The position numbers and the translations under genes are program-made. A stretch of DNA of 64,000 bases from Streptomyces sp. RPT161 (lineage in GTDB: Bacteria > Actinomycetota > Actinomycetes > Streptomycetales > Streptomycetaceae). The stretch spans positions 1 to 64,000 of the forward strand of contig NZ_JAPZVN010000028.1 of the NCBI RefSeq assembly GCF_027533845.1. Direction: 5' to 3'. Below are positions 1-64,000 of this stretch, in pieces; the stretch's first letter is position 1, and each line of letters opens with the position of its first letter. The notes under the pieces were generated by a model, which was not told the DNA's origin, made no database searches, and saw only the letters and a program-made list of their open reading frames with translations.

Positions 1-1
1 G

Positions 2-3000
2 CTGGTCCGCACCGGCGGCGACCTGGGGCCCTGGCTGGTGGAACGGCGGATCACCGCGATCTCCACTGTGCCAACTCTGGTCGCGCTCTGGCCTGTTGAG
101 TACCTGGAGCGGGTCCGGTTGGTGATCCTGGGCGGCGAGGCGTGCCCGCCCGAGCTGGTCGACCGGCTCTCCGCCGGACACCGCGAGCTGTGGAACACCT
201 ATGGCCCCACCGAAACCACCGTGGTGGCCTGCGCGGCACCTCTGCTGCCGGGCCAGCCGGTACGGATCGGCGCGCCGCTGGACGGATGGGACCTCGCGGT
301 GGTGGACGGTGACGGCCACCCCGTCCGCTGGGGCGAGAGCGGGGAGTTGCTGATCTCAGGGGTCGGCACCGCGCGCTACCTGGACCCGGCGAAGGACGCC
401 GAGCGGTTCCGTACGCACCCGGCCCTGCCCGGCGGACGCGTCTACCGCAGCGGCGACCGGGTACGTGCCGACCGAGAGGGCCTGGTCTTCCTCGGCCGCG
501 TGGACGAGCAGGTCAAACTGGCCGGCCGCCGGATCGAACTGGGCGAGATCGACGCGGCGTTGCGGGCGCTGCCGGGGATCGCGGCGGCCGCCGCGGCCGT
601 GCGGAGCACCGCCACCGGGGGACGGACGCTGGTCGGCTACCTGGTACCTGAACAGGCGCCGGGTACCACCGAGTTCGACACCGCCCTCGCACGCGAACGA
701 CTCCTGGAGCAGCTGCCGCACGCGCTCGTCCCCGTGCTCGCGCTCGTAGCCGAACTGCCGACCCGCACCTCCGGCAAGGTCGACCGCGACGCCCTGCCGT
801 GGCCCGTACCGCTCGCCGGGACGAGCGGCGAAGGCGGCCCCGAGGCCTCGTTGACCGGCACCGAAGCCTGGCTCGCCGAGCGGTGGCACGAGGTGCTGGG
901 CCTGCGAGTGTCCAGTGACAGTGACTTCTTCGCACTCGGTGGCGGCAGTCTCACCGCCGCCGCACTGGTGTCGGCGCTGCGCGAGCGCTACCCGGAGGTC
1001 TCGGTCGCCGACATCTACCGCCATCCCTCGCTGCGCGCACTGGCCGCACGGCTGGACGGATCGGCGCGGGGCTCCCGGTCACGACGCGAGGTGCGCCGGA
1101 CACCACGCCGCACCGGATTCGTCCAAAGCCTCGTGCTCGCCGGGCTGTTCGCGGTGACCGGGCTGCGCTGGCTGCTCGTCCTGGCCGCGATCGACAACAT
1201 CGCCGAACCGCTGCCGTGGGCCAGGCACACCTCGTGGTGGCTGGTCGCGGCCGGCTGGGTGGTGCTGTACAGCGCGCCCGCCCGAGTGGCGATCGGCGCG
1301 GGCGCGGCCCGACTGCTGACCCGCGGACTGCGCCCCGGCACCCATGCGCGAGGTGGCGGTACACATCTGCGCCTGTGGGCGGCGGAGCGGATCGCGGGCA
1401 CGTTCGGGGTGCCCGCGCTGCTCGGTACCCCTTGGGCCAGCCGCTACGCCCGTGCGCTGGGGTGTGCCGTCGGCCGCGACGTGGAACTGCACGCCATGCC
1501 GCCGGTCACCGGGCTGGCCGAGTTCGGCGACGGCTGCGCGGTCGAGCGGGAGGTCGACCTCGCCGGGTGGTGGCTGGACGGTGACCTGCTGCGGATCGGC
1601 GCGGTACGCGTCGGCGCCGGTGCCCGGGTGGCCGCCCGCAGCACACTGCTGCCCGGCGCGGTGATCGGCGACCGGGCCGAGGTGGCCGCTGGATCCAGCG
1701 TGCACGGCACGGTGCCGGACGGCCAGTTGTGGGCCGGCAGCCCGGCCCGGCCCGCCACCGAAGCCGGGCGCGACTGGCCTGCCCCACGGCACGGCACCTC
1801 GCGCCGGTGGCATGTCGCCTACGGCGCCGGGCTGTTGGGGTTCGCCGTACTGCCGTTGCTGGCCGCACTTCCGGCGGTCGCGCTGCTCGGCCGGGTCGCG
1901 GAGGGCACGACCACGTTGACCGCCTTGCTCGGCGAACTCCTGGCGTGGGCGGCCCCGGCCACCGTACTGGTGACGGTCTGCTACGCGGCACTGCTGGCCG
2001 GGGTGGTACGGCTGGCCGGGCGGGGTCTCACCCCCGGCTTCCACCCGGCGCACGGGCGGGCGGCGTGGTGCGCCTGGGTGACCACCCGGGCCATGGACCA
2101 GGCTCGCTCGGTCCTCTTCCCCGGCTACGCGAGCCTGTTCACCCCGGCGTGGCTGCGGCTGCTCGGTGCCTCGGTGGGGCGCCGGGCGGAGGTCTCCACC
2201 GCGCTGGTGCTACCGCGGTTGACCACCGTCGGCGACGGGGCGTTCCTGGCGGACGACACTCTGCTCGCGCCCCTCGAACTGCGCGGTGGATGGATGTACT
2301 TGGGGCGCTCGTCGGTCGGCTCTCGCGCGTTCGTCGGTAACTCCGGCATCGTCGGGCCGGACCGCCACGTACCCGACCGGGCGCTGATCGGGGTGCTCTC
2401 CGACGCCCCCGCGCACGCCGAACCCGGCACATCCTGGTTGGGGCGGCCCGGCGTCACCGTGGCCAGGGCCACCGACGACGCCGACCCGGCCCGCACCTTC
2501 GACCCGCCCCGGCGCCTGGTCGTGGCTCGGGCTGCGGTCGAACTGTGCCGCGTGCTACCGCTGTTGTGCGCCGCCGCGCTGGCCGACCTGGTGTTCGTGG
2601 CGATGCAGGAGGCGGTCGACCGCCTGGGCCGGCTGGCCGCGGGCGCGGTCTGCGGTGCGGTCCTACTGGTGGCGGGAGTGGTCGCCTGCCTGCTCACCAC
2701 CGCCGCGAAGTGGCTGCTGGTCGGCCGCTTCCGGACCGGCGAACACCCGCTGTGGAGCTCGTTCGTGTGGCGCAACGAACTGTACGACACCTTCGTCGAG
2801 TCACTGGCGATGCCGTGGTTGGGCACCGCCATCACCGGCACCCCGATGCTCAACGCCTGGCTGCGCACCCTCGGTGCGCGCATCGGCCGCGGTGTGTGGC
2901 TGGAAAGCCACTGGCTGCCGGAGACGGACCTGGTACGGCTGGACGACGCGGTGAGTGTCAACCGCGGATGCGTACTGCAAACGCACCTGTTCCACGACCG

Positions 3001-3199
3001 GTTGATGCGTGTCGACACGGTGCACGTACACCGCGGCGCCACCCTCGGCCCGAACTCCATCGTGCTACCGGGCGCGGCCGTCGGCACGGCGACCACGATC
3101 GGCCCCGCCTCCCTGGTCATGCGCGGCGAACAGGTGCCACCCGAATCCCGCTGGACAGGCAACCCGATCGCGGCGCACACCCCGGACGACGGCCGGTAG
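2..3199 (+). CDS. Pls/PosA-family nonribosomal peptide synthetase (A-T-membrane type), 5' truncated by window edge
   Basis: The reading frame is open from base 2, so the true start lies upstream; the first in-frame GTG (38) is internal to an adenylation domain. Counting from base 2, A-domain cores are visible: YGPTETT near residue 67, YRSGD near 148, a KLAGRRIELGEID stretch near 172 and TSGKVDR near 258. A carrier domain follows (GGGSL, phosphopantetheine Ser near 316). The C-terminal ~700 residues alternate three pairs of hydrophobic helices with three left-handed beta-helix (hexapeptide-repeat) modules. This A-T-(2TM-LbH)x3 plan is that of epsilon-poly-L-lysine synthetase and related homopoly(amino acid) synthetases, which have no ordinary condensation or thioesterase domain. 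The monomer cannot be predicted because half the specificity pocket lies outside the window. A strong terminator follows. Confidence 0.9.
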   Translation: MVRTGGDLGPWLVERRITAISTVPTLVALWPVEYLERVRLVILGGEACPPELVDRLSAGHRELWNTYGPTETTVVACAAPLLPGQPVRIGAPLDGWDLAVVDGDGHPVRWGESGELLISGVGTARYLDPAKDAERFRTHPALPGGRVYRSGDRVRADREGLVFLGRVDEQVKLAGRRIELGEIDAALRALPGIAAAAAAVRSTATGGRTLVGYLVPEQAPGTTEFDTALARERLLEQLPHALVPVLALVAELPTRTSGKVDRDALPWPVPLAGTSGEGGPEASLTGTEAWLAERWHEVLGLRVSSDSDFFALGGGSLTAAALVSALRERYPEVSVADIYRHPSLRALAARLDGSARGSRSRREVRRTPRRTGFVQSLVLAGLFAVTGLRWLLVLAAIDNIAEPLPWARHTSWWLVAAGWVVLYSAPARVAIGAGAARLLTRGLRPGTHARGGGTHLRLWAAERIAGTFGVPALLGTPWASRYARALGCAVGRDVELHAMPPVTGLAEFGDGCAVEREVDLAGWWLDGDLLRIGAVRVGAGARVAARSTLLPGAVIGDRAEVAAGSSVHGTVPDGQLWAGSPARPATEAGRDWPAPRHGTSRRWHVAYGAGLLGFAVLPLLAALPAVALLGRVAEGTTTLTALLGELLAWAAPATVLVTVCYAALLAGVVRLAGRGLTPGFHPAHGRAAWCAWVTTRAMDQARSVLFPGYASLFTPAWLRLLGASVGRRAEVSTALVLPRLTTVGDGAFLADDTLLAPLELRGGWMYLGRSSVGSRAFVGNSGIVGPDRHVPDRALIGVLSDAPAHAEPGTSWLGRPGVTVARATDDADPARTFDPPRRLVVARAAVELCRVLPLLCAAALADLVFVAMQEAVDRLGRLAAGAVCGAVLLVAGVVACLLTTAAKWLLVGRFRTGEHPLWSSFVWRNELYDTFVESLAMPWLGTAITGTPMLNAWLRTLGARIGRGVWLESHWLPETDLVRLDDAVSVNRGCVLQTHLFHDRLMRVDTVHVHRGATLGPNSIVLPGAAVGTATTIGPASLVMRGEQVPPESRWTGNPIAAHTPDDGR

Positions 3200-3213
3200 C
3201 CCGGCGTCGCGTA

Positions 3214-3252
3214 CCGGCCCTCCCGAATCCGTTGGGGCTTCGGGAGGGCCGG
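3214..3252. terminator. Bidirectional hairpin terminator
   Basis: Perfect 14-bp inverted repeat (arms 3214-3227 and 3239-3252, 11-nt loop) between the convergent synthetase and phosphoglucomutase genes. There is no U-run, as is usual for Streptomyces terminators. Confidence 0.85.
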
Positions 3253-3307
3253 CCGCATCGCGGATGCCGCGTTTCCCCAGCGGAGCCGCGCGGCGTCGGC
3301 GCGGCCG

Positions 3308-4954
3308 CTACCGCGCGCTGGCGAGGGCGGTCGACACCACGGACCTGGCTTCCTCCTGGACCTGGCTGAGGTGGTCGGGGCCGAGGAAGGACTCGGCGTA
3401 GATCTTGTACACGTCCTCGGTGCCCGAAGGGCGGGCCGCGAACCAGGCGTTGCGCGTGCACACCTTGATGCCGCCGATCGGGGCCCCGTTGCCGGGGGCC
3501 TCGGTGAGGACGGAGGTGATCCGCTCGCCCGCGAGGGTGTCCGTGGTGATCTGCTCCGGCGAGAGCTTGGCGAGGACCGCCTTCTCGGCCTTGGTGGCGG
3601 GCGCGTCGATGCGAGCGTAGGCCGGTTCGCCGAAGCGGTCGGTGAGGGCGTAGTAGTGCCAGGACGGAGACCTGCCGGTCACCGCGATGATCTCGGAGGC
3701 GAGCAGGGCGAGGACGATGCCGTCCTTGTCGGTGGTCCAGACGGAACCGTCACGCCGTAGGAAGGAGGCCCCGGCCGACTCCTCACCGCCGAAGCCGAGC
3801 GTCCCGGCCAGCAGTCCGTCCACGAACCACTTGAAGCCAACGGGTACTTCGACCAGTTGCCGCCCAAGCTCGGCGGCCACCCGGTCGATCATGCCGGACG
3901 ACACCAGGGTCTTGCCGACTCCGGTGGTGCGCGGCCACTGGTCCCGGTGCGAGTACAGGTAGGAGATGGCCACCGCGAGGTAGTGGTTGGGATTCATCAG
4001 GCCGCCGTCCGGTGTGACGATGCCGTGCCGGTCGGCGTCGGCGTCGTTGCCGGTGGCCACCTGGTACTTGTCGCGCTGCGCGATCAACGAGGCCATGGCG
4101 TAGGGCGAGGAGCAGTCCATACGGATCCTGCCGTCCCAGTCAAGCGTCATGAAGCGCCAGGTGGGATCGGTCAGCGGATTGACCACCGTCAGGTCGAGCC
4201 GGTGCTGCTCGGCGATCCGCTCCCAGTAGGCGACCGACGCGCCGCCCATCGGATCCGCGCCGATGCGCACTCCCTCCGAGCGCACCGCGTCCAGGTCGAC
4301 CACGCTGGGCAGGTCCTCGACGTAGCGCTCCAGGAAGTCGTACCGGCCGGTGGCCGGCGCCGAGAGCGCGCGGGCGTACGGCAGCCGACGTACGTCCTTG
4401 AGGCCGCCGGCGATCAGCTCGTTGGCGCGGTCCTGGATCCAGGAGGTCGCAGCCGAGTCCGCGGGGCCGCCGCTCGGCGGGTTGTACTTGAAGCCGCCGT
4501 CGGAGGGCGGGTTGTGGGACGGGGTGACCACCACACCGTCCGAAAGGCCACTGCTACGGCCCCGGTTGTGGGTGAGGATGGCGTGCGAGACGGCCGGTGT
4601 GGGGGTGTAGCCGTCGGCGCTGTCGATGAGCACTGTGACGTCGTTGGCGGCGAAGACCTCAAGGGCGGTCACCCGCGCGGGCTCGGACAGCGCGTGGGTG
4701 TCGGCGCCGAGGTACAGCGGGCCGTCGGTGCCCTGTCTGTCCCGGTAGTCGCAGATCGCCTGGCTGGTGGCCGAGATGTGGTCCTCGTTGAACGCCGTGG
4801 CCAGCGACGAGCCGCGGTGCCCGGAGGTACCGAAGGCCACGCGCTGGGCGGGGTCGTCGGGATCAGGGTGCAGGGCGTAGTACGCGGTAACCAGCCGGGC
4901 GATGTCCACCAGGTCGGACGGCTGTGCGGGCCGTCCCGCTCGTTCGTGCGGCAT
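3308..4954 (-). CDS. pgm: Phosphoglucomutase (alpha-D-glucose phosphate-specific)
   Basis: A 548-residue enzyme interconverting glucose 1-phosphate and glucose 6-phosphate, feeding glycogen, trehalose and nucleotide-sugar synthesis in the cytosol. Visible signatures are the substrate loop [10 protein letters not shown] near the N-terminus, the phosphoserine loop [13 protein letters not shown], the metal-binding NDADADRHG and the phosphate-binding [11 protein letters not shown] near the C-terminus. Length and order match bacterial Pgm. The ATG at 4954 has a strong GGAGGAG site about 7 nt upstream. It is read alone, convergent with the upstream synthetase. No alternative family fits. Confidence 0.96.
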
Positions 4955-5121
4955 CCAGGCTCCTCCAGATCCGGTCCGGACATGTCATTTTTCCGGACGC
5001 CTGACCGTAGGATCCGCTTCGACACGGGTGCGGGGCGAGAGCGGCTTCCGGCCCGTCCCGGCGCGCCGTGCCGCTCGGCTGGACGCGAGCGAGGTCCCCG
5101 CGGTCGGCCGCCTTGGGCGCC

Positions 5122-6408
5122 TCAGACGCGGGCGGCCGCTCTGAGGTCACGGTCGAAGGCGCGGATGTCGTCCTCGGTGAGCGATGTACGGGTGTCGGCG
5201 ATGGCCCGCAGATAGTCGCCGGTGAGCTGGCCCGGTGCCGGTGCTGACCGTGACTCCGCCGCCAGGTGCCGCTCGAAGGCGGTCTGCGCGGCGGTGCGCG
5301 CGGCGTACTCGATGTCGGCGGGGGTGAAGCGGTCACTGGCCTCGACCAGTGCCTCCAGGTCGACGTCGGCCGCCCGGTCCGGGCCGATGTAGCGGATCCA
5401 GATGGCCCGGCGGGCCTCGGCGTCCGGTGGCCCCACCGGGATCAGGTAGTCGAAGCGTCCGGGCCGCAGGAAGGCCGGGTCCAGGGACCGTACGGCGTTG
5501 GTCGCGCAGATCAGCAGTCTGCGGTCACCACGTCTGAACTGCGGGATGAGCTTCAGCAGTTCATTGGTCACCCGGTGCGCCAGGGTGGTGGGGTCATGCC
5601 GCTGCGAGGCGATCTCCTCCGCCTCGTCGAAGAACAGCACCAGCTGCTGCAAGTGCTCGACGCGCGAGAAGAGTTGGCGCAGCCCATCGGCCACCCCGTG
5701 TGCGTCCTCAGCGAGTTGGTAGGGCAGCACCTCGATGAACGGCCAGCGCAGTCGCGAGGCCACCGCCCGCGCGAAGGTGGTCTTGCCCGTACCGGGCGGC
5801 CCGAACAGCACCACGGCGCGGGGCGGCACCAAGCGGTAGTGCCGCGCGACGCCCGGATGCTCCAGCGGCAGTACCAGCCGTCGCTCGATCAGTGCCTTCT
5901 CCGCGGTCATGCCCGCGATGCCGTCCCACAGCCCGTCCTCCGGCACCGCGCCACCGAGCTGGTCGAGGATGGTGGCCTCCGCCGAGTCCGCGGTCAGCAG
6001 CTTCTCGAAGTACGTCAGATCGGGTCGGCCGGCGTAACCGGAGTGGATGAAGGAGTGCTCGCCGACCTCGCCCGGCGGCAGCAGCGCCCCGATGCGGCGC
6101 ACCCCCGCCTGCGCCAGCCGCTCCTCAAGGGCGGCCAGCAGCGCCGATCCGATGCCGTGGCGGCGCCACTCACGGGCCACCGCAAGCCGCAGCACCCAGC
6201 CCCGCTCCTGCGCCGTCGAGGAGACCGCGGCACCGATGACCTGGTCGCCCACCACGGCCACCACGGCAGGCGCGCCCATCCGCAGGGCGCTCACCACTTC
6301 GGCGAGGCTCACCGCTGGGTCAGAAGTGCTGTCGCGCGACTCCTCCCAGATGCGCACCATCTGGTCCAGGTCGCCTTCCTCCAGGGTCCGAAGCCGCCAG
6401 GGCGTCAT
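5122..6408 (-). CDS. GNAT acetyltransferase fused to AAA+ ATPase
   Basis: The protein has about 428 residues. The N-terminal ~150 form a GNAT fold, with the acetyl-CoA loop REWRRHGIGSALL. The rest is an AAA+ module: Walker A GPPGTGKTTFA, Walker B LVLFFDEAEE, sensor-1 ICATN, arginine-finger stretch LDPAFLRPGRFD, and a C-terminal lid. The ATPase half resembles FtsH/ClpX-type remodellers without a protease domain. The longest frame begins with GTG at 6438, but ATG 6408 (or GTG 6411) sits 5-8 nt after GGGAGG, so I chose 6408. The gene is divergent from the MFS gene at 6528. The role is unknown; acetylation-coupled protein remodelling is only an inference. Confidence 0.82.
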   Translation of the reverse strand: MTPWRLRTLEEGDLDQMVRIWEESRDSTSDPAVSLAEVVSALRMGAPAVVAVVGDQVIGAAVSSTAQERGWVLRLAVAREWRRHGIGSALLAALEERLAQAGVRRIGALLPPGEVGEHSFIHSGYAGRPDLTYFEKLLTADSAEATILDQLGGAVPEDGLWDGIAGMTAEKALIERRLVLPLEHPGVARHYRLVPPRAVVLFGPPGTGKTTFARAVASRLRWPFIEVLPYQLAEDAHGVADGLRQLFSRVEHLQQLVLFFDEAEEIASQRHDPTTLAHRVTNELLKLIPQFRRGDRRLLICATNAVRSLDPAFLRPGRFDYLIPVGPPDAEARRAIWIRYIGPDRAADVDLEALVEASDRFTPADIEYAARTAAQTAFERHLAAESRSAPAPGQLTGDYLRAIADTRTSLTEDDIRAFDRDLRAAARV

Positions 6409-6527
6409 CACGGTCACCTCCCGGCCATTTTCCTCCACGTCACGGCCGCTGGCGCGCCGTGCGCCCGCCCCGTGCGGTGCCGGAAAATGCCGAGCATTAC
6501 TCCACGCCGCTGCGTTAGCCTCCGGCC

Positions 6528-7790
6528 ATGGCCGAACTCGCCGACCACGGGCCTGCGTTGGGCCGACCGCGTCCGCTGTGGCGTGACCGTGACTTCAGTG
6601 TCTTCTGGGCCGCGCAGACCCTCTCGGTCGTCGGCGACTCCTTCGCGCTGATCGCCCTGCCGCTGCTGGTGCTGCGGGCGACGGGGTCGGTGGCGCAGAT
6701 GGGCCTGCTGACGGCGGTGGCTGGTGCGGCGTCCGTTGTCGCCGGTGTCTTCGCCGGGGTCGTGGTGGACCGGCTGGACCGCAGGATGCTGCTGGTCGTC
6801 TGTGACCTCGCCCGTATGGTGCTCTACGGGCTGGTCCCGCTGGCCTGGGCGTTCGGCCCGCACATCTGGCTGCTGTACGTGGTGCTGCCGCTGGGCGAGG
6901 CGGTGGGGATGCTGTTCTCCGTCACCTATGTCACCGCCGTACGGGCGCTCGTCCCCGGAGCCCGCATCACGCGGGCCAACGGCAGGCTGAACGCCACGGC
7001 CGCGGCGGCCGGAGTCGTCGGCCCGGTGTTCGCGGGGATGGTCGCGGCGCGCTTCGGTCCGAGCGCGGCGGTCGGCGTGGACGCGGCGAGCTTCGGGGTG
7101 TCGGCGGCCTGCGTGAGCTTCGTACGGTTCCGGGGGCGGCCGCGGGAGGACGAGCGGACCGGCGGCGGGACGCCGTGGCGGGAGCTGCTGGCCGGAGCGG
7201 CGTTCCTGCGGCGGCACCCCGTGCTGCGGACGCTGACCGTGCTGCTGTCGGTGTTCTGCTTCCTGACGCTCGGGCTGAACGACCTGATCGTCTACCGCCT
7301 CAAGCACGATCTCGGCCAGGGCGACGGAGCGGTCGGCACCGTCTTCGCGGTCGGCGCGGTGGGCACGATCACCGGGGCGCTGCTCGTCGCCCCGATCCGC
7401 CGGGTGCTGGGCTTCGGGATGACGTGGATCGGCGGCGTGGCGGTGTGCGGGCTGGCGCTGGCGGGCATCGGCTCGGCAGCTAGCGTGCCGGTCATCGGGG
7501 CGTTGGCCGCCGGGTTCCTGGGGTGTGTCAGCGTGGCCGGAACGTGCTCCATGTCGCTGCGGCAGGAAGTCACCCCGGACCATCTGCTGGGCCGGGTCAC
7601 CTCGGCGTTCTGGACCATTCACTACTCGGCGGCCCCCGTGGGCGCCGCCGCCCTCACCTGGGCCGCGCAGCGCTGCGGTACGGCGGCGGTGTGCCTGGTC
7701 GCCGGGGCGTGCTGCCTGGTCACCGCGGTACTGACGCTGTTCACCCCGGTCCGTGCCCCCCGCCCGGAACACTCGGGCGATCCGGCCTGA
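6528..7790 (+). CDS. MFS transporter (DHA3/EntS-like exporter)
   Basis: A 420-residue protein with about twelve hydrophobic helices and the MFS loop VVVDRLDRRMLL between helices 2 and 3. The start WRDRDFSVFWAAQTLSVVGD is typical of the MFS_3 group, which includes siderophore and drug exporters. It lies immediately upstream of the iron ABC system but is separated from it by about 310 nt containing an iron box, so it is probably its own transcription unit. Substrate unknown; the position next to an iron importer makes a siderophore or metal-related role possible but unproven. Confidence 0.85.
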   Translation: MAELADHGPALGRPRPLWRDRDFSVFWAAQTLSVVGDSFALIALPLLVLRATGSVAQMGLLTAVAGAASVVAGVFAGVVVDRLDRRMLLVVCDLARMVLYGLVPLAWAFGPHIWLLYVVLPLGEAVGMLFSVTYVTAVRALVPGARITRANGRLNATAAAAGVVGPVFAGMVAARFGPSAAVGVDAASFGVSAACVSFVRFRGRPREDERTGGGTPWRELLAGAAFLRRHPVLRTLTVLLSVFCFLTLGLNDLIVYRLKHDLGQGDGAVGTVFAVGAVGTITGALLVAPIRRVLGFGMTWIGGVAVCGLALAGIGSAASVPVIGALAAGFLGCVSVAGTCSMSLRQEVTPDHLLGRVTSAFWTIHYSAAPVGAAALTWAAQRCGTAAVCLVAGACCLVTAVLTLFTPVRAPRPEHSGDPA

Positions 7791-7963
7791 CCGGCTGCCG
7801 CCAAGGCGTCACGCTTGGATCACGGTTGGGAGGCGCGGGGGTGTGGGAAGGGTCATGCGGTGGTCAAAAATCGCTCCCCAAAACCGGGCGAACAGTTGCT
7901 TTTGGGCTGGGTGATGGCAGGAAACCGCTGTCCGGACTGGTGTGAAGCCAAGGGTTGCCTAAG

Positions 7964-7982
7964 TAAGGTACGCCTTGCTTCA
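7964..7982 (+). promoter_or_regulatory. Iron box (DmdR/IdeR-type operator)
   Basis: This 19-bp site matches TWAGGTWAGSCTWACCTWA at 15 of 19 positions by eye. It lies about 120 nt before the Fe(III)-binding lipoprotein gene, so iron-dependent repression by a DtxR-family regulator is the natural reading. Nothing else is recognised in 7791-8099. Confidence 0.7.
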
Positions 7983-8099
7983 TTGGTCGGGTGTGTGCCG
8001 GGCGGGCGGGAAAGTCCGTGAAAGCGGTTGGGGCCGCGGCGCAGACCCAGGCGGGTTCCGTCGGTCGACGGCTCGTTTGCGTCTCACTTCGGAGGGCCC

Positions 8100-9173
8100 A
8101 TGCCTGTCGTAGTTCCACGGTCCGTGCGCCGGACCACGGCGGTACTGGCGACTGCCGCCGCGTCGGCGCTGGTGCTGACCGGATGCGGTGGTTCGAAGAC
8201 GCCGGGCAACTCCTCGTCCGCGTCGGGCGGGTCGCTCAACGGCCAGTCGATAACCCTGTACAGCGGCCAGCACCAGCAGACCGTGGACGAGTTGGTGAAG
8301 GGCTTCGAGTCGCGCACCGGTGTGAAGGTCAACGTCCGCTCCGGCGACGAGGCCGAGTTGGCCAACCAGATCCTCCAGGAGGGCGCCGCCTCGCCAGCGG
8401 ACGTGTTCTTCGCGGAGAACCCGCCCGCGCTGACCACGCTGGAGGAGAAGGGCCTGCTGACCAAGGCCGACTCCAGCACGCTGGCCGCCGTACCGTCCGG
8501 CGACAGCTCGGCCAAGGGAGACTGGGTGGGCGTCTCCGCCCGCGAGGCGGTGTTCGCCTTCAACACGGGCAAGCTGTCCGCCGCACAGGCCCCCTCCTCG
8601 GTGAAGGACCTGGCCTCGGCGGCCTGGAAGGGCAAACTGGGCATCGCACCAAGCGAGACCGACTTCTCCCCGATCGTCACCAGGATGATCAAGGCCGACG
8701 GTGAGGCCGCCACCAAGTCCTGGCTGGAGGGCCTGAAAGCCAACAGCAAGGTCTACGCCAGCAACGAGGACCTGGTCGCCGCCATCAACCGCGGCGAGGC
8801 CGAGGGCGGCGTCATCGACCACTACTACTGGTACCGGCTGCGGGACGAGCAGGGCGCCTCCGGCATCCACAGCGCGCTGGCCTACTTCAAGCAGGGCGAC
8901 CCCGGCTCGATGGTGGACGTCTCCGGCGCCGGGATCCTGGCAAACAGCAAACACCAGGCCGCGGCCCAGGCGTTCCTGGCGTATCTGACCAGCAAGCCCG
9001 CCCAGCAGATCATCGCCACCTCGCACAGCTACGAGTACCCGCTGGCCGCCGGGGTGCAGAACAACAAGGTCAGCCGCCCGCTCAAGGACGCCGGTGCGGT
9101 GGTCCCGGCCAGCGACCTCGGTGACGGCAAACAGGCACTGCAACTGCTGCAGAGCGTGGGCCTGTTGTCGTGA
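8100..9173 (+). CDS. Fe(III) ABC transporter substrate-binding lipoprotein (FbpA/FutA type)
   Basis: A 357-residue lipoprotein of the iron(III) periplasmic-binding family. It has a signal peptide with lipobox LVLTGC (Cys29) and a Ser/Gly-rich linker. The fold starts ITLYSGQHQQTVDELV, and ADVFFAENPPAL and a tyrosine pair (DHYYWYRL) fit the tyrosine-rich ferric site of FbpA proteins. ATG 8100 follows GGAGG by 4-5 nt; earlier in-frame starts have no ribosome site. It overlaps the permease gene by 4 nt (GTGA), forming a binding protein-permease-ATPase operon behind an iron box. Confidence 0.92.
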   Translation: MPVVVPRSVRRTTAVLATAAASALVLTGCGGSKTPGNSSSASGGSLNGQSITLYSGQHQQTVDELVKGFESRTGVKVNVRSGDEAELANQILQEGAASPADVFFAENPPALTTLEEKGLLTKADSSTLAAVPSGDSSAKGDWVGVSAREAVFAFNTGKLSAAQAPSSVKDLASAAWKGKLGIAPSETDFSPIVTRMIKADGEAATKSWLEGLKANSKVYASNEDLVAAINRGEAEGGVIDHYYWYRLRDEQGASGIHSALAYFKQGDPGSMVDVSGAGILANSKHQAAAQAFLAYLTSKPAQQIIATSHSYEYPLAAGVQNNKVSRPLKDAGAVVPASDLGDGKQALQLLQSVGLLS

Positions 9174-10744
9174 GCATCCTGCGTTCACTGACGCGGCCGA
9201 GCCGGCCACCGGTGTTCCGGTGGCCGGCCGGCCGCGTGCTGCCCGCGGTGGCCGGACTGGTCGCGCTGCTGGTGGCCTGCCCGTTGGTGTTCCTCGGCCT
9301 CCAGGCCGGGCAGTCCGGCTGGGCCACGGCGGCCCGTCTGCTGCAACGCCCCCTGATCGCCACCCTGTTGTGGCACACCGTCTCACTGACGGTGCTGGTC
9401 ACCGCCGCCACGCTGGTAGTGGGCTTCGGCGCCGCCTACTTGGTGGAGCGCACCGACCTCCCCGGCCGCCGCGCCTGGACCGTGGCACTGGCGATGCCGC
9501 TGGCCGTACCGGAGTTCGTGCACGGCTACTGCTGGGTCTCGCTGTTCCCGTCGGTACAGGGCTACTGGGGCGCGGCGCTGGTGATGACCTCCTCGCTGTA
9601 CCCACTGGTGTTCCTGCCGGTGGCCGCCACGCTGCGGCGCAGCGACGCCGCCGCCGAGGAGGTGGCGCGCAGCCTGGGACACGGCCGGTTGGCGACCCTG
9701 TGGCGCGTCACGCTGCCGCAGACCAGGCCCGCGCTGGCCGGGGGCGCGCTGCTGGTGTCGCTCTATCTGCTCGGCGAGTACGGCGCGTTCGCGATGCTCC
9801 GGTTCACCACCTTCGCCACCGCCATCTACACCGAGTACGAGACGGCCTTCGACACCGAGTCCGCCAGCGTACTGACCCTTGTCCTGGTCGCCCTGGCGCT
9901 GCTGGTGGTGACCCTCGACGCGCGCTCCGCACGCCGTGGCCGCGTGGTGCGCGAGGGCGGCACCGCACGCCCCTGCGCCCCGCAGCCGCTCGGCCACTGG
10001 AAGGCACCCGCGACCTCGGCACTGGCCGCGCTCGTCGCGGTGACGCTCGGGGTGCCGGTGTACGCGCTCGTCTACTGGACGGCGCGCGGCAACTCCTCCA
10101 CCCTGCCGTCGACTTCCATCCTGTCGGCCACCGCCGCGACGCTGGGCTACGCGCTGGCCGCGGCGACCGCTGCCACCGCCGCCGCGGTGCCGGTGGCGCT
10201 CTACGCCTGGCGGCGGGCCACCCGACTGGCCCGGGCCGTGGAACGTGCCGTCTACCTCACCAGGGCGCTGCCCGGCATCGCGGTGGCGCTGGCCGTGGTC
10301 TTCTTCGCGATCCGCTACGCACCGGCCGTCTACCAGCAGCCCCCGATGCTTGTCGCCGGATACGCGGTGCTGTTCTTCCCGCTGGCGCTGACCGCGGTAC
10401 GCGCCTCACTCACCCAGGTGCCGCACGGTGTCGAGGACGCCGCCCGCTCCCTGGGCGTGCGCCCGCTGGCGGTACTGGCCCGGGTGACGCTGCCGCTGAT
10501 CCTGCCCGGCCTCGGCGCCGCCTTCGCCATGGTCGCGCTCACCGCCAGCACCGAACTGACCGCCACGCTGCTGCTGCGCCCGACCGGGACCGAGACGCTG
10601 GCCACCCAGTTCTGGGCCTACACCACCGATCTGTCCTGGGGCGCCGCCGCTCCGTACGCCGCCGTGATGACCGCCCTGTCCATCCCGGCCGTCGTGCTGC
10701 TCACCCGCCGCACCCTCGGCACCCCGCGAACCCGAAAGGCGTGA
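9170..10744 (+). CDS. Fe(III) ABC transporter permease (fused two-domain, FbpB type)
   Basis: A 524-residue membrane protein with two tandem binding-protein-dependent permease domains in one chain, as in FbpB/SfuB. EAA-type loops appear in both halves (AEEVARSLGHGRLATLWRVT and VEDAARSLGVRPLAVLARVT), the sites that contact the ATPase. About twelve helices are expected. GTG 9170 overlaps the stop of the lipoprotein gene, implying translational coupling. Confidence 0.92.
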   Translation: MSILRSLTRPSRPPVFRWPAGRVLPAVAGLVALLVACPLVFLGLQAGQSGWATAARLLQRPLIATLLWHTVSLTVLVTAATLVVGFGAAYLVERTDLPGRRAWTVALAMPLAVPEFVHGYCWVSLFPSVQGYWGAALVMTSSLYPLVFLPVAATLRRSDAAAEEVARSLGHGRLATLWRVTLPQTRPALAGGALLVSLYLLGEYGAFAMLRFTTFATAIYTEYETAFDTESASVLTLVLVALALLVVTLDARSARRGRVVREGGTARPCAPQPLGHWKAPATSALAALVAVTLGVPVYALVYWTARGNSSTLPSTSILSATAATLGYALAAATAATAAAVPVALYAWRRATRLARAVERAVYLTRALPGIAVALAVVFFAIRYAPAVYQQPPMLVAGYAVLFFPLALTAVRASLTQVPHGVEDAARSLGVRPLAVLARVTLPLILPGLGAAFAMVALTASTELTATLLLRPTGTETLATQFWAYTTDLSWGAAAPYAAVMTALSIPAVVLLTRRTLGTPRTRKA

Positions 10745-10745
10745 G

Positions 10746-11816
10746 ATGAGCGGACTGTCGATCAGCAAGCTGCACGCGGCGCACGGTCACACCACCGTGC
10801 TGCGCGACCTCGAACTGACCGTCCCCAACGGCGCGCTGGCCTGCGTACTGGGGCCCTCCGGCTGCGGCAAGAGCACCCTGCTGCGGATCATCGCGGGCTT
10901 CCACCAGCCGGTCAGCGGCAAGGTCACGGTGGGGGAGCGCACCCTCAACGACGACCGCACCCAGATCCCCGCCGAACGTCGGCGCATCGGCTACGTACCG
11001 CAGGACGGCGCTCTCTTCCCGCATCTGACCGTCGCCGCCAACGTCGGCTTCGGGCTGCCCCGCGCCGAACGCCGGGAGCGGGTGGCCGAGATGCTCGACC
11101 TCGTCGGCCTGAACGGTCTAGCCGACCGGCACCCCCACCAGCTCTCCGGCGGCCAGCAGCAACGCGTCGCGCTCGCCCGCGCCCTGGCCCCAAGGCCGGA
11201 ACTGCTGCTACTGGACGAGCCGTTCGCCGCACTGGACGCCGCCCTGCGCACCGAACTGCGCACCGAGGTCGCCACCACACTGCGCCGCGCGGGCGCCACC
11301 GCCGTCCTGGTCACCCACGACGTGGACGAGGCCCTTGCCTTCGCCGACGTCATCGCCGTGATGCGGGACGGTCGAATCGTCCAGGCCGACGCCCCGCACG
11401 CCCTCTACCACCGGCCCGCCGACACCGGCGTGGCGCGCACCCTCGGCGAGGCCAACCTGATCCCCGCCAAACTCGCCGCCGACCACGCCATCACCGCGTT
11501 CGGCGAACTACCGCTCACCGACGGCGCTTCCAACGGCACCGAAGACGCCGTCGTACTGCTGCGCCCCCAGCAACTCCGGCTGTCCGCCGCCTCCGGCCCG
11601 CACACCATCGAGGCCCGCATCATCAACTCCGGCTTCCGCGGCCACGACTACCGCCTCGAACTGGACCCCGCCGCCCGCCACGAACTCCCCACCCCCCTCA
11701 TCGCCTACACGAGCGCCGACGCCCCACCGCCCACCGACCAGACGATCCACGTAGCGGCACACGGCACAGCGCATCCACTCGTCCCTGAACAGGCGCCCGT
11801 CTCCGCCACCGTGTAG
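10746..11816 (+). CDS. Fe(III) ABC transporter ATP-binding protein (FbpC type)
   Basis: A 356-residue ATPase. Walker [11 protein letters not shown]-loop YVPQDG, signature [15 protein letters not shown], Walker [13 protein letters not shown] and switch His in [10 protein letters not shown] are all present. A C-terminal TOBE-like domain (~100 residues, [20 protein letters not shown]) is typical of the iron/sulfate/polyamine subfamily. It starts one base after the permease stop, completing the iron-import operon. Confidence 0.93.
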
Positions 11817-11850
11817 GTGCCCGCCACACGAGCGTTGACGTGCGGCGCGG

Positions 11851-11880
11851 GGCGCCGCCGTTCTCGGAGCCAACGGCGCC
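11851..11880. terminator. Probable hairpin terminator after the iron operon
   Basis: GC-rich imperfect inverted repeat built on GCCGCCGTT and AACGGCGCC around a 9-nt loop, in the 118-nt gap between the convergent iron operon and STAS gene. Confidence 0.5.
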
Positions 11881-11934
11881 GCGTGCTGTGACGGCGTGGG
11901 GGCGCGAACCGTTGGCGTGCGCCTCGCGGGCGGA

Positions 11935-12342
11935 TCAGGCCACCGGCGGTGCGCCCTCCTCGACCCAGTCGGCGGTACGCCACTCCTGTCGCCTTTCGGC
12001 GCTCAAGGGCTGGTGAGCGGTGAGCGCGGTGGCCAGGTCGCAGTGCACGGCGATGGGCGGCTGCTCACCGGCTGGCACGATCGACCCGTCGGCGGGGATG
12101 GCGGCCAGCTCCAGCGGCCGGTCGTGCGCGGCGAGGCGGCGGGCGGCGTCGAGCACGGCGACCTGACCGGCGGGCGACCAGCCGTGCAACGCGGTGAGGT
12201 CCAGGATCACCGGCCCGGCACCGCGCGCCAGCGCCCATCCCACCGCCCCCGCGAAACGGGCGACCGCCTCGGCGCCCAGGTAGCCGGACAGCGACAGGAT
12301 GCCCAGATCATCACGGTTGGTGTAACGCCACTGGATGGTCAT
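11935..12342 (-). CDS. STAS-domain protein (anti-sigma-factor antagonist-like)
   Basis: A 135-residue single STAS domain starting MTIQWRYTNRDDLGILSLSG. The loop VILDLTALHGWSPAGQ aligns with the region carrying the phosphoacceptor Ser of SpoIIAA/RsbV proteins; Ser at WSPAG is the candidate. Such proteins bind anti-sigma kinases in partner-switching circuits. ATG 12342 is preferred because residues upstream in frame belong to a decayed SulP remnant ending 8 nt before it. No anti-sigma partner is adjacent. Confidence 0.72.
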   Translation of the reverse strand: MTIQWRYTNRDDLGILSLSGYLGAEAVARFAGAVGWALARGAGPVILDLTALHGWSPAGQVAVLDAARRLAAHDRPLELAAIPADGSIVPAGEQPPIAVHCDLATALTAHQPLSAERRQEWRTADWVEEGAPPVA

Positions 12343-12349
12343 ACGTGTC

Positions 12350-12745
12350 TCACATGCCCTTTCGTTGCGCGGAGTTGCCGCGGACGGGCTTGCCACGAGG
12401 ACGCCACTTCGACGACGCGGTCGGGCGGGTCGTCGGGGCCCGGCGCGCACCCGCGTCGTCCACGCGGTCGCGGGCATCGCCTGGTACCCCGGACCGGACG
12501 GTGAACGGCTGGGTGTGTGCGGCGAGTTGGCCGACAGCGCCGAGCGCGTCCAGTACTCGTAGCTGGTCGTCCCTGATGCCCGAAGCGATGACCTGATCCC
12601 ACGCCTGCCCAGTTCGTCGACGGCGTCCCTGAGGACAAGAGTGCCGCTGGCATCGATAGTGGACATCCGCGACATGCGCAAGATGACCACGCGGGCATCG
12701 GCGAGTTGTTCTGGCTCCTCCAGCGCGGCCCCGCGGCTCGGGCCG
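12350..12745 (-). pseudogene. Remnant of SulP-family anion transporter C-terminus (STAS domain), frameshifted
   Basis: Read on the minus strand, VVILRMSRMSTIDASG followed by LRDAVDELGRRGI is the characteristic C-terminal STAS domain of SulP sulfate/anion permeases. The match then jumps frame to ASGIRDDQLRVLDALG, near 12590-12598. Restoring one C gives a continuous GRRGIQVIASGIRDDQ. The second frame stops at 12350, 8 nt before the intact STAS gene. None of the membrane part of a SulP protein is present upstream. A sequencing error could explain the shift but not the missing membrane domain. Confidence 0.72.
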
Positions 12746-12824
12746 AGACCTGTTGCGGCCCCTGGTGTGCCAGGCCCCGGGGGAGGCAGGCTGGAAGAGG
12801 GACGGCTGCCGAGGAGGCGGAACG

Positions 12825-13098
12825 GTGGTGGTGTCCGACGCGAGAACCCATCTCCACCTGCGGCCCTACACAGCCGAGGACGAGGTCTCCCCGTATCTGG
12901 CTGGCAGCGGAACCGGCTCCGGCCTGTACGGCTCGGCGATGGACCACCTCACACGACTCGGCGCCCGAGAAGTGATCCACTTTCCCCGGCGCCGACGAAT
13001 CCGGCGACCCGGACCGCCGCCTCGCCCCGTCCGGGCTGACGGGGGTGGACCGCCTGTTCTCCTTCGAGGCGGCCGTGGCGGCGACTTCGCCAGAGTGA
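12825..13098 (+). pseudogene. Unrecognised small gene interrupted by a one-base frameshift
   Basis: A GTG start with GGAGG seven bases upstream opens a frame beginning VVVSDARTHLHLRPYTAEDE with good codon bias to EVIHF. From about 12975 the good frame moves by one base (PGADESGDPDRRLAPSG onward) and ends at TGA 13098, after FSFEAAVAATSPE. Dropping one T in the TTTCCCC run gives a product of about 90 residues. I recognise no family. Either a pseudogene or a sequencing error. Confidence 0.4.
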
Positions 13099-13125
13099 GG
13101 GCAACGTGGCCAGGGGCTGCGACCA

Positions 13126-13539
13126 CTACCGCTTGGGGCTGGCGAGGCGGGTGCCCGACCAGTCCTTGCCGACGCTGATGGACTTGGTCTGGGAGAGGCC
13201 CGAGGTCTGGGCGCCGTCGCTGATGTCGCTGGGCTCGATGTAGCCGTCGCGTCCCGTCTTCGGAGTGAACAGCCAGATCATGCCGCCCTCCTCGAGCAGG
13301 CCCAGGGCGTCCACCAGGGCGTCGGTGAGGTCTCCGTCCTCGTCCCGGAACCACAACAGCACCACGTCGGCAACGTCGTCGTAGTCCTCGTCGACCAGTT
13401 CCCGGCCGATGATGGACTCGATCCCCTCGCGCAGGTCGTGGTCGACGTCGTCGTCGTACCCGATCTCCTGGACGACCTGCCCGTGCTCGAACCCCAACCG
13501 GGCCGCAGGGTTGGTCCGCTCGTTTCCTGATTCCGTCAT
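13126..13539 (-). CDS. DUF3052 family protein
   Basis: A 137-residue acidic cytosolic protein of the actinobacterial DUF3052 family. It contains AARLGFEHGQVVQEIGYDDD, a run of Asp/Glu and GGMIWLFTPKTGRDGYIEPS near the C-terminus, all characteristic. Start ATG 13539 follows AAGGGA; the longer in-frame extension is Arg-rich with no ribosome site. Function unknown. Single gene, no evident operon. Confidence 0.85.
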   Translation of the reverse strand: MTESGNERTNPAARLGFEHGQVVQEIGYDDDVDHDLREGIESIIGRELVDEDYDDVADVVLLWFRDEDGDLTDALVDALGLLEEGGMIWLFTPKTGRDGYIEPSDISDGAQTSGLSQTKSISVGKDWSGTRLASPKR

Positions 13540-13650
13540 CGCAGTCCCTTCGCGCAGGACGCGCCTGCCGCGCCCTTTCTGATAGCCAATCAGACATGCC
13601 CGGACGGCGGTGGCCAACTCACCGATCGGGCCGCACCGAGCGTGGGGGCG

Positions 13651-14025
13651 TCAGGACCGGACCTCCTCGCAGGCACGGCCGCGTAGTTGTGGTCCGCTGC
13701 CGGTGTGCTCCCACCCCTCGGCGCAGACCACCGCGTGGTTGGGCAGGTCACGCCCCACGGGCACGGTGTACTTCTGGTGGTAACCCCAGAACCCCGTCGG
13801 GCTGTTGGCGTTGAGCCCGCCACCGTAGATGTGGAAGTGGCCGGTGAAGTCACCACCCCACGTGGTGGACGCGCTCACCGCATCGACATGAAGACCGCGG
13901 CCGTCGACGCTGAGACACGTCCTGTCGTTGCACCCCGCGCCCCCCGCGAACGCGGACGGCGCGCCCGCCACCAGTGCCCCCGACGTGGCGATGCCCACCG
14001 TCACGCGGACGCACCAACGCCCCAT
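13651..14025 (-). CDS. Small secreted protein with four cysteines, unknown function
   Basis: The 124-residue product starts MGRWCVRVTVGIATSGALVA and has a Sec signal peptide ending APSAFA. The mature part carries four cysteines (GAGCND, RTCLSV, VVCAEG, GRACEE), suggesting two disulfides, with an aromatic, glycine-rich centre (WGGDFTGHFHIYGGG, FWGYHQKYTV). I do not recognise the family. The longer ORF to 14229 is probably spurious because it puts an Arg/Pro stretch before the signal peptide. Confidence 0.65.
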   Translation of the reverse strand: MGRWCVRVTVGIATSGALVAGAPSAFAGGAGCNDRTCLSVDGRGLHVDAVSASTTWGGDFTGHFHIYGGGLNANSPTGFWGYHQKYTVPVGRDLPNHAVVCAEGWEHTGSGPQLRGRACEEVRS

Positions 14026-14231
14026 CCCCGCAACCCTGTTCACCCGCGGCACCCCTCGGCTCGTGACAACTGCTGGGGGATCCTGCCAGTCCCGTCGGCA
14101 AACGGAACGTCTCTCCAACCGCGATTCCCCCCAAGGGATGACCGGCCTCCGTCGCGCGGCAGCAACTGCCACGTGCCGTCCGGTAGGCGCGGCTTGCGCG
14201 GTGCGTGGTCGGTCAGGGGTGAAAGCCACGC

Positions 14232-14417
14232 TTACTGAAGGTCGTCCAAGTCGTCCTGGTCGAAATAGGTGCCGTCATCGTCCGTCTGCCGGGCGCGCTG
14301 CTGCTCCTGCTGGCGCTGGCGCAGCTGGCGCTCCTGCTCTTGGGACGCGAGTGTCTCCTCGGTCATGTCCTCTATGAAGTCCGCATCGCTGTAAGGGTCG
14401 CGATCCCTGTTTGCCAT
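14232..14417 (-). CDS. Small acidic, glutamine-rich coiled-coil protein
   Basis: A 61-residue, very hydrophilic protein: MANRDRDPYSDADFIEDMTE, then a Gln/Arg/Glu-rich helix (about residues 25-43) with coiled-coil character and an Asp-rich tail. Codon bias is good and a GAG-type ribosome site precedes the ATG. No function can be assigned; similar short acidic proteins are common in Streptomyces. The next 198 nt (14418-14615) show nothing recognisable. Confidence 0.6.
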   Translation of the reverse strand: MANRDRDPYSDADFIEDMTEETLASQEQERQLRQRQQEQQRARQTDDDGTYFDQDDLDDLQ

Positions 14418-14615
14418 TTCGGTCTCACTCCTCGGTGAGGTGGCGTGTGGGAGGCGTCTCCACCGAGATCAGCGTGGCACGCGCCGGTAGGGCACGCATC
14501 TCGTGTCGATGCCGTGCGGTTGTGCCGCAAGTCCAGCCGTAGCAGCGGGTTAACGGTGTGGCTGATGCGCCCAGAGTGCCGGGCGGTGCGACGCGACTTC
14601 ACCGCACCCTGAGGC

Positions 14616-15146
14616 TCACCAGGCGCTTCCGACGCCGGGCCGCTCGTGGGCGGTCGGTTCGCCGCCCGCCTCCGTGAACGCCTGCAGTGCCGCCACGAGG
14701 CCCGTGCGCTGGGCGGGCGGCATGGCGGCGACGATGCGGGCGATCTCGGCCCGCCGCCGCTCGGTGGCCTCGCGCACCACTCGACGTCCGGCATCGGTGA
14801 GATCGATGAAGACCTCGCGTCGGTTGGCGGGACTGGCCTCGCGCTCCAGCATGCCTGCGGCTACCAGCCGGTCCACCATGCGCATCGCGGTGGACGGGAT
14901 GACGTCGAGGTGTTCGCCGAGCCGGGAGATGTTCATCGCCCCGCGGCTGTCCAGGATCACCAGCATCCGGAACTGGGGAAGAGTCAAGGTCTCCTCGACT
15001 GAAGCCAACGACCGCGCGGAGACCGCCACCAGCAACCGCGAGGCGGTCAGCACGGCGGTGACCACCTCGTCCGCGCTCTCGGCCGCCCCTTGCTGGCTGT
15101 CGGCAGGGGGCGGGGAGGAGTCCGTGATCGGCGCGCGCTTCGACAT
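14616..15146 (-). CDS. MarR-family transcriptional regulator
   Basis: A 176-residue regulator with the MarR winged-helix: LPQFRMLVILDSRG, recognition region SRLGEHLDVIPSTAMRMVDR, wing REASPANRREVFIDLTDAG. The N-terminal ~25 residues are disordered. ATG 15146 is preceded by AAAGGAG. It is divergent from the ClC channel gene with a 102-nt intergenic region containing matching palindromes, so it probably represses itself and the channel. Ligand unknown. Confidence 0.88.
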   Translation of the reverse strand: MSKRAPITDSSPPPADSQQGAAESADEVVTAVLTASRLLVAVSARSLASVEETLTLPQFRMLVILDSRGAMNISRLGEHLDVIPSTAMRMVDRLVAAGMLEREASPANRREVFIDLTDAGRRVVREATERRRAEIARIVAAMPPAQRTGLVAALQAFTEAGGEPTAHERPGVGSAW

Positions 15147-15211
15147 GTGCTCCTTTCTACCTCTTCCGCAACGCTTCCGAGCCGCTCGGCCTCGCACAGG
15201 GTGGCGCACTC

Positions 15212-15246
15212 TTGCACACGGCAAAGGTTCATATTGCATAATGCAA
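15212..15246. promoter_or_regulatory. Twin palindromic operator (MarR/ClC intergenic)
   Basis: TTGCATAATGCAA (15234-15246) has perfect 6-bp arms; a weaker copy TTGCACACGGCAA (15212-15224) lies 22 bp away, two helical turns. The strong site ends 2 nt before the ClC ATG. TTGCAC and CATAAT could be -35 and -10 with a long 20-bp spacer, predicting a leaderless ClC transcript. The MarR protein is the obvious binder. Confidence 0.65.
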
Positions 15247-15248
15247 AA

Positions 15249-17060
15249 ATGATGAACGGACCGGAGCTGACCGCTGACCCCGCCCACCCGCAGCCTCGTG
15301 ACGCGCCCGCCGTGCCGCGCGGCCTGCCCGCCGCCGTAGCCCTGCTACGGGAAGCCAAAGGTGGGCTACTGGTCCTTGCCTTGCTGGTGGGGGCCGGTGC
15401 GGGCCTCGGCGCGATCGCCTTCCGCTGGCTGATCAAGACGTTCACCTCGCTGCTGTCCGGCCACTCCGACTACGCCGCCGCCGGGCACGCCGCCAACCCG
15501 CATGCACCGTGGCTGGGTCCGTGGTTCGTACTGCTCGCCCCGGTGCTCGCCGGTCTGGCCTACGGCCCGCTGGTGCACCGGTTCGCCCGCGAGGCCCGCG
15601 GGCACGGGGTGCCCGAGGTGATGTACGCGGTCGCGCGCCGCGGTGGGCGGATCGCACCTCAGGTGGCGGTCGTGAAGTCACTGGCCTCGGCCTTGTGCAT
15701 CGGCGGTGGCGGTTCGGTGGGTCGTGAGGGGCCGATCGTCCAGATCGGTTCCGCGCTGGGCTCGACGCTGGGCCGGGTGGTGAAGGTCGCCGAGGACCGG
15801 ATGAAGGTGCTGGTGGCCTGTGGCGCGGCGGGCGGCATCGCGGCGACGTTCAACGCGCCGCTGGCCGGAGTGTTCTTCGCGATGGAGCTGATCCTGCGGG
15901 ACTTCACCGCCGAGTCCTTCGGCATGGTGGTCCTCGCCTCGGTCACCGCGAGCGTCATAGGCCGGGCCGCCTTCGGCAACACTCCGTTCCTGCACCTGCC
16001 CGCCTTCTCCGTCCAACACCTCTCCGAGTACCTGCTGTTCGCCGCGCTGGGGGTGCTGGCCGGAGCGGTCGGCGTCGGCTTCACCCGCGTCCTGTACTGG
16101 ATCGAGGACGCCTGTGACTTCGCCTGGCGCGGCCCGGAGTGGGCCCGCCCGGCGGTCGGCGGTGTGCTGTTGGGCGCTCTGCTGCTGGTACTGCCGCAGA
16201 TGTACGGGGTCGGCTACCCCGTCCTGGAGAACGCCGTGGACGGCAAGTACGTCATCGGCTTCCTCCTCCTGCTGCTCGTCGGAAAGATCGTCGCCACCAG
16301 CCTGACCATCGGCATCGGCGGCTCCGGCGGTGTCTTCGCGCCGTCGCTGTTCATGGGCGCGATGCTCGGTGCCGCCTACGGCACCGCCGCCCACCATCTC
16401 GCCCCCGGCGTGACCGGTCCGGTCGGGGCGTACGGGCTGATCGGCATGGGCGCGGTCTTCGCCGGAGCCGCCCGGGCCCCGATCACCGCCGTGATCATCA
16501 TGTTCGAGCTGACCGGCGAATACTCGATCATCCTGCCCCTGATGACCGCCATCGTCCTGGCCACCGGAACCAGCCGGATGCTGTCCCGGGACACCATCTA
16601 CACACTGAAGTTGCGCCGGCGCGGCATCGACCTCGACCACACCCCGCCCACCGCACCCCTGGTCGGCGTCCCGGTCGGCACGGTGATGGAGCCGGTCCCC
16701 GAACCCCTCAACGAAACCCTGCCGTTGGCCGAGGCCGCCGCCGCGCTCACCCGCTCACCGCACGGCATCCTGCCCGTCATCGCCGCCGACGGCACATATC
16801 TGGGCGCCGCCACCGCCCGTACCGCCGCGGAGACCCTGGCCGACGGCGCCCACGACGCCACCACCGTCGCCGCCATCGCCCACCTTCCCCACCCCGTCAC
16901 TATCGGCACCGATCTGTCGGCCGCGCTCGACGCCCTGGTGTCCGCCGACGGCGCGGGACTTCCCGTCCTTGACGACGGCCGCACTCGGCTGGTCGGCTGG
17001 ATCACCCATCAGTCGGTCCTCACGGCACTGCACCGCGGCTCCGCCCAGGCTTCGGCATGA
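15249..17060 (+). CDS. ClC-family chloride channel / H+-Cl- antiporter with CBS domains
   Basis: About 603 residues. ClC selectivity-filter motifs occur in order: GHGVPEVMYA (GxGxPE-like), GGSVGREGPIVQIGSALGS (GSxGREGP), and GGSGGVFAPSLFMGAMLGAA (GxFxP). Residues from about 490 form a pair of CBS-like segments (VMEPVPEPLNETLPLAEAAA; HPVTIGTDLSAALDALVSAD) for cytosolic regulation. GREGP retains the gating glutamate. ATG 15249 or 15252 has no ribosome site, fitting a leaderless mRNA; longer upstream extensions run through the MarR promoter. Confidence 0.92.
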   Translation: MMNGPELTADPAHPQPRDAPAVPRGLPAAVALLREAKGGLLVLALLVGAGAGLGAIAFRWLIKTFTSLLSGHSDYAAAGHAANPHAPWLGPWFVLLAPVLAGLAYGPLVHRFAREARGHGVPEVMYAVARRGGRIAPQVAVVKSLASALCIGGGGSVGREGPIVQIGSALGSTLGRVVKVAEDRMKVLVACGAAGGIAATFNAPLAGVFFAMELILRDFTAESFGMVVLASVTASVIGRAAFGNTPFLHLPAFSVQHLSEYLLFAALGVLAGAVGVGFTRVLYWIEDACDFAWRGPEWARPAVGGVLLGALLLVLPQMYGVGYPVLENAVDGKYVIGFLLLLLVGKIVATSLTIGIGGSGGVFAPSLFMGAMLGAAYGTAAHHLAPGVTGPVGAYGLIGMGAVFAGAARAPITAVIIMFELTGEYSIILPLMTAIVLATGTSRMLSRDTIYTLKLRRRGIDLDHTPPTAPLVGVPVGTVMEPVPEPLNETLPLAEAAAALTRSPHGILPVIAADGTYLGAATARTAAETLADGAHDATTVAAIAHLPHPVTIGTDLSAALDALVSADGAGLPVLDDGRTRLVGWITHQSVLTALHRGSAQASA

Positions 17061-17086
17061 CGAACGCGTAAGAAGCGAGCGCGGTG

Positions 17087-17114
17087 GGAGGCAGTGAGTG
17101 CTCACTGCCTCCCC
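17087..17114. terminator. Bidirectional hairpin terminator
   Basis: Perfect 13-bp inverted repeat (arms 17087-17099 and 17102-17114) with only two bases between arms, located between convergent clc and Clp-N genes. Confidence 0.85.
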
Positions 17115-17177
17115 CCGGCTCAGGGAACGACGCAACGGCCTTGGTCAAATGGTGAGTTGACGCTCAGCCGCGCCGTT

Positions 17178-17723
17178 CTACGAAGCCTGCGGTGCCACCC
17201 GGCTGAGAATCGTCTGGCGCAGCGCGGCGACGTCGACTTCGAGTGCGGTCAGCACCTTGATGGCGAGGCCCTCTCCCTCCGCGAGGAGGCCGAGCAGCAC
17301 GTGCTCGGTGCCGATGTCTTCGTGGCCCAGCGCTCGGGCCTCGCGCACCGAGAGTTCCAGTGCCTTCTTGGCCCGCGCTGTGTAGGCGGGCCGTGGGTAC
17401 TGGAACGCGCCCGTGCCGAAGGTACTGTCCGCCTGCCTCCGGATCTCCTCGACGTCGATACCGATCGAGGAGAGCGCGTCCTTGGCGGCCTGGCCGCCGG
17501 TGCCGACGACTCCCGCTTCCTCCCAAAGCCGTACGGTCTCGTCCCGCGCCCGTGACACGTCGACGCCGTGCTCAGCCAGTACCTCATGGGCCGTGCTCTC
17601 GTCGGTGCCCGCCAGTCCGAGCAGCATGTGCTCCGTGCCGATGAAGTCATGCCGGAAGGCAAGCGCCTCGTCCTGCGACGCCACCACAGCCCGCTTGGCG
17701 CGGTCGGTGAAGTACTCGAACAC
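17178..17723 (-). CDS. Clp N-terminal (double repeat) domain protein
   Basis: This 181-residue protein consists of two Clp-N repeats: FEYFTDRAKRAVVASQDEAL with FIGTEHMLLGLAG near the N-terminus, and ARAKKALELSVREARALG with DIGTEHVLLGLLAEGEG in the second half. These repeats form the substrate and adaptor-binding N-domain of ClpC, but no AAA+ module follows. It may act as an adaptor or competitor for ClpC, an inference. GTG 17723 follows AAGGAGG by about 7 nt and lies one base after the upstream HTH gene's stop. Confidence 0.85.
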   Translation of the reverse strand: MFEYFTDRAKRAVVASQDEALAFRHDFIGTEHMLLGLAGTDESTAHEVLAEHGVDVSRARDETVRLWEEAGVVGTGGQAAKDALSSIGIDVEEIRRQADSTFGTGAFQYPRPAYTARAKKALELSVREARALGHEDIGTEHVLLGLLAEGEGLAIKVLTALEVDVAALRQTILSRVAPQAS

Positions 17724-17724
17724 C

Positions 17725-17967
17725 TCAGTCCTCCTTGCCCATGGCCTTGCGCCTGCCCGCGTGCTTCTCGTGCACCGTCTGCCGACTGACCTGTAGCGCC
17801 GTCGCGATGCTCTGCCATGTCCAGCCCTGATCACGGGCGTTGTCGACGTGCAGACGTTCCAGTTCCTCCAGCAGGCGGCGCAGCGCTACCACGGCCTGCA
17901 GCCCCACGGCGGGGTCCTTGTTGGTGACTTTCCCGGCCAGCGTGGCCGGTGTGTCCTCATCAGCCAT
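17725..17967 (-). CDS. Small helix-turn-helix regulator
   Basis: An 80-residue protein with a coiled N-terminal helix (LRRLLEELERLHVDNARDQG) and a clear HTH: GWTWQSIATALQVSRQTVHE. A basic tail follows. It is the first gene of a two-gene unit with the Clp-N protein, a pairing that suggests control of proteolysis genes. ATG 17967 has no ribosome site but lies at the predicted transcription start, so the transcript is probably leaderless and autoregulated. Confidence 0.82.
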   Translation of the reverse strand: MADEDTPATLAGKVTNKDPAVGLQAVVALRRLLEELERLHVDNARDQGWTWQSIATALQVSRQTVHEKHAGRRKAMGKED

Positions 17968-17970
17968 GCT

Positions 17971-18012
17971 GTCAGGTTAGCCTGACGCGACTGCTTGTCA
18001 AGGTTCCCTGAC
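17971..18012 (-). promoter_or_regulatory. Promoter overlapped by two near-identical palindromes
   Basis: GTCAGGTTAGCCTGAC (17971-17986) and GTCAAGGTTCCCTGAC (17997-18012) are 26 bp apart centre to centre. On the minus strand a consensus -35 TTGACA (18001-17996) lies in the distal palindrome and a -10 TAACCT (17979-17974) in the proximal one, with a 16-bp spacer. The predicted start coincides with the ATG at 17967. A bound HTH protein would occlude the promoter. Nothing else is recognised in 18013-18273. Confidence 0.7.
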
Positions 18013-18273
18013 AGGCGCGGTCGTGGGACGACGAATCCAGGCGACATCGCACGGGCACCGACGCCGCGCGTGTCCGGGAAACCTCCACCCCGGTGTGGCC
18101 TGGTTGCCCGTGATGGCGTACTGATCCACGCTGACAACGAGACGACGCGAGGTGCACAGGTCCGACGAGAGCTTCGACTTCCCCGGTCGGCTTGCTGGAC
18201 CGGCCCGCCCACCGGGCGGGCGCGGCGTACGGGGCGGGCGCAGCCGTCGGCGAGGAGGTAAGGAGACCTGCTT

Positions 18274-19623
18274 GTGAACACCACCCGGCTACAGCGTGAC
18301 GAGCTCAGATCGCTGTTCGCCCCGTCGGCCGGCCCTTCGGAGAGGATCGGGCTTGAGATCGAGAGTGGCATCGTCGACCCTGAGACCGGACTCGCCGCCC
18401 CGTACACGGGAAGGAACGGCGTCAAGGCCATCCTTGAGACACTGATCGCCGAGTGGGGCGGGGAGGCGCAGCACGACGCCGGAGAGCTGATCGGCGTCAA
18501 ACTGTCGGATGGTGTCCTGATCGGCCTCGAACACGGCGGCCAGGTGGAGTACTCCTCCGCCCCGGCAGCCGACCTGGTCACGGTGGTGGACGACGCACGA
18601 GCCGCCCTTGAGCGCCTGTCGGAGATCGTCAAACGCTTCGGCTGGGCCCTGTTGCCCGGCGCCTACCTGCCGTTCGACAAGATCGACAGCATCCCCTGGG
18701 TGCCCATGAGCCGCGGCAGGGTCATGCGCGACTTCTTCGCCCGCATCGGCGACGCGGGTCGTGACGCCCCGAAGATCCTGTCGATGTCGCTGTGCACACA
18801 GGTACATCTGGACTTCTTCTCCCACGAGGACTTCACCCGAAAGCTCCGGATGCAGGCGGCGGCCTCACCGGTGGTCGCCGCGCTGTTCGTCAACTCCCCG
18901 TTGCAGAACGGCCGGTTGACCGGGCTGCTGTCGCACCGGTCCCATGACTGGCTGTGGACGGACCCCCAGCGCTGCGGTGTTATGGGCCCGGCCCTGCGCG
19001 GTGACGTGGGCGCCGATCACATCATCGACTGGGCGTTGCGTCTTCCCATGATCTACTACCTGGGGCCGGACGGTCGGTACCAGCCCGCCCCCGACCGGCC
19101 GTTCGCCACGATCCTGGAGCAGGGCTTCGAGGACGGCTCGATGCCGACCTTCGCGCACTGGGTCTCCCACATGACGCAGACCTGGACGCACGTAAGGGCC
19201 AGGCGCACCCTGGAACTCCGCGCGGCGGACGGCCCCCCGTACCAACACATCCCCGCCGTCCCCGCGTTGTGGGTGGGGCTCAGCTACCACCCGCCGTCCC
19301 GCGATGCGGCATGGGAACTACTGCGGCAGTACAGCGTGGAGGAGCAACGCACGGCGATGCTCAGGCTGCCGGTCGAAGGGCTGCACACCATGCTGGGTGG
19401 GGATCGGATGGACGAACTCGCCCGTGAACTGGTGCGGTTGGCGCGGGCGGGGTTGCGGGCGCGGGTGGAGGCGGGGCTGGAACGTCCCAAGGCCCTGGAC
19501 TACCTCGATCCACTCGACGAGGTGTTGCACACGGGGGAGACCTTCGCCGAGCAGTGCGCGCGGCGCTGGGAGACGGACCTGGGACGCGATCCGCGCCGCT
19601 ACGTCGCGGCCTTCCGCGTCTGA
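18274..19623 (+). CDS. Glutamate-cysteine ligase family protein (EgtA/GCS2-like)
   Basis: A 449-residue enzyme of the glutamate-cysteine ligase 2 superfamily, which forms gamma-glutamylcysteine from Glu, Cys and ATP. Visible are ERIGLEIESGIVD at the N-terminus (Glu metal ligands), HGGQVEYSSAP, SMSLCTQVHLDF and ARRTLELRAADGPPY. EgtA in actinomycetes supplies gamma-glutamylcysteine for ergothioneine, but the other egt genes are not adjacent, so the assignment stays at family level. GTG 18274 has GGAG 8 nt upstream. Confidence 0.85.
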   Translation: MNTTRLQRDELRSLFAPSAGPSERIGLEIESGIVDPETGLAAPYTGRNGVKAILETLIAEWGGEAQHDAGELIGVKLSDGVLIGLEHGGQVEYSSAPAADLVTVVDDARAALERLSEIVKRFGWALLPGAYLPFDKIDSIPWVPMSRGRVMRDFFARIGDAGRDAPKILSMSLCTQVHLDFFSHEDFTRKLRMQAAASPVVAALFVNSPLQNGRLTGLLSHRSHDWLWTDPQRCGVMGPALRGDVGADHIIDWALRLPMIYYLGPDGRYQPAPDRPFATILEQGFEDGSMPTFAHWVSHMTQTWTHVRARRTLELRAADGPPYQHIPAVPALWVGLSYHPPSRDAAWELLRQYSVEEQRTAMLRLPVEGLHTMLGGDRMDELARELVRLARAGLRARVEAGLERPKALDYLDPLDEVLHTGETFAEQCARRWETDLGRDPRRYVAAFRV

Positions 19624-20218
19624 GCCACGAGAGGGAGGCTGAATCCAGTCGGCAACGGACTTGCGCACCGCGAAGGCGCCCTCTCAACAACGATGCCGTG
19701 CAAGCGGCCTGCACACGGTCGGCGCCGGGCACCCCGGCGGGGGAGGGCGCCTCGTGAGCGGTACCGCCGACCGGTCCGCTTTCTCGGCCTGGGCTTCGGC
19801 GGCCACTGGGCCGCCGAACTTCCCCTTGCTGAGCCGGGCGGACATTGCCATTGACGTGGGGTGGCCCGACGGGTACCGCCCAACGCGACGCCGACGACCT
19901 GTTCCGCCTGCCGTACGGGATGGCCGCAACCACCGGCAACGCGCTTGCACTTGACCGGTCGCCCGATGACGCGGCTGTCGCGCACTGGCGGCACCGGATC
20001 CAGCTTGGGCCAGAAAGTCACTTGAGCCCCGCCCGTAACGTCTCCACAACGGCCCCTGGCCGGAGCACCGGCGAACGGGTGCACATGGTCGGAGGTGACT
20101 CCCTCCGACCCTCGCGCAGCCGCCCCCAGCGCCAGCTCAGCCAATCGCGCCCGCCGCTCTGAGCTGGGATTGAGCAGCATTCGACCGTACGATCTCACTC
20201 ATCGTTGAGGGGGAACTC
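19624..20218. other. Gap without a convincing gene
   Basis: About 595 nt. Several frames are open but none has a ribosome site and consistent codon bias. One plus-strand stretch (about 19885-20020, RDADDLFRLPYGMAATTGNA) has coding-like composition and could be a remnant. The methyltransferase ribosome site lies at its right end. Confidence 0.4.
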
Positions 20219-20956
20219 ATGGACCGTGACGTCCGCTCGGTGGATGACCTGCTCAAGCTCCTGGACAGCCTGTTCGTACCGGCAACCGACCGTTGGACGG
20301 ACGGCGCCGCGACCTGGTGGGACGACTTCTACGCAGACCGTGCCAGGCCGGTGCCGTTCTTCGTGGCGAAGCCGGACGAAAGCCTGGTGTCGTACCTGGA
20401 CCGAGGCCTGATCGCCCCGGGCCGCGCCCTGGATCTGGGCTGCGGCCCAGGCCGCAACGCCGTCCACCTGGCATCCCGTGGCTTCCGGGTGGACGCCGTC
20501 GACCTCTCTCCCACAGCCATCGAATGGGCCGAGGAGCGCGCCCGTGAAGCCGGAGTCGACATCGGCTACCACTGCGGCGATGCCTTCGCGCTGACCGGCG
20601 AGCTGACCGGCCCGTACGACCTGATCGTCGACTCGGGCTGCTTCCACCACCTGCCGCCGCATCGACGCATCAGCTACCGCGCCCTACTGGATCGCTCCCT
20701 CGCACCCGGTGGCCATCTCGCCCTCACCTGCTTCGCGGCGGGGACGATGGGTTGCGAACTGGCCGACATCGACCTCTACCGCGAGTTCTGCCTGCACGGG
20801 GGACTCGGCTATTCACGGCATGCCCTGCGCTGGATCTTCGCCGATCTCACGGAGATCGAACTTCGTCGGATGCGCGACGAGCCTCCCGACTCCGAGTGTT
20901 TCGGCGAGCACTTCCTGTGGGCGGCCCTGTTCCAACGCGGTGGTACGGGCGCTTGA
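20219..20956 (+). CDS. Class I SAM-dependent methyltransferase
   Basis: A 245-residue methyltransferase with Rossmann motif I ALDLGCGPGRNAVHLA, post-I acidic VDAVDLSPTAI, motif II YDLIVDSGCFHHLP and motif III LAPGGHLALTCF. The N-terminal WWDDFYADRARPVPFF and the overall pattern recall small-molecule (thiopurine/tellurite-resistance-like) methyltransferases. ATG 20219 follows GAGGGGGA. Substrate unknown; the neighbours do not indicate a pathway. Confidence 0.88.
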   Translation: MDRDVRSVDDLLKLLDSLFVPATDRWTDGAATWWDDFYADRARPVPFFVAKPDESLVSYLDRGLIAPGRALDLGCGPGRNAVHLASRGFRVDAVDLSPTAIEWAEERAREAGVDIGYHCGDAFALTGELTGPYDLIVDSGCFHHLPPHRRISYRALLDRSLAPGGHLALTCFAAGTMGCELADIDLYREFCLHGGLGYSRHALRWIFADLTEIELRRMRDEPPDSECFGEHFLWAALFQRGGTGA

Positions 20957-21049
20957 CCGGTCGGTTCGGGAGCTCGCCGCCAGGGGCGGGGCCGCGCCTG
21001 TGTTCCCCACGTGGCGGATGAGGAGTCCGCTGGAAGCGACGGCAGCCGC

Positions 21050-21760
21050 TCAGTTGCGCCGATGCGCGGCGAGGAAGACCTGGTCGAACTCCTTGTACAC
21101 GCAGTCGACCTCGTCGAATCCCGCTTCGCGCAGCCAGGCCAGATTACCTTCCAGCGTGAGTTCGGCGAACCGCGCTCCGCCGGGTGCGTCCTCGTGGACG
21201 TGAGCGCCGTGGGGGTGGCCGGAACCCCGGGCGTAGAGTGCGGCAAGTGGAGTGCGTGACGATGACATCACCACATCCAGCACCAAATCCAGGTTGAAGA
21301 ACCAGCCACCAGGACGCAGCAGCGAGTGCACCTGACCGTATACCCGGCGAACGGCGTCCGGATCACCCAGATTGTGCGTCGTGAGCGAAGACACCACCGC
21401 ATCGAACGGCCCTTCAACCTGCTCGATCCACGTAGAGTCACGCAGGTCACAGCGTCGATAGACCACCCGCGGGCCGAATTCGGCAAGTACGCTCCTGGCC
21501 CGGTCGAGCATCGGGGCGGAGTAGTCCTGGAGGCACACACCGGCTTCCGGGAACTCGGCGAGCACTTGCCGACTGAACTCACCATAGCCACCCCCCAAGT
21601 CGAGGACCCGCGGGTGGGGCAAGTCCGCCAGCGGCAGCAGTGACGCGGCGCGCCGCAGTCGGAGTTGGCGACGTTCCCCGTCGGAAGCGACGTAGTTGAT
21701 CCACTGCTCGACGTATTCGGGTGACTGCCAGTCGTGTTGGGTCTTGACGTTCTCGGTCAT
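21050..21760 (-). CDS. Class I SAM-dependent methyltransferase (UbiE/Methyltransf_11-like)
   Basis: A 236-residue enzyme with motif I RVLDLGGGYGEFSRQV, a second acidic motif CLQDYSAPMLDRA, DAVVSSLTTHNLGD and LLRPGGWFFNLD. ATG 21760 has GAGGAG upstream. It lies 47 nt downstream of the MerR gene on the same strand, so it is probably MerR-controlled. Its GGGYG loop differs from the adjacent 20219 enzyme, so it is not a simple duplicate. Substrate unknown. Confidence 0.86.
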   Translation of the reverse strand: MTENVKTQHDWQSPEYVEQWINYVASDGERRQLRLRRAASLLPLADLPHPRVLDLGGGYGEFSRQVLAEFPEAGVCLQDYSAPMLDRARSVLAEFGPRVVYRRCDLRDSTWIEQVEGPFDAVVSSLTTHNLGDPDAVRRVYGQVHSLLRPGGWFFNLDLVLDVVMSSSRTPLAALYARGSGHPHGAHVHEDAPGGARFAELTLEGNLAWLREAGFDEVDCVYKEFDQVFLAAHRRN

Positions 21761-21807
21761 GGACACTCCTCGTCGTAGGGATGGGACGTGGCGCCCATTG
21801 CAGCGGC

Positions 21808-22245
21808 TCAACCCAAGTTGAGTGCAACACCGTGTGCCGTGTGGCTGACCGAGTTCCCGTTCCAGGCGATCTCCCGGCGTAGCTCAGGACATTCCGCCGC
21901 GGGGTTGTCGCGGGGGCAGGACAGCAGGTGGTTGAGGTAGCCACGGGCGGTACGCAGCTGCTCCAGTTGGTTGTCGATCGCCGTGATGCGATCGGTGACG
22001 ATCTCACGCCAGTCGCTGGTACTGGTCCGCCCGCGGAGCACGGAGTCGATCTCGTCCAGGCTCATCAGTCCGGTCGACTGCCACAGTCGAATCAGCGCGA
22101 TGCGGTACCGCTGGTCCGCGTCGTAGTAGCGCTGCCCGGACCGCCGGTGCGCGGTGATCAGCCCACGGCGTTCCCAGTAGTGCAGGGTTGAGAACGCCAA
22201 ACCGTACTGGTCCGCTATGTCGCGGATCCCGATGAGATCGTTCAT
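21808..22245 (-). CDS. MerR-family transcriptional regulator
   Basis: A 145-residue protein with the MerR DNA-binding domain: IGIRDIADQYGLAFSTLHYW, ERRGLITAHRRSGQRYYDAD. A dimerisation helix (ITAIDNQLEQLRTARGYLNH) and two C-terminal cysteines (LLSCPRDN, AECPEL) follow; the cysteines could bind a metal or sense redox. It precedes the methyltransferase gene on the same strand, likely co-transcribed. Confidence 0.88.
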   Translation of the reverse strand: MNDLIGIRDIADQYGLAFSTLHYWERRGLITAHRRSGQRYYDADQRYRIALIRLWQSTGLMSLDEIDSVLRGRTSTSDWREIVTDRITAIDNQLEQLRTARGYLNHLLSCPRDNPAAECPELRREIAWNGNSVSHTAHGVALNLG

Positions 22246-22379
22246 GGACCCAACCTGACCTCACCCGGGCACGAGTGACAAGGACCCAGGCCACCAAGCC
22301 CGTTGGGCAGGGCCGTCGCTGCCTGACCAGCCGCGCACCGGCGTTGGACGAGGCCGGGTTCCGAAAGCCGCCGGCCGGG

Positions 22380-22820
22380 TCAGGAAAGCCGCAAGCTGAT
22401 CCAGGGGATGGTCTCCCCGGGCAGCAGGTAGCGCTCCACCTCGAAGAACCCATGCTTTTGCGCGAACCGCAGCCCGTCCACGTTGGAGGACAGGACCACA
22501 GTTTCGACTGCTTCCGCGCCAAGCTCTCGTGCTCGTCGCAACCCCCGTGCATAGAGTTCCTCGCCGAAACCGCGGCCGCGGTATTCAGCTAGCACACGGG
22601 CTATCACGGTGGCGATCGTTGTGTCCGCCGTCGGCGGGCGGACGGTACTACAGCCCACCAGCGCGTCCCCTAGATACGCGACTTCAAGGTGATTGCGCTG
22701 GGCGCGTTCCCTTACCTCGTCCAGGGACAAGATGTGGGTGGGAATGACCACGTTGTGGACATACCGCCAGTCTTCGAACTCGGCGTCACTGTCCGGCTGC
22801 TCGATGCGGAGGTCAGACAT
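22380..22820 (-). CDS. GNAT-family N-acetyltransferase
   Basis: A 146-residue single GNAT domain. Acetyl-CoA-binding motif A reads VIARVLAEYRGRGFGEELYA, and motif B ends NVDGLRFAQKHGFFEVERY. ATG 22820 begins MSDLRIEQPD; frames running further upstream lack coding bias. No neighbour indicates substrate. Confidence 0.82.
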   Translation of the reverse strand: MSDLRIEQPDSDAEFEDWRYVHNVVIPTHILSLDEVRERAQRNHLEVAYLGDALVGCSTVRPPTADTTIATVIARVLAEYRGRGFGEELYARGLRRARELGAEAVETVVLSSNVDGLRFAQKHGFFEVERYLLPGETIPWISLRLS

Positions 22821-23190
22821 CGAATCAGAAAACCTGAATACGCCTTGGGCCGTCAACTCCTTGTCGGCAGGCAAGCCATGACAGTGAGGAGAGCAATGCT
22901 CGACCCTCAATTGGTGACGCAACCCGTTGGGCGTTTGGAGTCGGGTTTGCTTCTGCACGAGTTGTGTGGCGATGGCGAGCCCGGCCCGGGTCAGCAGCTT
23001 GATGATCCGGTCGGAGGGCCTCGGAGCACACAGCCGCGCGCCTCGGTCCGTTTGAACTGAGCCAGGCAGGGCGGCGATCGGGTGGCCGGAAGTTTCCGAC
23101 GGGCGGGGAGCGGGGGGGTGGCTTAGCCTGGTGTTTTCGGGCTGCCTTGCCGGTCGGTAGGGGCGGCACCTCAGCCGAGGGAGACGAGCC
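22821..23190. other. Intergenic region, nothing recognised
   Basis: About 370 nt between divergent genes. Long open frames exist on the minus strand but have poor codon bias and no ribosome sites. It should contain promoters for the GNAT gene and for the secreted-protein gene at 23191. Confidence 0.4.
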
Positions 23191-23619
23191 ATGCCTGGTC
23201 GCACCGTGATGCTGCGTTCCGTCCTCGCCTTCACAGTCGTCGCCGTGCTGTCGGCCGCGCGGCCGCTGGATTCGGGACCGACGATCCGGCTGGAGGACCT
23301 GTCCCAGCATCCTTCGGTGCGCCCGAGCACCTTCCAGGTGACCTACCACGTGGCCCTCACAGGTCTGCGTTGGAGCGGCTGGGGTGCCCCGGTGGCGGTC
23401 AGCACGGGGACCTTGGACATCAACACCTGCCAGCCGACCTGCGCTGAAGGTCGCCACCGTCTGCTGCGACACGCCGAGCTTCAGGTGCGCGGAGTGCGGA
23501 TCGACCAGGGACGCCGTTTCTACCGGCAGTACCGCGTCACGGGCCCGGCCCTGACGGCCGCTGACCGCCTCGCGTACGCGCACTGGACCAACGCGTACGT
23601 CCCGAGCGACTTCCGCTAG
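23191..23619 (+). CDS. Secreted hypothetical protein
   Basis: A 142-residue product with an N-terminal hydrophobic segment (MLRSVLAFTVVAVLSAARPL). The mature part has a Cys pair (NTCQPTCAEG) and aromatic C-terminal residues (YRQYRV, YAHWTNAYVP). GGGAG lies 7 nt before ATG 23191. No family recognised. It begins a stretch of short genes coding for exported or membrane products. Confidence 0.6.
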   Translation: MPGRTVMLRSVLAFTVVAVLSAARPLDSGPTIRLEDLSQHPSVRPSTFQVTYHVALTGLRWSGWGAPVAVSTGTLDINTCQPTCAEGRHRLLRHAELQVRGVRIDQGRRFYRQYRVTGPALTAADRLAYAHWTNAYVPSDFR

Positions 23620-23838
23620 CCCTCGCAGGGGGGCGCCATGGGGACCAGGCGCCCAAGTAGCGCTGCGGAAAGGCAGGTTGGGAATCGGCCCAGACACAAC
23701 GGCCGACTTCACGGCAATGTGAGAAAAGGCACGCGGTCCGCGGACACGTGCCCGTTTCCAGTGGCTGCGTCCGGGCAGCCGCGAGAGTGCGCGCGTCTTC
23801 CGACACATCCCTACCGAGAACTGAAGAGGGGTATGGAG

Positions 23839-23994
23839 ATGCTCTTCCTCGTTGCCGCGCTCACGCTGTTCGGTGTGTTGCTGGGCGCGGTTGTACACCT
23901 GCCGTTGCCCGCCGTTGTTGCCATCGCGACCGTCATCACCTGCTGGCTGGCCGTCTACCTCGTGCGCAGGCGGCAGGCTGGCCGATCGAGGTAA
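23839..23994 (+). CDS. Small two-helix membrane protein
   Basis: A 51-residue protein, MLFLVAALTLFGVLLGAVV then PAVVAIATVITCWLAVYLVR, with two transmembrane helices and a basic tail. ATG 23839 lies 7 nt from AGAGGGG; an ATG at 23833 is too close to that site. Unknown function, probably transcribed with the next gene 36 nt away. Confidence 0.55.
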   Translation: MLFLVAALTLFGVLLGAVVHLPLPAVVAIATVITCWLAVYLVRRRQAGRSR

Positions 23995-24030
23995 CTGACC
24001 CCGGACCCAAGTGAGTTTCAAGGAGAGAGT

Positions 24031-24294
24031 ATGGACACCGACGCTCCCGTACGCGACCGTCCAGCCTCCAGGCAGTATGCCAACAGTATGGCCGCCGCGT
24101 CGTTCATCTTCGGGTTGGTCGGCATCCTGGTGTTCAACGTGCTGTTCGGTCCCTTCGCCATCGTCCTCGGCGGCCTGGCGCTCATCCGGGGCACCCGCCA
24201 CCGCACCCGTGCCTGTCTGGGGCTCGGTCTGGGCGTGGCGGACCTGGTGATGTTGGCTGTTCTGACTTCCGCGGACCACACGGTGAGCTGGTAG
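24031..24294 (+). CDS. DUF4190-like small membrane protein
   Basis: An 87-residue protein with a hydrophilic N-terminus followed by NSMAAASFIFGLVGILVFNV and a second helix ending VADLVMLAVLTSADH. The pattern of an Ala/Ser-rich first helix, GG-x-ALIRG loop and second helix resembles the DUF4190 family common in Streptomyces. AAGGAGA precedes the ATG. Confidence 0.65.
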   Translation: MDTDAPVRDRPASRQYANSMAAASFIFGLVGILVFNVLFGPFAIVLGGLALIRGTRHRTRACLGLGLGVADLVMLAVLTSADHTVSW

Positions 24295-24627
24295 TCGATG
24301 TCACCCGGCCAGGGGCCGCACGACAAGCCCCGTTGCCCGCAGGGCCGTGGCGGACAAGGGAACGGCCACCCGGCGTACGGGGGAAACCGCCGGGTGGCCT
24401 ACGACGTTTCTGCCCGACGAGCACGCTGATATGCCACTGAGCTTTCCGAGGGCGGGGCACACTCGTGCCGTCAACCTGGGCCCGCCGCACCTCGACATCA
24501 GCGACAGCGGAACCGGTGCCCCGATGCGGACCTACGGGAGTAGGGATGATGCGCCGGGTCCAGGGCACACGTTCCCCGGGCACTGCAAGCGTGATGAATC
24601 CGATCGCCGGCACAAGGAGGACCGTTC
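24295..24627. other. Intergenic region, nothing recognised
   Basis: About 330 nt. One open plus-strand frame crosses it but lacks a ribosome site and typical codon use. A perfect AAGGAGG near 24614-24620 belongs to the short gene at 24628. Confidence 0.4.
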
Positions 24628-24756
24628 ATGCAGGCATTCATATTGCTGAGCATCCCGCTGATCGCCGGGGTCAGCGCAAGTGCGTGGGCGGTTGCCGACC
24701 GTGGCGCCGGCAACACCTCCCGCCGAAGGCTCCCTCGGGGCCAACAAGCACGGTAG
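24628..24756 (+). CDS. Very short membrane-anchored peptide
   Basis: The 42-residue frame MQAFILLSIPLIAGVSASAW then an Arg-rich tail ending GQQAR is preceded by a textbook AAGGAGG at the right distance. One hydrophobic helix with a basic C-terminus suggests a small membrane protein. Too short for family assignment. Confidence 0.45.
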   Translation: MQAFILLSIPLIAGVSASAWAVADRGAGNTSRRRLPRGQQAR

Positions 24757-24882
24757 CCGAAGGTGTGCTGCGTCTCGGCCACTCCTCGGTAGCAGTCTTT
24801 CGAGTGAATCAGCACATGTGCGGGGTGGGTTGGGACAGGGGAGTCGGTGAACGCACACCGCACCGATGGAAGGGAGTTCGTC

Positions 24883-24960
24883 ATGGGTGCCGTGGAAACA
24901 CGGGTCGACCTGGTCGGCGGGCTCAAGCCGGTTTCCGGTAGCCTCTGCCTGAGCGGCTGA
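24883..24960 (+). CDS. Possible 25-residue peptide gene
   Basis: An ATG with GAAGGGAG about 7 nt upstream opens 25 codons (MGAVETRVDLVGGLK then VSGSLCLSG) with good third-position GC. A single Cys lies near the end. It could be a small regulatory or leader peptide, or chance. Confidence 0.3.
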   Translation: MGAVETRVDLVGGLKPVSGSLCLSG

Positions 24961-25137
24961 GCCTGCGGCACAGGGGTACTGCCCACGGCACCAGCCAGAT
25001 TCCGATAGCCGATGGCTGGTGATGCGGGCGGCACCGGCAGTGCACCGGCACGGGTTCTCATCCAGTGACGTGCTGTCGGCCATGCGCGCAGAAGTGCGGC
25101 GTGGGAAGTCGTTGTGGCCGAGAGGGAGTGATTCTTC

Positions 25138-25386
25138 GTGGACGTGAAGATCCGCAGGCTCATCCTCTGTACGGGGGTACTGGGCGGTGTTCTGGGCGCT
25201 ACGCTCGCAGCGCTCTCCGCGGGAAGCGGGTACAGCATCGTCTTTGGCGCAGTGCTCGGAGTGGTGATTGGAAGCGCCGCAGTCCTCCAGCGGAGTGAGC
25301 ATGGTGGCGCACGGCGACGTCCTCCTTCGGGATCCGTGCGGTCCCACCACATTCCGCGGCAACACATCCGGCCGACGCACCGCTGA
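25138..25386 (+). CDS. Small two-helix membrane protein
   Basis: An 82-residue protein from GTG 25138: LILCTGVLGGVLGATLAAL and YSIVFGAVLGVVIGSAAVL are two Gly-rich transmembrane helices, then a basic, His/Arg-rich tail. Gly-zipper-like spacing suggests helix packing. GGGAG precedes the start by 9 nt. Unknown function; it ends the cluster of tiny genes. Confidence 0.5.
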   Translation: MDVKIRRLILCTGVLGGVLGATLAALSAGSGYSIVFGAVLGVVIGSAAVLQRSEHGGARRRPPSGSVRSHHIPRQHIRPTHR

Positions 25387-25474
25387 CGAAGGCCCCTTCG
25401 GGACGGCGGGCCCCGCCGAGCGAACTCGCCAGGCCCGCACGTTGTTCGGGAGTGCGGGCGTCCATTTCGTCGGC

Positions 25475-26848
25475 TCAGCCGAGTCCTCGGAAGTGTTTGA
25501 ACCGGGCAAGCCCTTCCGACAGGTCAACAACGGGCTCGGGGTAGTCGTACGCGGCGCGCTCGTGGGCGGGGAGTCTCCACGGCTCGTGGACGGCGGGCCC
25601 GGGCAGTCCGGCCAGTTCGGGCAGCCAGCGGCGGACGTACGTACCGTCGGGGTCGTACCGCTTGGCCTGGGCGAGCGGGTTGAAGACCCGGTTCGGTCTG
25701 GTGTCAGTTCCGGTCCCGGCCACCCACTGCCAGTTGAGCTGGTTGTTGGCGATGTCGCCGTCCACCAGGAACCGGAGGAAGTGGCGGGCGCCGACGCGCC
25801 AGTCGACGTACAACGTCTTGGTCAGGAAGCTCGCCGTCAACAGGCGAACACGGTTGTGCATCCAGCCTTCGTGCCGCAACTGCCGCATGGCTGCGTCGAT
25901 CACGGGATAGCCGGTGCGGCCCTCCTTCCACGCGGTGATCTCCTGGGCGGCCTCGTCCTGCGACCGCCAACGATCGTTGCGCGGGCGGTAGTCGACAGTC
26001 GCCGCCTGGGGCCGGGCGGCCAGCACCTGGTAGTGGAAGTCTCGCCAGGCAAGCTGCCGTTCGAACGCATCGGCTCCCGGACCGCGTACGCGGCGGGTGC
26101 GGTGGACGAGTTCGACGGCGGAGACGGTCCCGAAGTGCAGGTGGGCTGAGAGGCGGGACGTGGCGTCCCCCGCCAGGTCGTCGTGGTTCCGCGCGTACTG
26201 GGCCAACTCTCCGCGCAGCCATGCCGCCAACCGCTTCCGTGCCTCCGTCTCGCCACCTGCCGGCAGCCGCTCCGCGACTCCCGGGACATCGTCGCGGGAG
26301 GGAATCTCGTCCGAACCGACATGGTCCGGTACCCGTACCACGCGTGGCGCCCCCAACACATCACGCAGCGGCTGCCGCGCCCAGTGGCGGTGGTAGGGCG
26401 TGAAGACGGCGAAGTGGTCCGATGACTGCGGCGTCACGGCTCCCGGCGCGACCGCCGTGACCACGCTGTCGTGGCTGTACAGGTGTCGGCCGCGCGACTC
26501 AAGCGCCTCCCGTAGCCGTTCCTCGCGACGCTGGGCGTACCTGGTGACCCCGGCAGCCATGTGCACCTGGTCGGCATCGGCCTGGGTGACGACGTCGCAC
26601 ACCTGCGCCACGACATCACCGTGCCGTACCACGAGGCGACCGCCGCGCCTGCGCAGCCCCGCGTCGAGATCCGCCAGGCAGTCCGCGAGGAACGCCCGAC
26701 GGTTGGGGACGGCGAAGCCGAGGTCGATGATGCCGTCATCGCAGACGAACAGCGGCACGATCTCCCGCGCGGAGTCCAACGCCGCGCGCAACGGTGGATG
26801 GTCGTGCAACCGAAGATCAGAGGTGAACAGCACAACTGAGACGTTCAA
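25475..26848 (-). CDS. phr: Deoxyribodipyrimidine photolyase (class I)
   Basis: A 457-residue photolyase/cryptochrome protein that repairs UV pyrimidine dimers with light. The N-terminal antenna domain begins VSVVLFTSDLRLHDHPPLRA. The FAD domain carries SRLSAHLHFGTVS, RQLAWRDFHYQ, HEGWMHNRVRLLTASFLTK and DIANNQLNWQWVAGTGTD, all diagnostic of class I CPD photolyases. The last gene of a minus-strand run with the SDR (95-nt gap) and NTF2-like genes, plausibly a light/stress group. Confidence 0.93.
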   Translation of the reverse strand: MNVSVVLFTSDLRLHDHPPLRAALDSAREIVPLFVCDDGIIDLGFAVPNRRAFLADCLADLDAGLRRRGGRLVVRHGDVVAQVCDVVTQADADQVHMAAGVTRYAQRREERLREALESRGRHLYSHDSVVTAVAPGAVTPQSSDHFAVFTPYHRHWARQPLRDVLGAPRVVRVPDHVGSDEIPSRDDVPGVAERLPAGGETEARKRLAAWLRGELAQYARNHDDLAGDATSRLSAHLHFGTVSAVELVHRTRRVRGPGADAFERQLAWRDFHYQVLAARPQAATVDYRPRNDRWRSQDEAAQEITAWKEGRTGYPVIDAAMRQLRHEGWMHNRVRLLTASFLTKTLYVDWRVGARHFLRFLVDGDIANNQLNWQWVAGTGTDTRPNRVFNPLAQAKRYDPDGTYVRRWLPELAGLPGPAVHEPWRLPAHERAAYDYPEPVVDLSEGLARFKHFRGLG

Positions 26849-26943
26849 GGCGCCACTCCTGGACTGGATGGAGGACGAACAACCGGTCCGATTTCCCTCG
26901 CCGCCCGCCGCTGAGGAGCCGCCAGAGGGATACCCGGGGCTTC

Positions 26944-28449
26944 CTACCCACGGTCTGTGCCGTCTTTGGCGGCGGTGCGCGCGATGTTACGTGCCATTCC
27001 GCCGAACACCGCGGTGTGGAACGGTGCGATGCTCCACCAGTACATGTGGCCGAGAAGCCCGCGTGGGTGGAACAGCGCTCGCTGCCGGTAGAGGGTGCGG
27101 CCCGCGTCGTCGCAGTCGGCGTACATCTCCAGCCAGGCCAGACCCGGCAGCCGCATCTCGGCACGCAGGCGCAGCAGTCGACCTGGTTCGACTTCCTCCA
27201 CCCGCCAGAAGTCGAGCGAGTCGCCGACCCTCAGCCGGGCCGCGTCGCGTCGGCCACGGCGCAGCCCGACCCCGCCCACCAGCCGGTCCAACCAACCGCG
27301 TACCGCCCACGCGAGAGGGAAGGAGTACCAGCCGTTCTCGCCGCCGACCCCCTCGATGACGCGCCACAGCGCCTTCGGTGAAGCGTCGACGTTCAGCTCA
27401 CGGACGTCGGTGTAGAGGCTGCCACCGGCCCAGTCCGGGTCGGTGGGCAGCGGGTCGCTGGGGGCGCCGGGCACCGCGGCGGACGACCAGCGAGTGGCGA
27501 CCTGGGCGTCGCGCACCCGTTGCAGTGCCAGGCCGACCGCGTCGTCGAAGCCGAGCGGCGCCCCGGGAGGGTTGGGAACGTACCGCTGGATGTCGTCTTC
27601 GTGGCAGATGACTTCGTGCCGCAGCGACTCCACGAGCGGGCGGGCGATGGAACTCGGTACGGGCGTGACCAGACCGACCCAGTAGCTCGACAGCCCCGGT
27701 GTCAGCACCGGCACGGGAAGGATCAGCCGACGTGGCAGGTCGGCGATCACCGCATACCGTTGCATCATCTCTTGGTAGGTCAGGATGTCGGGGCCGCCGA
27801 TGTCGAAGGCGCGGTTCGCCTCCGCCGGCATTCGCGCGCAGCCCACGAGGCAACGCAACACATCCCGCACGGCGATCGGTTGGATGCGGGTGTGTACCCA
27901 ACTCGGGGTCACCATCACGGGAAGTCGCTCGGTCAGGTAGCGCAGCATCTCGAACGAGGCTGATCCGGACCCGATGATGACCGCGGCGCGCAGCACTGCC
28001 GTCGGTACCCCCGAGCCGAGCAGGATCCGTCCGACCTCGGCGCGGGACCTCAGATGCGGGGAGAGGCGTTCCTCGGGGACACCTGCGGGAGTAAGGCCGC
28101 CGAGGTACACGATCCGCCGAACTCCCGCGGCACGGGCCTGCTCTCCGAAGACGCGCGCGGCCTTCCGGTCGGTCTCCTCGAAGCGACGGCCGGTTCCCAG
28201 CGCGTGCACCAGGTAGTAGGCGACGTCGACGCCGCACATCGCCTCGGCGACTGACGCGGCATCGGTCACATCGCCCCGGACTACCTCGGTGCCGCCCACC
28301 CACGGCTGGTCGCGCAGCTTTTCCGGGGAACGGGCCAGACAACGCAGCCGGTGGCCTTCGGCCAGAAGTTCGGGGGCCAGCCGACCTCCGATATAGCCCG
28401 TGGCACCGGTCAACAGACAGGTCAGGCCGTCCGTGCGGTCGCTTGGCAT
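26944..28449 (-). CDS. SDR-family NAD(P)-binding protein with C-terminal DUF2867 domain
   Basis: A 501-residue protein. The N-terminal atypical SDR (NmrA-like) has LLTGATGYIGGRLAPELLAE and VYLGGLTPAG. The C-terminal ~150 residues (GGSLYTDVRELNVDASPKAL to the end, rich in Trp and Arg) form a DUF2867/START-like domain. This fusion is common in actinobacteria and often lies near photolyase genes, as here. ATG 28449 begins MPSDRTDGLTCLLTG. Catalytic substrate unknown. Confidence 0.87.
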   Translation of the reverse strand: MPSDRTDGLTCLLTGATGYIGGRLAPELLAEGHRLRCLARSPEKLRDQPWVGGTEVVRGDVTDAASVAEAMCGVDVAYYLVHALGTGRRFEETDRKAARVFGEQARAAGVRRIVYLGGLTPAGVPEERLSPHLRSRAEVGRILLGSGVPTAVLRAAVIIGSGSASFEMLRYLTERLPVMVTPSWVHTRIQPIAVRDVLRCLVGCARMPAEANRAFDIGGPDILTYQEMMQRYAVIADLPRRLILPVPVLTPGLSSYWVGLVTPVPSSIARPLVESLRHEVICHEDDIQRYVPNPPGAPLGFDDAVGLALQRVRDAQVATRWSSAAVPGAPSDPLPTDPDWAGGSLYTDVRELNVDASPKALWRVIEGVGGENGWYSFPLAWAVRGWLDRLVGGVGLRRGRRDAARLRVGDSLDFWRVEEVEPGRLLRLRAEMRLPGLAWLEMYADCDDAGRTLYRQRALFHPRGLLGHMYWWSIAPFHTAVFGGMARNIARTAAKDGTDRG

Positions 28450-28535
28450 GGGCCTTTTCCTCCTGGGCGTTCTCCTGTTCGGCAGCGAGGCCGCACGCCG
28501 CGAGGGGCTGTGGCGGTTGCCCGGGAGCTGTCTCG

Positions 28536-29057
28536 TCAGTCTCCCGCTGGCACGGTCGAGGAGTGGTGGTTGACGATCAGCCACCGGCCGCCGCGCAGCT
28601 CGTAGACGAAGGTGTAGCGCGCGTTGACGGTGCTCTTGTGGCCGTTTCCGCTGGTCAGCGTGAACTGGTACAGCCCGGTGTCGATGGCGGCGGTGCGGTT
28701 CAGGACTTTGATGATTCGCCGCTGGATCCTGCCGACGGGCTTGTTCTGGAGGAAGTGCTGGAAGTAGTCGACGATCTCGGGGCGCGTGGTGCGTATCCTG
28801 GCGGACACGGTTGGCAGCAGAACGGCGTCCGGGGCGTACAGGTCGGCGACACGGTGGGCGTCGCCCGTTGCCAGGGCTGCGTTCCATCGGTCGAAGAGCG
28901 CCGCGATCTGCCCGTTGGTGGGCGACGCCGTGCTGGGCGCTACGGAGGGCCGCGCAGCGGAGCGCTGGGCGGACGCGTCGACGAAGTGCGTTGCTCCGGT
29001 GCCGGTGAGTATGGCGGCGGTGGCGACAGCCAGCCAGGCGCAGTGTTTGTGGCTCAT
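28536..29057 (-). CDS. Exported NTF2-like (SgcJ/EcaC family) protein
   Basis: A 173-residue protein with a signal peptide (MSHKHCAWLAVATAAILTGT) and an NTF2-like fold: NGQIAALFDRWNAALATGDA, VADLYAPDAVLLPT, IVDYFQHFLQ, YTFVYELRGGRWLIVNHHSS. This is the pattern of SgcJ/EcaC and CaMKII-association-domain proteins. It leads the minus-strand SDR-photolyase group. Function not known. Confidence 0.8.
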   Translation of the reverse strand: MSHKHCAWLAVATAAILTGTGATHFVDASAQRSAARPSVAPSTASPTNGQIAALFDRWNAALATGDAHRVADLYAPDAVLLPTVSARIRTTRPEIVDYFQHFLQNKPVGRIQRRIIKVLNRTAAIDTGLYQFTLTSGNGHKSTVNARYTFVYELRGGRWLIVNHHSSTVPAGD

Positions 29058-29882
29058 CGAGCGGCTCCTGCCTCATCGCAGTGGTGTGGCATAACACCAG
29101 CCTCACCCGTCTCAGGCGGCTGCGCATGGCGAACGCCCGGCGCCTGGGCGGAGGCGCCGCCCTTCATGCGGCGGCACTCAGCGCCCGCACTGGGTCGGCT
29201 CGCGCGTCGCAGAGAGCCGGACAGTCTCAAACGGAATGGGCTCATCTGTTTCTTCCCGCGTCCAGAGGGATCCGCCCGTCGCCGTTCGCAGGCGACGGGC
29301 GGAACCTGGTCCGCTTTCCATGGCCTGTGCCGCACGGAGAGTGTTCGCAATTCGAAGGAATCCCGATCGAAGACATGTTCCGGGAACGCGCATTCCATAG
29401 CTTGTCCGGTGGATTTCCCGCCCGCCCACCGTGGCAATTACCATTGCTTGACCTCTTGTGCGGATCGCGTTCGTCTCGCGTCCGATCAGGGCGTAACAGA
29501 GCGTGTGCGTCCATGCCTCTGCCTCGCGATGAACGTCGAGCTTCCGCCGCGGCTACGTCGAAGCCTGACCCGAAGCGGCGTTACCGAAAGTGACAGACGA
29601 CGGGATTCCGGGGTCCGTGAAATCGGCCGGATTGTCCAAAGGGGCGGCCGAACACTTTTCGAACGGAAGGCGATAGAGGGGTGTCGCCAAGTGCCGATGA
29701 TGGTTCTGTCAAGACTCCTCAAGCGGCATTGACAGTGTCATGTGGAAATTCTTAACGTCCTTAATAGATCGCCGTTTGGGGCAGCGGACGATCCGCACCG
29801 GTGCGACATGTGCCGGGGTGCGAGTGTGCCGTAACTGCCTGGCCCTCCGTTCTGCTTCATCAGTCGAAGCGAGGTGCTCGTC
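29058..29882. other. Long non-coding upstream region of the diaminopropionate synthetase operon
   Basis: No frame has consistent codon bias or a ribosome site, and base composition is locally more AT-rich (for example around 29430-29460 and 29735-29765). It separates the divergent NTF2-like gene and the operon, so it should hold promoters for both. A candidate promoter is listed separately. No RNA family recognised. Confidence 0.5.
29729..29757 (+). promoter_or_regulatory. Candidate promoter with palindrome for the synthetase operon
   Basis: A consensus -35 TTGACA (29729-29734) is followed after 17 bp by TTAACG, a poor -10. The -35 overlaps an 11-bp perfect palindrome TGACAGTGTCA (29730-29740), a plausible repressor site. 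It lies about 445 nt before the GTG of the first large operon gene. Confidence 0.35.
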
Positions 29883-30185
29883 GTGGAATTACGCACGCCC
29901 GGCGGTGAATGGGATGCATTTCCCTCCGAGTTGTGTTCGGGGCGGGTGGGAATCCACGAACCAGATGGTGTGAATCCGCCGGGAAATGTCGCCGTCTTCT
30001 CGCTGAGGGACCGGTGGCGGCGCCCGCCGCCAGGCAGCGGCGAACTAGCTCCCGGTGCCGTCCGGCGAAAGCTTTCTGGGCGCAGGGCGGACAGGACATC
30101 GATGTCACCAACGCCCCGGCCGGACGCCGACGCAGATGTGAGTGCCGACGAAACGACACTCACACCCCAGGAGATCACGTGGTAA
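29883..30185 (+). CDS. Possible small upstream gene coupled to the synthetase operon, with an early TTA codon
   Basis: Starting at GTG 29883 (weak AGCGAGG about 8 nt upstream) the frame encodes 100 residues and stops at TAA 30183-30185, overlapping the GTG of the next gene. A TTA codon (29889-29891) sits at codon 3; in Streptomyces that would place it under bldA control. Early codon bias is poor and improves toward the end (DADADVSADETTLTPQEITW). An internal ATG at 30102 would give a 27-residue coupled leader. Not a recognisable MbtH protein. Low confidence. Confidence 0.3.
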   Translation: MELRTPGGEWDAFPSELCSGRVGIHEPDGVNPPGNVAVFSLRDRWRRPPPGSGELAPGAVRRKLSGRRADRTSMSPTPRPDADADVSADETTLTPQEITW

Positions 30186-32806
30186 GAGAACCAGCCGATG
30201 TCTCAGTCGACGCCGAACCGTCGACTCGGCAGGACGGCCGCACGGATCCGGCGAGAGCCGTCGAGAAGATCTACGCCGAGGTGTTGGCTGACATCCTGAG
30301 CGCCGAACGGCTCTGTGTGGAAAGCCACTTCTTCGACGAACTCGGCGCGGACTCCATGGTGATGGCACGCTTCTGCGCGCGCGTCAGGAAACGCACCGAC
30401 GTGCCGTCGGCGTCGATGAAGGACATCTACCAGCACACGACCATCCGAAGCCTGGCCACCGCACTCGCCGACGCCACATCAGCCCCTGTCGGACCGGCAG
30501 TCACGTCGCCGCCCCCGGAACCGGTCGTACCGGGCAGCACGACGCGGTACGTCCTCTGCGGAACGCTGCAGTTCATCGCCTTCCTCGCGTACTCCTACCT
30601 CACTGCGCTCGTCACCACGCGGGGCTACGGCTGGGTTGTTGCCGGGAAGGGGCCGTTGGCCTTCTACGGGCGCGCGGTTGCCTTCGGCGGGGCCTACCTG
30701 TCCGGGCTGTGTGTCTTCCCGGTCGTGGCCAAGTGGATCCTGATAGGCCGGTGGAAGCCACGCGAGTTCCCGGTCTGGAGCCTGACGTACCTGCGCTTCT
30801 GGATCGTCAAGTCCCTGGTGCACGCGAACCCGATGGTCTTCTTCGTCGGCAGTCCGCTGTACGTGCTGTATCTGCGGGCACTCGGCGCGCGGATCGGCAG
30901 ACAGGTCACGATCCTCTCCCGTACCGTGCCGGTGTGCACCGACCTGCTCACCGTCGGCGCGGGTACGGTCATCCGCAAGGACTCGTTCCTGCTGTGCTAC
31001 AGAGCGCACGCCGGGCGCATCCAGACCGGGCCGGTCACCCTCGGCCGGGATGTCTTCGTCGGTGAGCGGACCGTACTCGACATCAACACGTCGATGGGCG
31101 ACGGCGCACAACTGGGCCACACCTCCACGCTGCACAGCGGCCAGGCCGTACCGGCCGGTCAACGCTGGCACGGATCGCCGGCGCGGCGCACCGAGCTGAA
31201 CTACCTGAGGGTGGCGCCCGCCAGGTGCGGCAGAGCGCGGCGGACAGCGTTCGCCCTGTTCGCCCTGCTGAAGCCGGTCCTCGTGACGGTGCCGCTGACG
31301 GTCGTGTTCCTGTACGCACTGCTCAACGAGGTGCCGCTGCTGCTGGGCCAGTCGGACGCGGGGGCGGAGTCGGTCACCTCGTCCGCGTTCTACGTGGACG
31401 CACTGCTGCTGTGCACGGTGCTGTTCTTCGGCTTCGTCATCGCGGGACTCGGTGTGCTGTTCACCGTTCCGCGTCTGATGCGCCTGGTGATCGAACCGGG
31501 CAGGACCTACCCGCTGTACGGCTTCCGCTACGCGATGCACCGGGCGGTCGCGCGGATGACCAACCTCAGGTTCTACATCTGGCTGTTCGGCGACAGCTCC
31601 TACATAGTCCACTACCTCAAGTGCCTGGGGTACGACCTGTCCCAGGTCGAGCAGACGGGTTCGAACTTCGGCAGCGGGGTGCAGCACGAGACGCCGTATC
31701 TGAGTGTGGTCGGCAGCGGGACGATGGTCGCCGACGGGCTGTCGCTCATGAACGCGGACTACTCCAGCACGTCATTCCGGGTGTCCCGGACGTCGATCGG
31801 ATCGCGCAACTTCCTTGGGAACTTCATCGCCTACCCCCCGGAAGGCAGGACGGGTGACAACGTTCTCCTGGCGACCAAGGTGATGGTTCCGCTCGACGGA
31901 GGGATCCGTGAAGGCGTGGGTCTGCTGGGCTCGCCGTGCTTCGAGATTCCCCGGACGGTGGAGCGCGACACCCGCTTCGACCACCTCCGGGCCGGGAACG
32001 AGTTTCGCCGTCGTCTCACGGCGAAGAACCGCTACAACCTGCGCACCATGGGCATCGCCCTGTTCCTGCGGTGGCTGGACTTCCTGGTCCTCACCGCCCT
32101 CGGGCTCGCCACCATCGAGCGGTACGACGCGATCGGGCAGCTACTGGACACCGTGCTGCTGGTGGTCGGCCTCGGCTTCACCGCCGTGTACTTCGCCTTG
32201 GTGGAGCGGTGTCTGACGCGGTTCCGTCCGCTGCGGCCGATGGTGTGCTCCATCTACGACCCTTACTTCTGGCGGCACGAGCGCCTGTGGAAGGTGCCCG
32301 ACACCCACTTCGCCGCCTTCAACGGCACACCGTTCAAGAACATGCTCTGGCGGCTGCTGGGCGTCCGGCTCGGCAGGCGGGTCCTCGACGACGGTTGCTA
32401 CCTGACGGAGCGCACCCTCACCACCATCGGGGACGACTGCGTACTCAACGCCGGGAGCAAGATCCAGTGCCACTCGCAGGAGGACGGCACGTTCAAGTCC
32501 GACCACATCACGCTCGGTGCCAACTGCACCATCGGCGTCGGCGCGCTCGTCCACTACGGAGTGACGATGGGGGACGGTGCGGTACTCGCCGCAGACTCCT
32601 TTCTCATGAAGGGCGAGGAAGTCCCCGCGTACGCCCGGTGGGGCGGGAACCCCGCCATCCCGTTGCACCCGCACGGCAGCTTCGAGACTCCCGCGCCCCC
32701 GGTTCCCGGGAAGGCGGGATCGCGGCGGTGGTACGGAAAGCGAATCAAGGCCACTTCCCACCCGTGTCCAGCCGACCGCAGCGTCGAGAAGGTGAAGTCT
32801 CCATGA
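30179..32806 (+). CDS. Carrier-protein / Pls-type membrane synthetase lacking an adenylation domain
   Basis: An 875-residue protein from GTG 30179, with AGGAGA 5-6 nt upstream. Residues 25-100 are a carrier domain, FFDELGADSMVMARF (Ser59 phosphopantetheine site). After a Pro-rich linker the Pls/PosA-type region begins: helix pairs near 125-185, 425-500 and 630-690 alternate with three beta-helix modules, whose signatures include VTLGRDVFVGERTVLD, TSIGSRNFLGNF, and HITLGANCTIGVGALVHYGV. This is the C-terminal half of poly-lysine/poly-diaminopropionate synthetases without their A-domain. Its carrier must be charged in trans, presumably by the next gene, whose ATG overlaps its stop (ATGA). I infer membrane-bound peptide-bond formation and/or export. 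Confidence 0.85.
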   Translation: MVREPADVSVDAEPSTRQDGRTDPARAVEKIYAEVLADILSAERLCVESHFFDELGADSMVMARFCARVRKRTDVPSASMKDIYQHTTIRSLATALADATSAPVGPAVTSPPPEPVVPGSTTRYVLCGTLQFIAFLAYSYLTALVTTRGYGWVVAGKGPLAFYGRAVAFGGAYLSGLCVFPVVAKWILIGRWKPREFPVWSLTYLRFWIVKSLVHANPMVFFVGSPLYVLYLRALGARIGRQVTILSRTVPVCTDLLTVGAGTVIRKDSFLLCYRAHAGRIQTGPVTLGRDVFVGERTVLDINTSMGDGAQLGHTSTLHSGQAVPAGQRWHGSPARRTELNYLRVAPARCGRARRTAFALFALLKPVLVTVPLTVVFLYALLNEVPLLLGQSDAGAESVTSSAFYVDALLLCTVLFFGFVIAGLGVLFTVPRLMRLVIEPGRTYPLYGFRYAMHRAVARMTNLRFYIWLFGDSSYIVHYLKCLGYDLSQVEQTGSNFGSGVQHETPYLSVVGSGTMVADGLSLMNADYSSTSFRVSRTSIGSRNFLGNFIAYPPEGRTGDNVLLATKVMVPLDGGIREGVGLLGSPCFEIPRTVERDTRFDHLRAGNEFRRRLTAKNRYNLRTMGIALFLRWLDFLVLTALGLATIERYDAIGQLLDTVLLVVGLGFTAVYFALVERCLTRFRPLRPMVCSIYDPYFWRHERLWKVPDTHFAAFNGTPFKNMLWRLLGVRLGRRVLDDGCYLTERTLTTIGDDCVLNAGSKIQCHSQEDGTFKSDHITLGANCTIGVGALVHYGVTMGDGAVLAADSFLMKGEEVPAYARWGGNPAIPLHPHGSFETPAPPVPGKAGSRRWYGKRIKATSHPCPADRSVEKVKSP

Positions 32807-35800
32807 ACAGGTCATCCGAAACGGCCCGTGACTTCTGGCGCGACATGCTCGCCACGGGCGGATCCAGCGCCATCCCACGCTGGACTGGCAAGCCCACGGC
32901 GGGAGTCGCTGAGCACGAGGAAACCATCGCCGACGAACTCGCGGCGGCCCTGGGCCGGTTTACGGACGCCTGCGCGATACCGTTCGACGCGGTGCTGCTG
33001 TCCGCCCACGCGAAGGTGCTGGCGGCGCTGTGCGGGGAGCAGGAGGTCACGACCGGCTATGTCCTGGAGCCGGGCGGACCGGTGCTGCCATGCCGGCTGA
33101 CTACCAGACCTCTGTCATGGCGGGCGCTGCTGACGGACGCCCACCGCGTGATATCGGGGATGCGGTCGCACCAGGCCTTTCCCGTCGACGCCCTGCTGTG
33201 TGAACTGGGCCTGGCCCAGCCGCTGTTCGAGTGCGAATTCAGCGCGTCCGGCGACGGCGGCGCACTCGCCGAAGCCACAGTGCTGTCGGTGGCGTTCGCC
33301 CGACGCGACGGGCACCTGACGGTACGTTTGCGGTACCGCACGGAGGCCATCGACGCGGACCACGCCGCACGGATCGCGGGTTACCACCAGACCGCGCTGG
33401 CCCTGATGGCGGCTGACGTGGACGCCGCGCACGGACAGCAGAGCCTGCTGTCGGTGGATGAGCGTCGCTTCCAGCTGGAGGGGCTGGCCGGGCCGGTCCG
33501 CGAACTGCCCGACCGGCGGTTCCACGAGCTGTTCCAGGAGCGGGTTCGGACACACCCCGACGCCGTGGCCGTCGTCCGGGGCGAACGGCAGTGGACCTAT
33601 CGGGAACTCAACCAACGCGCCAACGTACTGGCCCGGGCGCTGCTGTCGCGAGGCCTCGGCCACGAAGGCGTCGTGGCGGTGGTCACCGAGCGCACCTTGG
33701 AATGGGCGGCCGCCGTCCTCGCGGTCTTCAAGGCGGGCGGCGTCTACCTGCCGATAGAGCCGCACTTTCCGGGCGAGCGGATCGCTGCCATGCTCTCGCG
33801 CGCCGGGTGCGAACTGGTCGTGACCGAACCCGGCAGCACCACCACCCTGGACGAGGCGCTGAAGTCGCTGCCCGAGGTGCGCACCCTGTTCGTCGAGGCG
33901 GCACTGGAGGAGGGGCACGCCGACGCCGACCTCGGCGTTGACGTGGCGGCGGATCAACTCGCCTATGTCTTCTTCACCTCCGGGTCCACCGGTGAGCCCA
34001 AGGGCGCGATGTGCGAGCACGCGGGGATGCTCAACCATCTGTACGCGAAGATCGGCGACCTGGGGATATCCCAGGGGCAGGCCGTGGCGCAGACAGCGCC
34101 GCAGTGCTTCGACATCTCGCTGTGGCAACTCGTCGCGGCGCTGCTGGTCGGTGGGCGGACCCTGCTGGTCGAGCAGGAGGCGATCCTGGACGTGGACCGG
34201 TTCGTGGACAGGATCGCCGAGGGACGCGTCGGGGTGCTGCAACTGGTGCCTTCGTATCTGGAGGCGGTGCTTTCCCATCTGGAGCGTCATCCGCGCGAGC
34301 TGCCCGACCTGCGATGTGTCTCGGTCACCGGCGAGGCACTGAAGAAGGAACTGGTGCAGCGCTGGTTCGCCGCCAAGCCGGGAGTCAGGCTCGTCAACGC
34401 CTACGGCCTGACCGAGACTTCGGACGACACCAACCACGAGGTCATGGACCGCGCTCCGAGCGGTGACCGGGTCCCACTGGGCCCGTGCGTCCCCAACGTC
34501 CGTGTCTACGTCGTCGACGACAACCTCTCGCCGGTGCCGCTGGGCGCACCCGGGGCGATCGTCTTCTCCGGGGTCTGCGTCGGCCGAGGCTACGTGAACG
34601 ACCCGGAGCGGACCCGGCAGGCCTTCACCAGCGACCCCCATCGCGAGGGCGAACGGCTCTACCAGGGCGGTGACTTCGGCCGCTGGCAGCCCGGCGGCAA
34701 GCTGGAGTTCCTCGGCCGCAGGGACAACCAGGTCAAGATCCGTGGCTTCCGGATCGAGATCGGTGACATCGAGAACGCACTGCTGCGGGTGCCCAGCGTA
34801 GGCGACTGCGCGGTGGTGGTCGCCGAACGGTCGGACCACAGCAAGCACCTCGTTGCCTTCTACCAGGCACCCCAGCCGCTCGAAGCGGAGGCCCTGCGGG
34901 ACCGGCTCGCCGCGACACTGCCCGCCTACATGGTGCCCAGCACCTTCCACTGGCGGGAACGACTGCCCCTGACCGCCAACAGCAAGATCGACACAAAGGC
35001 ACTGACCGCCCTCGCAGCGGAACTCGACACCGTCGGCGGGGACCACGGCGCCCCGCGCACACCGGTCGAGAAGCGGCTCGCGACGGCCTGGGCGAAGGTG
35101 CTCGGTGTGCCCGAAAGCCGGATCAGCAGGCAGGACAACTTCTTCCACAAAGGCGGCACGTCACTGTCGGCGGTGAAACTGGCCATCGAGCTGGACCGCG
35201 CCGTGACCCTGAAGGACATCACACGACACCCGGCCCTCGCCGAGCTGGCCCACCTGGTCGACGGACATGCCGAACGACGCTGCGGACTACTGCACACGCT
35301 GGGCGAGCCGGGCAGCGCGTTGACCGGCGATCTGGTGTGCTTCCCGTACGCCGGTGGCAACGCCGTCAACTTCCAGGCGATGGCCGCGGCGCTACGCGGA
35401 ACCGGGCTGGCGGTCCACGCCGTCGAGCTGCCCGGCCATGATCTGGCCGTCGAACACGAGCAGTTCGCCCCGCTGGAGCGGGTGGCCGAGCAGGTCGCCG
35501 CCGAGATCACTCGGCGCGGTCTGGCCCGGGTCCTCCTGTGGGGCCACTCAGCCGGCACCGCCGTCGCGGTGGAGACGGCCCGCCTGCTCCAGACGTCCGG
35601 GGTGCACGTCCAGAGGATCTTCCTGGGCGCCCAGCTGCTCGGCGACATCACCCACCGGCGCGCAGCCGTCGCCCGGCTGACCGAGATGAGCGAGGCCGAG
35701 ATCGCCAACGAGCTGACCGAGGAAATTGGCCACAGCGCACCAGGCGAGCTCGACGCGCGGCACGCCGAACACACCAGCGCCGCCTACCGACACGACTGCC

Positions 35801-36051
35801 TGTCCGCCAACCGCTACTTCGCCGACGTCCTGGCCGACCCTCCCGCGGTGAAGCTCACCGCACCGATCACCGTGGTGGTCGCCGCCGACGATCCCAGCAC
35901 GGCGCAGTTCCCGCACCGACACCGTGACTGGCAGCTCCTGGCGCACCAGGTCGACCTGTACGAACTCCCAGACGGGGGCCACTACTTCCACCGCACCCGC
36001 CCGGCCGCGGCCGCGCGGGCCGTACTGCGCGCGTCCGACCTCTTCGCCTGA
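32803..36051 (+). CDS. Nonribosomal peptide synthetase: half-condensation, A, T, TE
   Basis: A 1082-residue synthetase. Residues 1-225 resemble only the C-terminal half of a condensation domain; the catalytic HHxxxDG motif is absent. The A-domain (about 235-735) has FTSGSTGEPKG, FDISLWQ, NAYGLTETSDD, YQGGDFGRW and a catalytic-type Lys728. Pocket residues by alignment to GrsA are D437 I438 W441 Q480 S507 T509 A533 D541 D542 K728; the acidic pair would suit a basic side chain such as diaminopropionate. Carrier Ser787 lies in HKGGTSLSA. The C-terminal TE has GHSAG (Ser916) and GDLVCFPYAGG, resembling type II thioesterases. It overlaps the upstream gene by 4 nt. ATG 32803 is the true start; the open frame upstream is out-of-frame shadow. 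Confidence 0.9.
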   Translation: MNRSSETARDFWRDMLATGGSSAIPRWTGKPTAGVAEHEETIADELAAALGRFTDACAIPFDAVLLSAHAKVLAALCGEQEVTTGYVLEPGGPVLPCRLTTRPLSWRALLTDAHRVISGMRSHQAFPVDALLCELGLAQPLFECEFSASGDGGALAEATVLSVAFARRDGHLTVRLRYRTEAIDADHAARIAGYHQTALALMAADVDAAHGQQSLLSVDERRFQLEGLAGPVRELPDRRFHELFQERVRTHPDAVAVVRGERQWTYRELNQRANVLARALLSRGLGHEGVVAVVTERTLEWAAAVLAVFKAGGVYLPIEPHFPGERIAAMLSRAGCELVVTEPGSTTTLDEALKSLPEVRTLFVEAALEEGHADADLGVDVAADQLAYVFFTSGSTGEPKGAMCEHAGMLNHLYAKIGDLGISQGQAVAQTAPQCFDISLWQLVAALLVGGRTLLVEQEAILDVDRFVDRIAEGRVGVLQLVPSYLEAVLSHLERHPRELPDLRCVSVTGEALKKELVQRWFAAKPGVRLVNAYGLTETSDDTNHEVMDRAPSGDRVPLGPCVPNVRVYVVDDNLSPVPLGAPGAIVFSGVCVGRGYVNDPERTRQAFTSDPHREGERLYQGGDFGRWQPGGKLEFLGRRDNQVKIRGFRIEIGDIENALLRVPSVGDCAVVVAERSDHSKHLVAFYQAPQPLEAEALRDRLAATLPAYMVPSTFHWRERLPLTANSKIDTKALTALAAELDTVGGDHGAPRTPVEKRLATAWAKVLGVPESRISRQDNFFHKGGTSLSAVKLAIELDRAVTLKDITRHPALAELAHLVDGHAERRCGLLHTLGEPGSALTGDLVCFPYAGGNAVNFQAMAAALRGTGLAVHAVELPGHDLAVEHEQFAPLERVAEQVAAEITRRGLARVLLWGHSAGTAVAVETARLLQTSGVHVQRIFLGAQLLGDITHRRAAVARLTEMSEAEIANELTEEIGHSAPGELDARHAEHTSAAYRHDCLSANRYFADVLADPPAVKLTAPITVVVAADDPSTAQFPHRHRDWQLLAHQVDLYELPDGGHYFHRTRPAAAARAVLRASDLFA

Positions 36052-36113
36052 ACCGCGCAGAGAGGCGAACGGCCCGCAGGGACACGAGCCATCCGCGACG
36101 AAAAGGACGACAC

Positions 36114-37118
36114 ATGCCATCATCACCCCCAACCCCCCTGCTCGACCTGGAAGTGAGCCCCGGTAGACCGCCTCTGCTGCGGGCCGAAGCCCGGGGCGCC
36201 GGGCGGGAGTGGGCGGCCGAGCATCGCGACGCACTACGCGCCGTCGTCGCCGAGCACGGCTCGGTACTGGTCCGCGGGCTCGGGCTGCTCGACACCGCGG
36301 GAGCCGGTGCCGTCTTCCGGGAGATAGGAAGCGGACTGCTGCCCGAGGCGGAGCCCTTCGCACCCCGGCTGCCGTTCGGCGACGGTGTGCACTCCTCGAC
36401 GAAGTGGCCGCAGAACCAGCAGATGTGCATGCACCACGAGCTGAGCTACCGGCTGGAGTTCCCCGGCCTGATGCTGTTCGCCTGCCTGACCGCGCCCGCC
36501 GTCGGCGGGGCGACCACCGTGGCCGACGCGCCTTCGGTGCTGGAGGCCTTGCCGGCCGCGTTGGTCGAGCGGTTCGAACGGGACGGCTGGCTGCTCACCC
36601 GCACCTACAACGAGGAGATCGGAGCCTCCGTCGCCGAGGCCTTCGGCACCGAGGACCGGCATGCGGTCGAGACCTACTGCCGGGCGAACGCGATCGACTT
36701 CGACTGGCAGCCGGACGGCGGACTGCGCACCCGCCAACGGCGCAGCGCCGTGCTGCGGCACCCGGTCAGCGGCCGACGCTGCTGGTTCAACCAGGTCGCC
36801 TTCCTCAACGAGTGGACCATCGCCGAGGAAGTGCGTGAATACCTCCTGGACGTCTACGGCCCCGACGGACTGCCGTTCAACACCTCCTTCGGCAACGGGG
36901 ATCCGATCGACAAGGACATCGTGGAACTGCTGAACGCGGTCTACGAGGACCACACGCTGCGCGAGCCCTGGCAGGACGGCGACCTGCTCATCGTCGACAA
37001 CATCCGTACCGCACACGGCAGGGAACCCTTCGAAGGACCACGCGAAGTGGTCGTCGCCATGACCGACAAGACCCAGCTGGCCGACTGCGACCCCACCGTG
37101 GAGGTGACCGCCCAGTGA
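36114..37118 (+). CDS. TauD/SyrP-like Fe(II)/2-oxoglutarate dioxygenase
   Basis: A 334-residue enzyme. The facial triad is readable: H107-x-E109 in MCMHHELSY and distal His301 in IRTAHGRE, with Arg310 for 2-oxoglutarate. Such enzymes hydroxylate or epoxidise amino acids, often while bound to a carrier protein (SyrP-like aspartyl hydroxylation; DdaC epoxidation in dapdiamide synthesis). Glu rather than Asp in HxD/E is usual for the SyrP-type branch. It sits 62 nt after the NRPS and overlaps sbnB-like by 4 nt, so it should act on the diaminopropionate unit or its product. ATG 36114 follows AAGGA. Confidence 0.88.
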   Translation: MPSSPPTPLLDLEVSPGRPPLLRAEARGAGREWAAEHRDALRAVVAEHGSVLVRGLGLLDTAGAGAVFREIGSGLLPEAEPFAPRLPFGDGVHSSTKWPQNQQMCMHHELSYRLEFPGLMLFACLTAPAVGGATTVADAPSVLEALPAALVERFERDGWLLTRTYNEEIGASVAEAFGTEDRHAVETYCRANAIDFDWQPDGGLRTRQRRSAVLRHPVSGRRCWFNQVAFLNEWTIAEEVREYLLDVYGPDGLPFNTSFGNGDPIDKDIVELLNAVYEDHTLREPWQDGDLLIVDNIRTAHGREPFEGPREVVVAMTDKTQLADCDPTVEVTAQ

Positions 37119-38173
37119 CCACCCATGCTGCGCCGGGGGCTGAAGAACCGGCCGGTGTACCGCCGTTCGCGGTGATCCCCGGGGCCCAGGTTCACCAGGC
37201 TCTGTACGGCCGGGAGAAGCAGGTGACGGAACTCGTCGAGGCCGCCTACCGGTTGCACGCGGACGGAGAGTCGGTCAACCCGCCCTCGTACTTCCTGCGG
37301 TTTCCCGACCGGCCCTCGTCCCGGATCATCGCGCTGCCCGCCTCGATCGGCGGCGACCTACGGGTCGACGGCCTGAAGTGGATCTCCAGCTTCCCACAGA
37401 ACGTGGCGGCGGGCATCCCACGGGCCTCGGCGGTGCTGATCCTCAACGACCACACCACCGGCTACCCCTTCGCCTGCCTGGAAAGCTCCATCATCAGCGC
37501 CACCCGTACCGCCGCCTCAGCCGCACTCGCCGCCGACCACCTCAGCCGTACCCGGCGACGCCCCACCCGTATCGGGTTCTTCGGCACCGGACTGATCGCC
37601 CGCTACATCCACGGCTACCTTGCCGGCACCGGCTGGGCATTCGAGCACATAGGCGTCCACGACCTGTCCGCCGACAGCGCCAGCGGCTTTCGTACCTACC
37701 TCGAACAGTCAGGGGCCTCCGCCGCGGTCACCGTGCACAACAGCCCCGAACAACTCATCCGTTGCAGCGACCTGATCGTCTTCGCCACCATCGCCGGCAC
37801 ACCCCACGTCCACGACGTGCGCTGGTTCGACCACCACCCCCTGGTGCTGCACATCTCCCTGCGGGACCTCGCTCCCGAAACCCTGCTCACCTGCGCCAAC
37901 TTCGTGGACGACGTCGACCACTGCCTCAAGGCCGACACCTCACCCCATCTCGCCGAAAAGCTCACCGGCACCAGGGACTTCATCACCGGAACCCTCAACG
38001 ACGTCATCACGGGCCAGGTACCCGCACCCGACGACCGGACCGTGGTGTTCTCCCCCTTCGGACTCGGCGTCCTCGACCTCGCCGTCGGCAAATACGTCTA
38101 CGACGCGGTCACCAGCTCCGGAGAACTCAATGTCATCCCCGACTTCTTCCACGAACTGCGCAGGTACGGGTGA
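37115..38173 (+). CDS. sbnB: SbnB-like N-(1-amino-1-carboxy-2-ethyl)-glutamate dehydrogenase (L-2,3-diaminopropionate synthesis)
   Basis: A 352-residue member of the ornithine cyclodeaminase/mu-crystallin superfamily. The N-terminal half has YFLRFPDRPSSRIIALPASI and KWISSFPQN, typical of SbnB; the NAD-binding fold is marked by RIGFFGTGLIARYIHGYLAG. In staphyloferrin B synthesis SbnB oxidatively cleaves the SbnA product to L-2,3-diaminopropionate and 2-oxoglutarate. GTG 37115 overlaps the dioxygenase stop. The adjacent sbnA makes the assignment secure at pathway level. Confidence 0.92.
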   Translation: MTTHAAPGAEEPAGVPPFAVIPGAQVHQALYGREKQVTELVEAAYRLHADGESVNPPSYFLRFPDRPSSRIIALPASIGGDLRVDGLKWISSFPQNVAAGIPRASAVLILNDHTTGYPFACLESSIISATRTAASAALAADHLSRTRRRPTRIGFFGTGLIARYIHGYLAGTGWAFEHIGVHDLSADSASGFRTYLEQSGASAAVTVHNSPEQLIRCSDLIVFATIAGTPHVHDVRWFDHHPLVLHISLRDLAPETLLTCANFVDDVDHCLKADTSPHLAEKLTGTRDFITGTLNDVITGQVPAPDDRTVVFSPFGLGVLDLAVGKYVYDAVTSSGELNVIPDFFHELRRYG

Positions 38174-38210
38174 ACGAGCGCCATACCGCGACCGACGAGG
38201 GGAGGGCGCC

Positions 38211-39197
38211 GTGCGCGTCATAACCGCTCCCATGGACTTCAACGAGGAGGAACTCTACGTCGACCTGCGGCCCATGACCGGTCACCGCGTCCTCCTCAAG
38301 TGCGAAGGCTTCAACTTCGCGGGCTCGATCAAACTCAAGGCCGCCAGCGCGATGGTGGAAGCCGCGGAACGCAGCGGCGCCCTCACGCCGGAATCGACCC
38401 TCGTCGAATCCTCCTCGGGCAACCTCGGCGTGGCTCTCAGCATGATCGCCGCCAGCAAGGGCTACCGCTTCCTGTGCGTCACCGACGCCCGCTGCAACCT
38501 GTCCACCCGGCGCATGATGGAAGCACTCGGCAGCCAGGTCCACATCATCACCGAACCGTCGGCCACCGGTGGCCTGCTCGGCGCACGGATCGACCACGTA
38601 CGCGCGCTCTGCGCCGCGGACGACCGGTACGTCTGGCTCGACCAGTACACCAACCCGGCCAACTGGAAAGCGCACTACCGCACCACCGCACCAGCCATCG
38701 CCCGACGCTTCCCACGCCTCGACGTGCTGTTCGTCGGAGCCGGTACCACCGGCACCCTGATGGGTTGCGCACGCTACTTCCGTGACTCGCACCATCCGGC
38801 GCGCGTCGTCGCGGTCGACACCGTCGGATCGGTGGCCTTCGGCGGTCCACCCGCCCGCCGGATGATCCCCGGCCTGGGGACCAGCGTGCGCCCACCCATC
38901 CTGGACGAGTCATACGTTGACGAAGTCATCCGGGTCGAGGAGGCGGATGCCATCCGCACCTGTCACCGCCTGGCACGAAGCGGATTCCTCTTCGGCGGCT
39001 CCACCGGAACCGTCGTCAGCGGTGCCACCGACTGGCTGGGCCGGCACGACGCGGAGCACCTCACCGCCGTTGCCATCGCCCCCGACCTGGGCGAACGCTA
39101 CCTCGACACCATCTACCAGACCAACTGGGTACAGGACCTCTACGGCGAACACCTGCTGCGAACGGAGGAACTCACCGTCGACGCCCGCAGACCCTGA
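38211..39197 (+). CDS. sbnA: SbnA-like N-(2-amino-2-carboxyethyl)-L-glutamate synthase (L-2,3-diaminopropionate synthesis)
   Basis: A 328-residue PLP enzyme of the cysteine-synthase fold. FNFAGSIKLKAA gives the Schiff-base Lys41, SSGNLGVALS is the substrate loop and GAGTTGTLMG the phosphate-binding loop. SbnA condenses O-phosphoserine with glutamate to the SbnB substrate. GTG 38211 follows GGGAGG by 5 nt, 37 nt after sbnB; ATG 38232 is an alternative. Last gene of the operon; a strong terminator follows. Confidence 0.92.
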   Translation: MRVITAPMDFNEEELYVDLRPMTGHRVLLKCEGFNFAGSIKLKAASAMVEAAERSGALTPESTLVESSSGNLGVALSMIAASKGYRFLCVTDARCNLSTRRMMEALGSQVHIITEPSATGGLLGARIDHVRALCAADDRYVWLDQYTNPANWKAHYRTTAPAIARRFPRLDVLFVGAGTTGTLMGCARYFRDSHHPARVVAVDTVGSVAFGGPPARRMIPGLGTSVRPPILDESYVDEVIRVEEADAIRTCHRLARSGFLFGGSTGTVVSGATDWLGRHDAEHLTAVAIAPDLGERYLDTIYQTNWVQDLYGEHLLRTEELTVDARRP

Positions 39198-39206
39198 CCG
39201 TCGAAA

Positions 39207-39241
39207 GTACGGCAACCCGCCAACAGCGCGGGCTGCCGTAC
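39207..39241. terminator. Hairpin terminator closing the diaminopropionate operon
   Basis: Arms GTACGGCA-ACCCGC and GCGCGGGC-TGCCGTAC around a short loop, between convergent sbnA-like and SMP-30-like genes. Confidence 0.8.
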
Positions 39242-39251
39242 GACCGAGCCG

Positions 39252-40265
39252 TCAGGGCCGCGGTAGGTCGAGCACGGCGATGGCGTCCTCCAGCAGACTG
39301 CCGACGTAGAGCCGCCCATCGTGCTCACACGCGCTGGTGGCCATCCGATAGCGGGCACGAGACCACCGCAGATCGTGGACGGTACGCCCCGCGTTGTCCA
39401 CCGCCGCGACCCGAAGCGTACGGCGCGGACCCGGCTGCATCGAGTCAGGCAGCCGCCACAGGCCGCGCCGCAGCACCGGGGGAGTGCGGTGCAGCCAGTC
39501 CAGCATCGGATCGCGTGGCGCGGCGTAGGCGATCCATACCAGCCCGCCGGACCCGGTGGTGAGGTTGTCGGGGAAACCCGGCAGGTCCTTGAGGAAGGTG
39601 TCCCGGTGCCCGGCCTGCGGACCGGACAGCCACAGTCGGGTAAGACGGTACGCCCCGGTCTCCGCGACGAGAACGAACGATTCGTCTTCCGCGAGTGCCA
39701 CGCCGTTGGCGAAGTACAGGCCGTCCAGCACCACTTCGGGTTCGGCGGCGCCGGGTGTGACCCGGATGAGCCGTCCGGTGCCGGAGTGTTCCAGCAGATC
39801 GCCCAACCAGTGGTCGATACCGAACCGCCGACTGGAGTCACTGACGTAGATCGTGCCGTCCCGGGTGACTGCCACATTGCTACAGAAACCGAGCCGCTCG
39901 TTGCCAGCGGCCTGCAGGAGCACCTCACACCTTCCCGTGTCAGGCGCCATGCGCAGCAGACCGCGCCGTGCGTCGCACACCAACAGCCCCCCGTCGGGGA
40001 GGAGTTGCAGACCCAGAGGCCGTCCTCCGGTGTCGGCGACGGTCGTCACCTGTCCGGTGTCCGGGTTGACGCGCAGGATCCTGCCGTCGGCCACGCCGGT
40101 CACCAAGTGTCCCGACGCGTCGAAGACCACGTGCTCTGGCCCGACCCCACCGAGCGGAAGCATGCGCGGAGCGGACGTGGGCACGCGCTGCCCACGTGGG
40201 CGGCCCGGCCGCGGCGGCGGGCGCCATGCCACAGGTTGCAGGGCGGGTTTGTCGGTAGACGTCAT
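39252..40265 (-). CDS. SMP-30/gluconolactonase/strictosidine-synthase-like beta-propeller protein
   Basis: A 337-residue protein with six-bladed propeller signatures: PLGGVGPEHVVFDASGHLVT, GGLLVCDARRGLL, YVSDSSRRFG, YFANGVALAEDESF and LPGFPDNLTTGSGGLVWIAY. Family members are lactonases or esterases that bind a metal at the centre. No signal peptide is evident. ATG 40265 has GGAGG 4 nt upstream. It converges on the synthetase operon and may be unrelated, or could hydrolyse its product; no direct evidence either way. Confidence 0.82.
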   Translation of the reverse strand: MTSTDKPALQPVAWRPPPRPGRPRGQRVPTSAPRMLPLGGVGPEHVVFDASGHLVTGVADGRILRVNPDTGQVTTVADTGGRPLGLQLLPDGGLLVCDARRGLLRMAPDTGRCEVLLQAAGNERLGFCSNVAVTRDGTIYVSDSSRRFGIDHWLGDLLEHSGTGRLIRVTPGAAEPEVVLDGLYFANGVALAEDESFVLVAETGAYRLTRLWLSGPQAGHRDTFLKDLPGFPDNLTTGSGGLVWIAYAAPRDPMLDWLHRTPPVLRRGLWRLPDSMQPGPRRTLRVAAVDNAGRTVHDLRWSRARYRMATSACEHDGRLYVGSLLEDAIAVLDLPRP

Positions 40266-40690
40266 GATGCCTCCGTGCGGACGTGCTCCTCGGGGCAGGG
40301 TAGGGCGGGGAGCGGGGCATCCGCCGTGTTTCGGCGCAGATTTCGCCGGAGGAGTGGTCAACCGGGGTTACTGGCAGGGCGCGGCCTTTACCGGCGGTTG
40401 ACCGAGCGCGTGATCACGTCCTCGGCGGTTCGCCCTGAGCGTGAGCGATTGCCAGCGGCCACAGCGGTGTTGGAGCCTTCGACAATGACCGCGTCCGTCG
40501 CGCACCTCGGTAACTCCAGCCACGCCGCTGCACCGGTCGCCTGCTTCTGGTGGAACGTCCGACGGTGCCCCGGCGTTGTCCGGGCAGGCCCCAACAAGTC
40601 CGGGGTATGGGATTGACGGGGTGACCTGCTGGTTTACAGTGCCGATGGTCAGTATCCGCCACTTGGTGACCTGAGAAGGAATCACGGACT
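40266..40690. other. Intergenic region with a possible ORF remnant
   Basis: About 425 nt before htpG. A minus-strand frame near 40397-40520 (ATDAVIVEGSNTAVAAGNRS ending SVNRR) has coding-like third positions but no recognisable start or family, so it may be a decayed gene tail. No CIRCE element was seen before htpG. Confidence 0.35.
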
Positions 40691-42616
40691 ATGTCGACTG
40701 AGACGTTCGAGTTTCAGGTGGAAGCGCGCCAGCTTCTGCAGATGATGATCCACTCGATCTACTCGAACAAGGACGTCTTCCTGCGCGAGCTCGTCTCCAA
40801 CGCCTCCGACGCGCTGGACAAGCTTCGTCTCGAAGCTCTCCGCGACGACGCGCTTCGCGCGGACGCCTCCGACCTGCACATCGAGATCGAGACGGACAAG
40901 CAGGCTCGTACCCTCACCGTGCGGGACAACGGCATTGGCATGTCGCGCGACGAGGTGGTGCAACTCATCGGGACCATCGCGAACTCCGGTACCGCGAAGT
41001 TCCTGCAGCAGCTGAAGGAGGCCGACAACACGGCCGCCGCGGAAGGACTGATCGGCCAGTTCGGCGTCGGTTTCTACTCCAGCTTCATGGTGGCCGACGA
41101 GGTGACGCTGTTGACCCGGCGCGCTGGCGAGAGCCAGGGCACCCGCTGGACCTCGTCCGGCGAAGGTACGTACAGCATCGAGACCGTCACCGACGCCCCC
41201 CAGGGCACCTCGGTCACACTCCGACTCAAGCCGGAGGACACCGAGGACCGGCTGTACGACTACACCTCGCCTTGGAAGATCAAGGAGATCATCAAGCGGT
41301 ACTCGGACTTCATCACCTGGCCCATCAAGCTGGCTCCGGAGCCCGCGGCCGAAGACGCCTCCGGGGACGGAACCGATGACGCCCCGCGGGAGCCCGAGAC
41401 GCTGAACTCGATGAAGGCACTGTGGGCGCGCCCTCGTGACGAGGTCACGGACGACGAGTACCACGAGCTGTACAAGCACATCAGCCACGACTGGAACGAC
41501 CCCCTGGAGACCATCCGTCTCCAGGCGGAGGGCACCTTCGAGTACCAGGCACTGCTGTTCATCCCGGCGCATGCCTCCCAGGACCTGTTCCTCCAGGGCT
41601 ACAAGCGAGGCGTCCAGCTTTACGTCAAGCGCGTCTTCATCATGGACGACTGCGAGGAGCTGATGCCGCCCTACCTGCGCTTCGTCAAGGGCGTGGTCGA
41701 CGCGCAGGACCTGTCGCTCAACGTTTCCCGCGAGATCCTCCAGCAGGACCGCCGGATCCAGCTGATGCACCGCCGCCTGGCGAAGAAGGTGCTGTCGACG
41801 GTCAAGGACATGATGTCCAACAACCCGGAGCGCTACGCCACGTTCTGGCGGGAGTTCGGCCGTGTCGTCAAGGAAGGGCTGCTGAGCGACTTCGAGAACC
41901 GCGAGGCCATCCTGGAGGTGTGCTCCTTCGCCACGACCCATGACGCGGACAAGCCGACCAAGTTGCGGGAGTACGTGGAGCGGATGAAGGACGGCCAGGA
42001 GCACATCTTCTATCTCGCCGGTGAGTCCCGGCAGGCCATCGAGAACTCCCCGCACATGGAGGCGTTTCGGGCCAAGGGCATCGAGGTGCTGCTGCTGACC
42101 GACCCCGTCGACGAGGTGTGGGTGGACTCCGTGCCGGACTACGACGGCAAGCAGTTGCGGTCCGTGGCCAAGGGCGAGGTCGACCTCGGTACCGAGGACG
42201 AGAAGAAGGAGGCGGAGACAGAGCGGGAGAAGCACCAGAAGGAGTACGCGGGTCTACTGACCTGGATGAAGGACCAGTTGAGCGAGAACGTCAAGGACGT
42301 ACGGCTCTCCTCACGGCTCACCGTCTCTCCCGCCTGCATCGTCTCGGACACCCATGACGTGACTCCGGCCCTGGAAAACATCTACCGCGCCATGGGCCAG
42401 GCCGTTCCGCACGTCAAGCGCATCCTCGAACTCAACCCGAGCCACCCGCTGGTCAGCGGCCTCAACCGGGCGCACTCCGAGCGCTCGGGCGACACCGGCC
42501 TGCAGGAGACGGCCGAACTCCTCTACGGCATGGCGCTGTTGGCGGAGGGCGGCGAGCTGAGCGACCGCTCGCGCTTCGTCAAGCTGATGGCAGACCGTTT
42601 GGAGCGCACGCTGTGA
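40691..42616 (+). CDS. htpG: Molecular chaperone HtpG (Hsp90)
   Basis: A 641-residue cytosolic Hsp90. GHKL ATPase motifs are complete: [40 protein letters not shown]. The middle domain has the conserved IFIPAHA-like [11 protein letters not shown] and [10 protein letters not shown] stretches. Length matches bacterial HtpG. ATG 40691 has GAAGGA upstream; a strong terminator follows. Confidence 0.96.
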
Positions 42617-42642
42617 CGCCACTTCGGCGCCGTGTGTAGGTG

Positions 42643-42679
42643 AGGCCCGCGGTCCCGGCAGTAGCCGGGCCGCGGGCCT
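42643..42679. terminator. Hairpin terminator after htpG
   Basis: Arms 42643-42659 and 42664-42679 pair over 16 bp with one bulged base and a four-base loop. Confidence 0.85.
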
Positions 42680-42814
42680 GGCCGGTGCTGACGGCACCGA
42701 CCCGGAGTGCGACCCGAACACGCGCACCGGCTGCGACGCCGAGCGCGCAGCACACCACGTAGCCGTTCGACCACGAGGGGTCGCCGCTTCTCCTCTGACG
42801 CGTACGCTGGATGT

Positions 42815-43597
42815 ATGCCCGAGTTGCCGGACGTCGAAGGGTTCCGGAGGGTGCTGGCCGCCCACGGGCAGGGGCGGCGCATCGCGGACGTCGAGGTAGC
42901 GGACCCGGGGGTGCTGCACGGAGTGTCGGCGCGCAGACTGCGGCGCGAGTTGGTGGGCCATCGGCTCGGTGCGCCCGAACGCCACGGCAAGTGGCTGATC
43001 GCCCGCACCGACGCGCCCGTCCTCCTGTTCCACTTCGGGATGACCGGTTCCCTGGTCCCCTGCACGCCCGATGACCCGCCGCACCCCCACGACCGGGTGG
43101 TCTTCGTCCTCGACGGCGGCGAGCTCCGTTTCCGGGACCAGCGCAAGCTCCAGGGCATCCGGCTCGCCGACGAGGCCGAAGTCAAACGCCTCCTCGCCAC
43201 CCAGGGGCCGGATGCGCTGACCGTGGGACGTGATGAGTTCGAGCAGTTGCTGTCCCCGCGGCGAGGGCGGATCAAGGCGGCGCTGCTGGACCAGTCACTG
43301 ATCGCCGGGCTGGGCAACCTTCTCGCCGACGAGATCCTCTGGCGGGCCCGGATGCACCCCGCTTGCCTGGTCAGCAAGCTCGAGGGTGCGCAGCTGCGCG
43401 GGTTGTACACGCAGATGCGACACGTTCTACGGGCGTCGGTGCGGGTGGGGTGCGTACCCGGACGCCCGTCCTGGCTCACCGGGGAGCGGTACGAGGAGGA
43501 TCCGCACTGCCCACGGTGCGGGCACCCCCTGTGCAGGGGGCGGATCGCCGGGCGCGGGACGGTGTGGTGCCCGCAGTGCCAGCCTGAACGGTGCTAG
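42815..43597 (+). CDS. Fpg/Nei-family DNA glycosylase
   Basis: A 260-residue base-excision repair enzyme. MPELPDVEGFRRVL gives the catalytic Pro2-Glu3 after Met removal; LLDQSLIAGLGNLLADEILW is the H2TH region. A four-Cys zinc finger closes the protein (CPRCGHPLC and CPQCQ). The finger suits the Nei/Fpg family, but Fpg and Nei cannot be separated by eye. ATG 42815 is chosen because Pro-Glu must follow the start directly. Confidence 0.92.
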   Translation: MPELPDVEGFRRVLAAHGQGRRIADVEVADPGVLHGVSARRLRRELVGHRLGAPERHGKWLIARTDAPVLLFHFGMTGSLVPCTPDDPPHPHDRVVFVLDGGELRFRDQRKLQGIRLADEAEVKRLLATQGPDALTVGRDEFEQLLSPRRGRIKAALLDQSLIAGLGNLLADEILWRARMHPACLVSKLEGAQLRGLYTQMRHVLRASVRVGCVPGRPSWLTGERYEEDPHCPRCGHPLCRGRIAGRGTVWCPQCQPERC

Positions 43598-43634
43598 CGC
43601 CCCGGCGCTTGGGGCCCGGGACTGCCGCGCCGCG

Positions 43635-43703
43635 TCAGGACAGCACGCCGCCGTCAACCCGCAGGACGGTGCCGGTCACGTAGGAGGAACGCGGCTGGGC
43701 TGC
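43635..43703 (-). pseudogene. C-terminal remnant of a short-chain dehydrogenase
   Basis: On the minus strand SSYVTGTVLRVDGGVLS followed by stop is the hallmark C-terminus of FabG-like SDRs (TG-x-x-x-x-VDGG). An in-frame stop lies only six codons upstream of it, and no Rossmann part is present, so only about 22 residues of an old gene survive. Confidence 0.65.
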
Positions 43704-43714
43704 TCAACGCCCCT

Positions 43715-43728
43715 GTGACATATGTCAC
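43715..43728. promoter_or_regulatory. Perfect 14-bp palindrome, Crp-like site
   Basis: GTGACATATGTCAC is a perfect palindrome matching the GTG-N6-GNCAC pattern described for Streptomyces Crp. It lies about 245 nt before the sigma-factor-like gene and its leader peptide. The stretch 43729-43973 is otherwise AT-richer and without recognisable genes. Confidence 0.5.
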
Positions 43729-43973
43729 TTCATGCTCGGAACCCTTTGAACGTGATCGACAGGTGCCCGTCGTTTTCCCTGTTCAGAACGCTTTGTTAAA
43801 GGCCGACACAGCTGTCGGAAACTACTTTGCGTGGCTCCCTGTGATCGCTGGGTCATTTTTTGCAGGGCGTGATGAGTGATCGGGGCCCATCCTCGCCATG
43901 GTGGTGCCAAGAGCCAACTGGCTCCCGGCGCGCCCCCCTTGGCCGTGCCGACCCCTCAATGAAGAGGAACGCA

Positions 43974-44003
43974 ATGAGTAGTGCATGTCGGAGGTCCGAG
44001 TGA
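43974..44003 (+). CDS. Nine-residue leader peptide (MSSACRRSE) coupled to the sigma-factor gene
   Basis: ATG 43974 lies 5-6 nt after GAAGAGGAAC. Its nine codons cover the ribosome site of the next gene, and its TGA (44001-44003) overlaps that gene's GTG. Translation of the peptide would therefore open or tune initiation of the sigma-like protein. Single Cys and two Arg; possibly an attenuator-type leader. Confidence 0.5.
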   Translation: MSSACRRSE

Positions 44004-44593
44004 GCGACGAAGACCTCCGCGCGGACGTTTGGCGCGACAACGGCGGGCAGAGTCAGCCGGTGGACGAACCGCTTGACCTACCGCTGGATTTCGAGGGCTT
44101 CTACCTCGGGCACCAGGAGTTCTTCCACGCCTTCGCCGAGATCCACCTGGGCACCCGCCGAGCCGCAGAGGAATCGGTTCACCGGGTGTTCCTGGAGATC
44201 CTGGCGGGCTGGGACCAACTGCTGCAGCAGGGCGACCTGGAGCAGCTGACGCTGGCCGTGCTGCACCGTCACGTTACCGAGCGGCTGAAGCGTGAGGGCC
44301 GCGGTCCGGCGTTCGTGCTGAACGGGCCGATAGCCCTGAACCTGCGCGCGATCCGCAACGAGTTGGAGATAGCGGAGAGCACCGCGGGCCTGTACGAGGC
44401 GATCGCGGACCTGCCCACCCGCCAGTTCAACGTGATCGTCCTGAAGTACCTGCTCGGCTACAACACCGCCCGCATCGCGCGGTTCATGAGCCTTGACGTC
44501 CGCACCGTCGGCTACCACGACCGCAGGGCCAAGGAACGGCTCCGCGTCCGCCTGGGCCTACCCGCCCCGAAAAGAGAGAGGTCAGGACAGTGA
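44000..44593 (+). CDS. ECF-like RNA polymerase sigma factor
   Basis: A 197-residue protein. An N-terminal segment (FYLGHQEFFHAFAEIHLGTR, then RVFLEILAGWDQL) matches sigma region 2 spacing. Region 4 is clear: LYEAIADLPTRQFNVIVLKY and YNTARIARFMSLDVRTVGYH. GTG 44000 has GGAGG 5 nt upstream, better than ATG 43985. It overlaps the next gene by 4 nt (GTGA), which could encode a regulator. Region 2 is weakly conserved, so some variant function is possible. Confidence 0.75.
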   Translation: MSDEDLRADVWRDNGGQSQPVDEPLDLPLDFEGFYLGHQEFFHAFAEIHLGTRRAAEESVHRVFLEILAGWDQLLQQGDLEQLTLAVLHRHVTERLKREGRGPAFVLNGPIALNLRAIRNELEIAESTAGLYEAIADLPTRQFNVIVLKYLLGYNTARIARFMSLDVRTVGYHDRRAKERLRVRLGLPAPKRERSGQ

Positions 44594-45258
44594 CCGCCAC
44601 CATCGAAGACCTCCTGGCCGACGCGGCGCTGCCGACAACGCCCCCGGTAGCCTTCGACGTCGGAACCGCGCTGCGCCGACTCGCCCGTGACGCCGCCCGG
44701 ACCGCGCCGCCACCGCACATGGAACGAACCGCCCAGGCCGGGCAGCGCCTGGCCGTGGTCTCCCGCTGGATCCTCAACGGCCCCGGCGCCGCACACCACG
44801 TGGACCGCCTCGCGCAGGACACCCGGTCCGCTCCGGTCGAGGAGGACCAGCTGGACGTCGAGGGCGCCGCGGTGTTCGCCTGCCTGCTCTACCTCACCGA
44901 TCACCCCGAGAGCGCCCAGTTCTGGTGGCAGTTGGCGGCGGGAGCCGGACACCGTGCCGCCGCCTACTGCCTGCACCTGCACCACCTCGCACTGGGCGAG
45001 ACCCGGGAGGCGGCGCACTGGCGGCACCAGATCACGCACCCGATCGTCGAAGCCGACGCTGTCGACGACGACTTCCTTGACTGCGTGGAAGTCGTCGCGC
45101 GCTACGTACGGCGCAACGGATCGGCCGCGAGCCCACCGACGGCCACGCTGGAAATGGAGGTCGACCGCCTCGCTGACGACGCGACGAACCCGTGCATCAT
45201 CGTCCGCCGACCTGACCGGCGCCTCGCCGACCACCTACGCGACTTCGCTCGCCGCTGA
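44590..45258 (+). CDS. Hypothetical partner of the sigma-factor-like protein
   Basis: A 222-residue soluble helical protein beginning MTATIEDLLADAALPTTPPV and containing two TPR/SEL1-like helices (HPESAQFWWQLAAGAGHRAA, LALGETREAAHWRH). Its start overlaps the sigma gene, implying coupled synthesis and probably a functional partner. No zinc-binding HxxxCxxC anti-sigma motif or membrane segment is seen, so a classical ZAS anti-sigma role is not supported. Confidence 0.65.
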   Translation: MTATIEDLLADAALPTTPPVAFDVGTALRRLARDAARTAPPPHMERTAQAGQRLAVVSRWILNGPGAAHHVDRLAQDTRSAPVEEDQLDVEGAAVFACLLYLTDHPESAQFWWQLAAGAGHRAAAYCLHLHHLALGETREAAHWRHQITHPIVEADAVDDDFLDCVEVVARYVRRNGSAASPPTATLEMEVDRLADDATNPCIIVRRPDRRLADHLRDFARR

Positions 45259-45271
45259 CCCAGCAGAACGA

Positions 45272-45330
45272 CGGAGGAGCCCGATTCCGGCCCCGGTTCC
45301 TCGGCCACCGGGTCGAAAAGGGCTCCTCCG
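45272..45330. terminator. Hairpin after the sigma-factor operon
   Basis: Perfect 11-bp arms CGGAGGAGCCC (45272-45282) and GGGCTCCTCCG (45320-45330) enclose a 37-nt GC-rich loop with internal structure. It could terminate or attenuate transcription into the small gene at 45357. Confidence 0.5.
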
Positions 45331-45356
45331 CGACGCCCTCGAAAAGGACAGCCACC

Positions 45357-45539
45357 ATGCACACCAGCCCCGAACACCGCCCCTGGCATCAAGCCGCGGG
45401 AACCATCAACGGCCTACGCAGCTGGACCGCCCGGCGCCGCCGCGCCGCCACCGCACAGCTGATGCGCGGCGCCTTCTACAGCCTGGGCAGCGGCATCGTC
45501 AGCCTCTTCATCCTCTGGATCCAGCATCAGCGCTGGTAG
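45357..45539 (+). CDS. Small protein with one C-terminal membrane helix
   Basis: A 60-residue protein with a basic N-terminal half and a hydrophobic helix AFYSLGSGIVSLFILWIQHQ near the C-terminus, a tail-anchored pattern. AAAGGA precedes the ATG. It follows the sigma gene pair in the same direction and may belong to that unit. No family recognised. Confidence 0.5.
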   Translation: MHTSPEHRPWHQAAGTINGLRSWTARRRRAATAQLMRGAFYSLGSGIVSLFILWIQHQRW

Positions 45540-45599
45540 ACGTGCGCAGCTCCACCAGCAGTCCAGAACGACCACGGCATGCGCACCCCTGGGTCCGCA

Positions 45600-45628
45600 C
45601 CAACTCCACGACGGCTGCGTGGAGTTGG
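45600..45628. terminator. Hairpin terminator
   Basis: Perfect 11-bp arms CCAACTCCACG / CGTGGAGTTGG with a 7-nt loop, between the small gene and the convergent ribokinase operon. Confidence 0.75.
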
Positions 45629-45770
45629 GCTGCCGCAGCCGGAAGGCCGCACCAGGCTCGGCGGCTCCGGTGTCGGCGGGAAGGGGTAGGGCTCGCACAT
45701 CGGGAACACGGCGCATCGAGTGTCTTTACTTCGGACGGCGGCCAACTCGCTCCACCGTGCCCTGGAGGGT

Positions 45771-46679
45771 TCAGCTGCCCGCCAAGGACGCGAGCTCCTC
45801 CTCCGTCGGATACGACTCCTGTGCGCCGACCCGGGTGACCGCCGCCGCGCCCACTCGGACCGCGTACGCCGCCGCGTCCGCCAGCGACGCACCCGCCCCC
45901 AGCCGCCAGGCCAGCGCCGCGGTGAACGCGTCGCCCGCGCCCGTGGTGTCCACCGCGGCCACCCGCACCGAAGGGACCCGGACCGTGGCGTCACCTGTCG
46001 CCACCAGCGCGCCCTGCGCGCCCAACGTCACCACGACGGAGCGCGGCCCGAGCGCCAGCAGCCGCGCGGCCCACTCCTCGGGCGAGTCGTCCAGTTCGCC
46101 GCCCACGATCACCCGTGCCTCGTGCTCGTTGACGACCAACGGGTCACAGGCGGCCAGCAGTTCGGCGGGCAGCGGGCGGGGCGGCGAGGGATTGAGTACG
46201 AAACGGGTCCCGTCCGGCAGATTCCGTACGACCTCCACTACCGACTCCATCGGGATCTCCAGTTGCGCCGAGACCACTCGGGAGCCGTGCAGCAGGCTGC
46301 GGGCCGCACGTACGTCCTGCGGTGTCAGTCGGCCGTTCGCGCCCGGGGACACCACGATGCTGTTGTCTCCCGACGGGTCGACCGTGATCAGCGCGACCCC
46401 GGTGGGCGCCCCACCGACCAGCACGCCCGTGGTGTCGACGCCGGAGCGGCGCTGCGAGTCCAGCAGCAGCCGACCGTGCGTGTCGTCGCCGACCCGGGCC
46501 AGCAAGGCCGTACGGGCGCCGAGGCGGGCCGCGGCGACCGACTGGTTCGCGCCCTTGCCACCCGGATGAACCACCAGGTCGGATCCGAGAACGGTCTCAC
46601 CGGCCGCGGGTCGCCGCTCCACCCCGACCACCAGATCGGCGTTGGCCGAACCCACGACCAACACGTCGTAGTCGTACAC
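45771..46679 (-). CDS. rbsK: Ribokinase (PfkB family)
   Basis: A 302-residue sugar kinase. LVVGSANADLVVGVERRPAAGETV is the N-terminal PfkB signature, GGKGANQSVAAARLGA the sugar-binding loop, and DTTGAGDAFTAALAWRLGAG the C-terminal signature with catalytic Asp. It phosphorylates ribose (or a similar pentose) to the 5-phosphate. Last gene of the operon, 49 nt after the transporter fusion. GTG 46679 follows GGGAGA. No rbsD is present. Confidence 0.92.
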   Translation of the reverse strand: MYDYDVLVVGSANADLVVGVERRPAAGETVLGSDLVVHPGGKGANQSVAAARLGARTALLARVGDDTHGRLLLDSQRRSGVDTTGVLVGGAPTGVALITVDPSGDNSIVVSPGANGRLTPQDVRAARSLLHGSRVVSAQLEIPMESVVEVVRNLPDGTRFVLNPSPPRPLPAELLAACDPLVVNEHEARVIVGGELDDSPEEWAARLLALGPRSVVVTLGAQGALVATGDATVRVPSVRVAAVDTTGAGDAFTAALAWRLGAGASLADAAAYAVRVGAAAVTRVGAQESYPTEEELASLAGS

Positions 46680-46728
46680 GAGTTGTCTCCCAGGAAATCC
46701 CTGCCGCGGCTGCTGCCAGCGGTCGGGG

Positions 46729-48669
46729 TCAGCCGGTGAAGCCCGCCGCGTTCGCCTTCGTGACCACCTTCACCGGTACCTTCACGGTCTTGTCGACCGC
46801 CTTGCCCTCGGCCGCCCGCAGGGCGTTGCGCACCGCGATCCGGCCCAGTTCGGTGGGCTGCTGTGCGACGGACGCGTACAGCGTGCCCGCCTTGACCGCT
46901 GCCAGTCCGTCCGGTGTGCCGTCGAATCCGACGACGGACACCGACGTGCCGGCCCTGGAACCCAGTGCCTTGATGGCGCCGAGAGCCATCTCGTCGTTCT
47001 CGGCGAAGACGCCCTGGACATCCGGATGGGCCTGGAGCAGGTTCGTCATCACATCCAGCCCCTTGGTGCGGTCGAAGTCCGCGGGCTGCTCGGCCACCAC
47101 CTTGATGCCGGGATATGCCTTGAGGCCCTCGGCGAAGCCCGCGCCCCGCTCCCGGCTCGCCGACGTGCCCGCCTGACCCTGGAGGACCACGATGCTGCCC
47201 TTGCCGCCCAGCTTCTCCGCCAGCGTCCGGGCGGCGAGCTCGCCGCCCTCGATGTTGTCGGAGGCGACCAGCGCGGCCGTGTCCGCCTTGTGGACTCCCC
47301 GGTCGACGGCGATCACGGGAATCCTCGCCTTGTTCGCGGAGCGCACCGAGGGGCCCGCCGCGTCCGAGTCCACGGGGTTCACGATGATCGCGCCGAGCCC
47401 CTCGCTGGTGAAGTTCTGCAGCTGGTTGGCCTGTTGGGACGCGTCGTTCTGCGCGTCGGTCACCGTGAGGTCCACGCCCAGCTGCCTGGCCTCCGCCTGC
47501 GCGCCCGCCCTGATCTGCACGAAGAAGGGGTTGTTCATCGTGGACAGGGACAGGCCCACCTTCGAAGTGGTCGAGGACGCCCCGCCGTGCAGGAAGGACA
47601 TCGCACCCACCAGCGCCGCCGCGACCACGGCCGCGAGTACGTACGTCACGGCCTGCCTGCCCCGGCCGCCGCCCGCACCCGTCCCGGCCGCCACCGTGCC
47701 CGCCCCGGCCCTGCGCCGCACCGTGTCGAGTAGTACAGCCAGCGCGATCACCACACCGATGACGACCTGCTGCCAGAAGGCGGACACCGAAAGGAGGTTG
47801 AGGCCGTTGCGCAGCACGGCCAGGATCAGTGCGCCGACCAGCGTGCCGGACGCCCCGCCCGTACCACCCGCCAGCGAGGCGCCACCGATGACGACGGCCG
47901 CGATCGCGTCCAACTCGTAGCCTGTCGCGGCCTGCGGCTGCGCCGAGGAGAGCCGGGAGGCGAGCACGATGCCCGCGGCGGCGGCGAACAGCCCGGACAG
48001 CGCGTAGATGGCGAGCTTCTGCCGCCGCACCCGGAGCCCGGACAGCCGGGCGGCCTCCTCGTTGCCGCCGATCGCGTACATCGAGCGGCCGATGTACGTC
48101 CGGCCCAGGACGAGCGCAGTGAGCAGGCCCATCACCACCATCACCAGCACCGGGACCGGCAGCCAGCCGCCCAGCGTGTCGCCGAGATGCGAGACCGAGT
48201 CGGGGAAGGCGATCGGGGAGCCCTGCGAGATCACCAGGGAAAGACCACGGCCCACCGACAGCATGGCCAGCGTCGCGATGAACGGCGGCAGTTTGCCGTA
48301 CGAGATCAGGAAGCCGTTGACCAGGCCGCACGCCACGCCGGTGGCGATGGCGAGGACGACGGCCAGGACCACCGGGATCCCGTGTGAAGTAGCCGTCCAG
48401 GCAAGGACGGTGGCGGACAGCGCGGCGACCGAACCGACCGACAGGTCGATGCCAGCCGACACGATCACGAACGTCGCGCCGAAGGCGAGAATCGCCGTCA
48501 CCGCCGCCTGTACGCCGACGTTGAGCAGGTTGTCGGCCGTCAGGAAGTCCCCGGAGAGCGCCGACATCGCGATGACGAGGGCGATGAGCGCGGTGAGTGC
48601 GCCGTTGTCCAGCAGCAGGCGGCGCAGGCCGCCCGAGCGCGCTGCGCTCTTGAGCGTGTCAGTGGCCAC
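46729..48669 (-). CDS. Ribose-type ABC permease fused to its substrate-binding protein (RbsC-RbsB)
   Basis: This 646-residue protein joins two proteins that are usually separate. Residues 1-330 are an RbsC permease (LIVSAGIDLSVGS-like VIVSAGIDLSVGSVAALSAT, GRSMYAIGGNEEAARLSGL, and AVVIGGASLAGGTGG). After a Gly/Arg-rich linker and another membrane helix (residues ~345-370) comes a full RbsB domain starting KVGLSLSTMNNPFFVQ and containing VDSDAAGPSVRSANKA and NDEMALGAIKALGSR. The binding protein is therefore tethered to the membrane by its own permease. GTG 48669 has GGAGG at 6 nt and overlaps rbsA. Confidence 0.9.
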   Translation of the reverse strand: MATDTLKSAARSGGLRRLLLDNGALTALIALVIAMSALSGDFLTADNLLNVGVQAAVTAILAFGATFVIVSAGIDLSVGSVAALSATVLAWTATSHGIPVVLAVVLAIATGVACGLVNGFLISYGKLPPFIATLAMLSVGRGLSLVISQGSPIAFPDSVSHLGDTLGGWLPVPVLVMVVMGLLTALVLGRTYIGRSMYAIGGNEEAARLSGLRVRRQKLAIYALSGLFAAAAGIVLASRLSSAQPQAATGYELDAIAAVVIGGASLAGGTGGASGTLVGALILAVLRNGLNLLSVSAFWQQVVIGVVIALAVLLDTVRRRAGAGTVAAGTGAGGGRGRQAVTYVLAAVVAAALVGAMSFLHGGASSTTSKVGLSLSTMNNPFFVQIRAGAQAEARQLGVDLTVTDAQNDASQQANQLQNFTSEGLGAIIVNPVDSDAAGPSVRSANKARIPVIAVDRGVHKADTAALVASDNIEGGELAARTLAEKLGGKGSIVVLQGQAGTSASRERGAGFAEGLKAYPGIKVVAEQPADFDRTKGLDVMTNLLQAHPDVQGVFAENDEMALGAIKALGSRAGTSVSVVGFDGTPDGLAAVKAGTLYASVAQQPTELGRIAVRNALRAAEGKAVDKTVKVPVKVVTKANAAGFTG

Positions 48670-50194
48670 GGGCGGCCTCCACTTCGGTAGCGGCTTCGTT
48701 GCTGGTCGGTGTGCTGACGGCGAGTGCCATCACGGAGTCCTGGGTCGCCGCCGAGGCGGGGAGTTCACCGACCATCCGGCCCTGGGCCATCACCAGCACC
48801 CGGTCGCTCATGCCGAGCACCTCGGGCAGGTCGCTGGAGATCATCAGGACCGCGGCGCCCCCGGCGGTGAGTTCGTTGATCAGCTGGTAGATCTCGACCT
48901 TGGCTCCCACGTCGATGCCGCGTGTCGGCTCGTCCAGGATGAGCACCTTGGTGTTCGCTAGCAGCCATTTGCCGATGACGACCTTCTGCTGGTTGCCGCC
49001 GGAGAGCGTGCGCACACGCTGGCCGAGCCCGGCCATGCGCACGCCGAGCCGCTCGGCGACCCTCGCGGCAGCCGCCCGCTGGGCCTTGCGGTCGACGAGT
49101 CCACCGCGGGTCGCCGCCCGCAGCGTGACCAGCCCGAGGTTCTCCGCGACCGAGGCGTCCAGGACGAGCCCCTGCCCCTTGCGGTCCTCCGGCACCAGCC
49201 CGATGCCCGCCGCCATCGCGGCGTTGACGTCGTGCCGCCGCAAGCGCGCACCCGACACGTGCACGGTCCCGCTGTCGTAGGGATCGGCGCCGAACACGGC
49301 CCGCGCGACCTCCGTGCGGCCCGCGCCCACCAGTCCCGCGACGCCCACGACCTCACCGGCCCGCACCTGGAACGAGACGTCATGGAAGACCCCGTCCCGG
49401 GTCAGCCCTTCGACGGTGAGCAGGGCCGCCCCGGCGTCGGTGCGCTCCCGCGGGTACTGCTGGTCGATGGAGCGCCCCACCATCAGCCGTACCAGCTCGT
49501 CCCGCGGAGTGGCGGCGGGCACCTGCCCGACGCTCCTTCCGTCCCGGATCACGGTCACCCGGTCGCCGAGGGCGGCGATCTCCTCCAAGTGGTGGGTGAT
49601 GAAGACGATGCCGACACCGTCCTCGCGCAGTCTGCGTACGATCGTGAAGAGTCGGTCGACCTCCCCGGAGGTGAGCACCGCGGTCGGCTCGTCCATGATG
49701 AGCACGCGTGCGTCGAGGCTGAGCGCCTTGGCGATCTCGACCATCTGGAGCCGGGCGATGCCGAGTTCACGCACCCGTGCGCGGGGCGAGACGCTGAGGC
49801 CCACCCGCTCCAGGAGCTCGGCGGCGTCAGCCTCCGTCCTCTTCCGGTCGATCATCCCGAAGCGACGCGGCTGGCGGCCCAGGAAGATGTTCTCGGCGAC
49901 GCTCAGGTCGGGAACGAGGTTGAACTCCTGGTAGATGGTGGCGATTCCCAGGCGCTCGGCATCCTGTGCGTCGTGGATGCGCACCTCCTCGCCGTCCACC
50001 AGGACGCGTCCGGCGTCGGGGCGATGGGCGCCGGAGAGCATCTTGATGAGGGTGCTCTTTCCGGCGCCGTTCTCACCGAGCAGTACGTGTACTTCGCCAC
50101 GGCGCAGGTCGAAGTCGACGCCGTCGAGCGCGACCACGCCCGGGAAGGTCTTGCGTATGCCTTCGATGCGCAGCAACTCCTCCGTGTCGCTCAC
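48659..50194 (-). CDS. rbsA: Ribose-type ABC transporter ATPase (two NBDs)
   Basis: A 511-residue ATPase of the RbsA/XylG type with two nucleotide-binding domains. The first has LLGENGAGKSTLIKML and LGIARLQMVEIAKAL. The second has a degenerate P-loop GLVGAGRTEVARAVF but a good signature LSGGNQQKVVIGKWL and LILDEPTRGIDVG; the pattern is usual in this family. GTG 50194 with AAGGAG upstream overlaps the LacI stop by 4 nt. Confidence 0.93.
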   Translation of the reverse strand: MSDTEELLRIEGIRKTFPGVVALDGVDFDLRRGEVHVLLGENGAGKSTLIKMLSGAHRPDAGRVLVDGEEVRIHDAQDAERLGIATIYQEFNLVPDLSVAENIFLGRQPRRFGMIDRKRTEADAAELLERVGLSVSPRARVRELGIARLQMVEIAKALSLDARVLIMDEPTAVLTSGEVDRLFTIVRRLREDGVGIVFITHHLEEIAALGDRVTVIRDGRSVGQVPAATPRDELVRLMVGRSIDQQYPRERTDAGAALLTVEGLTRDGVFHDVSFQVRAGEVVGVAGLVGAGRTEVARAVFGADPYDSGTVHVSGARLRRHDVNAAMAAGIGLVPEDRKGQGLVLDASVAENLGLVTLRAATRGGLVDRKAQRAAAARVAERLGVRMAGLGQRVRTLSGGNQQKVVIGKWLLANTKVLILDEPTRGIDVGAKVEIYQLINELTAGGAAVLMISSDLPEVLGMSDRVLVMAQGRMVGELPASAATQDSVMALAVSTPTSNEAATEVEAARGH

Positions 50195-51228
50195 GACCTG
50201 CTCCTTCTCGCGGGGTACGGCTCGCGGTGGGCATGGGCCGGTTCGCCGCACGAGCGGCGCGCGACGAGCCGGGCGGGGACGGTGACGGACCGGGCGGGAC
50301 GTCCTTCGATGCGGTCGACCAGCGCGCGGACCGCGGTGCGCCCCAACTGGCCGGTCGGCTGGGCGATCGCCGTGATCGGCGGGTCGGTGTGCACGAACCA
50401 CGCGATGTCGTCGAACGCGGCGAGACCGATGTCCTCGGGGACGCGCAGCCCACGTGCGCGGATGGCGTCCAGTGCGCCGAGCGCCATCAGGTTGTCGGCG
50501 GCGAAGACGACCTCGGGCGGCTCGGCCAGGTCGAGGAAGTCCTCGGTGACCCGACGGCCGCTGTCGGCCTTGAAATCACCCTGTCCTGTGTAGGCGTCCG
50601 GTAGCGGGATGCCGTACTCGGCCAGCGCCTCCCTGAAGGCATCCACTCGCTCGCTGCCGGTCGTGGTCGCCGCGGGCCCCGCGATGATGGCGAGCCGACG
50701 GTGCCCGAGGCCGTGCAGATGGGCAACGAGATCGTGCACGGCCGTCCGGCCGTCGGCACGTACGACGGGAACGTCGACGCCTGGAATCCACCGGTCCACG
50801 AAGACCATCGGCGTCCCGGCGCGGACCGCGTCCAGCATCAGCGGAGAGCCGCCGTCGGTGGGGGAGATCAGCAGTCCGTCGATGCGGCGGTCGAGCAGGG
50901 TCCTCACATGGTGGTCCTGCAACTCGGGCCGTTCGTCGGCGTTGCCGATGATCACGCTGTAGCCGAGGGTGCGGGCCTCCTCCTCGACGGAGCGGGCCAG
51001 CTCGGTGAAGTAGGGGTTCAGCACATCGCTGATGACCAGGCCGAGGGTGCGGGTCTGGTCGGTACGCAAGGAACGGGCCACGGCGTTCGGGCGGTAGCCC
51101 AACGTCCGCACGGCGGCCAGCACCCGGGTGCGTGCCTCCGCGCTGACCGACGGGTGGCCGTTCAGCGCGCGGGACACCGTCGCGACGGAAACACCCGCCG
51201 CCGCGGCGACGTCCTTGATGCCCGCCAT
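50191..51228 (-). CDS. LacI-family repressor of the ribose-type operon
   Basis: A 345-residue repressor: HTH IKDVAAAAGVSVATVSRALN, hinge YRPNAVARSLRTD, then a periplasmic-binding-like ligand domain (TRTLGLVISDVLNPYF). It is the first gene of the LacI-rbsA-rbsCB-rbsK unit, so it is autoregulated with the transporter. ATG 51228 follows AGGAGG. The ligand is probably the transported pentose. Confidence 0.9.
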   Translation of the reverse strand: MAGIKDVAAAAGVSVATVSRALNGHPSVSAEARTRVLAAVRTLGYRPNAVARSLRTDQTRTLGLVISDVLNPYFTELARSVEEEARTLGYSVIIGNADERPELQDHHVRTLLDRRIDGLLISPTDGGSPLMLDAVRAGTPMVFVDRWIPGVDVPVVRADGRTAVHDLVAHLHGLGHRRLAIIAGPAATTTGSERVDAFREALAEYGIPLPDAYTGQGDFKADSGRRVTEDFLDLAEPPEVVFAADNLMALGALDAIRARGLRVPEDIGLAAFDDIAWFVHTDPPITAIAQPTGQLGRTAVRALVDRIEGRPARSVTVPARLVARRSCGEPAHAHREPYPARRSRS

Positions 51229-51254
51229 CGCCGACCACCTCCTGGTGAGCCAGT

Positions 51255-51297
51255 GGAATCGTTTACACGACTGACACGGAGGATTGGAAACGATTAC
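51255..51297. promoter_or_regulatory. Two LacI-type operators before the ribose-type operon
   Basis: GGAATCGTTTAC (51255-51266) and GGAAACGATTAC (51286-51297) both fit GNAANCGNTTNC, the pseudo-palindrome with central CG bound by LacI-family proteins. Centres are 31 bp apart, about three helical turns. They lie 27-69 nt upstream of the LacI ATG, where the promoter should be. Nothing recognised in 51298-51540. Confidence 0.72.
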
Positions 51298-51540
51298 ACG
51301 GGGATTGATCAAGGGGTCGGGAGTAGGCCGAGACCGGATCGTGATCTGGCGCGGCTCACATGGGCGGCTTCGCCACGGGCGAGTGGGCCGACCCGTCCGC
51401 GTGCAACTTGCCTGCGGTGCTGGCTAGTTGGGCGGCCGGAAAGGTTCGTGCCGGGGGCAGCTGGTGGGGAGGGGCCGTCGGCCGAGGGCCGTCCGCTTCT
51501 CGCCGCGCGGGTGGGCGGGTTCGCGGCGCTGGGGCAGGCG

Positions 51541-51987
51541 TCAGGGAAGTGGCCGGTCGACGAGCGGGAGCAGCCGTGAATCCTCAAGCGCCGCGGTCCT
51601 GTGCCCGATTCCGGCCTGGTACTCCTCGTTGGAGGCGAACGCGAAGAAGTCCTGGATGCTGGACTGGCGTGTGAGCATGACCAGGTCCCAGCGCTCGTCC
51701 GGCGGACCGATGAAGTACGGCCCCCCGGTGCCGAAGAACTGGACCGAGCCGCCGCTGGCGGCCAGGAACGGGAGGGTGTGGCGGACGTACCGGTCGTAGG
51801 CGGCGGCGCCGGAGACGGGTGCGGACGGGGCGAGGTGCGGGAAGCCGGAGTAGTCGGCGACCTCGCGGAACCGCAGCAGGTTCAGCATGGTTACCGGACC
51901 TTGGATGCCGCGCTCCAGGAGCAGACGGGCGCTGTGCTCTGATGGGTCGAGGTGCACATCCGGGACCGTAGCAGGGTCCTGTGACAC
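51541..51987 (-). CDS. DUF1330-type dimeric alpha-beta barrel protein
   Basis: About 148 residues. VTMLNLLRFREVADYSGFPH, AAAYDRYVRHTLPFLAASGG and WDLVMLTRQSSIQDFFAF follow the DUF1330/dimeric alpha-beta barrel pattern. No clear ribosome site; GTG 51987 or 51990 are the likely starts. Function unknown; some relatives are small degradative enzymes. Confidence 0.7.
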   Translation of the reverse strand: MSQDPATVPDVHLDPSEHSARLLLERGIQGPVTMLNLLRFREVADYSGFPHLAPSAPVSGAAAYDRYVRHTLPFLAASGGSVQFFGTGGPYFIGPPDERWDLVMLTRQSSIQDFFAFASNEEYQAGIGHRTAALEDSRLLPLVDRPLP

Positions 51988-52114
51988 CACGTCCGGTTTT
52001 TTCTCACAGGCGTGGACCTGGTCGTCCTCGACCGCCACCCCAAGGCGTTCCTCTTCACACGCCCCTTGTCCGCGCACTCGGGGAGGGCCGGTGGCAGTCG
52101 GCCCTCCCCCCAGG

Positions 52115-53653
52115 TCAGATGAGGTCCATGGCGGCCACCTCGTCGGGGCTGCCGTAGCTGACCGGTCCCTGGAAGCGGCGTCGGGCGGTGGCGAACCACC
52201 ACGCGGTGGCGATGAGAAGTACCACGGCCAGTGCGACAGGCGCGTAGTTGAACGTCTTGGCGCTCGTCGGGGAGGTCTGCGGGAGCATGAACAGCACGTT
52301 GCTGACCACGATCCACGCCACGGCGATCGCGGCGACCAGCTTGCCGTGCCGCCCCAGGTTCCACGGGCCGGGCTGGAAGTCGTCCAGCCGTAGCCTCAGG
52401 AAGATGGGCACGCCGTAGGCGAGGAACAGCCCGACGACGTTGATGCTGACGACCGCGGTGAAGGCGGTGTTGGACCACCAGCCGGGCAGGACCAGCACCA
52501 GGGAGCATGCGGCGGCCAGCCAGACCGCCTTGACCGGAGTGCGCGTGCGTGGCGATACCGAGTGCCACCAACGGGAGCCGGGCATCGCCCCGTCGCGGGA
52601 GAAGGCGAAGATCTGCCGGGTGTTGCTGGTCATGTTGGCCAGGCCGCAAAAGAGCATGGCGCCGATCACGATCAGCAGAAGGAGTTTCGCGGTGCCGGTG
52701 CCGAGTGCGTCGATGAGAATCTGTACCGGTGGCGCCGAGGCGCTTGCCTCGGCGGCGTAGTCACGGATCGCGTAGACCAGGGCGAGCATGAGGACGAGTC
52801 CGGCGAGTGCCGAGTAGGCGATTGCCCGCATGATGCCCTTCGGGGCGTTGACGGTGGCCCGCACGGTTTCCTCGGACATGTGGAAGCTTCCGTCGAATCC
52901 GGTGAAGGTCCAACTGGTCACGAGCAGGCCGAGCATGGCGCCGTAAAGGCCGTTGGAGAATCCTGTGTTGTTGGCAAAATGTGTTGCGAAAGACGCCGGT
53001 TGATGCTGGGCGGGCAGCACGGTCAGGGCGGTGACGATCACCACCATGCCGATCAGGAGCCACCACACGGATATCCGGTTCACCATGGCGACCAGTCGCA
53101 CCGTGTAGGTGTTGGCGAGCGCCTGGACCAGCAGGATCGCTGCCGTGATGGCGACCGTGCGCTCCGGTGTCACCTGGTAGGACGGCCACTGCAGCGCGAT
53201 GAACGCCTGGATGAAGGTGGCGGCCGCGTAGTCGGTGGCGGCCGTTCCGCCGACCTGGCCGACGAAGTTCAGCCATCCCGTGTACCAGGACCAGGCACCG
53301 CGGTGCCGCTTGGCGAGCTTTCCCGCCGAGAAGTACAGGGCGCCGCTTGTCGGATATGCCGAGGCGATTTCTCCCATGGCGGCCCCGACGAACAGCACCA
53401 TCACCGAAACGCCGATCCAACCGAAAACCAGGATTCGTGGCCCCCCGGCGTTCATGCCGAATCCGAACGAGGAGAAGATTCCGGAGATGATGTTGATGAT
53501 GGTGAACGAGATCGCGAAGTTGTCGAACGCCTGGAATCGACGGGTGAGTTTCCGTGGATATCCCATCGCGTGCAGCGTCGCGTCATCGTCGAGGGGGATG
53601 GGCGAGGCATGCCGCCGGTTTCTGGTACGAGCCGGGTTCACGGGATCGGACAC
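52115..53653 (-). CDS. APC-family amino-acid permease
   Basis: A 512-residue transporter with about twelve helices. RFQAFDNFAISFTIINIISG is the APC start pattern, EIASAYPTSGALYFSAGKLA the consensus amphipathic region of the amino-acid/GABA permease family, and TGFDGSFHMSEETVRATVNA a core-helix motif. It resembles actinobacterial GABA/choline-type permeases. Substrate unknown. Not evidently in an operon. Confidence 0.88.
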   Translation of the reverse strand: MSDPVNPARTRNRRHASPIPLDDDATLHAMGYPRKLTRRFQAFDNFAISFTIINIISGIFSSFGFGMNAGGPRILVFGWIGVSVMVLFVGAAMGEIASAYPTSGALYFSAGKLAKRHRGAWSWYTGWLNFVGQVGGTAATDYAAATFIQAFIALQWPSYQVTPERTVAITAAILLVQALANTYTVRLVAMVNRISVWWLLIGMVVIVTALTVLPAQHQPASFATHFANNTGFSNGLYGAMLGLLVTSWTFTGFDGSFHMSEETVRATVNAPKGIMRAIAYSALAGLVLMLALVYAIRDYAAEASASAPPVQILIDALGTGTAKLLLLIVIGAMLFCGLANMTSNTRQIFAFSRDGAMPGSRWWHSVSPRTRTPVKAVWLAAACSLVLVLPGWWSNTAFTAVVSINVVGLFLAYGVPIFLRLRLDDFQPGPWNLGRHGKLVAAIAVAWIVVSNVLFMLPQTSPTSAKTFNYAPVALAVVLLIATAWWFATARRRFQGPVSYGSPDEVAAMDLI

Positions 53654-53745
53654 GATCGCGACCTTTCTGGTGGGGGACAGAAGGCATCGTCATGGGTTTC
53701 GAGAAGGGGCTGCCTCGCTGATTCGGCTGCGGCATGCCCGAGGGT

Positions 53746-54777
53746 TCAGGTGGTACCGGGCACCGGCAGTCCGCACAGGCGTCTGGCTTTGGTGAGTTGT
53801 TCCTCGGGATCGCCGAACGCGCTCCACGGCATGCGGGACGCGTACGGGCCCATGGCCGTGAAGACCGCCCGCGCCTCCAACTCGCGCTTGGCCATGAGCA
53901 GTGCGTGCGCGAGATACGACAGGTCCAGCACTGGTGTGCGGCGGTGGTTGGCCACGTCGGGGAACCAGTGCTGGTAGGCGGCCAACGCCGTTGCGCGCCA
54001 CTGGGGTTGCTCCCAGACGTGGTCGGCCAGCGGAGAGGACCGGTCGTGGTCGTCGACCAGCGCCACCAGCGGCAGCAGGCGCAGTACGGAAGCGGCCGGT
54101 GCGCGCTGGGCGAGGAACGCGGCGACGTCCCAAGCCGCGTTCGGGGCCCCGCCGTTGCGGGCGAAGAAGAAGGCCAGGAAGCGGTGGTGCGCTTCGCGGT
54201 GCCAGGGGTCGAGCCGCAGGACGCGGAGGAACAGTGACCAGGGGCCGGGCGGTGCGGTGAGCAGTCCCTGGGGTGCGGGATCGCACCAGCGCTGTAGGCG
54301 GGTCAGGGCCAGCTTGTTCACCCAGGGAGTCGGGTCCTGCGGCGACAAGCGAACCGCCCGCTCGCTGGCCGCCACGGCGATACGCAGCAGGGCGCCCGCC
54401 CGCTGGTCGTGGGCGTCGGCCGCGCGTAACGCACGCAGTGCGGCCACGCGTGCCCACAGCAGTGCGGCCTGGGGGCTCGGTTCCTCGGCCAGCCAACGCT
54501 CCGCCAGATCCGAGTCGGCCGCCTCGGATGCCAGTACCAACGACCTGTGCGCCAACAACCCGAAATCCGCCCGCGCGTCCCTGAGCGCCTCGTACGCGCT
54601 GAAGTACCGGCCCGCCCGCACATCCACGCAGGCGTGTGCCAACTCGCGGTCATCGGCGGCGGGATGCCATACATAGTGGCCCTCGAACGCACCGGCGGTC
54701 ACGTCGTTCCACCGATCCGGCCGACCCCGCCCACGCGCACCCATCCCGTCCAGGTCAATTCCGCCGAGTCTCGTCAC
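53746..54777 (-). CDS. TPR-like helical repeat protein, unknown function
   Basis: About 343 residues of alpha-helical repeats rich in Ala, Arg and Trp (DDRELAHACVDVRAGRYFSA, LAERWLAEEPSPQAALLWAR, WREAHHRFLAFFFARN-like segments). The pattern is that of degenerate TPR repeats. GTG 54777 follows GAGAGG at 4 nt; the frame is open to 54930 with alternative starts. Probably an interaction scaffold; no neighbour indicates a partner. The 237 nt upstream show no other gene. Confidence 0.6.
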   Translation of the reverse strand: MTRLGGIDLDGMGARGRGRPDRWNDVTAGAFEGHYVWHPAADDRELAHACVDVRAGRYFSAYEALRDARADFGLLAHRSLVLASEAADSDLAERWLAEEPSPQAALLWARVAALRALRAADAHDQRAGALLRIAVAASERAVRLSPQDPTPWVNKLALTRLQRWCDPAPQGLLTAPPGPWSLFLRVLRLDPWHREAHHRFLAFFFARNGGAPNAAWDVAAFLAQRAPAASVLRLLPLVALVDDHDRSSPLADHVWEQPQWRATALAAYQHWFPDVANHRRTPVLDLSYLAHALLMAKRELEARAVFTAMGPYASRMPWSAFGDPEEQLTKARRLCGLPVPGTT

Positions 54778-55014
54778 ATAACCTCTCGGCGGTCGGCCTC
54801 TCACCCTACTCACCATCAAGTGGAACCGGAACCGGTCTTGTCGACTAACTGGTTCCATCCCGATTGTGTTCCCCGCATTACCGAGTCGGCCAGGCGGCCG
54901 GCATATGCGTTGGCCCGCTGGATTCCTCAAGCGAGTCGGGTACCGCTGACCTGTTCTTCTCGCAGGTAATAACTTCCGAATTCCCGCGGCCCCGGCCCCC
55001 CTCGGGAGGCGCGC

Positions 55015-57783
55015 TCAGGCGCCGGGGATGGGCAGTTCGGCCCAGATGACCTTGCCTTCGTGGGTGTACCGGGTGCCCCAGCGCTCGGCGAGTTGGGCGA
55101 CGAGGAACAGGCCGCGACCGCCCTCGTCCTCAACGGCCGCGTAGCGTAGGTGTGGTGAGGTGCTACTGGTGTCGGACACCTCGCAGATCAGGTTGCGGTC
55201 ACGCAGCAGGCGCACCCCGATCGGGCCGCAGGCATGGCGGATGGCGTTGGTGACCAGCTCACTGAGGATCAGCTCGGTGGTGAAGACCGTCTCCTCGTCC
55301 ATACCCCACTGCGTCAGCTGCCGGGTGGCTGCGGCGCGGGCGCGGGAGACGACCGTGGGGTCGCAGGGCAGTTCCCAGCTGGCGATCTGGTCGGCGTCCA
55401 GCACCCTGGTGCGCGCGACCAGCAGGGCGATGTCGTCACTCTGCCGGGCGGGCAGCAGCGAGTCGAGCACCGCGTCGCAGGTCTCCTGTGGCGTCCGGCC
55501 GGCGTGCGCGAGCGTGCTGCGCAGGATCTCCAGCCCGGTCTCGATGTCCCGCGCGCGGTCCTCGATGAGCCCGTCGGTGTACAGGACCAGGGTGCTGCCC
55601 GCGGGAAGGTGCAGTTCAGCGGCTTTGTAGGGATGGCCGCCGACGCCGAGCGGCGGCCCGACGGGGATGTCGGGGAACTCGACGGTGCCGTCGGGGAGGA
55701 CGACCGCCGGTGGCGGATGCCCGGCGCGGGCCAGTTGGCAGGCGCCGGTGGCGGGGTCGTAGATCGCGAACAGACAGGCGGCGCCGACCACCGCGGCTTC
55801 GCTGTCCTCGTCGGCCGTCTCCTGGTCGATTCGGCCGACGAGCTCGTCGAGGTGGCCGAGGAGTTCGTCCGGTGGCAGGTCCAGGGCGGAGAAGTTCTGC
55901 ACCGCGGTGCGCAGCCGCCCCATGGTGGCGGCGGCGTGCAGGCCATGGCCGACGACATCGCCGACGACCAGGGCGACGCGGGCACCCGGCAGGGAGATCA
56001 CATCGAACCAGTCCCCGCCCACTCCGGCTTGGGCGGGGAGGTAGCGATAGGCGATGTCGAGCGCGTCCTGCGCGGGCAGGGCCCGCGGCAGCAGGCTGTG
56101 CTGCAGGGTGACTGCCAGGGCGTGCTCCCGCGTGAAGCGGCGAGCGTTGTCGATGCACACCGAGGCGCGGGCCGCCAGTTCCTCGGCGAGTGACAGGTCG
56201 TCGTCCTCGAAGGGCTCGCTGTCGCTCGTCCGCCAGAAGTTGACGATACCCATCAGGACGCCGCGGGCCTTGAGCGGAACGGTGATCAGTGAGCGGAACC
56301 CGTAGTCGAGGATCGCCTGGGTGTGTTCCACGTCCTGGGTGCGCCAGCCTTCGGCGGCTCGCAGATCGGGCACGAGCACGGGTTGCCCGCTCATGAAGCC
56401 GTTGGCCTGCGGAGTCGGCGCGGCGAACGCGACCAGCTCGCCCTCCCCGTGCAGGGGGTTGTCGTCGCGGACGCCGTGCAGCGCGACCCGGCGCAGTTGC
56501 GTCCCGTCGCTGCCCACCCGCACGTGCGGCTCCTCACCACGCAGGACGGGGTCGGCGAGATCGACGGTGGCGTAGTCGGTGAACTGCGGTGCGGCCACAT
56601 AGACCAGTTCCTCGGCGGTGCGCTTGATGTCGAGGGTCGTGCCGATGGCCATGCTCGCGTTGTACAGCAGGTTCAGACGGCTCCGCGCGACCTCGGCCTT
56701 TCCGGCGAGGGCCCGCAGTTCGGTGGAGTCCCGCAGCGTCGCGACGCTGCCGCGCGGGCCACCGCGGCGGTCCGTCGGCCGGTTGTTCACGGCCAGTAGC
56801 CGGTCTCCGACGGGCAGCAGCTCGTCGGTGGCGACACGACGGGAGGACAGCAGTTCGGCCATCCGGGGGTCGAGGCCGAGCGCGCTGACGCGGTGCCCCT
56901 CCACATCCGGTGGCAGGTCGAGGAGCCGGCGCGCCTCGTCGTTGCTGAGCAGGACCCGGCCGTCGCCGCCGACGATGACCACGCCTTCGCGGACCGCGTG
57001 CAGCACCGCGTCATGGTGCTCGTACATCCGGGTCATCTCGTCCGGTCCGAGGCCGTGGGTCTGCCGCCGCAGCCGCCTGCTCACCAGCGCGGTTCCGGCC
57101 GTCGTCAGGGCCAGCGCGGCGGCTCCGGCGCCCAGGACGACCGGCAGCTGCCGGTCGACGGCGCTGCTGACGTTGCTGGCCTTCATCCCGGCCGACACGA
57201 GACCGACGACCGCGCCGTGGGCGTCGAAGACCGGGACGACGACCTGGACCTCCTCGCCGAGGGGGCCGTGCACGGTCTCGGTGGTGACGCGGCCGGCCAG
57301 TGACGGTCCGATGGTGCCGACGAACTTCTTCCCGATCTCCTCTGGCCTGGGATGCGTGTAGCGGATGCCCTGCCGGTTCATCACCACGATGAAGTCGACC
57401 CCGCCCCGCTTGCGGGCGGCCTCCGTACGCGGCTGCAGCACCGCGGAGGGATTGGGGCCCCGCAGTGTGTTCGCCAGGCCGGGGGAGTAGGCGAACGCCT
57501 CGGCAGCGGCCAGGGAGCGGTCGCGCGCGGCCTGGAACCTGTCGCTGCGTGACTGCAGCAGCAGCGTCGCAACCGCGGCCACCACCAGCAGCACCACGAT
57601 CAGCACCTGGAGCACGAACATCTGACCGGCGACACTGCGGATGCTCGTCACCGGCCACACACGTCGTGCCGACGCCGCCCGTGAGCCGTGGCGCCGTTGT
57701 CGCCGCTCACGTCGGCTACCTGGGTGCCGACCGGTAAACCAGCGGCCCGAGGGCCCCCAAGAGCGGCCCCGGTTTCGGGCCAT
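55015..57783 (-). CDS. Membrane sensor with cache, PAS, GAF, SpoIIE phosphatase and anti-sigma-type ATPase domains
   Basis: A 922-residue protein. An N-terminal helix (VLQVLIVVLLVVAAVATLLL) and a second near 235 flank an extracellular single-cache domain of the CitA type (FIVVMNRQGIRYTHPRPEEI). PAS (about 270-360), GAF (about 385-540), PP2C-like SpoIIE phosphatase with GVGGDWFDVI, GDVVGHGLHAAATMGRLR and SDDIALL (about 565-775), and an RsbW-like HATPase (LILSELVTNAIRHA, EGGRGLFLVAQLAERWG) follow. One chain can thus dephosphorylate an anti-sigma antagonist and bind it. Input is probably a small organic acid at the membrane, an inference. Confidence 0.9.
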   Translation of the reverse strand: MARNRGRSWGPSGRWFTGRHPGSRRERRQRRHGSRAASARRVWPVTSIRSVAGQMFVLQVLIVVLLVVAAVATLLLQSRSDRFQAARDRSLAAAEAFAYSPGLANTLRGPNPSAVLQPRTEAARKRGGVDFIVVMNRQGIRYTHPRPEEIGKKFVGTIGPSLAGRVTTETVHGPLGEEVQVVVPVFDAHGAVVGLVSAGMKASNVSSAVDRQLPVVLGAGAAALALTTAGTALVSRRLRRQTHGLGPDEMTRMYEHHDAVLHAVREGVVIVGGDGRVLLSNDEARRLLDLPPDVEGHRVSALGLDPRMAELLSSRRVATDELLPVGDRLLAVNNRPTDRRGGPRGSVATLRDSTELRALAGKAEVARSRLNLLYNASMAIGTTLDIKRTAEELVYVAAPQFTDYATVDLADPVLRGEEPHVRVGSDGTQLRRVALHGVRDDNPLHGEGELVAFAAPTPQANGFMSGQPVLVPDLRAAEGWRTQDVEHTQAILDYGFRSLITVPLKARGVLMGIVNFWRTSDSEPFEDDDLSLAEELAARASVCIDNARRFTREHALAVTLQHSLLPRALPAQDALDIAYRYLPAQAGVGGDWFDVISLPGARVALVVGDVVGHGLHAAATMGRLRTAVQNFSALDLPPDELLGHLDELVGRIDQETADEDSEAAVVGAACLFAIYDPATGACQLARAGHPPPAVVLPDGTVEFPDIPVGPPLGVGGHPYKAAELHLPAGSTLVLYTDGLIEDRARDIETGLEILRSTLAHAGRTPQETCDAVLDSLLPARQSDDIALLVARTRVLDADQIASWELPCDPTVVSRARAAATRQLTQWGMDEETVFTTELILSELVTNAIRHACGPIGVRLLRDRNLICEVSDTSSTSPHLRYAAVEDEGGRGLFLVAQLAERWGTRYTHEGKVIWAELPIPGA

Positions 57784-58116
57784 ACCCCATGTCTACCCCG
57801 ACCTCCCCGCCGCCGCGAACGATACGCGCCACGCGTTGCCCTGTCGCCGCCCCGGCGACACCCGGTTACTCCGCCGCCAGGGGGACGAGGAGACGATCTC
57901 GGGGGCTTCGGCGATCCGGCTGGTTCACGGCCGGCGGTGAGGCGACGGCCGCCCAGGGCGCGCGGATCGTCGTCACCCTCGCCCCTGGGTCCACGCACGG
58001 CCCTGGCGGCGGCCCCGTCGACGAGCACGGTCGCGTTCCCTGGCAGGCGGACGGGTGAGCCGCGCCAGGGATGGGCGAGCGCCATTGCCCGTGTCCACGT
58101 CACTACGCTGCGACAC
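57784..58116. other. Divergent promoter region, no gene recognised
   Basis: About 330 nt between the SpoIIE sensor and Lrp-like genes. Frames are open because of high GC, but none has a ribosome site. It should hold both promoters. Confidence 0.4.
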
Positions 58117-59094
58117 GTGCGAGAGAGCCTGGACGAGACCGAGCGGCGGATCGCCGCGGCGCTGCTGGTCGCGCCGCGCGCCTCGTGGCGCACGGTCGCC
58201 CGCTGTCTTGACCTGTCGGAGCGGACGGTGGTCCGCCGGGCCGGGCCGCTGTTCGCGGACGGCACGCTGCGCACCACGGTGGTGCGCGCGCCGGTGCACT
58301 TCCCCGAGCTGATCCCGCTGGCGCTGCGCCTCCGGTGCCGCCCGAACCGCATCCGCAGCACCGCGGCGGCGCTGGCCCGCAGGCGGGACACGCTGTGGGT
58401 GGACGTGCTCGGCGGCGGGGACGAGATCTGCGTGGTCGCCTTCCTGGAGGGAGCGGCGGCGCGTGACCGGCTGCTGCTGCGCGACCTTCCGGCCACCCCC
58501 GAGGTGTTGTCGTGGACGGCCCACGCCTTGATGCGGGTGTTCCCGGCCGGGTTCTCGTGGACGGGCGGGTTGCTCACCAGCGAGGAGGAGGCGCTGCTGC
58601 GCGCCGAGCATCCGGCGCGGGAGCATCCGCCCGCCCCGGTGCCGTTGACCGCCGCGGACCACGCCCTTGTCCGGGGGTTGATCGCCAACGGGCGGGCCGG
58701 ATACGCCGAGTTGGCCGAGCGGGCGGGGCTCGCGGCCCCGACCGTCCGTCGCCGACTGGGCGCGTTGGTCGACCACTGGGTGGTGCGGCTGGCCACGGAG
58801 GTGGACCTGGCGCTGCTCGGCGTACGGGCCGACGTGCTGTTGTGGTTGACCGTCGCCGCCGGTGAACTCGACGCGACCGCCGAGCGGTTGAGCAGGCATC
58901 CGCAGGTGCGGTTCGCCGCAGCCACCACCGGCTCGTCCAATCTCCTCGTGGCCGCCGCGGCCACGGACCTGGAGGCGTTGTACCGGTTCCTCACCAACAC
59001 CATCGGCTCGCTCTCCGGCATCGGGGCGATCGAGACCACGCCCGTGCTGGCCACCTTCAAACGCACCGGACTGCCGCGCCAGCGACGTGGCTGA
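58117..59094 (+). CDS. Lrp/AsnC-family regulator with two HTH domains
   Basis: A 325-residue protein made of two AsnC-type halves. The first HTH is DETERRIAAALLVAPRASWR, CLDLSERTVVRR; the second TAADHALVRGLIANGRAGYA, AERAGLAAPTVRRRLG. Each is followed by a ligand-binding-like domain (LWVDVLGGGDEICVVAFLEG; VRFAAATTGSSNLLVAAAAT). Tandem Lrp proteins of this size are frequent in Streptomyces. GTG 58117 fits the domain start. It precedes the carboxylesterase gene by 151 nt. Confidence 0.85.
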   Translation: MRESLDETERRIAAALLVAPRASWRTVARCLDLSERTVVRRAGPLFADGTLRTTVVRAPVHFPELIPLALRLRCRPNRIRSTAAALARRRDTLWVDVLGGGDEICVVAFLEGAAARDRLLLRDLPATPEVLSWTAHALMRVFPAGFSWTGGLLTSEEEALLRAEHPAREHPPAPVPLTAADHALVRGLIANGRAGYAELAERAGLAAPTVRRRLGALVDHWVVRLATEVDLALLGVRADVLLWLTVAAGELDATAERLSRHPQVRFAAATTGSSNLLVAAAATDLEALYRFLTNTIGSLSGIGAIETTPVLATFKRTGLPRQRRG

Positions 59095-59245
59095 GTCCTG
59101 GCCGCGGCTGGCGTGGAAACGCAGTGTCGGCCCGCGCCCATGTCGCACATCCGATCAATCGAGTCCCACTTCTGGCCGGAACCCCTCACCCAGTCGAGGC
59201 TGTGCCGTGCAGGGACCGGTTCCGAGGCGATGGAGGCGAGAGGGC

Positions 59246-60613
59246 ATGACGAGCAACGTTGAGGTGCGGGGAAACACGCCGGTGGTCACCGTCCCGACGG
59301 GGCGGTTGCGCGGGGTCGTGGACGGCGCGCACGGGGCCGTTGCCGCCTTTCGCGGCATCCCCTACGCCGCCTCACCGGTCGGCGCGCTGAGGTTCGCGGC
59401 GCCCCGGCCGTACCCGGCCTGGGACGGGGAGCGGGACGCGACCGTGGCGGGGCCGTCCGCACCGCAGGGACCCTCGCGGTTGGAAGCGGTGATGGGCGCG
59501 CGGATCCCCCACTGGGACGAGGACGGCTGCCTCAACCTGAACGTGTGGACACCGGTTTCGGCCTTGGCAGGCAGGGTGCGGCCCCGGCCGGTGCTGGTGT
59601 GGTTCCACGGCGGTGCCTACACCAGTGGCGCCGGCGGATGGGACTGGTACGACGGTGCCCGGCTGGCGGCGCTCGGCGACATGGTAGTGGTGACGGCCAA
59701 CTACCGGCTGGGTGCGCTGGGTTGGCTCTACCTGCCAGAGGAGGGCATCGACAACCTGGGTGCCCGTGACCAGGCGGCGGCGTTGCGCTGGGTCCACGAG
59801 ACGATCGGCGCGTTCGGCGGCGACCCGGCCCGCATCACCGTCGGCGGGCAGTCGGCCGGGGCCAACTCCGCCGTCGCGCTTGCCACGGACCCGGCCACGG
59901 CCGCAATGGTGCAACGGGTGCTGGCCCAGTCGGGCGCGTTCCGGATAGCGGGGCAGGACCCGGGCGAAGCCGCCGAGGCGGCGCGCGGACTGCTGCGCGT
60001 CCTGGAACTGCCCAGCCCCGGCTCCCTCGGCCTCCTGGAGCGGCTGCGCGCCGTCCCGGCCAAGGAACTGCTGGACGCCTACGCCGAGTTGGCGGTGCAG
60101 ACCGCGCGGCCTGGCAGTATCGCGCCGCCGATGGCGCCGGTGCTGGGCGGGGCCGGGTATCCGCGCCCGCTGCTCGACGCGGTGCGAGACGGTGCGCTGG
60201 ACGGACGGCCGCTGCTGATCGGCACCACCACAGAGGAGATGACGGCGTTCAAGGTACGCGGACCGGAGCTGGCCGCGGCCACGGCGCGGATGTTCGGTGC
60301 GGACAGCGACGCGATCGCGCGGTACTGCGCCGCGCGGGGCGGCGACGCGTACGTCTACCGCTTCGGCCGCCGCCCCGACCCGGACCCCGAGGGGCTCGGG
60401 GCCACCCACTGCGCCGACCTGCCCTTCCTGTTCGGCACGTTCGACACCTTCCCGGACGCCCCGATGCTGGGCGCCGTGGACGCCGCCGACCGCGCGCTGT
60501 CCCGGTCCTTCGCCGCCGCGGTCACCGCCTTCGTCACCGGCGGAACCCCATGGCCGGTCTTCGAGGCGGACCGGCGGTACGTCCACGACTTCGACCGCTC
60601 CAGCGCGGGCTAG
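59246..60613 (+). CDS. Type-B carboxylesterase/lipase family protein
   Basis: A 455-residue alpha/beta hydrolase. The N-terminal family signature is FRGIPYAASPVGALRF; the oxyanion loop WFHGGAYTSGAG and nucleophile elbow VGGQSAGANS are intact, and the acid/His region includes THCADLPFLFG. It is about 50-70 residues shorter than the paralogue at 61424, mainly after the EEMTAF region. ATG 59246 follows GAGAGG. It lies next to a TetR gene; a second esterase lies beyond. Confidence 0.88.
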   Translation: MTSNVEVRGNTPVVTVPTGRLRGVVDGAHGAVAAFRGIPYAASPVGALRFAAPRPYPAWDGERDATVAGPSAPQGPSRLEAVMGARIPHWDEDGCLNLNVWTPVSALAGRVRPRPVLVWFHGGAYTSGAGGWDWYDGARLAALGDMVVVTANYRLGALGWLYLPEEGIDNLGARDQAAALRWVHETIGAFGGDPARITVGGQSAGANSAVALATDPATAAMVQRVLAQSGAFRIAGQDPGEAAEAARGLLRVLELPSPGSLGLLERLRAVPAKELLDAYAELAVQTARPGSIAPPMAPVLGGAGYPRPLLDAVRDGALDGRPLLIGTTTEEMTAFKVRGPELAAATARMFGADSDAIARYCAARGGDAYVYRFGRRPDPDPEGLGATHCADLPFLFGTFDTFPDAPMLGAVDAADRALSRSFAAAVTAFVTGGTPWPVFEADRRYVHDFDRSSAG

Positions 60614-60655
60614 GGAGCCACGAGCGGCACCGCGCGCTTGAGGGGAATCGCCCGC

Positions 60656-60694
60656 TGGCCAGGGGCGGGACCGGCGAGGGAGCCCTCCTGGCCA
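60656..60694. terminator. Hairpin terminator between esterase and TetR genes
   Basis: Arms TGGCCAGGGGC (60656-60666) and GCCCTCCTGGCCA (60682-60694) pair with a small bulge between the two convergent genes. Confidence 0.6.
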
Positions 60695-60716
60695 ATGTGC
60701 GCACGTTCACCCGGGA

Positions 60717-61322
60717 TCAGCTCGTACGTCTGGTGAACAGTCTGTCCAGATGCAGATCGACAGCGGTCAGGGCCGCCCGGGGCTCGATCACGTCGAGTTC
60801 GAGGAGAGTGGTGAAGCCGGTGAGAGCGAGGAGCAGATTGGCCTCGGCCGCCGGGTCGCGGTCGGGGTCGATGTGCCCGTCGGCGATCGCCTGGCGGATC
60901 AACTGCTCGACGAGGGTGCGCCCTTGGGTGATCCCGTCGCGTGCCCGGGCGCGGACGTTCCTGTCGTGCAGCGCCTCCAGGACGTAGGCAGCGCTCATGC
61001 GGCTGGTGGCGCGGGCGTCGGCGTGCAGCGGGAGCATCTCCGTGAGCATCAGCCGGAGCACGTCGCGGGGGTGCGGCGGCTCGCCGAGTTCCTGGAGGCC
61101 CCGGCTGACACGCAGGGAGGCCTGCTCGGACGCGAAGTCCATGGCGAAGGAGAGCATCGCCTCCCGGGAGGCGAAGTAGTGCTGCAACTGCCCCAGGGAG
61201 ATGCCCGCCTCCTGTGCTACCTCACGCATGGTCAGGTGTATGACGCCGCGCTGCTCCACCACGCGCCATAGCGCTCGGGCGATCGCTTCGCGCCGTTCGC
61301 GGTGATCCACCTGTTTCGGCAT
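60717..61322 (-). CDS. TetR-family transcriptional regulator
   Basis: A 201-residue regulator. The N-terminal HTH reads VIHLTMREVAQEAGISLGQL, QHYFASREAMLSFAM, similar to BetI/AcrR-type proteins. The C-terminal ligand domain is helical (RTLVEQLIRQAIADGHIDP). It is divergent from the esterase at 61424 across a 101-nt gap with a palindrome and convergent with the esterase at 59246, so it probably controls at least the former. Confidence 0.88.
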   Translation of the reverse strand: MPKQVDHRERREAIARALWRVVEQRGVIHLTMREVAQEAGISLGQLQHYFASREAMLSFAMDFASEQASLRVSRGLQELGEPPHPRDVLRLMLTEMLPLHADARATSRMSAAYVLEALHDRNVRARARDGITQGRTLVEQLIRQAIADGHIDPDRDPAAEANLLLALTGFTTLLELDVIEPRAALTAVDLHLDRLFTRRTS

Positions 61323-61355
61323 CGTCGCCTACTCCGTCGGTCGCTTTCCAATACG

Positions 61356-61371
61356 GTTGACATAATACAAC
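61356..61371. promoter_or_regulatory. Candidate TetR operator and esterase promoter
   Basis: GTTGACATAATACAAC is a GTTG-N8-CAAC palindrome between the divergent TetR and esterase genes. It contains a consensus -35 TTGACA (61357-61362) for the esterase; TATAACT follows 14-16 bp later as a possible -10. A bound TetR would cover the promoter. Confidence 0.55.
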
Positions 61372-61423
61372 TGACCTATAACTCTGGAAGCCCTGTGGAG
61401 GGTTTGCCGGGAGGGAAGTTGAC

Positions 61424-63007
61424 ATGCCTGAACAGCCAAGGGCACGCACCGCGGAGGGAGTTGTCGAGGGCCGCTGGCGGCGGGGACACGCGGTGTTCCG
61501 CGGCATCCCGTACGCCCAACCACCGGTGGGTCCGCTGCGCTTCGCCGCACCCGCCCCTCCACGGCGCTGGGACGGGACGCGGCAGGCAGCCGAGTTCGGT
61601 CCTGCGGCCCCGCAGTCCGGGCCGGTGCAGGCGGATCCGCAAGAGGCCACGGACTGGTTGACGCTCAACGTCAGCACTCCGGATCCTGGCGCGGCGGGAC
61701 TGCCGGTGCTGGTGTGGATACACGGAGGCGCCTACATCGCGGGCACCTCAAGCGACCCGACGTACGACCCGGCGGCGCTGACCGCGGCGGGACTTGTCGT
61801 CGTGAGCATCAACTACCGCGTGGGCGCCGAGGGTTTCGTCCTTCTCGACGACGCCCCAGCCAATCGCGGATTTCTCGACCAGATCGCGGCGTTGCACTGG
61901 GTGCGGCGGAACATCGCCTCCTTCGGGGGAGACCCCGACCAGGTCACCGTGGCCGGACAGTCCGCCGGGGCGGGGTCGATCGCCGCCCTGCTGACGATGA
62001 AGGCGGTGCGCGGCCTGTTCCAACGGGCCATCACCCACTCGGTGCCGGGCTGGCACTGCACCCCCGCACTGGCCGAACGCGTCGCCGCCACGCTCGCGGA
62101 GCGGCTCGGCACGGCCCCCACCGCCGCAGCCCTGCGCGGCGTCGCCCCCCGACGCCTGGCCCAGGAGGTCACCGCCCTCAGCGCCGACCTCGCTGCCTAC
62201 CAGGCGAGTTGGGGACGGTTCTGCCAGGCGGGCATCGCCGTATGCCCCGTCGTCGACGGCGAAGTCCTCTCCGAAACGCCCTGGTCCGCGCTGACCGGTG
62301 GCCGCGCGAGCGGAACCCGGCTCCTTGTCGGCCACACCCGCGACGAGTTCCGGCTGTTCAGCGTCATGACCGGACGCCTGGGCAGGTTCACCGACCAGGA
62401 CGCCCGTACCGCGCTGGACCTGTTCGCCCCGGCGCCGGACGGCGCGCATGCCTACCGTGCCGCCCATCCGCGGGCCACCGCGGAGGAACTGGTGGAAACG
62501 GTGTACTCCGACGCCCTCTTCCGGATTCCCTCACTGCACCTTGCCCAGGCGAACGCCGCGGCCGGCGGTACCTCGTACCTGTTCGAGCTGCGACTGGCCT
62601 CCCCGGCCCTCGCAGGGACCCTGGGCGCCTGCCACAGCCTCGACGTGCCGTTGGCCTTCGGCACGCTGGACAGCCCCACCGGCAAGGAACTCCTCGGCGA
62701 TCCACCCGCCCCCGAGGCCATCGCGGTGTCGCGGGAACTCCAGCGGGCGTGGGTCCGTTTCGCCACCACCGGCGACCCCGGATGGGCCGCCTACCGCCCC
62801 GACCAGCAGCTCACTCGTGTCCTGGACGCCGAGCCGATGACCGTGCCATACCCCGAACAGGCCTCCCACCGGATCTGGGAGGGCCGCAGCCCGGTCCCCT
62901 TCGAGGCGAGCCCCGGTATCGAGCCGGTCGCCCCTGATCGTGTGGCGCAGGCATACGTTCGCTCCGTCGAGGGCGGCCAGACCGGACAGGTCCACCCGTC
63001 GCCGTGA
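61424..63007 (+). CDS. Type-B carboxylesterase/lipase family protein
   Basis: A 527-residue alpha/beta hydrolase of normal family length: FRGIPYAQPPVGPLRFAAPA, oxyanion loop VWIHGGAYIAGTSS, nucleophile elbow VAGQSAGAGSIA, catalytic His near CHSLDVPLAFGTL. It is a diverged paralogue of the 59246 protein. ATG 61424 lies 53 nt after the TetR-type palindrome, supporting control by that regulator. Substrate probably a small ester; unknown. Confidence 0.9.
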   Translation: MPEQPRARTAEGVVEGRWRRGHAVFRGIPYAQPPVGPLRFAAPAPPRRWDGTRQAAEFGPAAPQSGPVQADPQEATDWLTLNVSTPDPGAAGLPVLVWIHGGAYIAGTSSDPTYDPAALTAAGLVVVSINYRVGAEGFVLLDDAPANRGFLDQIAALHWVRRNIASFGGDPDQVTVAGQSAGAGSIAALLTMKAVRGLFQRAITHSVPGWHCTPALAERVAATLAERLGTAPTAAALRGVAPRRLAQEVTALSADLAAYQASWGRFCQAGIAVCPVVDGEVLSETPWSALTGGRASGTRLLVGHTRDEFRLFSVMTGRLGRFTDQDARTALDLFAPAPDGAHAYRAAHPRATAEELVETVYSDALFRIPSLHLAQANAAAGGTSYLFELRLASPALAGTLGACHSLDVPLAFGTLDSPTGKELLGDPPAPEAIAVSRELQRAWVRFATTGDPGWAAYRPDQQLTRVLDAEPMTVPYPEQASHRIWEGRSPVPFEASPGIEPVAPDRVAQAYVRSVEGGQTGQVHPSP

Positions 63008-63011
63008 ACGA

Positions 63012-63041
63012 TGCCCCCGCCGGCGCGGGCCGGCGGGGGCA
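63012..63041. terminator. Bidirectional hairpin terminator
   Basis: Near-perfect inverted repeat of TGCCCCCGCCGGC with GCCGGCGGGGGCA (arms 63012-63024 and 63029-63041) between convergent esterase and transporter genes. Confidence 0.85.
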
Positions 63042-63069
63042 TACGTGGTGGTTGGCCGTGGTGCGTGGA

Positions 63070-64000
63070 TCAGGTCCAGCCGAGGGTGGAAGGCACCATG
63101 TACAACCCGAACCCCATCACCAGCAGGCACAGCGTCCAGGTCAGGTACTTGCGGAAACCGCGCATCCGCCATTGCTCGGGCAGTGCCTTGGCCTCCAGGG
63201 CCAGCAGGAAGCCCAGCACGATGGGCAGCAGTAGTGCGTTCATCACCTCGACGTCGACGCTCAGATTGACCAGGTCGACGCTTGCCAGCACCAGGACCGC
63301 GCCCACGACGTGGGCGAGGGCGTAGGTGATGTAGAACTTGGCGGTACGGCGGTTGGGGCGTTCGTTGAGGGTGTGCTTCCAGCCGAAGACCTCTGCCAGG
63401 CCCCACGCCCCGGCCAGCGAGGAGACGATGGCGGCGACCAGTGCCGCGCCCATCATCCCGAGGCCGAACAGCACGGTGCCGCCGAGGTGCCCGAGGTAGG
63501 GGGTGAGCGCACCGGCGATCTGGCCGACGGTGTTGAGCGCGGCGCCGGGGTTGTGCAGGCCGATGGTGGCGGCGACCGCCACCACCATGGAGATCATGAT
63601 GAGTTGGGTGAGGACGGCGCCGAACGCGGTGTCCTGGCGGGCCTGTCGGATGGTGGCGACCGACAGTTGCTTGTCGATCACGGCGCCCTGCTGGTAGAAG
63701 ACCATCCAGGGCATGATCACGGCACCGACGTTGGCCGCGACCAGGAGCAGATAGGAACTGTTGCCCAAAGGCATCGAGCCCAGTCCGTGTGCCATCGCGC
63801 CGATGTGCGGGCGGCTCATGAACATCGCCACGAAGAAGGCGAGTTCGGCGAGACCGACGGCGATGCCGATCCGCTCGACCCGCCCGTAGCTGCCCGTCAA
63901 GGCCAGGGCCAGCAAGAAGACGGTGGCGATGGGAATGGTGACCCAGGGCGAGACGCCGAACAACTGGCCAACTCCGGCAACTCCGGCGAACTCGGTGAGC
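63070..64000 (-). CDS. NRAMP-like divalent metal transporter, 5' end beyond window
   Basis: At least 310 residues are visible with about nine hydrophobic helices; the frame continues through base 63999, so the true start lies outside. The helix-6 region reads NVGAVIMPWMVFYQQGAVID, the NRAMP position that normally has MPH; here His is replaced by Trp, as in a branch of NRAMP-related proteins with altered metal selectivity. The helix-1 DPGN motif is not in the window. Substrate could be Mn, Mg or another cation; not decidable here. Confidence 0.82.
   Translation of the reverse strand, partial: LTEFAGVAGVGQLFGVSPWVTIPIATVFLLALALTGSYGRVERIGIAVGLAELAFFVAMFMSRPHIGAMAHGLGSMPLGNSSYLLLVAANVGAVIMPWMVFYQQGAVIDKQLSVATIRQARQDTAFGAVLTQLIMISMVVAVAATIGLHNPGAALNTVGQIAGALTPYLGHLGGTVLFGLGMMGAALVAAIVSSLAGAWGLAEVFGWKHTLNERPNRRTAKFYITYALAHVVGAVLVLASVDLVNLSVDVEVMNALLLPIVLGFLLALEAKALPEQWRMRGFRKYLTWTLCLLVMGFGLYMVPSTLGWT

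Follow-up and report, generated by a model that had tools for sequence, protein, structure and literature searches.

How is a membrane-bound amino acid polymeriser charged when it has no adenylation (A) domain of its own? Known cationic homopoly(amino acid) synthetases are single-chain enzymes (PMC4668381, PMC10522769), as the initial annotation of this locus had stated. The window analysed here, a 64,000-nucleotide stretch of Streptomyces sp. RPT161, was annotated as carrying at 30179 a membrane part with a carrier domain and no adenylation domain, followed by a separate half-C/A-T-TE protein translated by ATGA coupling, a dioxygenase, SbnB and SbnA. Each element of that description was borne out, and all five open reading frames lie where they had been placed (Table 1).

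A five-gene cassette that recurs as a unit

Table 1. Genes and domains of the cassette, with positions in the window
Feature	Position	Strand	Start	Length	Basis
Five-gene cassette	30179-39197	+			All five ORFs confirmed
Gene 1: A-less Pls/PosA-type membrane polymeriser (predicted)	30179..32806	+	GTG	875 aa	
Carrier domain of gene 1 protein	30281..30466	+			PF00550, residues 35-96, Ser59
Subfamily signature Q-C-H-S-Q-E-D	32465..32485	+			Third soluble segment of gene 1 protein
Gene 2: half-C/A/T/TE protein	32803..36051	+			AMP-binding, PP-binding, Thioesterase
Condensation-domain C-terminal lobe	32803..33477	+			Model aligns to C-terminal part of PvdL and LgrA C domains
Thioesterase domain	35332..35988	+			PF00975; GHSAG, Asp1030/His1060
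Gene 3: TauD-type Fe(II)/2-oxoglutarate oxygenase	36114..37118	+			PF02668, 5.5e-46
Gene 4: SbnB-type Dap synthase component	37115..38173	+			TIGR03944, 416 bits (cut-off 327)
Gene 5: SbnA-type Dap synthase component (PLP)	38211..39197	+	GTG		TIGR03945, 386 bits (cut-off 350)

The first two genes share an ATGA overlap of stop and start at 32803-32806, and the TauD and SbnB genes share a GTGA overlap. How general is this arrangement? A species-wide scan left 80 named loci (79 Streptomyces, 1 Kutzneria), and the order Pls-ATTE-TauD-SbnB-SbnA is found in all 80, of which 73 are complete and 7 are truncated at a contig end. The annotation's reading had hung in part on co-conservation of the first two genes, and this is strict: the partner A-T gene adjoins the Pls gene in 73/73 uncut named loci. 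At the family level, across 395 Streptomycetaceae genomes, an A-T gene is adjacent at 77 of 91 Pls places. Given these two counts, the arrangement is far beyond chance. Moreover, the genes have diverged together, their distances co-varying with r of 0.64-0.87, where permutation gave at most 0.18. No recurrent flanking gene was seen in the 17 loci checked, where only the five genes recur. The five genes form one unit, and about one in five of the sampled Streptomycetaceae genomes carries the cassette.

A search for iron-box regulation upstream of 81 operons gave no match better than 8 mismatches. Conserved upstream 8-mers, considered as an operator, were traced to the ribosome-binding site and to a degraded piece of TauD. 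Text searches with the pocket code and gene set returned no described operon in the open-licence papers searched. In S. scabies, SbnB adjoins SbnA and an NRPS (PMC11479980), a set that may be the five-gene operon.

The membrane protein and its A-T partner

What kind of protein does the first gene encode? Its TIGR02353 match (808 bits, cut-off 423) spans model positions 1-695 of 695 at residues 126-826, and Pfam/NCBIfam profiles find no AMP-binding domain in its 875 residues. By these profiles it is a Pls/PosA-family membrane polymeriser domain with a carrier. Ser59 of the carrier, which lies directly before the membrane domain, is invariant in 81/81 sequences, as is Q763-x-H765-x-x-E768-D769 in 81 sequences. 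Pls/PosA-type enzymes have six membrane helices, arranged as three pairs about three beta-helices. The AlphaFold model shows six long helices in pairs, but its mean pLDDT is 43 and the alignment is too shallow and too uniform to support statements about the fold.

The nearest relatives are single-chain A-T-TIGR02353 synthetases of ~1350-1500 aa, at 42-56% identity, which shows kinship of the membrane part to such enzymes; canonical Pls proteins lie far from it (100/100). The carrier motif LGADSM is of the LGA[DN]S type shared with fused relatives, as against LGGxSL in canonical Pls. Q[CASP]HSQEDGTFKS occurs in 80/80 named loci and QTHLF[HE]DR in 15/15 canonical single-chain synthetases. Most of the single-chain relatives have DFE-type pockets (DFECLSVVTK-like). 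F at pocket position 2 is a mark of poly-Dap/poly-Dab synthetases, and Glu at position 3 is reported to be conserved in the Pls/PosA family (PMC10522769). One single-chain relative adjoins ectB (diaminobutyrate supply). In two from Pseudonocardia the neighbour is a TauD; one of these has 54% identity to its counterpart here. The tree favours neither a single-chain-first nor a split-first origin.

Is the A domain of the second protein simply the one that the polymerase lost? Its pocket, DIWQSTADDK, is invariant at all ten residues and is without the D-x-E pattern of the Pls/PosA family; it comes from a different NRPS lineage and is not the polymerase's lost A domain. Among solved structures, the pocket region matches best the sulfazecin A3 domain bound to diaminopropionate (Dap) (9n1u, 4.5e-40), with PvdL A3 close behind. 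Read by hand, the nine pocket residues are DIWQSTADD here, DIWELTADD in PvdL and DVWEMNADD in sulfazecin; the agreement with Dap-bound sulfazecin A3, 5/9 residues, is a comparison of sequences only. These likenesses support placing the A domain with the solved Dap/Dab-type domains. The carrier serine of this protein is invariant as well.

The outer parts of the partner protein are less constant. In the model, its first ~225 residues take up just the C-terminal lobe of an NRPS condensation domain, and the HHxxxD motif is absent from this region in 79/80 homologues. The thioesterase triad is kept nearly everywhere the domain is present. However, ~9 uncut named loci lack the thioesterase domain, as does L042, and the half-C region is missing in some loci with intact operons. 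Thus, both parts are dispensable.

Proposed mechanism and alternatives

SbnA and SbnB both score above equivalog cut-offs and their genes are neighbours throughout the 73 complete named loci, supporting the annotated supply of Dap from within the operon. No complete named operon lacks the oxygenase gene, and the TauD ligands H107-x-E109...H301 with the distal R310 are invariant in 78 (77) sequences. We favour, with modest confidence, a self-contained split Dap polymer synthetase that combines loading in trans, carrier-bound oxidation, isopeptide polymerisation and membrane passage. From the parts described above we infer the following course. SbnA and SbnB would make L-Dap with release of 2-oxoglutarate, and the A domain of the second protein would activate Dap and load its own carrier. 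It would also load the carrier of the membrane protein in trans, either directly or via a thioesterase shuttle where that domain is present. TauD, using 2-oxoglutarate, would oxidise the carrier-bound Dap, and the membrane domain would join residues through the side-chain amine and pass the chain to or across the membrane.

Several observations weigh against this mechanism. The soluble-domain signature of the membrane protein differs from that of proven poly-lysine-type enzymes, and some A-less membrane genes are orphans with no A gene next to them. The sub-cassette A-T(-TE)-TauD-SbnB-SbnA also occurs without a membrane gene, in other clusters (L178, L179, L181, L182), so the substrate of TauD may be the monomer held on the A-T protein and not a polymer, and oxidised Dap could have non-polymer uses. 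Furthermore, beta-hydroxylation of a Dap whose beta-amine is free would give an unstable hemiaminal. Dehydro-residues like those of enamidonin and bolagladin were considered as the product and set aside, as the bolagladin residue is made by an acyl-CoA-dehydrogenase-type enzyme and not by a TauD.

Could the cassette make a small molecule instead? An A-T-TE protein with an oxygenase is the textbook logic for release of a modified amino acid: Dap would be held and oxidised, the thioesterase would set it free, to serve as an antimetabolite or a building block, and the role of the membrane protein would be limited to exporting it or to conjugating one copy to something else. The membrane-free sub-cassettes fit this scheme. 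However, ~9 uncut named operons lack the thioesterase, yet every one of them retains the membrane gene with its carrier serine, and a carrier on the membrane protein implies a thioester handover and not export of a free molecule. We consider this explanation unlikely.

A second alternative is a Dlt-like envelope modification. The membrane domain may move activated (oxidised) Dap from the carrier to an envelope polymer or lipid, adding positive charge. The A domain, carrier and membrane acyltransferase would then repeat the DltA/DltC/DltB layout, the membrane protein has a Hexapep match (hexapeptide acyltransferase repeats), and some orphan or fused relatives lie near metal transport and membrane-protein genes. 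Yet the flanks of the operon share no envelope gene in the 17 loci checked, kinship to the MBOAT protein DltB is absent from the Pfam/NCBIfam matches of the five proteins, and the nearest single-chain relatives have poly-Dap/poly-Dab-type pockets, all of which make this route distinctly improbable. We also judge it quite improbable that the split enzyme makes plain or comb-like poly-Dap, with TauD acting on another substrate or just consuming the 2-oxoglutarate from SbnB. Streptomyces is known to make poly-Dap as well as a branched polymer of Dap on Dap (PMC4668381, PMC9606270), and S. albulus PD-1 has adjacent SbnA/SbnB homologues located away from its synthetase gene (PMC4668381). Against this stand the strict invariance of the TauD ligands, the constancy of the gene, and its presence beside single-chain synthetases in Pseudonocardia.

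Significance and comparison with known systems

Why would a split enzyme matter? In single-chain synthetases a single membrane protein carries out selection, loading and polymerisation, which makes these steps difficult to tell apart. With a natural split, each of loading, oxidation and polymerisation could be assayed or exchanged on its own, and the way in which TIGR02353 domains form isopeptide bonds would become testable. The two-part arrangement was not found in the open-licence papers searched and appears to be a variant of a known synthetase type. No product of the cassette is reported in those papers, and since about a fifth of sampled Streptomycetaceae genomes carry it, a metabolite that is common and probably cationic may have escaped notice. 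We suggest only tentatively a broader generalisation: that two-component synthetases, in which a stand-alone A-T protein and an on-carrier oxygenase charge a membrane polymeriser in trans to give an oxidised Dap isopeptide polymer, are widespread in actinobacteria. Such a polymer, if real, would be unlike the known cationic homopolymers.

How do other pathways handle similar chemistry? In the sulfazecin NRPS, whose Dap module has the closest solved A domain and a related pocket, the Dap residue is also the target of a thioesterase and a TauD oxygenase. Unlike that system, the operon has no N-sulfotransferase, further NRPS module or complete condensation domain, and the partner is a membrane polymeriser. 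In syringomycin biosynthesis, SyrB1 is a stand-alone A-T protein, SyrB2 an iron oxygenase whose substrate is the amino acid on the carrier, and SyrC a hydrolase-fold shuttle to another carrier. The scheme proposed here is similar, except that the shuttle-like domain is a dispensable Ser thioesterase and the receiver a membrane protein. In streptothricin biosynthesis, a stand-alone A domain feeds a diamino acid homo-oligomer (ORF18/ORF19), but there the chain is extended on a primed carrier by ORF19 itself, and no TIGR02353 domain is described there (PMC9606270). Finally, Pls, PosA and the S. albulus PD-1 poly-Dap synthetase share with the operon a carrier followed by a TIGR02353 membrane domain and, probably, a diamino acid substrate. 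In place of their in-chain A domain, the operon has a separate half-C/A-T-TE protein of another lineage, and it brings together with it an oxygenase and the Dap synthesis genes that are unlinked in S. albulus (PMC4668381).

Gene order and co-conservation

The window is contig C61 in a Streptomycetaceae genome of 7.7 Mb. It contains five genes that the initial annotation had described as a membrane gene with a carrier domain only, an adenylation function in a separate, ATGA-coupled protein, and then an oxygenase, SbnB and SbnA. Domain searches agree with this layout, and that of the gene 1 protein found no AMP-binding domain. Start and stop codons overlap as ATGA between genes 1 and 2 and as GTGA between genes 3 and 4. 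The surroundings are unremarkable (HSP90, DNA glycosylase, photolyase and strictosidine-synthase-like genes among others).

Coordinates of the operon and of related genes in the same genome
Feature	Position	Strand	Content
Gene 1 (Pls)	30179-32806	+	carrier and full TIGR02353 domain
Gene 2 (ATTE)	32803-36051	+	AMP-binding, carrier and thioesterase domains
Gene 3	36114-37118	+	TauD
Gene 4	37115-38173	+	SbnB, above equivalog cut-off
Gene 5	38211-39197	+	SbnA, above equivalog cut-off
Second TIGR02353 gene	38-3199		canonical type (A-T-membrane, QTHLFHDR), cut by contig start
L038, second SbnA/SbnB pair (contig C49)	111000-130000		62%/69% identical

Close homologues of gene 1 occur at 91 places in 81 of 395 family genomes, and a gene 2 homologue adjoins the gene at 77 of the 91 places. 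A species-wide scan, in which each bacterial and archaeal species was represented by one genome, gave 535 relatives. The best 80 of these (the named loci; 79 Streptomyces, one Kutzneria) all have the identical gene order, complete in 73 and interrupted by contig ends in seven. Moreover, protein distances covary for every pair of the five genes (r 0.64-0.87, against a permuted maximum of 0.18). Given this adjacency, shared order and covariation, the membrane and A-T genes are co-conserved, as expected if a membrane protein were fed in trans by a separate A-T-TE protein. Exceptions exist: locus L051 keeps genes 1, 3, 4 and 5 and is missing gene 2, and orphan gene 1 homologues occur in L052, L174, L189, L191, L192 and L194. 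Comparison of the window with 16 other loci gave no recurrent sixth gene.

The window's genome has five TIGR02353 genes altogether. Its second SbnA/SbnB pair adjoins a different NRPS, with pockets DPIQLGIIWK and DAWDVGVNAK.

The membrane protein and its relatives

All split gene 1 proteins of the operon share an LGA[DN]S carrier type and, in the third soluble segment, the signature Q-x-H-S-Q-E-D-G. Canonical single-chain synthetases have QTHLF[HE]DR at this site (n=15), and Q763, H765 and D769 are present in both groups. Together with its single-chain relatives described next, gene 1 forms a subfamily whose separation from canonical Pls is supported 100/100 in the tree. The closest relatives of gene 1 are single-chain A-T-TIGR02353 proteins (42-56% identity) from Paenarthrobacter, Pseudonocardia, Skermanella, Shinella, Rhizobium and three sampled actinobacterial genomes. 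Their A-domain pockets are mostly DFECLSVVTK or DFEALGT, with DAESIGT (L183) and a DLE type (Pseudonocardia) as exceptions; Phe at pocket position 2 has been reported for poly-diaminopropionate (Dap) and poly-diaminobutyrate (Dab) synthetases (PMC10522769). The window's own genome also encodes a canonical-type protein with a DFE pocket (L041), and therefore the pocket by itself is insufficient to define the subfamily. One fused relative adjoins ectB, which supplies Dab, one adjoins a phosphopantetheinyl transferase gene, and those on two Pseudonocardia plasmids adjoin a TauD gene; one Pseudonocardia plasmid relative is 54% identical to the window's gene 1.

Two or three tandem carrier domains are found in the relatives at L155 (Pseudonocardia plasmid), L157, L189 and L191. 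Orphan A-less or single-chain relatives, mostly plasmid-borne, lie near metal-handling genes (cation diffusion facilitators, CopC, DUF305, mntH, P-type ATPase) at L157 (S. mirabilis pI), L174 (Streptomyces CdTB01 plasmid), L153 and L191. Cationic polymers might conceivably be connected with metal tolerance.

Proposed activation, supply and oxidation of Dap

All ten residues of the gene 2 A-domain pocket, DIWQSTADDK, are invariant across the named loci, and apart from one A-to-T they are also unaltered in distant homologues, some of which lie in other clusters. Single-chain synthetases differ in having D-x-E pockets; the A domain of gene 2 therefore seems to be a replacement that came from a different NRPS lineage rather than a severed native domain. 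Among solved structures, the best match in the pocket region is the sulfazecin NRPS A3 domain with Dap bound (9n1u), and the PvdL A3 domain is likewise near the top. The PvdL product is Glu-Tyr-Dab (PMC12195549), and from the E-C-A order we infer that the solved chain is its Dab module. Across nine aligned positions read by hand, gene 2 shares seven residues with PvdL (DIWELTADD) and five with sulfazecin (DVWEMNADD). Given SbnA and SbnB in the operon, the likeliest substrate is Dap, and its predicted activation by gene 2 has good support from sequence and from solved relatives. Residues 1-225 of gene 2 correspond to a condensation-domain C-terminal lobe, and HHxxxD is missing from the N-terminal region in 79 of 80 homologues. 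This half-C and the thioesterase are absent from some complete operons; A and T are found in all uncut named operons.

We propose that Dap would be made by SbnA/B, for which family membership is a strong argument, and activated by the gene 2 A domain. Gene 2 would then load the gene 1 carrier in trans, as co-conservation, the missing A domain and an invariant Ser59 suggest. TauD, whose ligands H107-x-E109...H301 and R310 are invariant, may oxidise Dap on a carrier, consistent with its family and linkage. Finally, the gene 1 membrane domain would polymerise the unit, a role suggested by its relatedness to synthetases of the poly-Dap/poly-Dab type and by its retained Q-x-H...D signature. In the Staphylococcus pathway, SbnB releases one 2-oxoglutarate per Dap; the finding reported for S. 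albulus differs (PMC4668381). 2-Oxoglutarate is the co-substrate of TauD, and a putative coupling of SbnB to TauD through this metabolite is attractive.

A decayed piece of TauD (residues about 170-209) persists in many operons, roughly 130-260 bases upstream of the membrane gene, the first in the operon (L061, L065-L067, L069, L075 and others). Its core, GAGTGGCA, is shared exactly and occurs 32 times in the upstream regions. The fragment may be left over from an older gene order, or it may have been kept as a regulatory element.

The A-T(-TE)-TauD-SbnB-SbnA sub-cassette is also found without gene 1, beside multi-domain NRPS genes (L179), with other A-containing proteins and ABC exporters (L181, L182) or with DAHP synthase (L178); in L178 and L181 a second TauD adjoins SbnA. 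Its presence in such clusters suggests that it hands an oxidised Dap unit to various acceptors, the membrane polymeriser being one among them. More distant A-T-TE homologues at L180 and L193 (pocket DIWQSTADDK; A domain 57-58% identity) lie in clusters with TauD and a divergent SbnA homologue, and L180 additionally has methylaspartate mutase E, a GHMP kinase, a lyase and an ATP-grasp amino-acid ligase.

Relation to known synthetases

Published accounts describe the synthetases as single-chain proteins (PMC4668381, PMC10522769). We found no account of a split, oxygenase-linked synthetase in the open-licence papers searched. The operon resembles the cationic homopoly(amino acid) synthetases in its membrane half but is without two of their defining features, the same-chain A domain and the D-x-E pocket. 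Because both features fail, we limit our claim to the operon working like a cationic homopoly(amino acid) synthetase, and do not claim that it is one.
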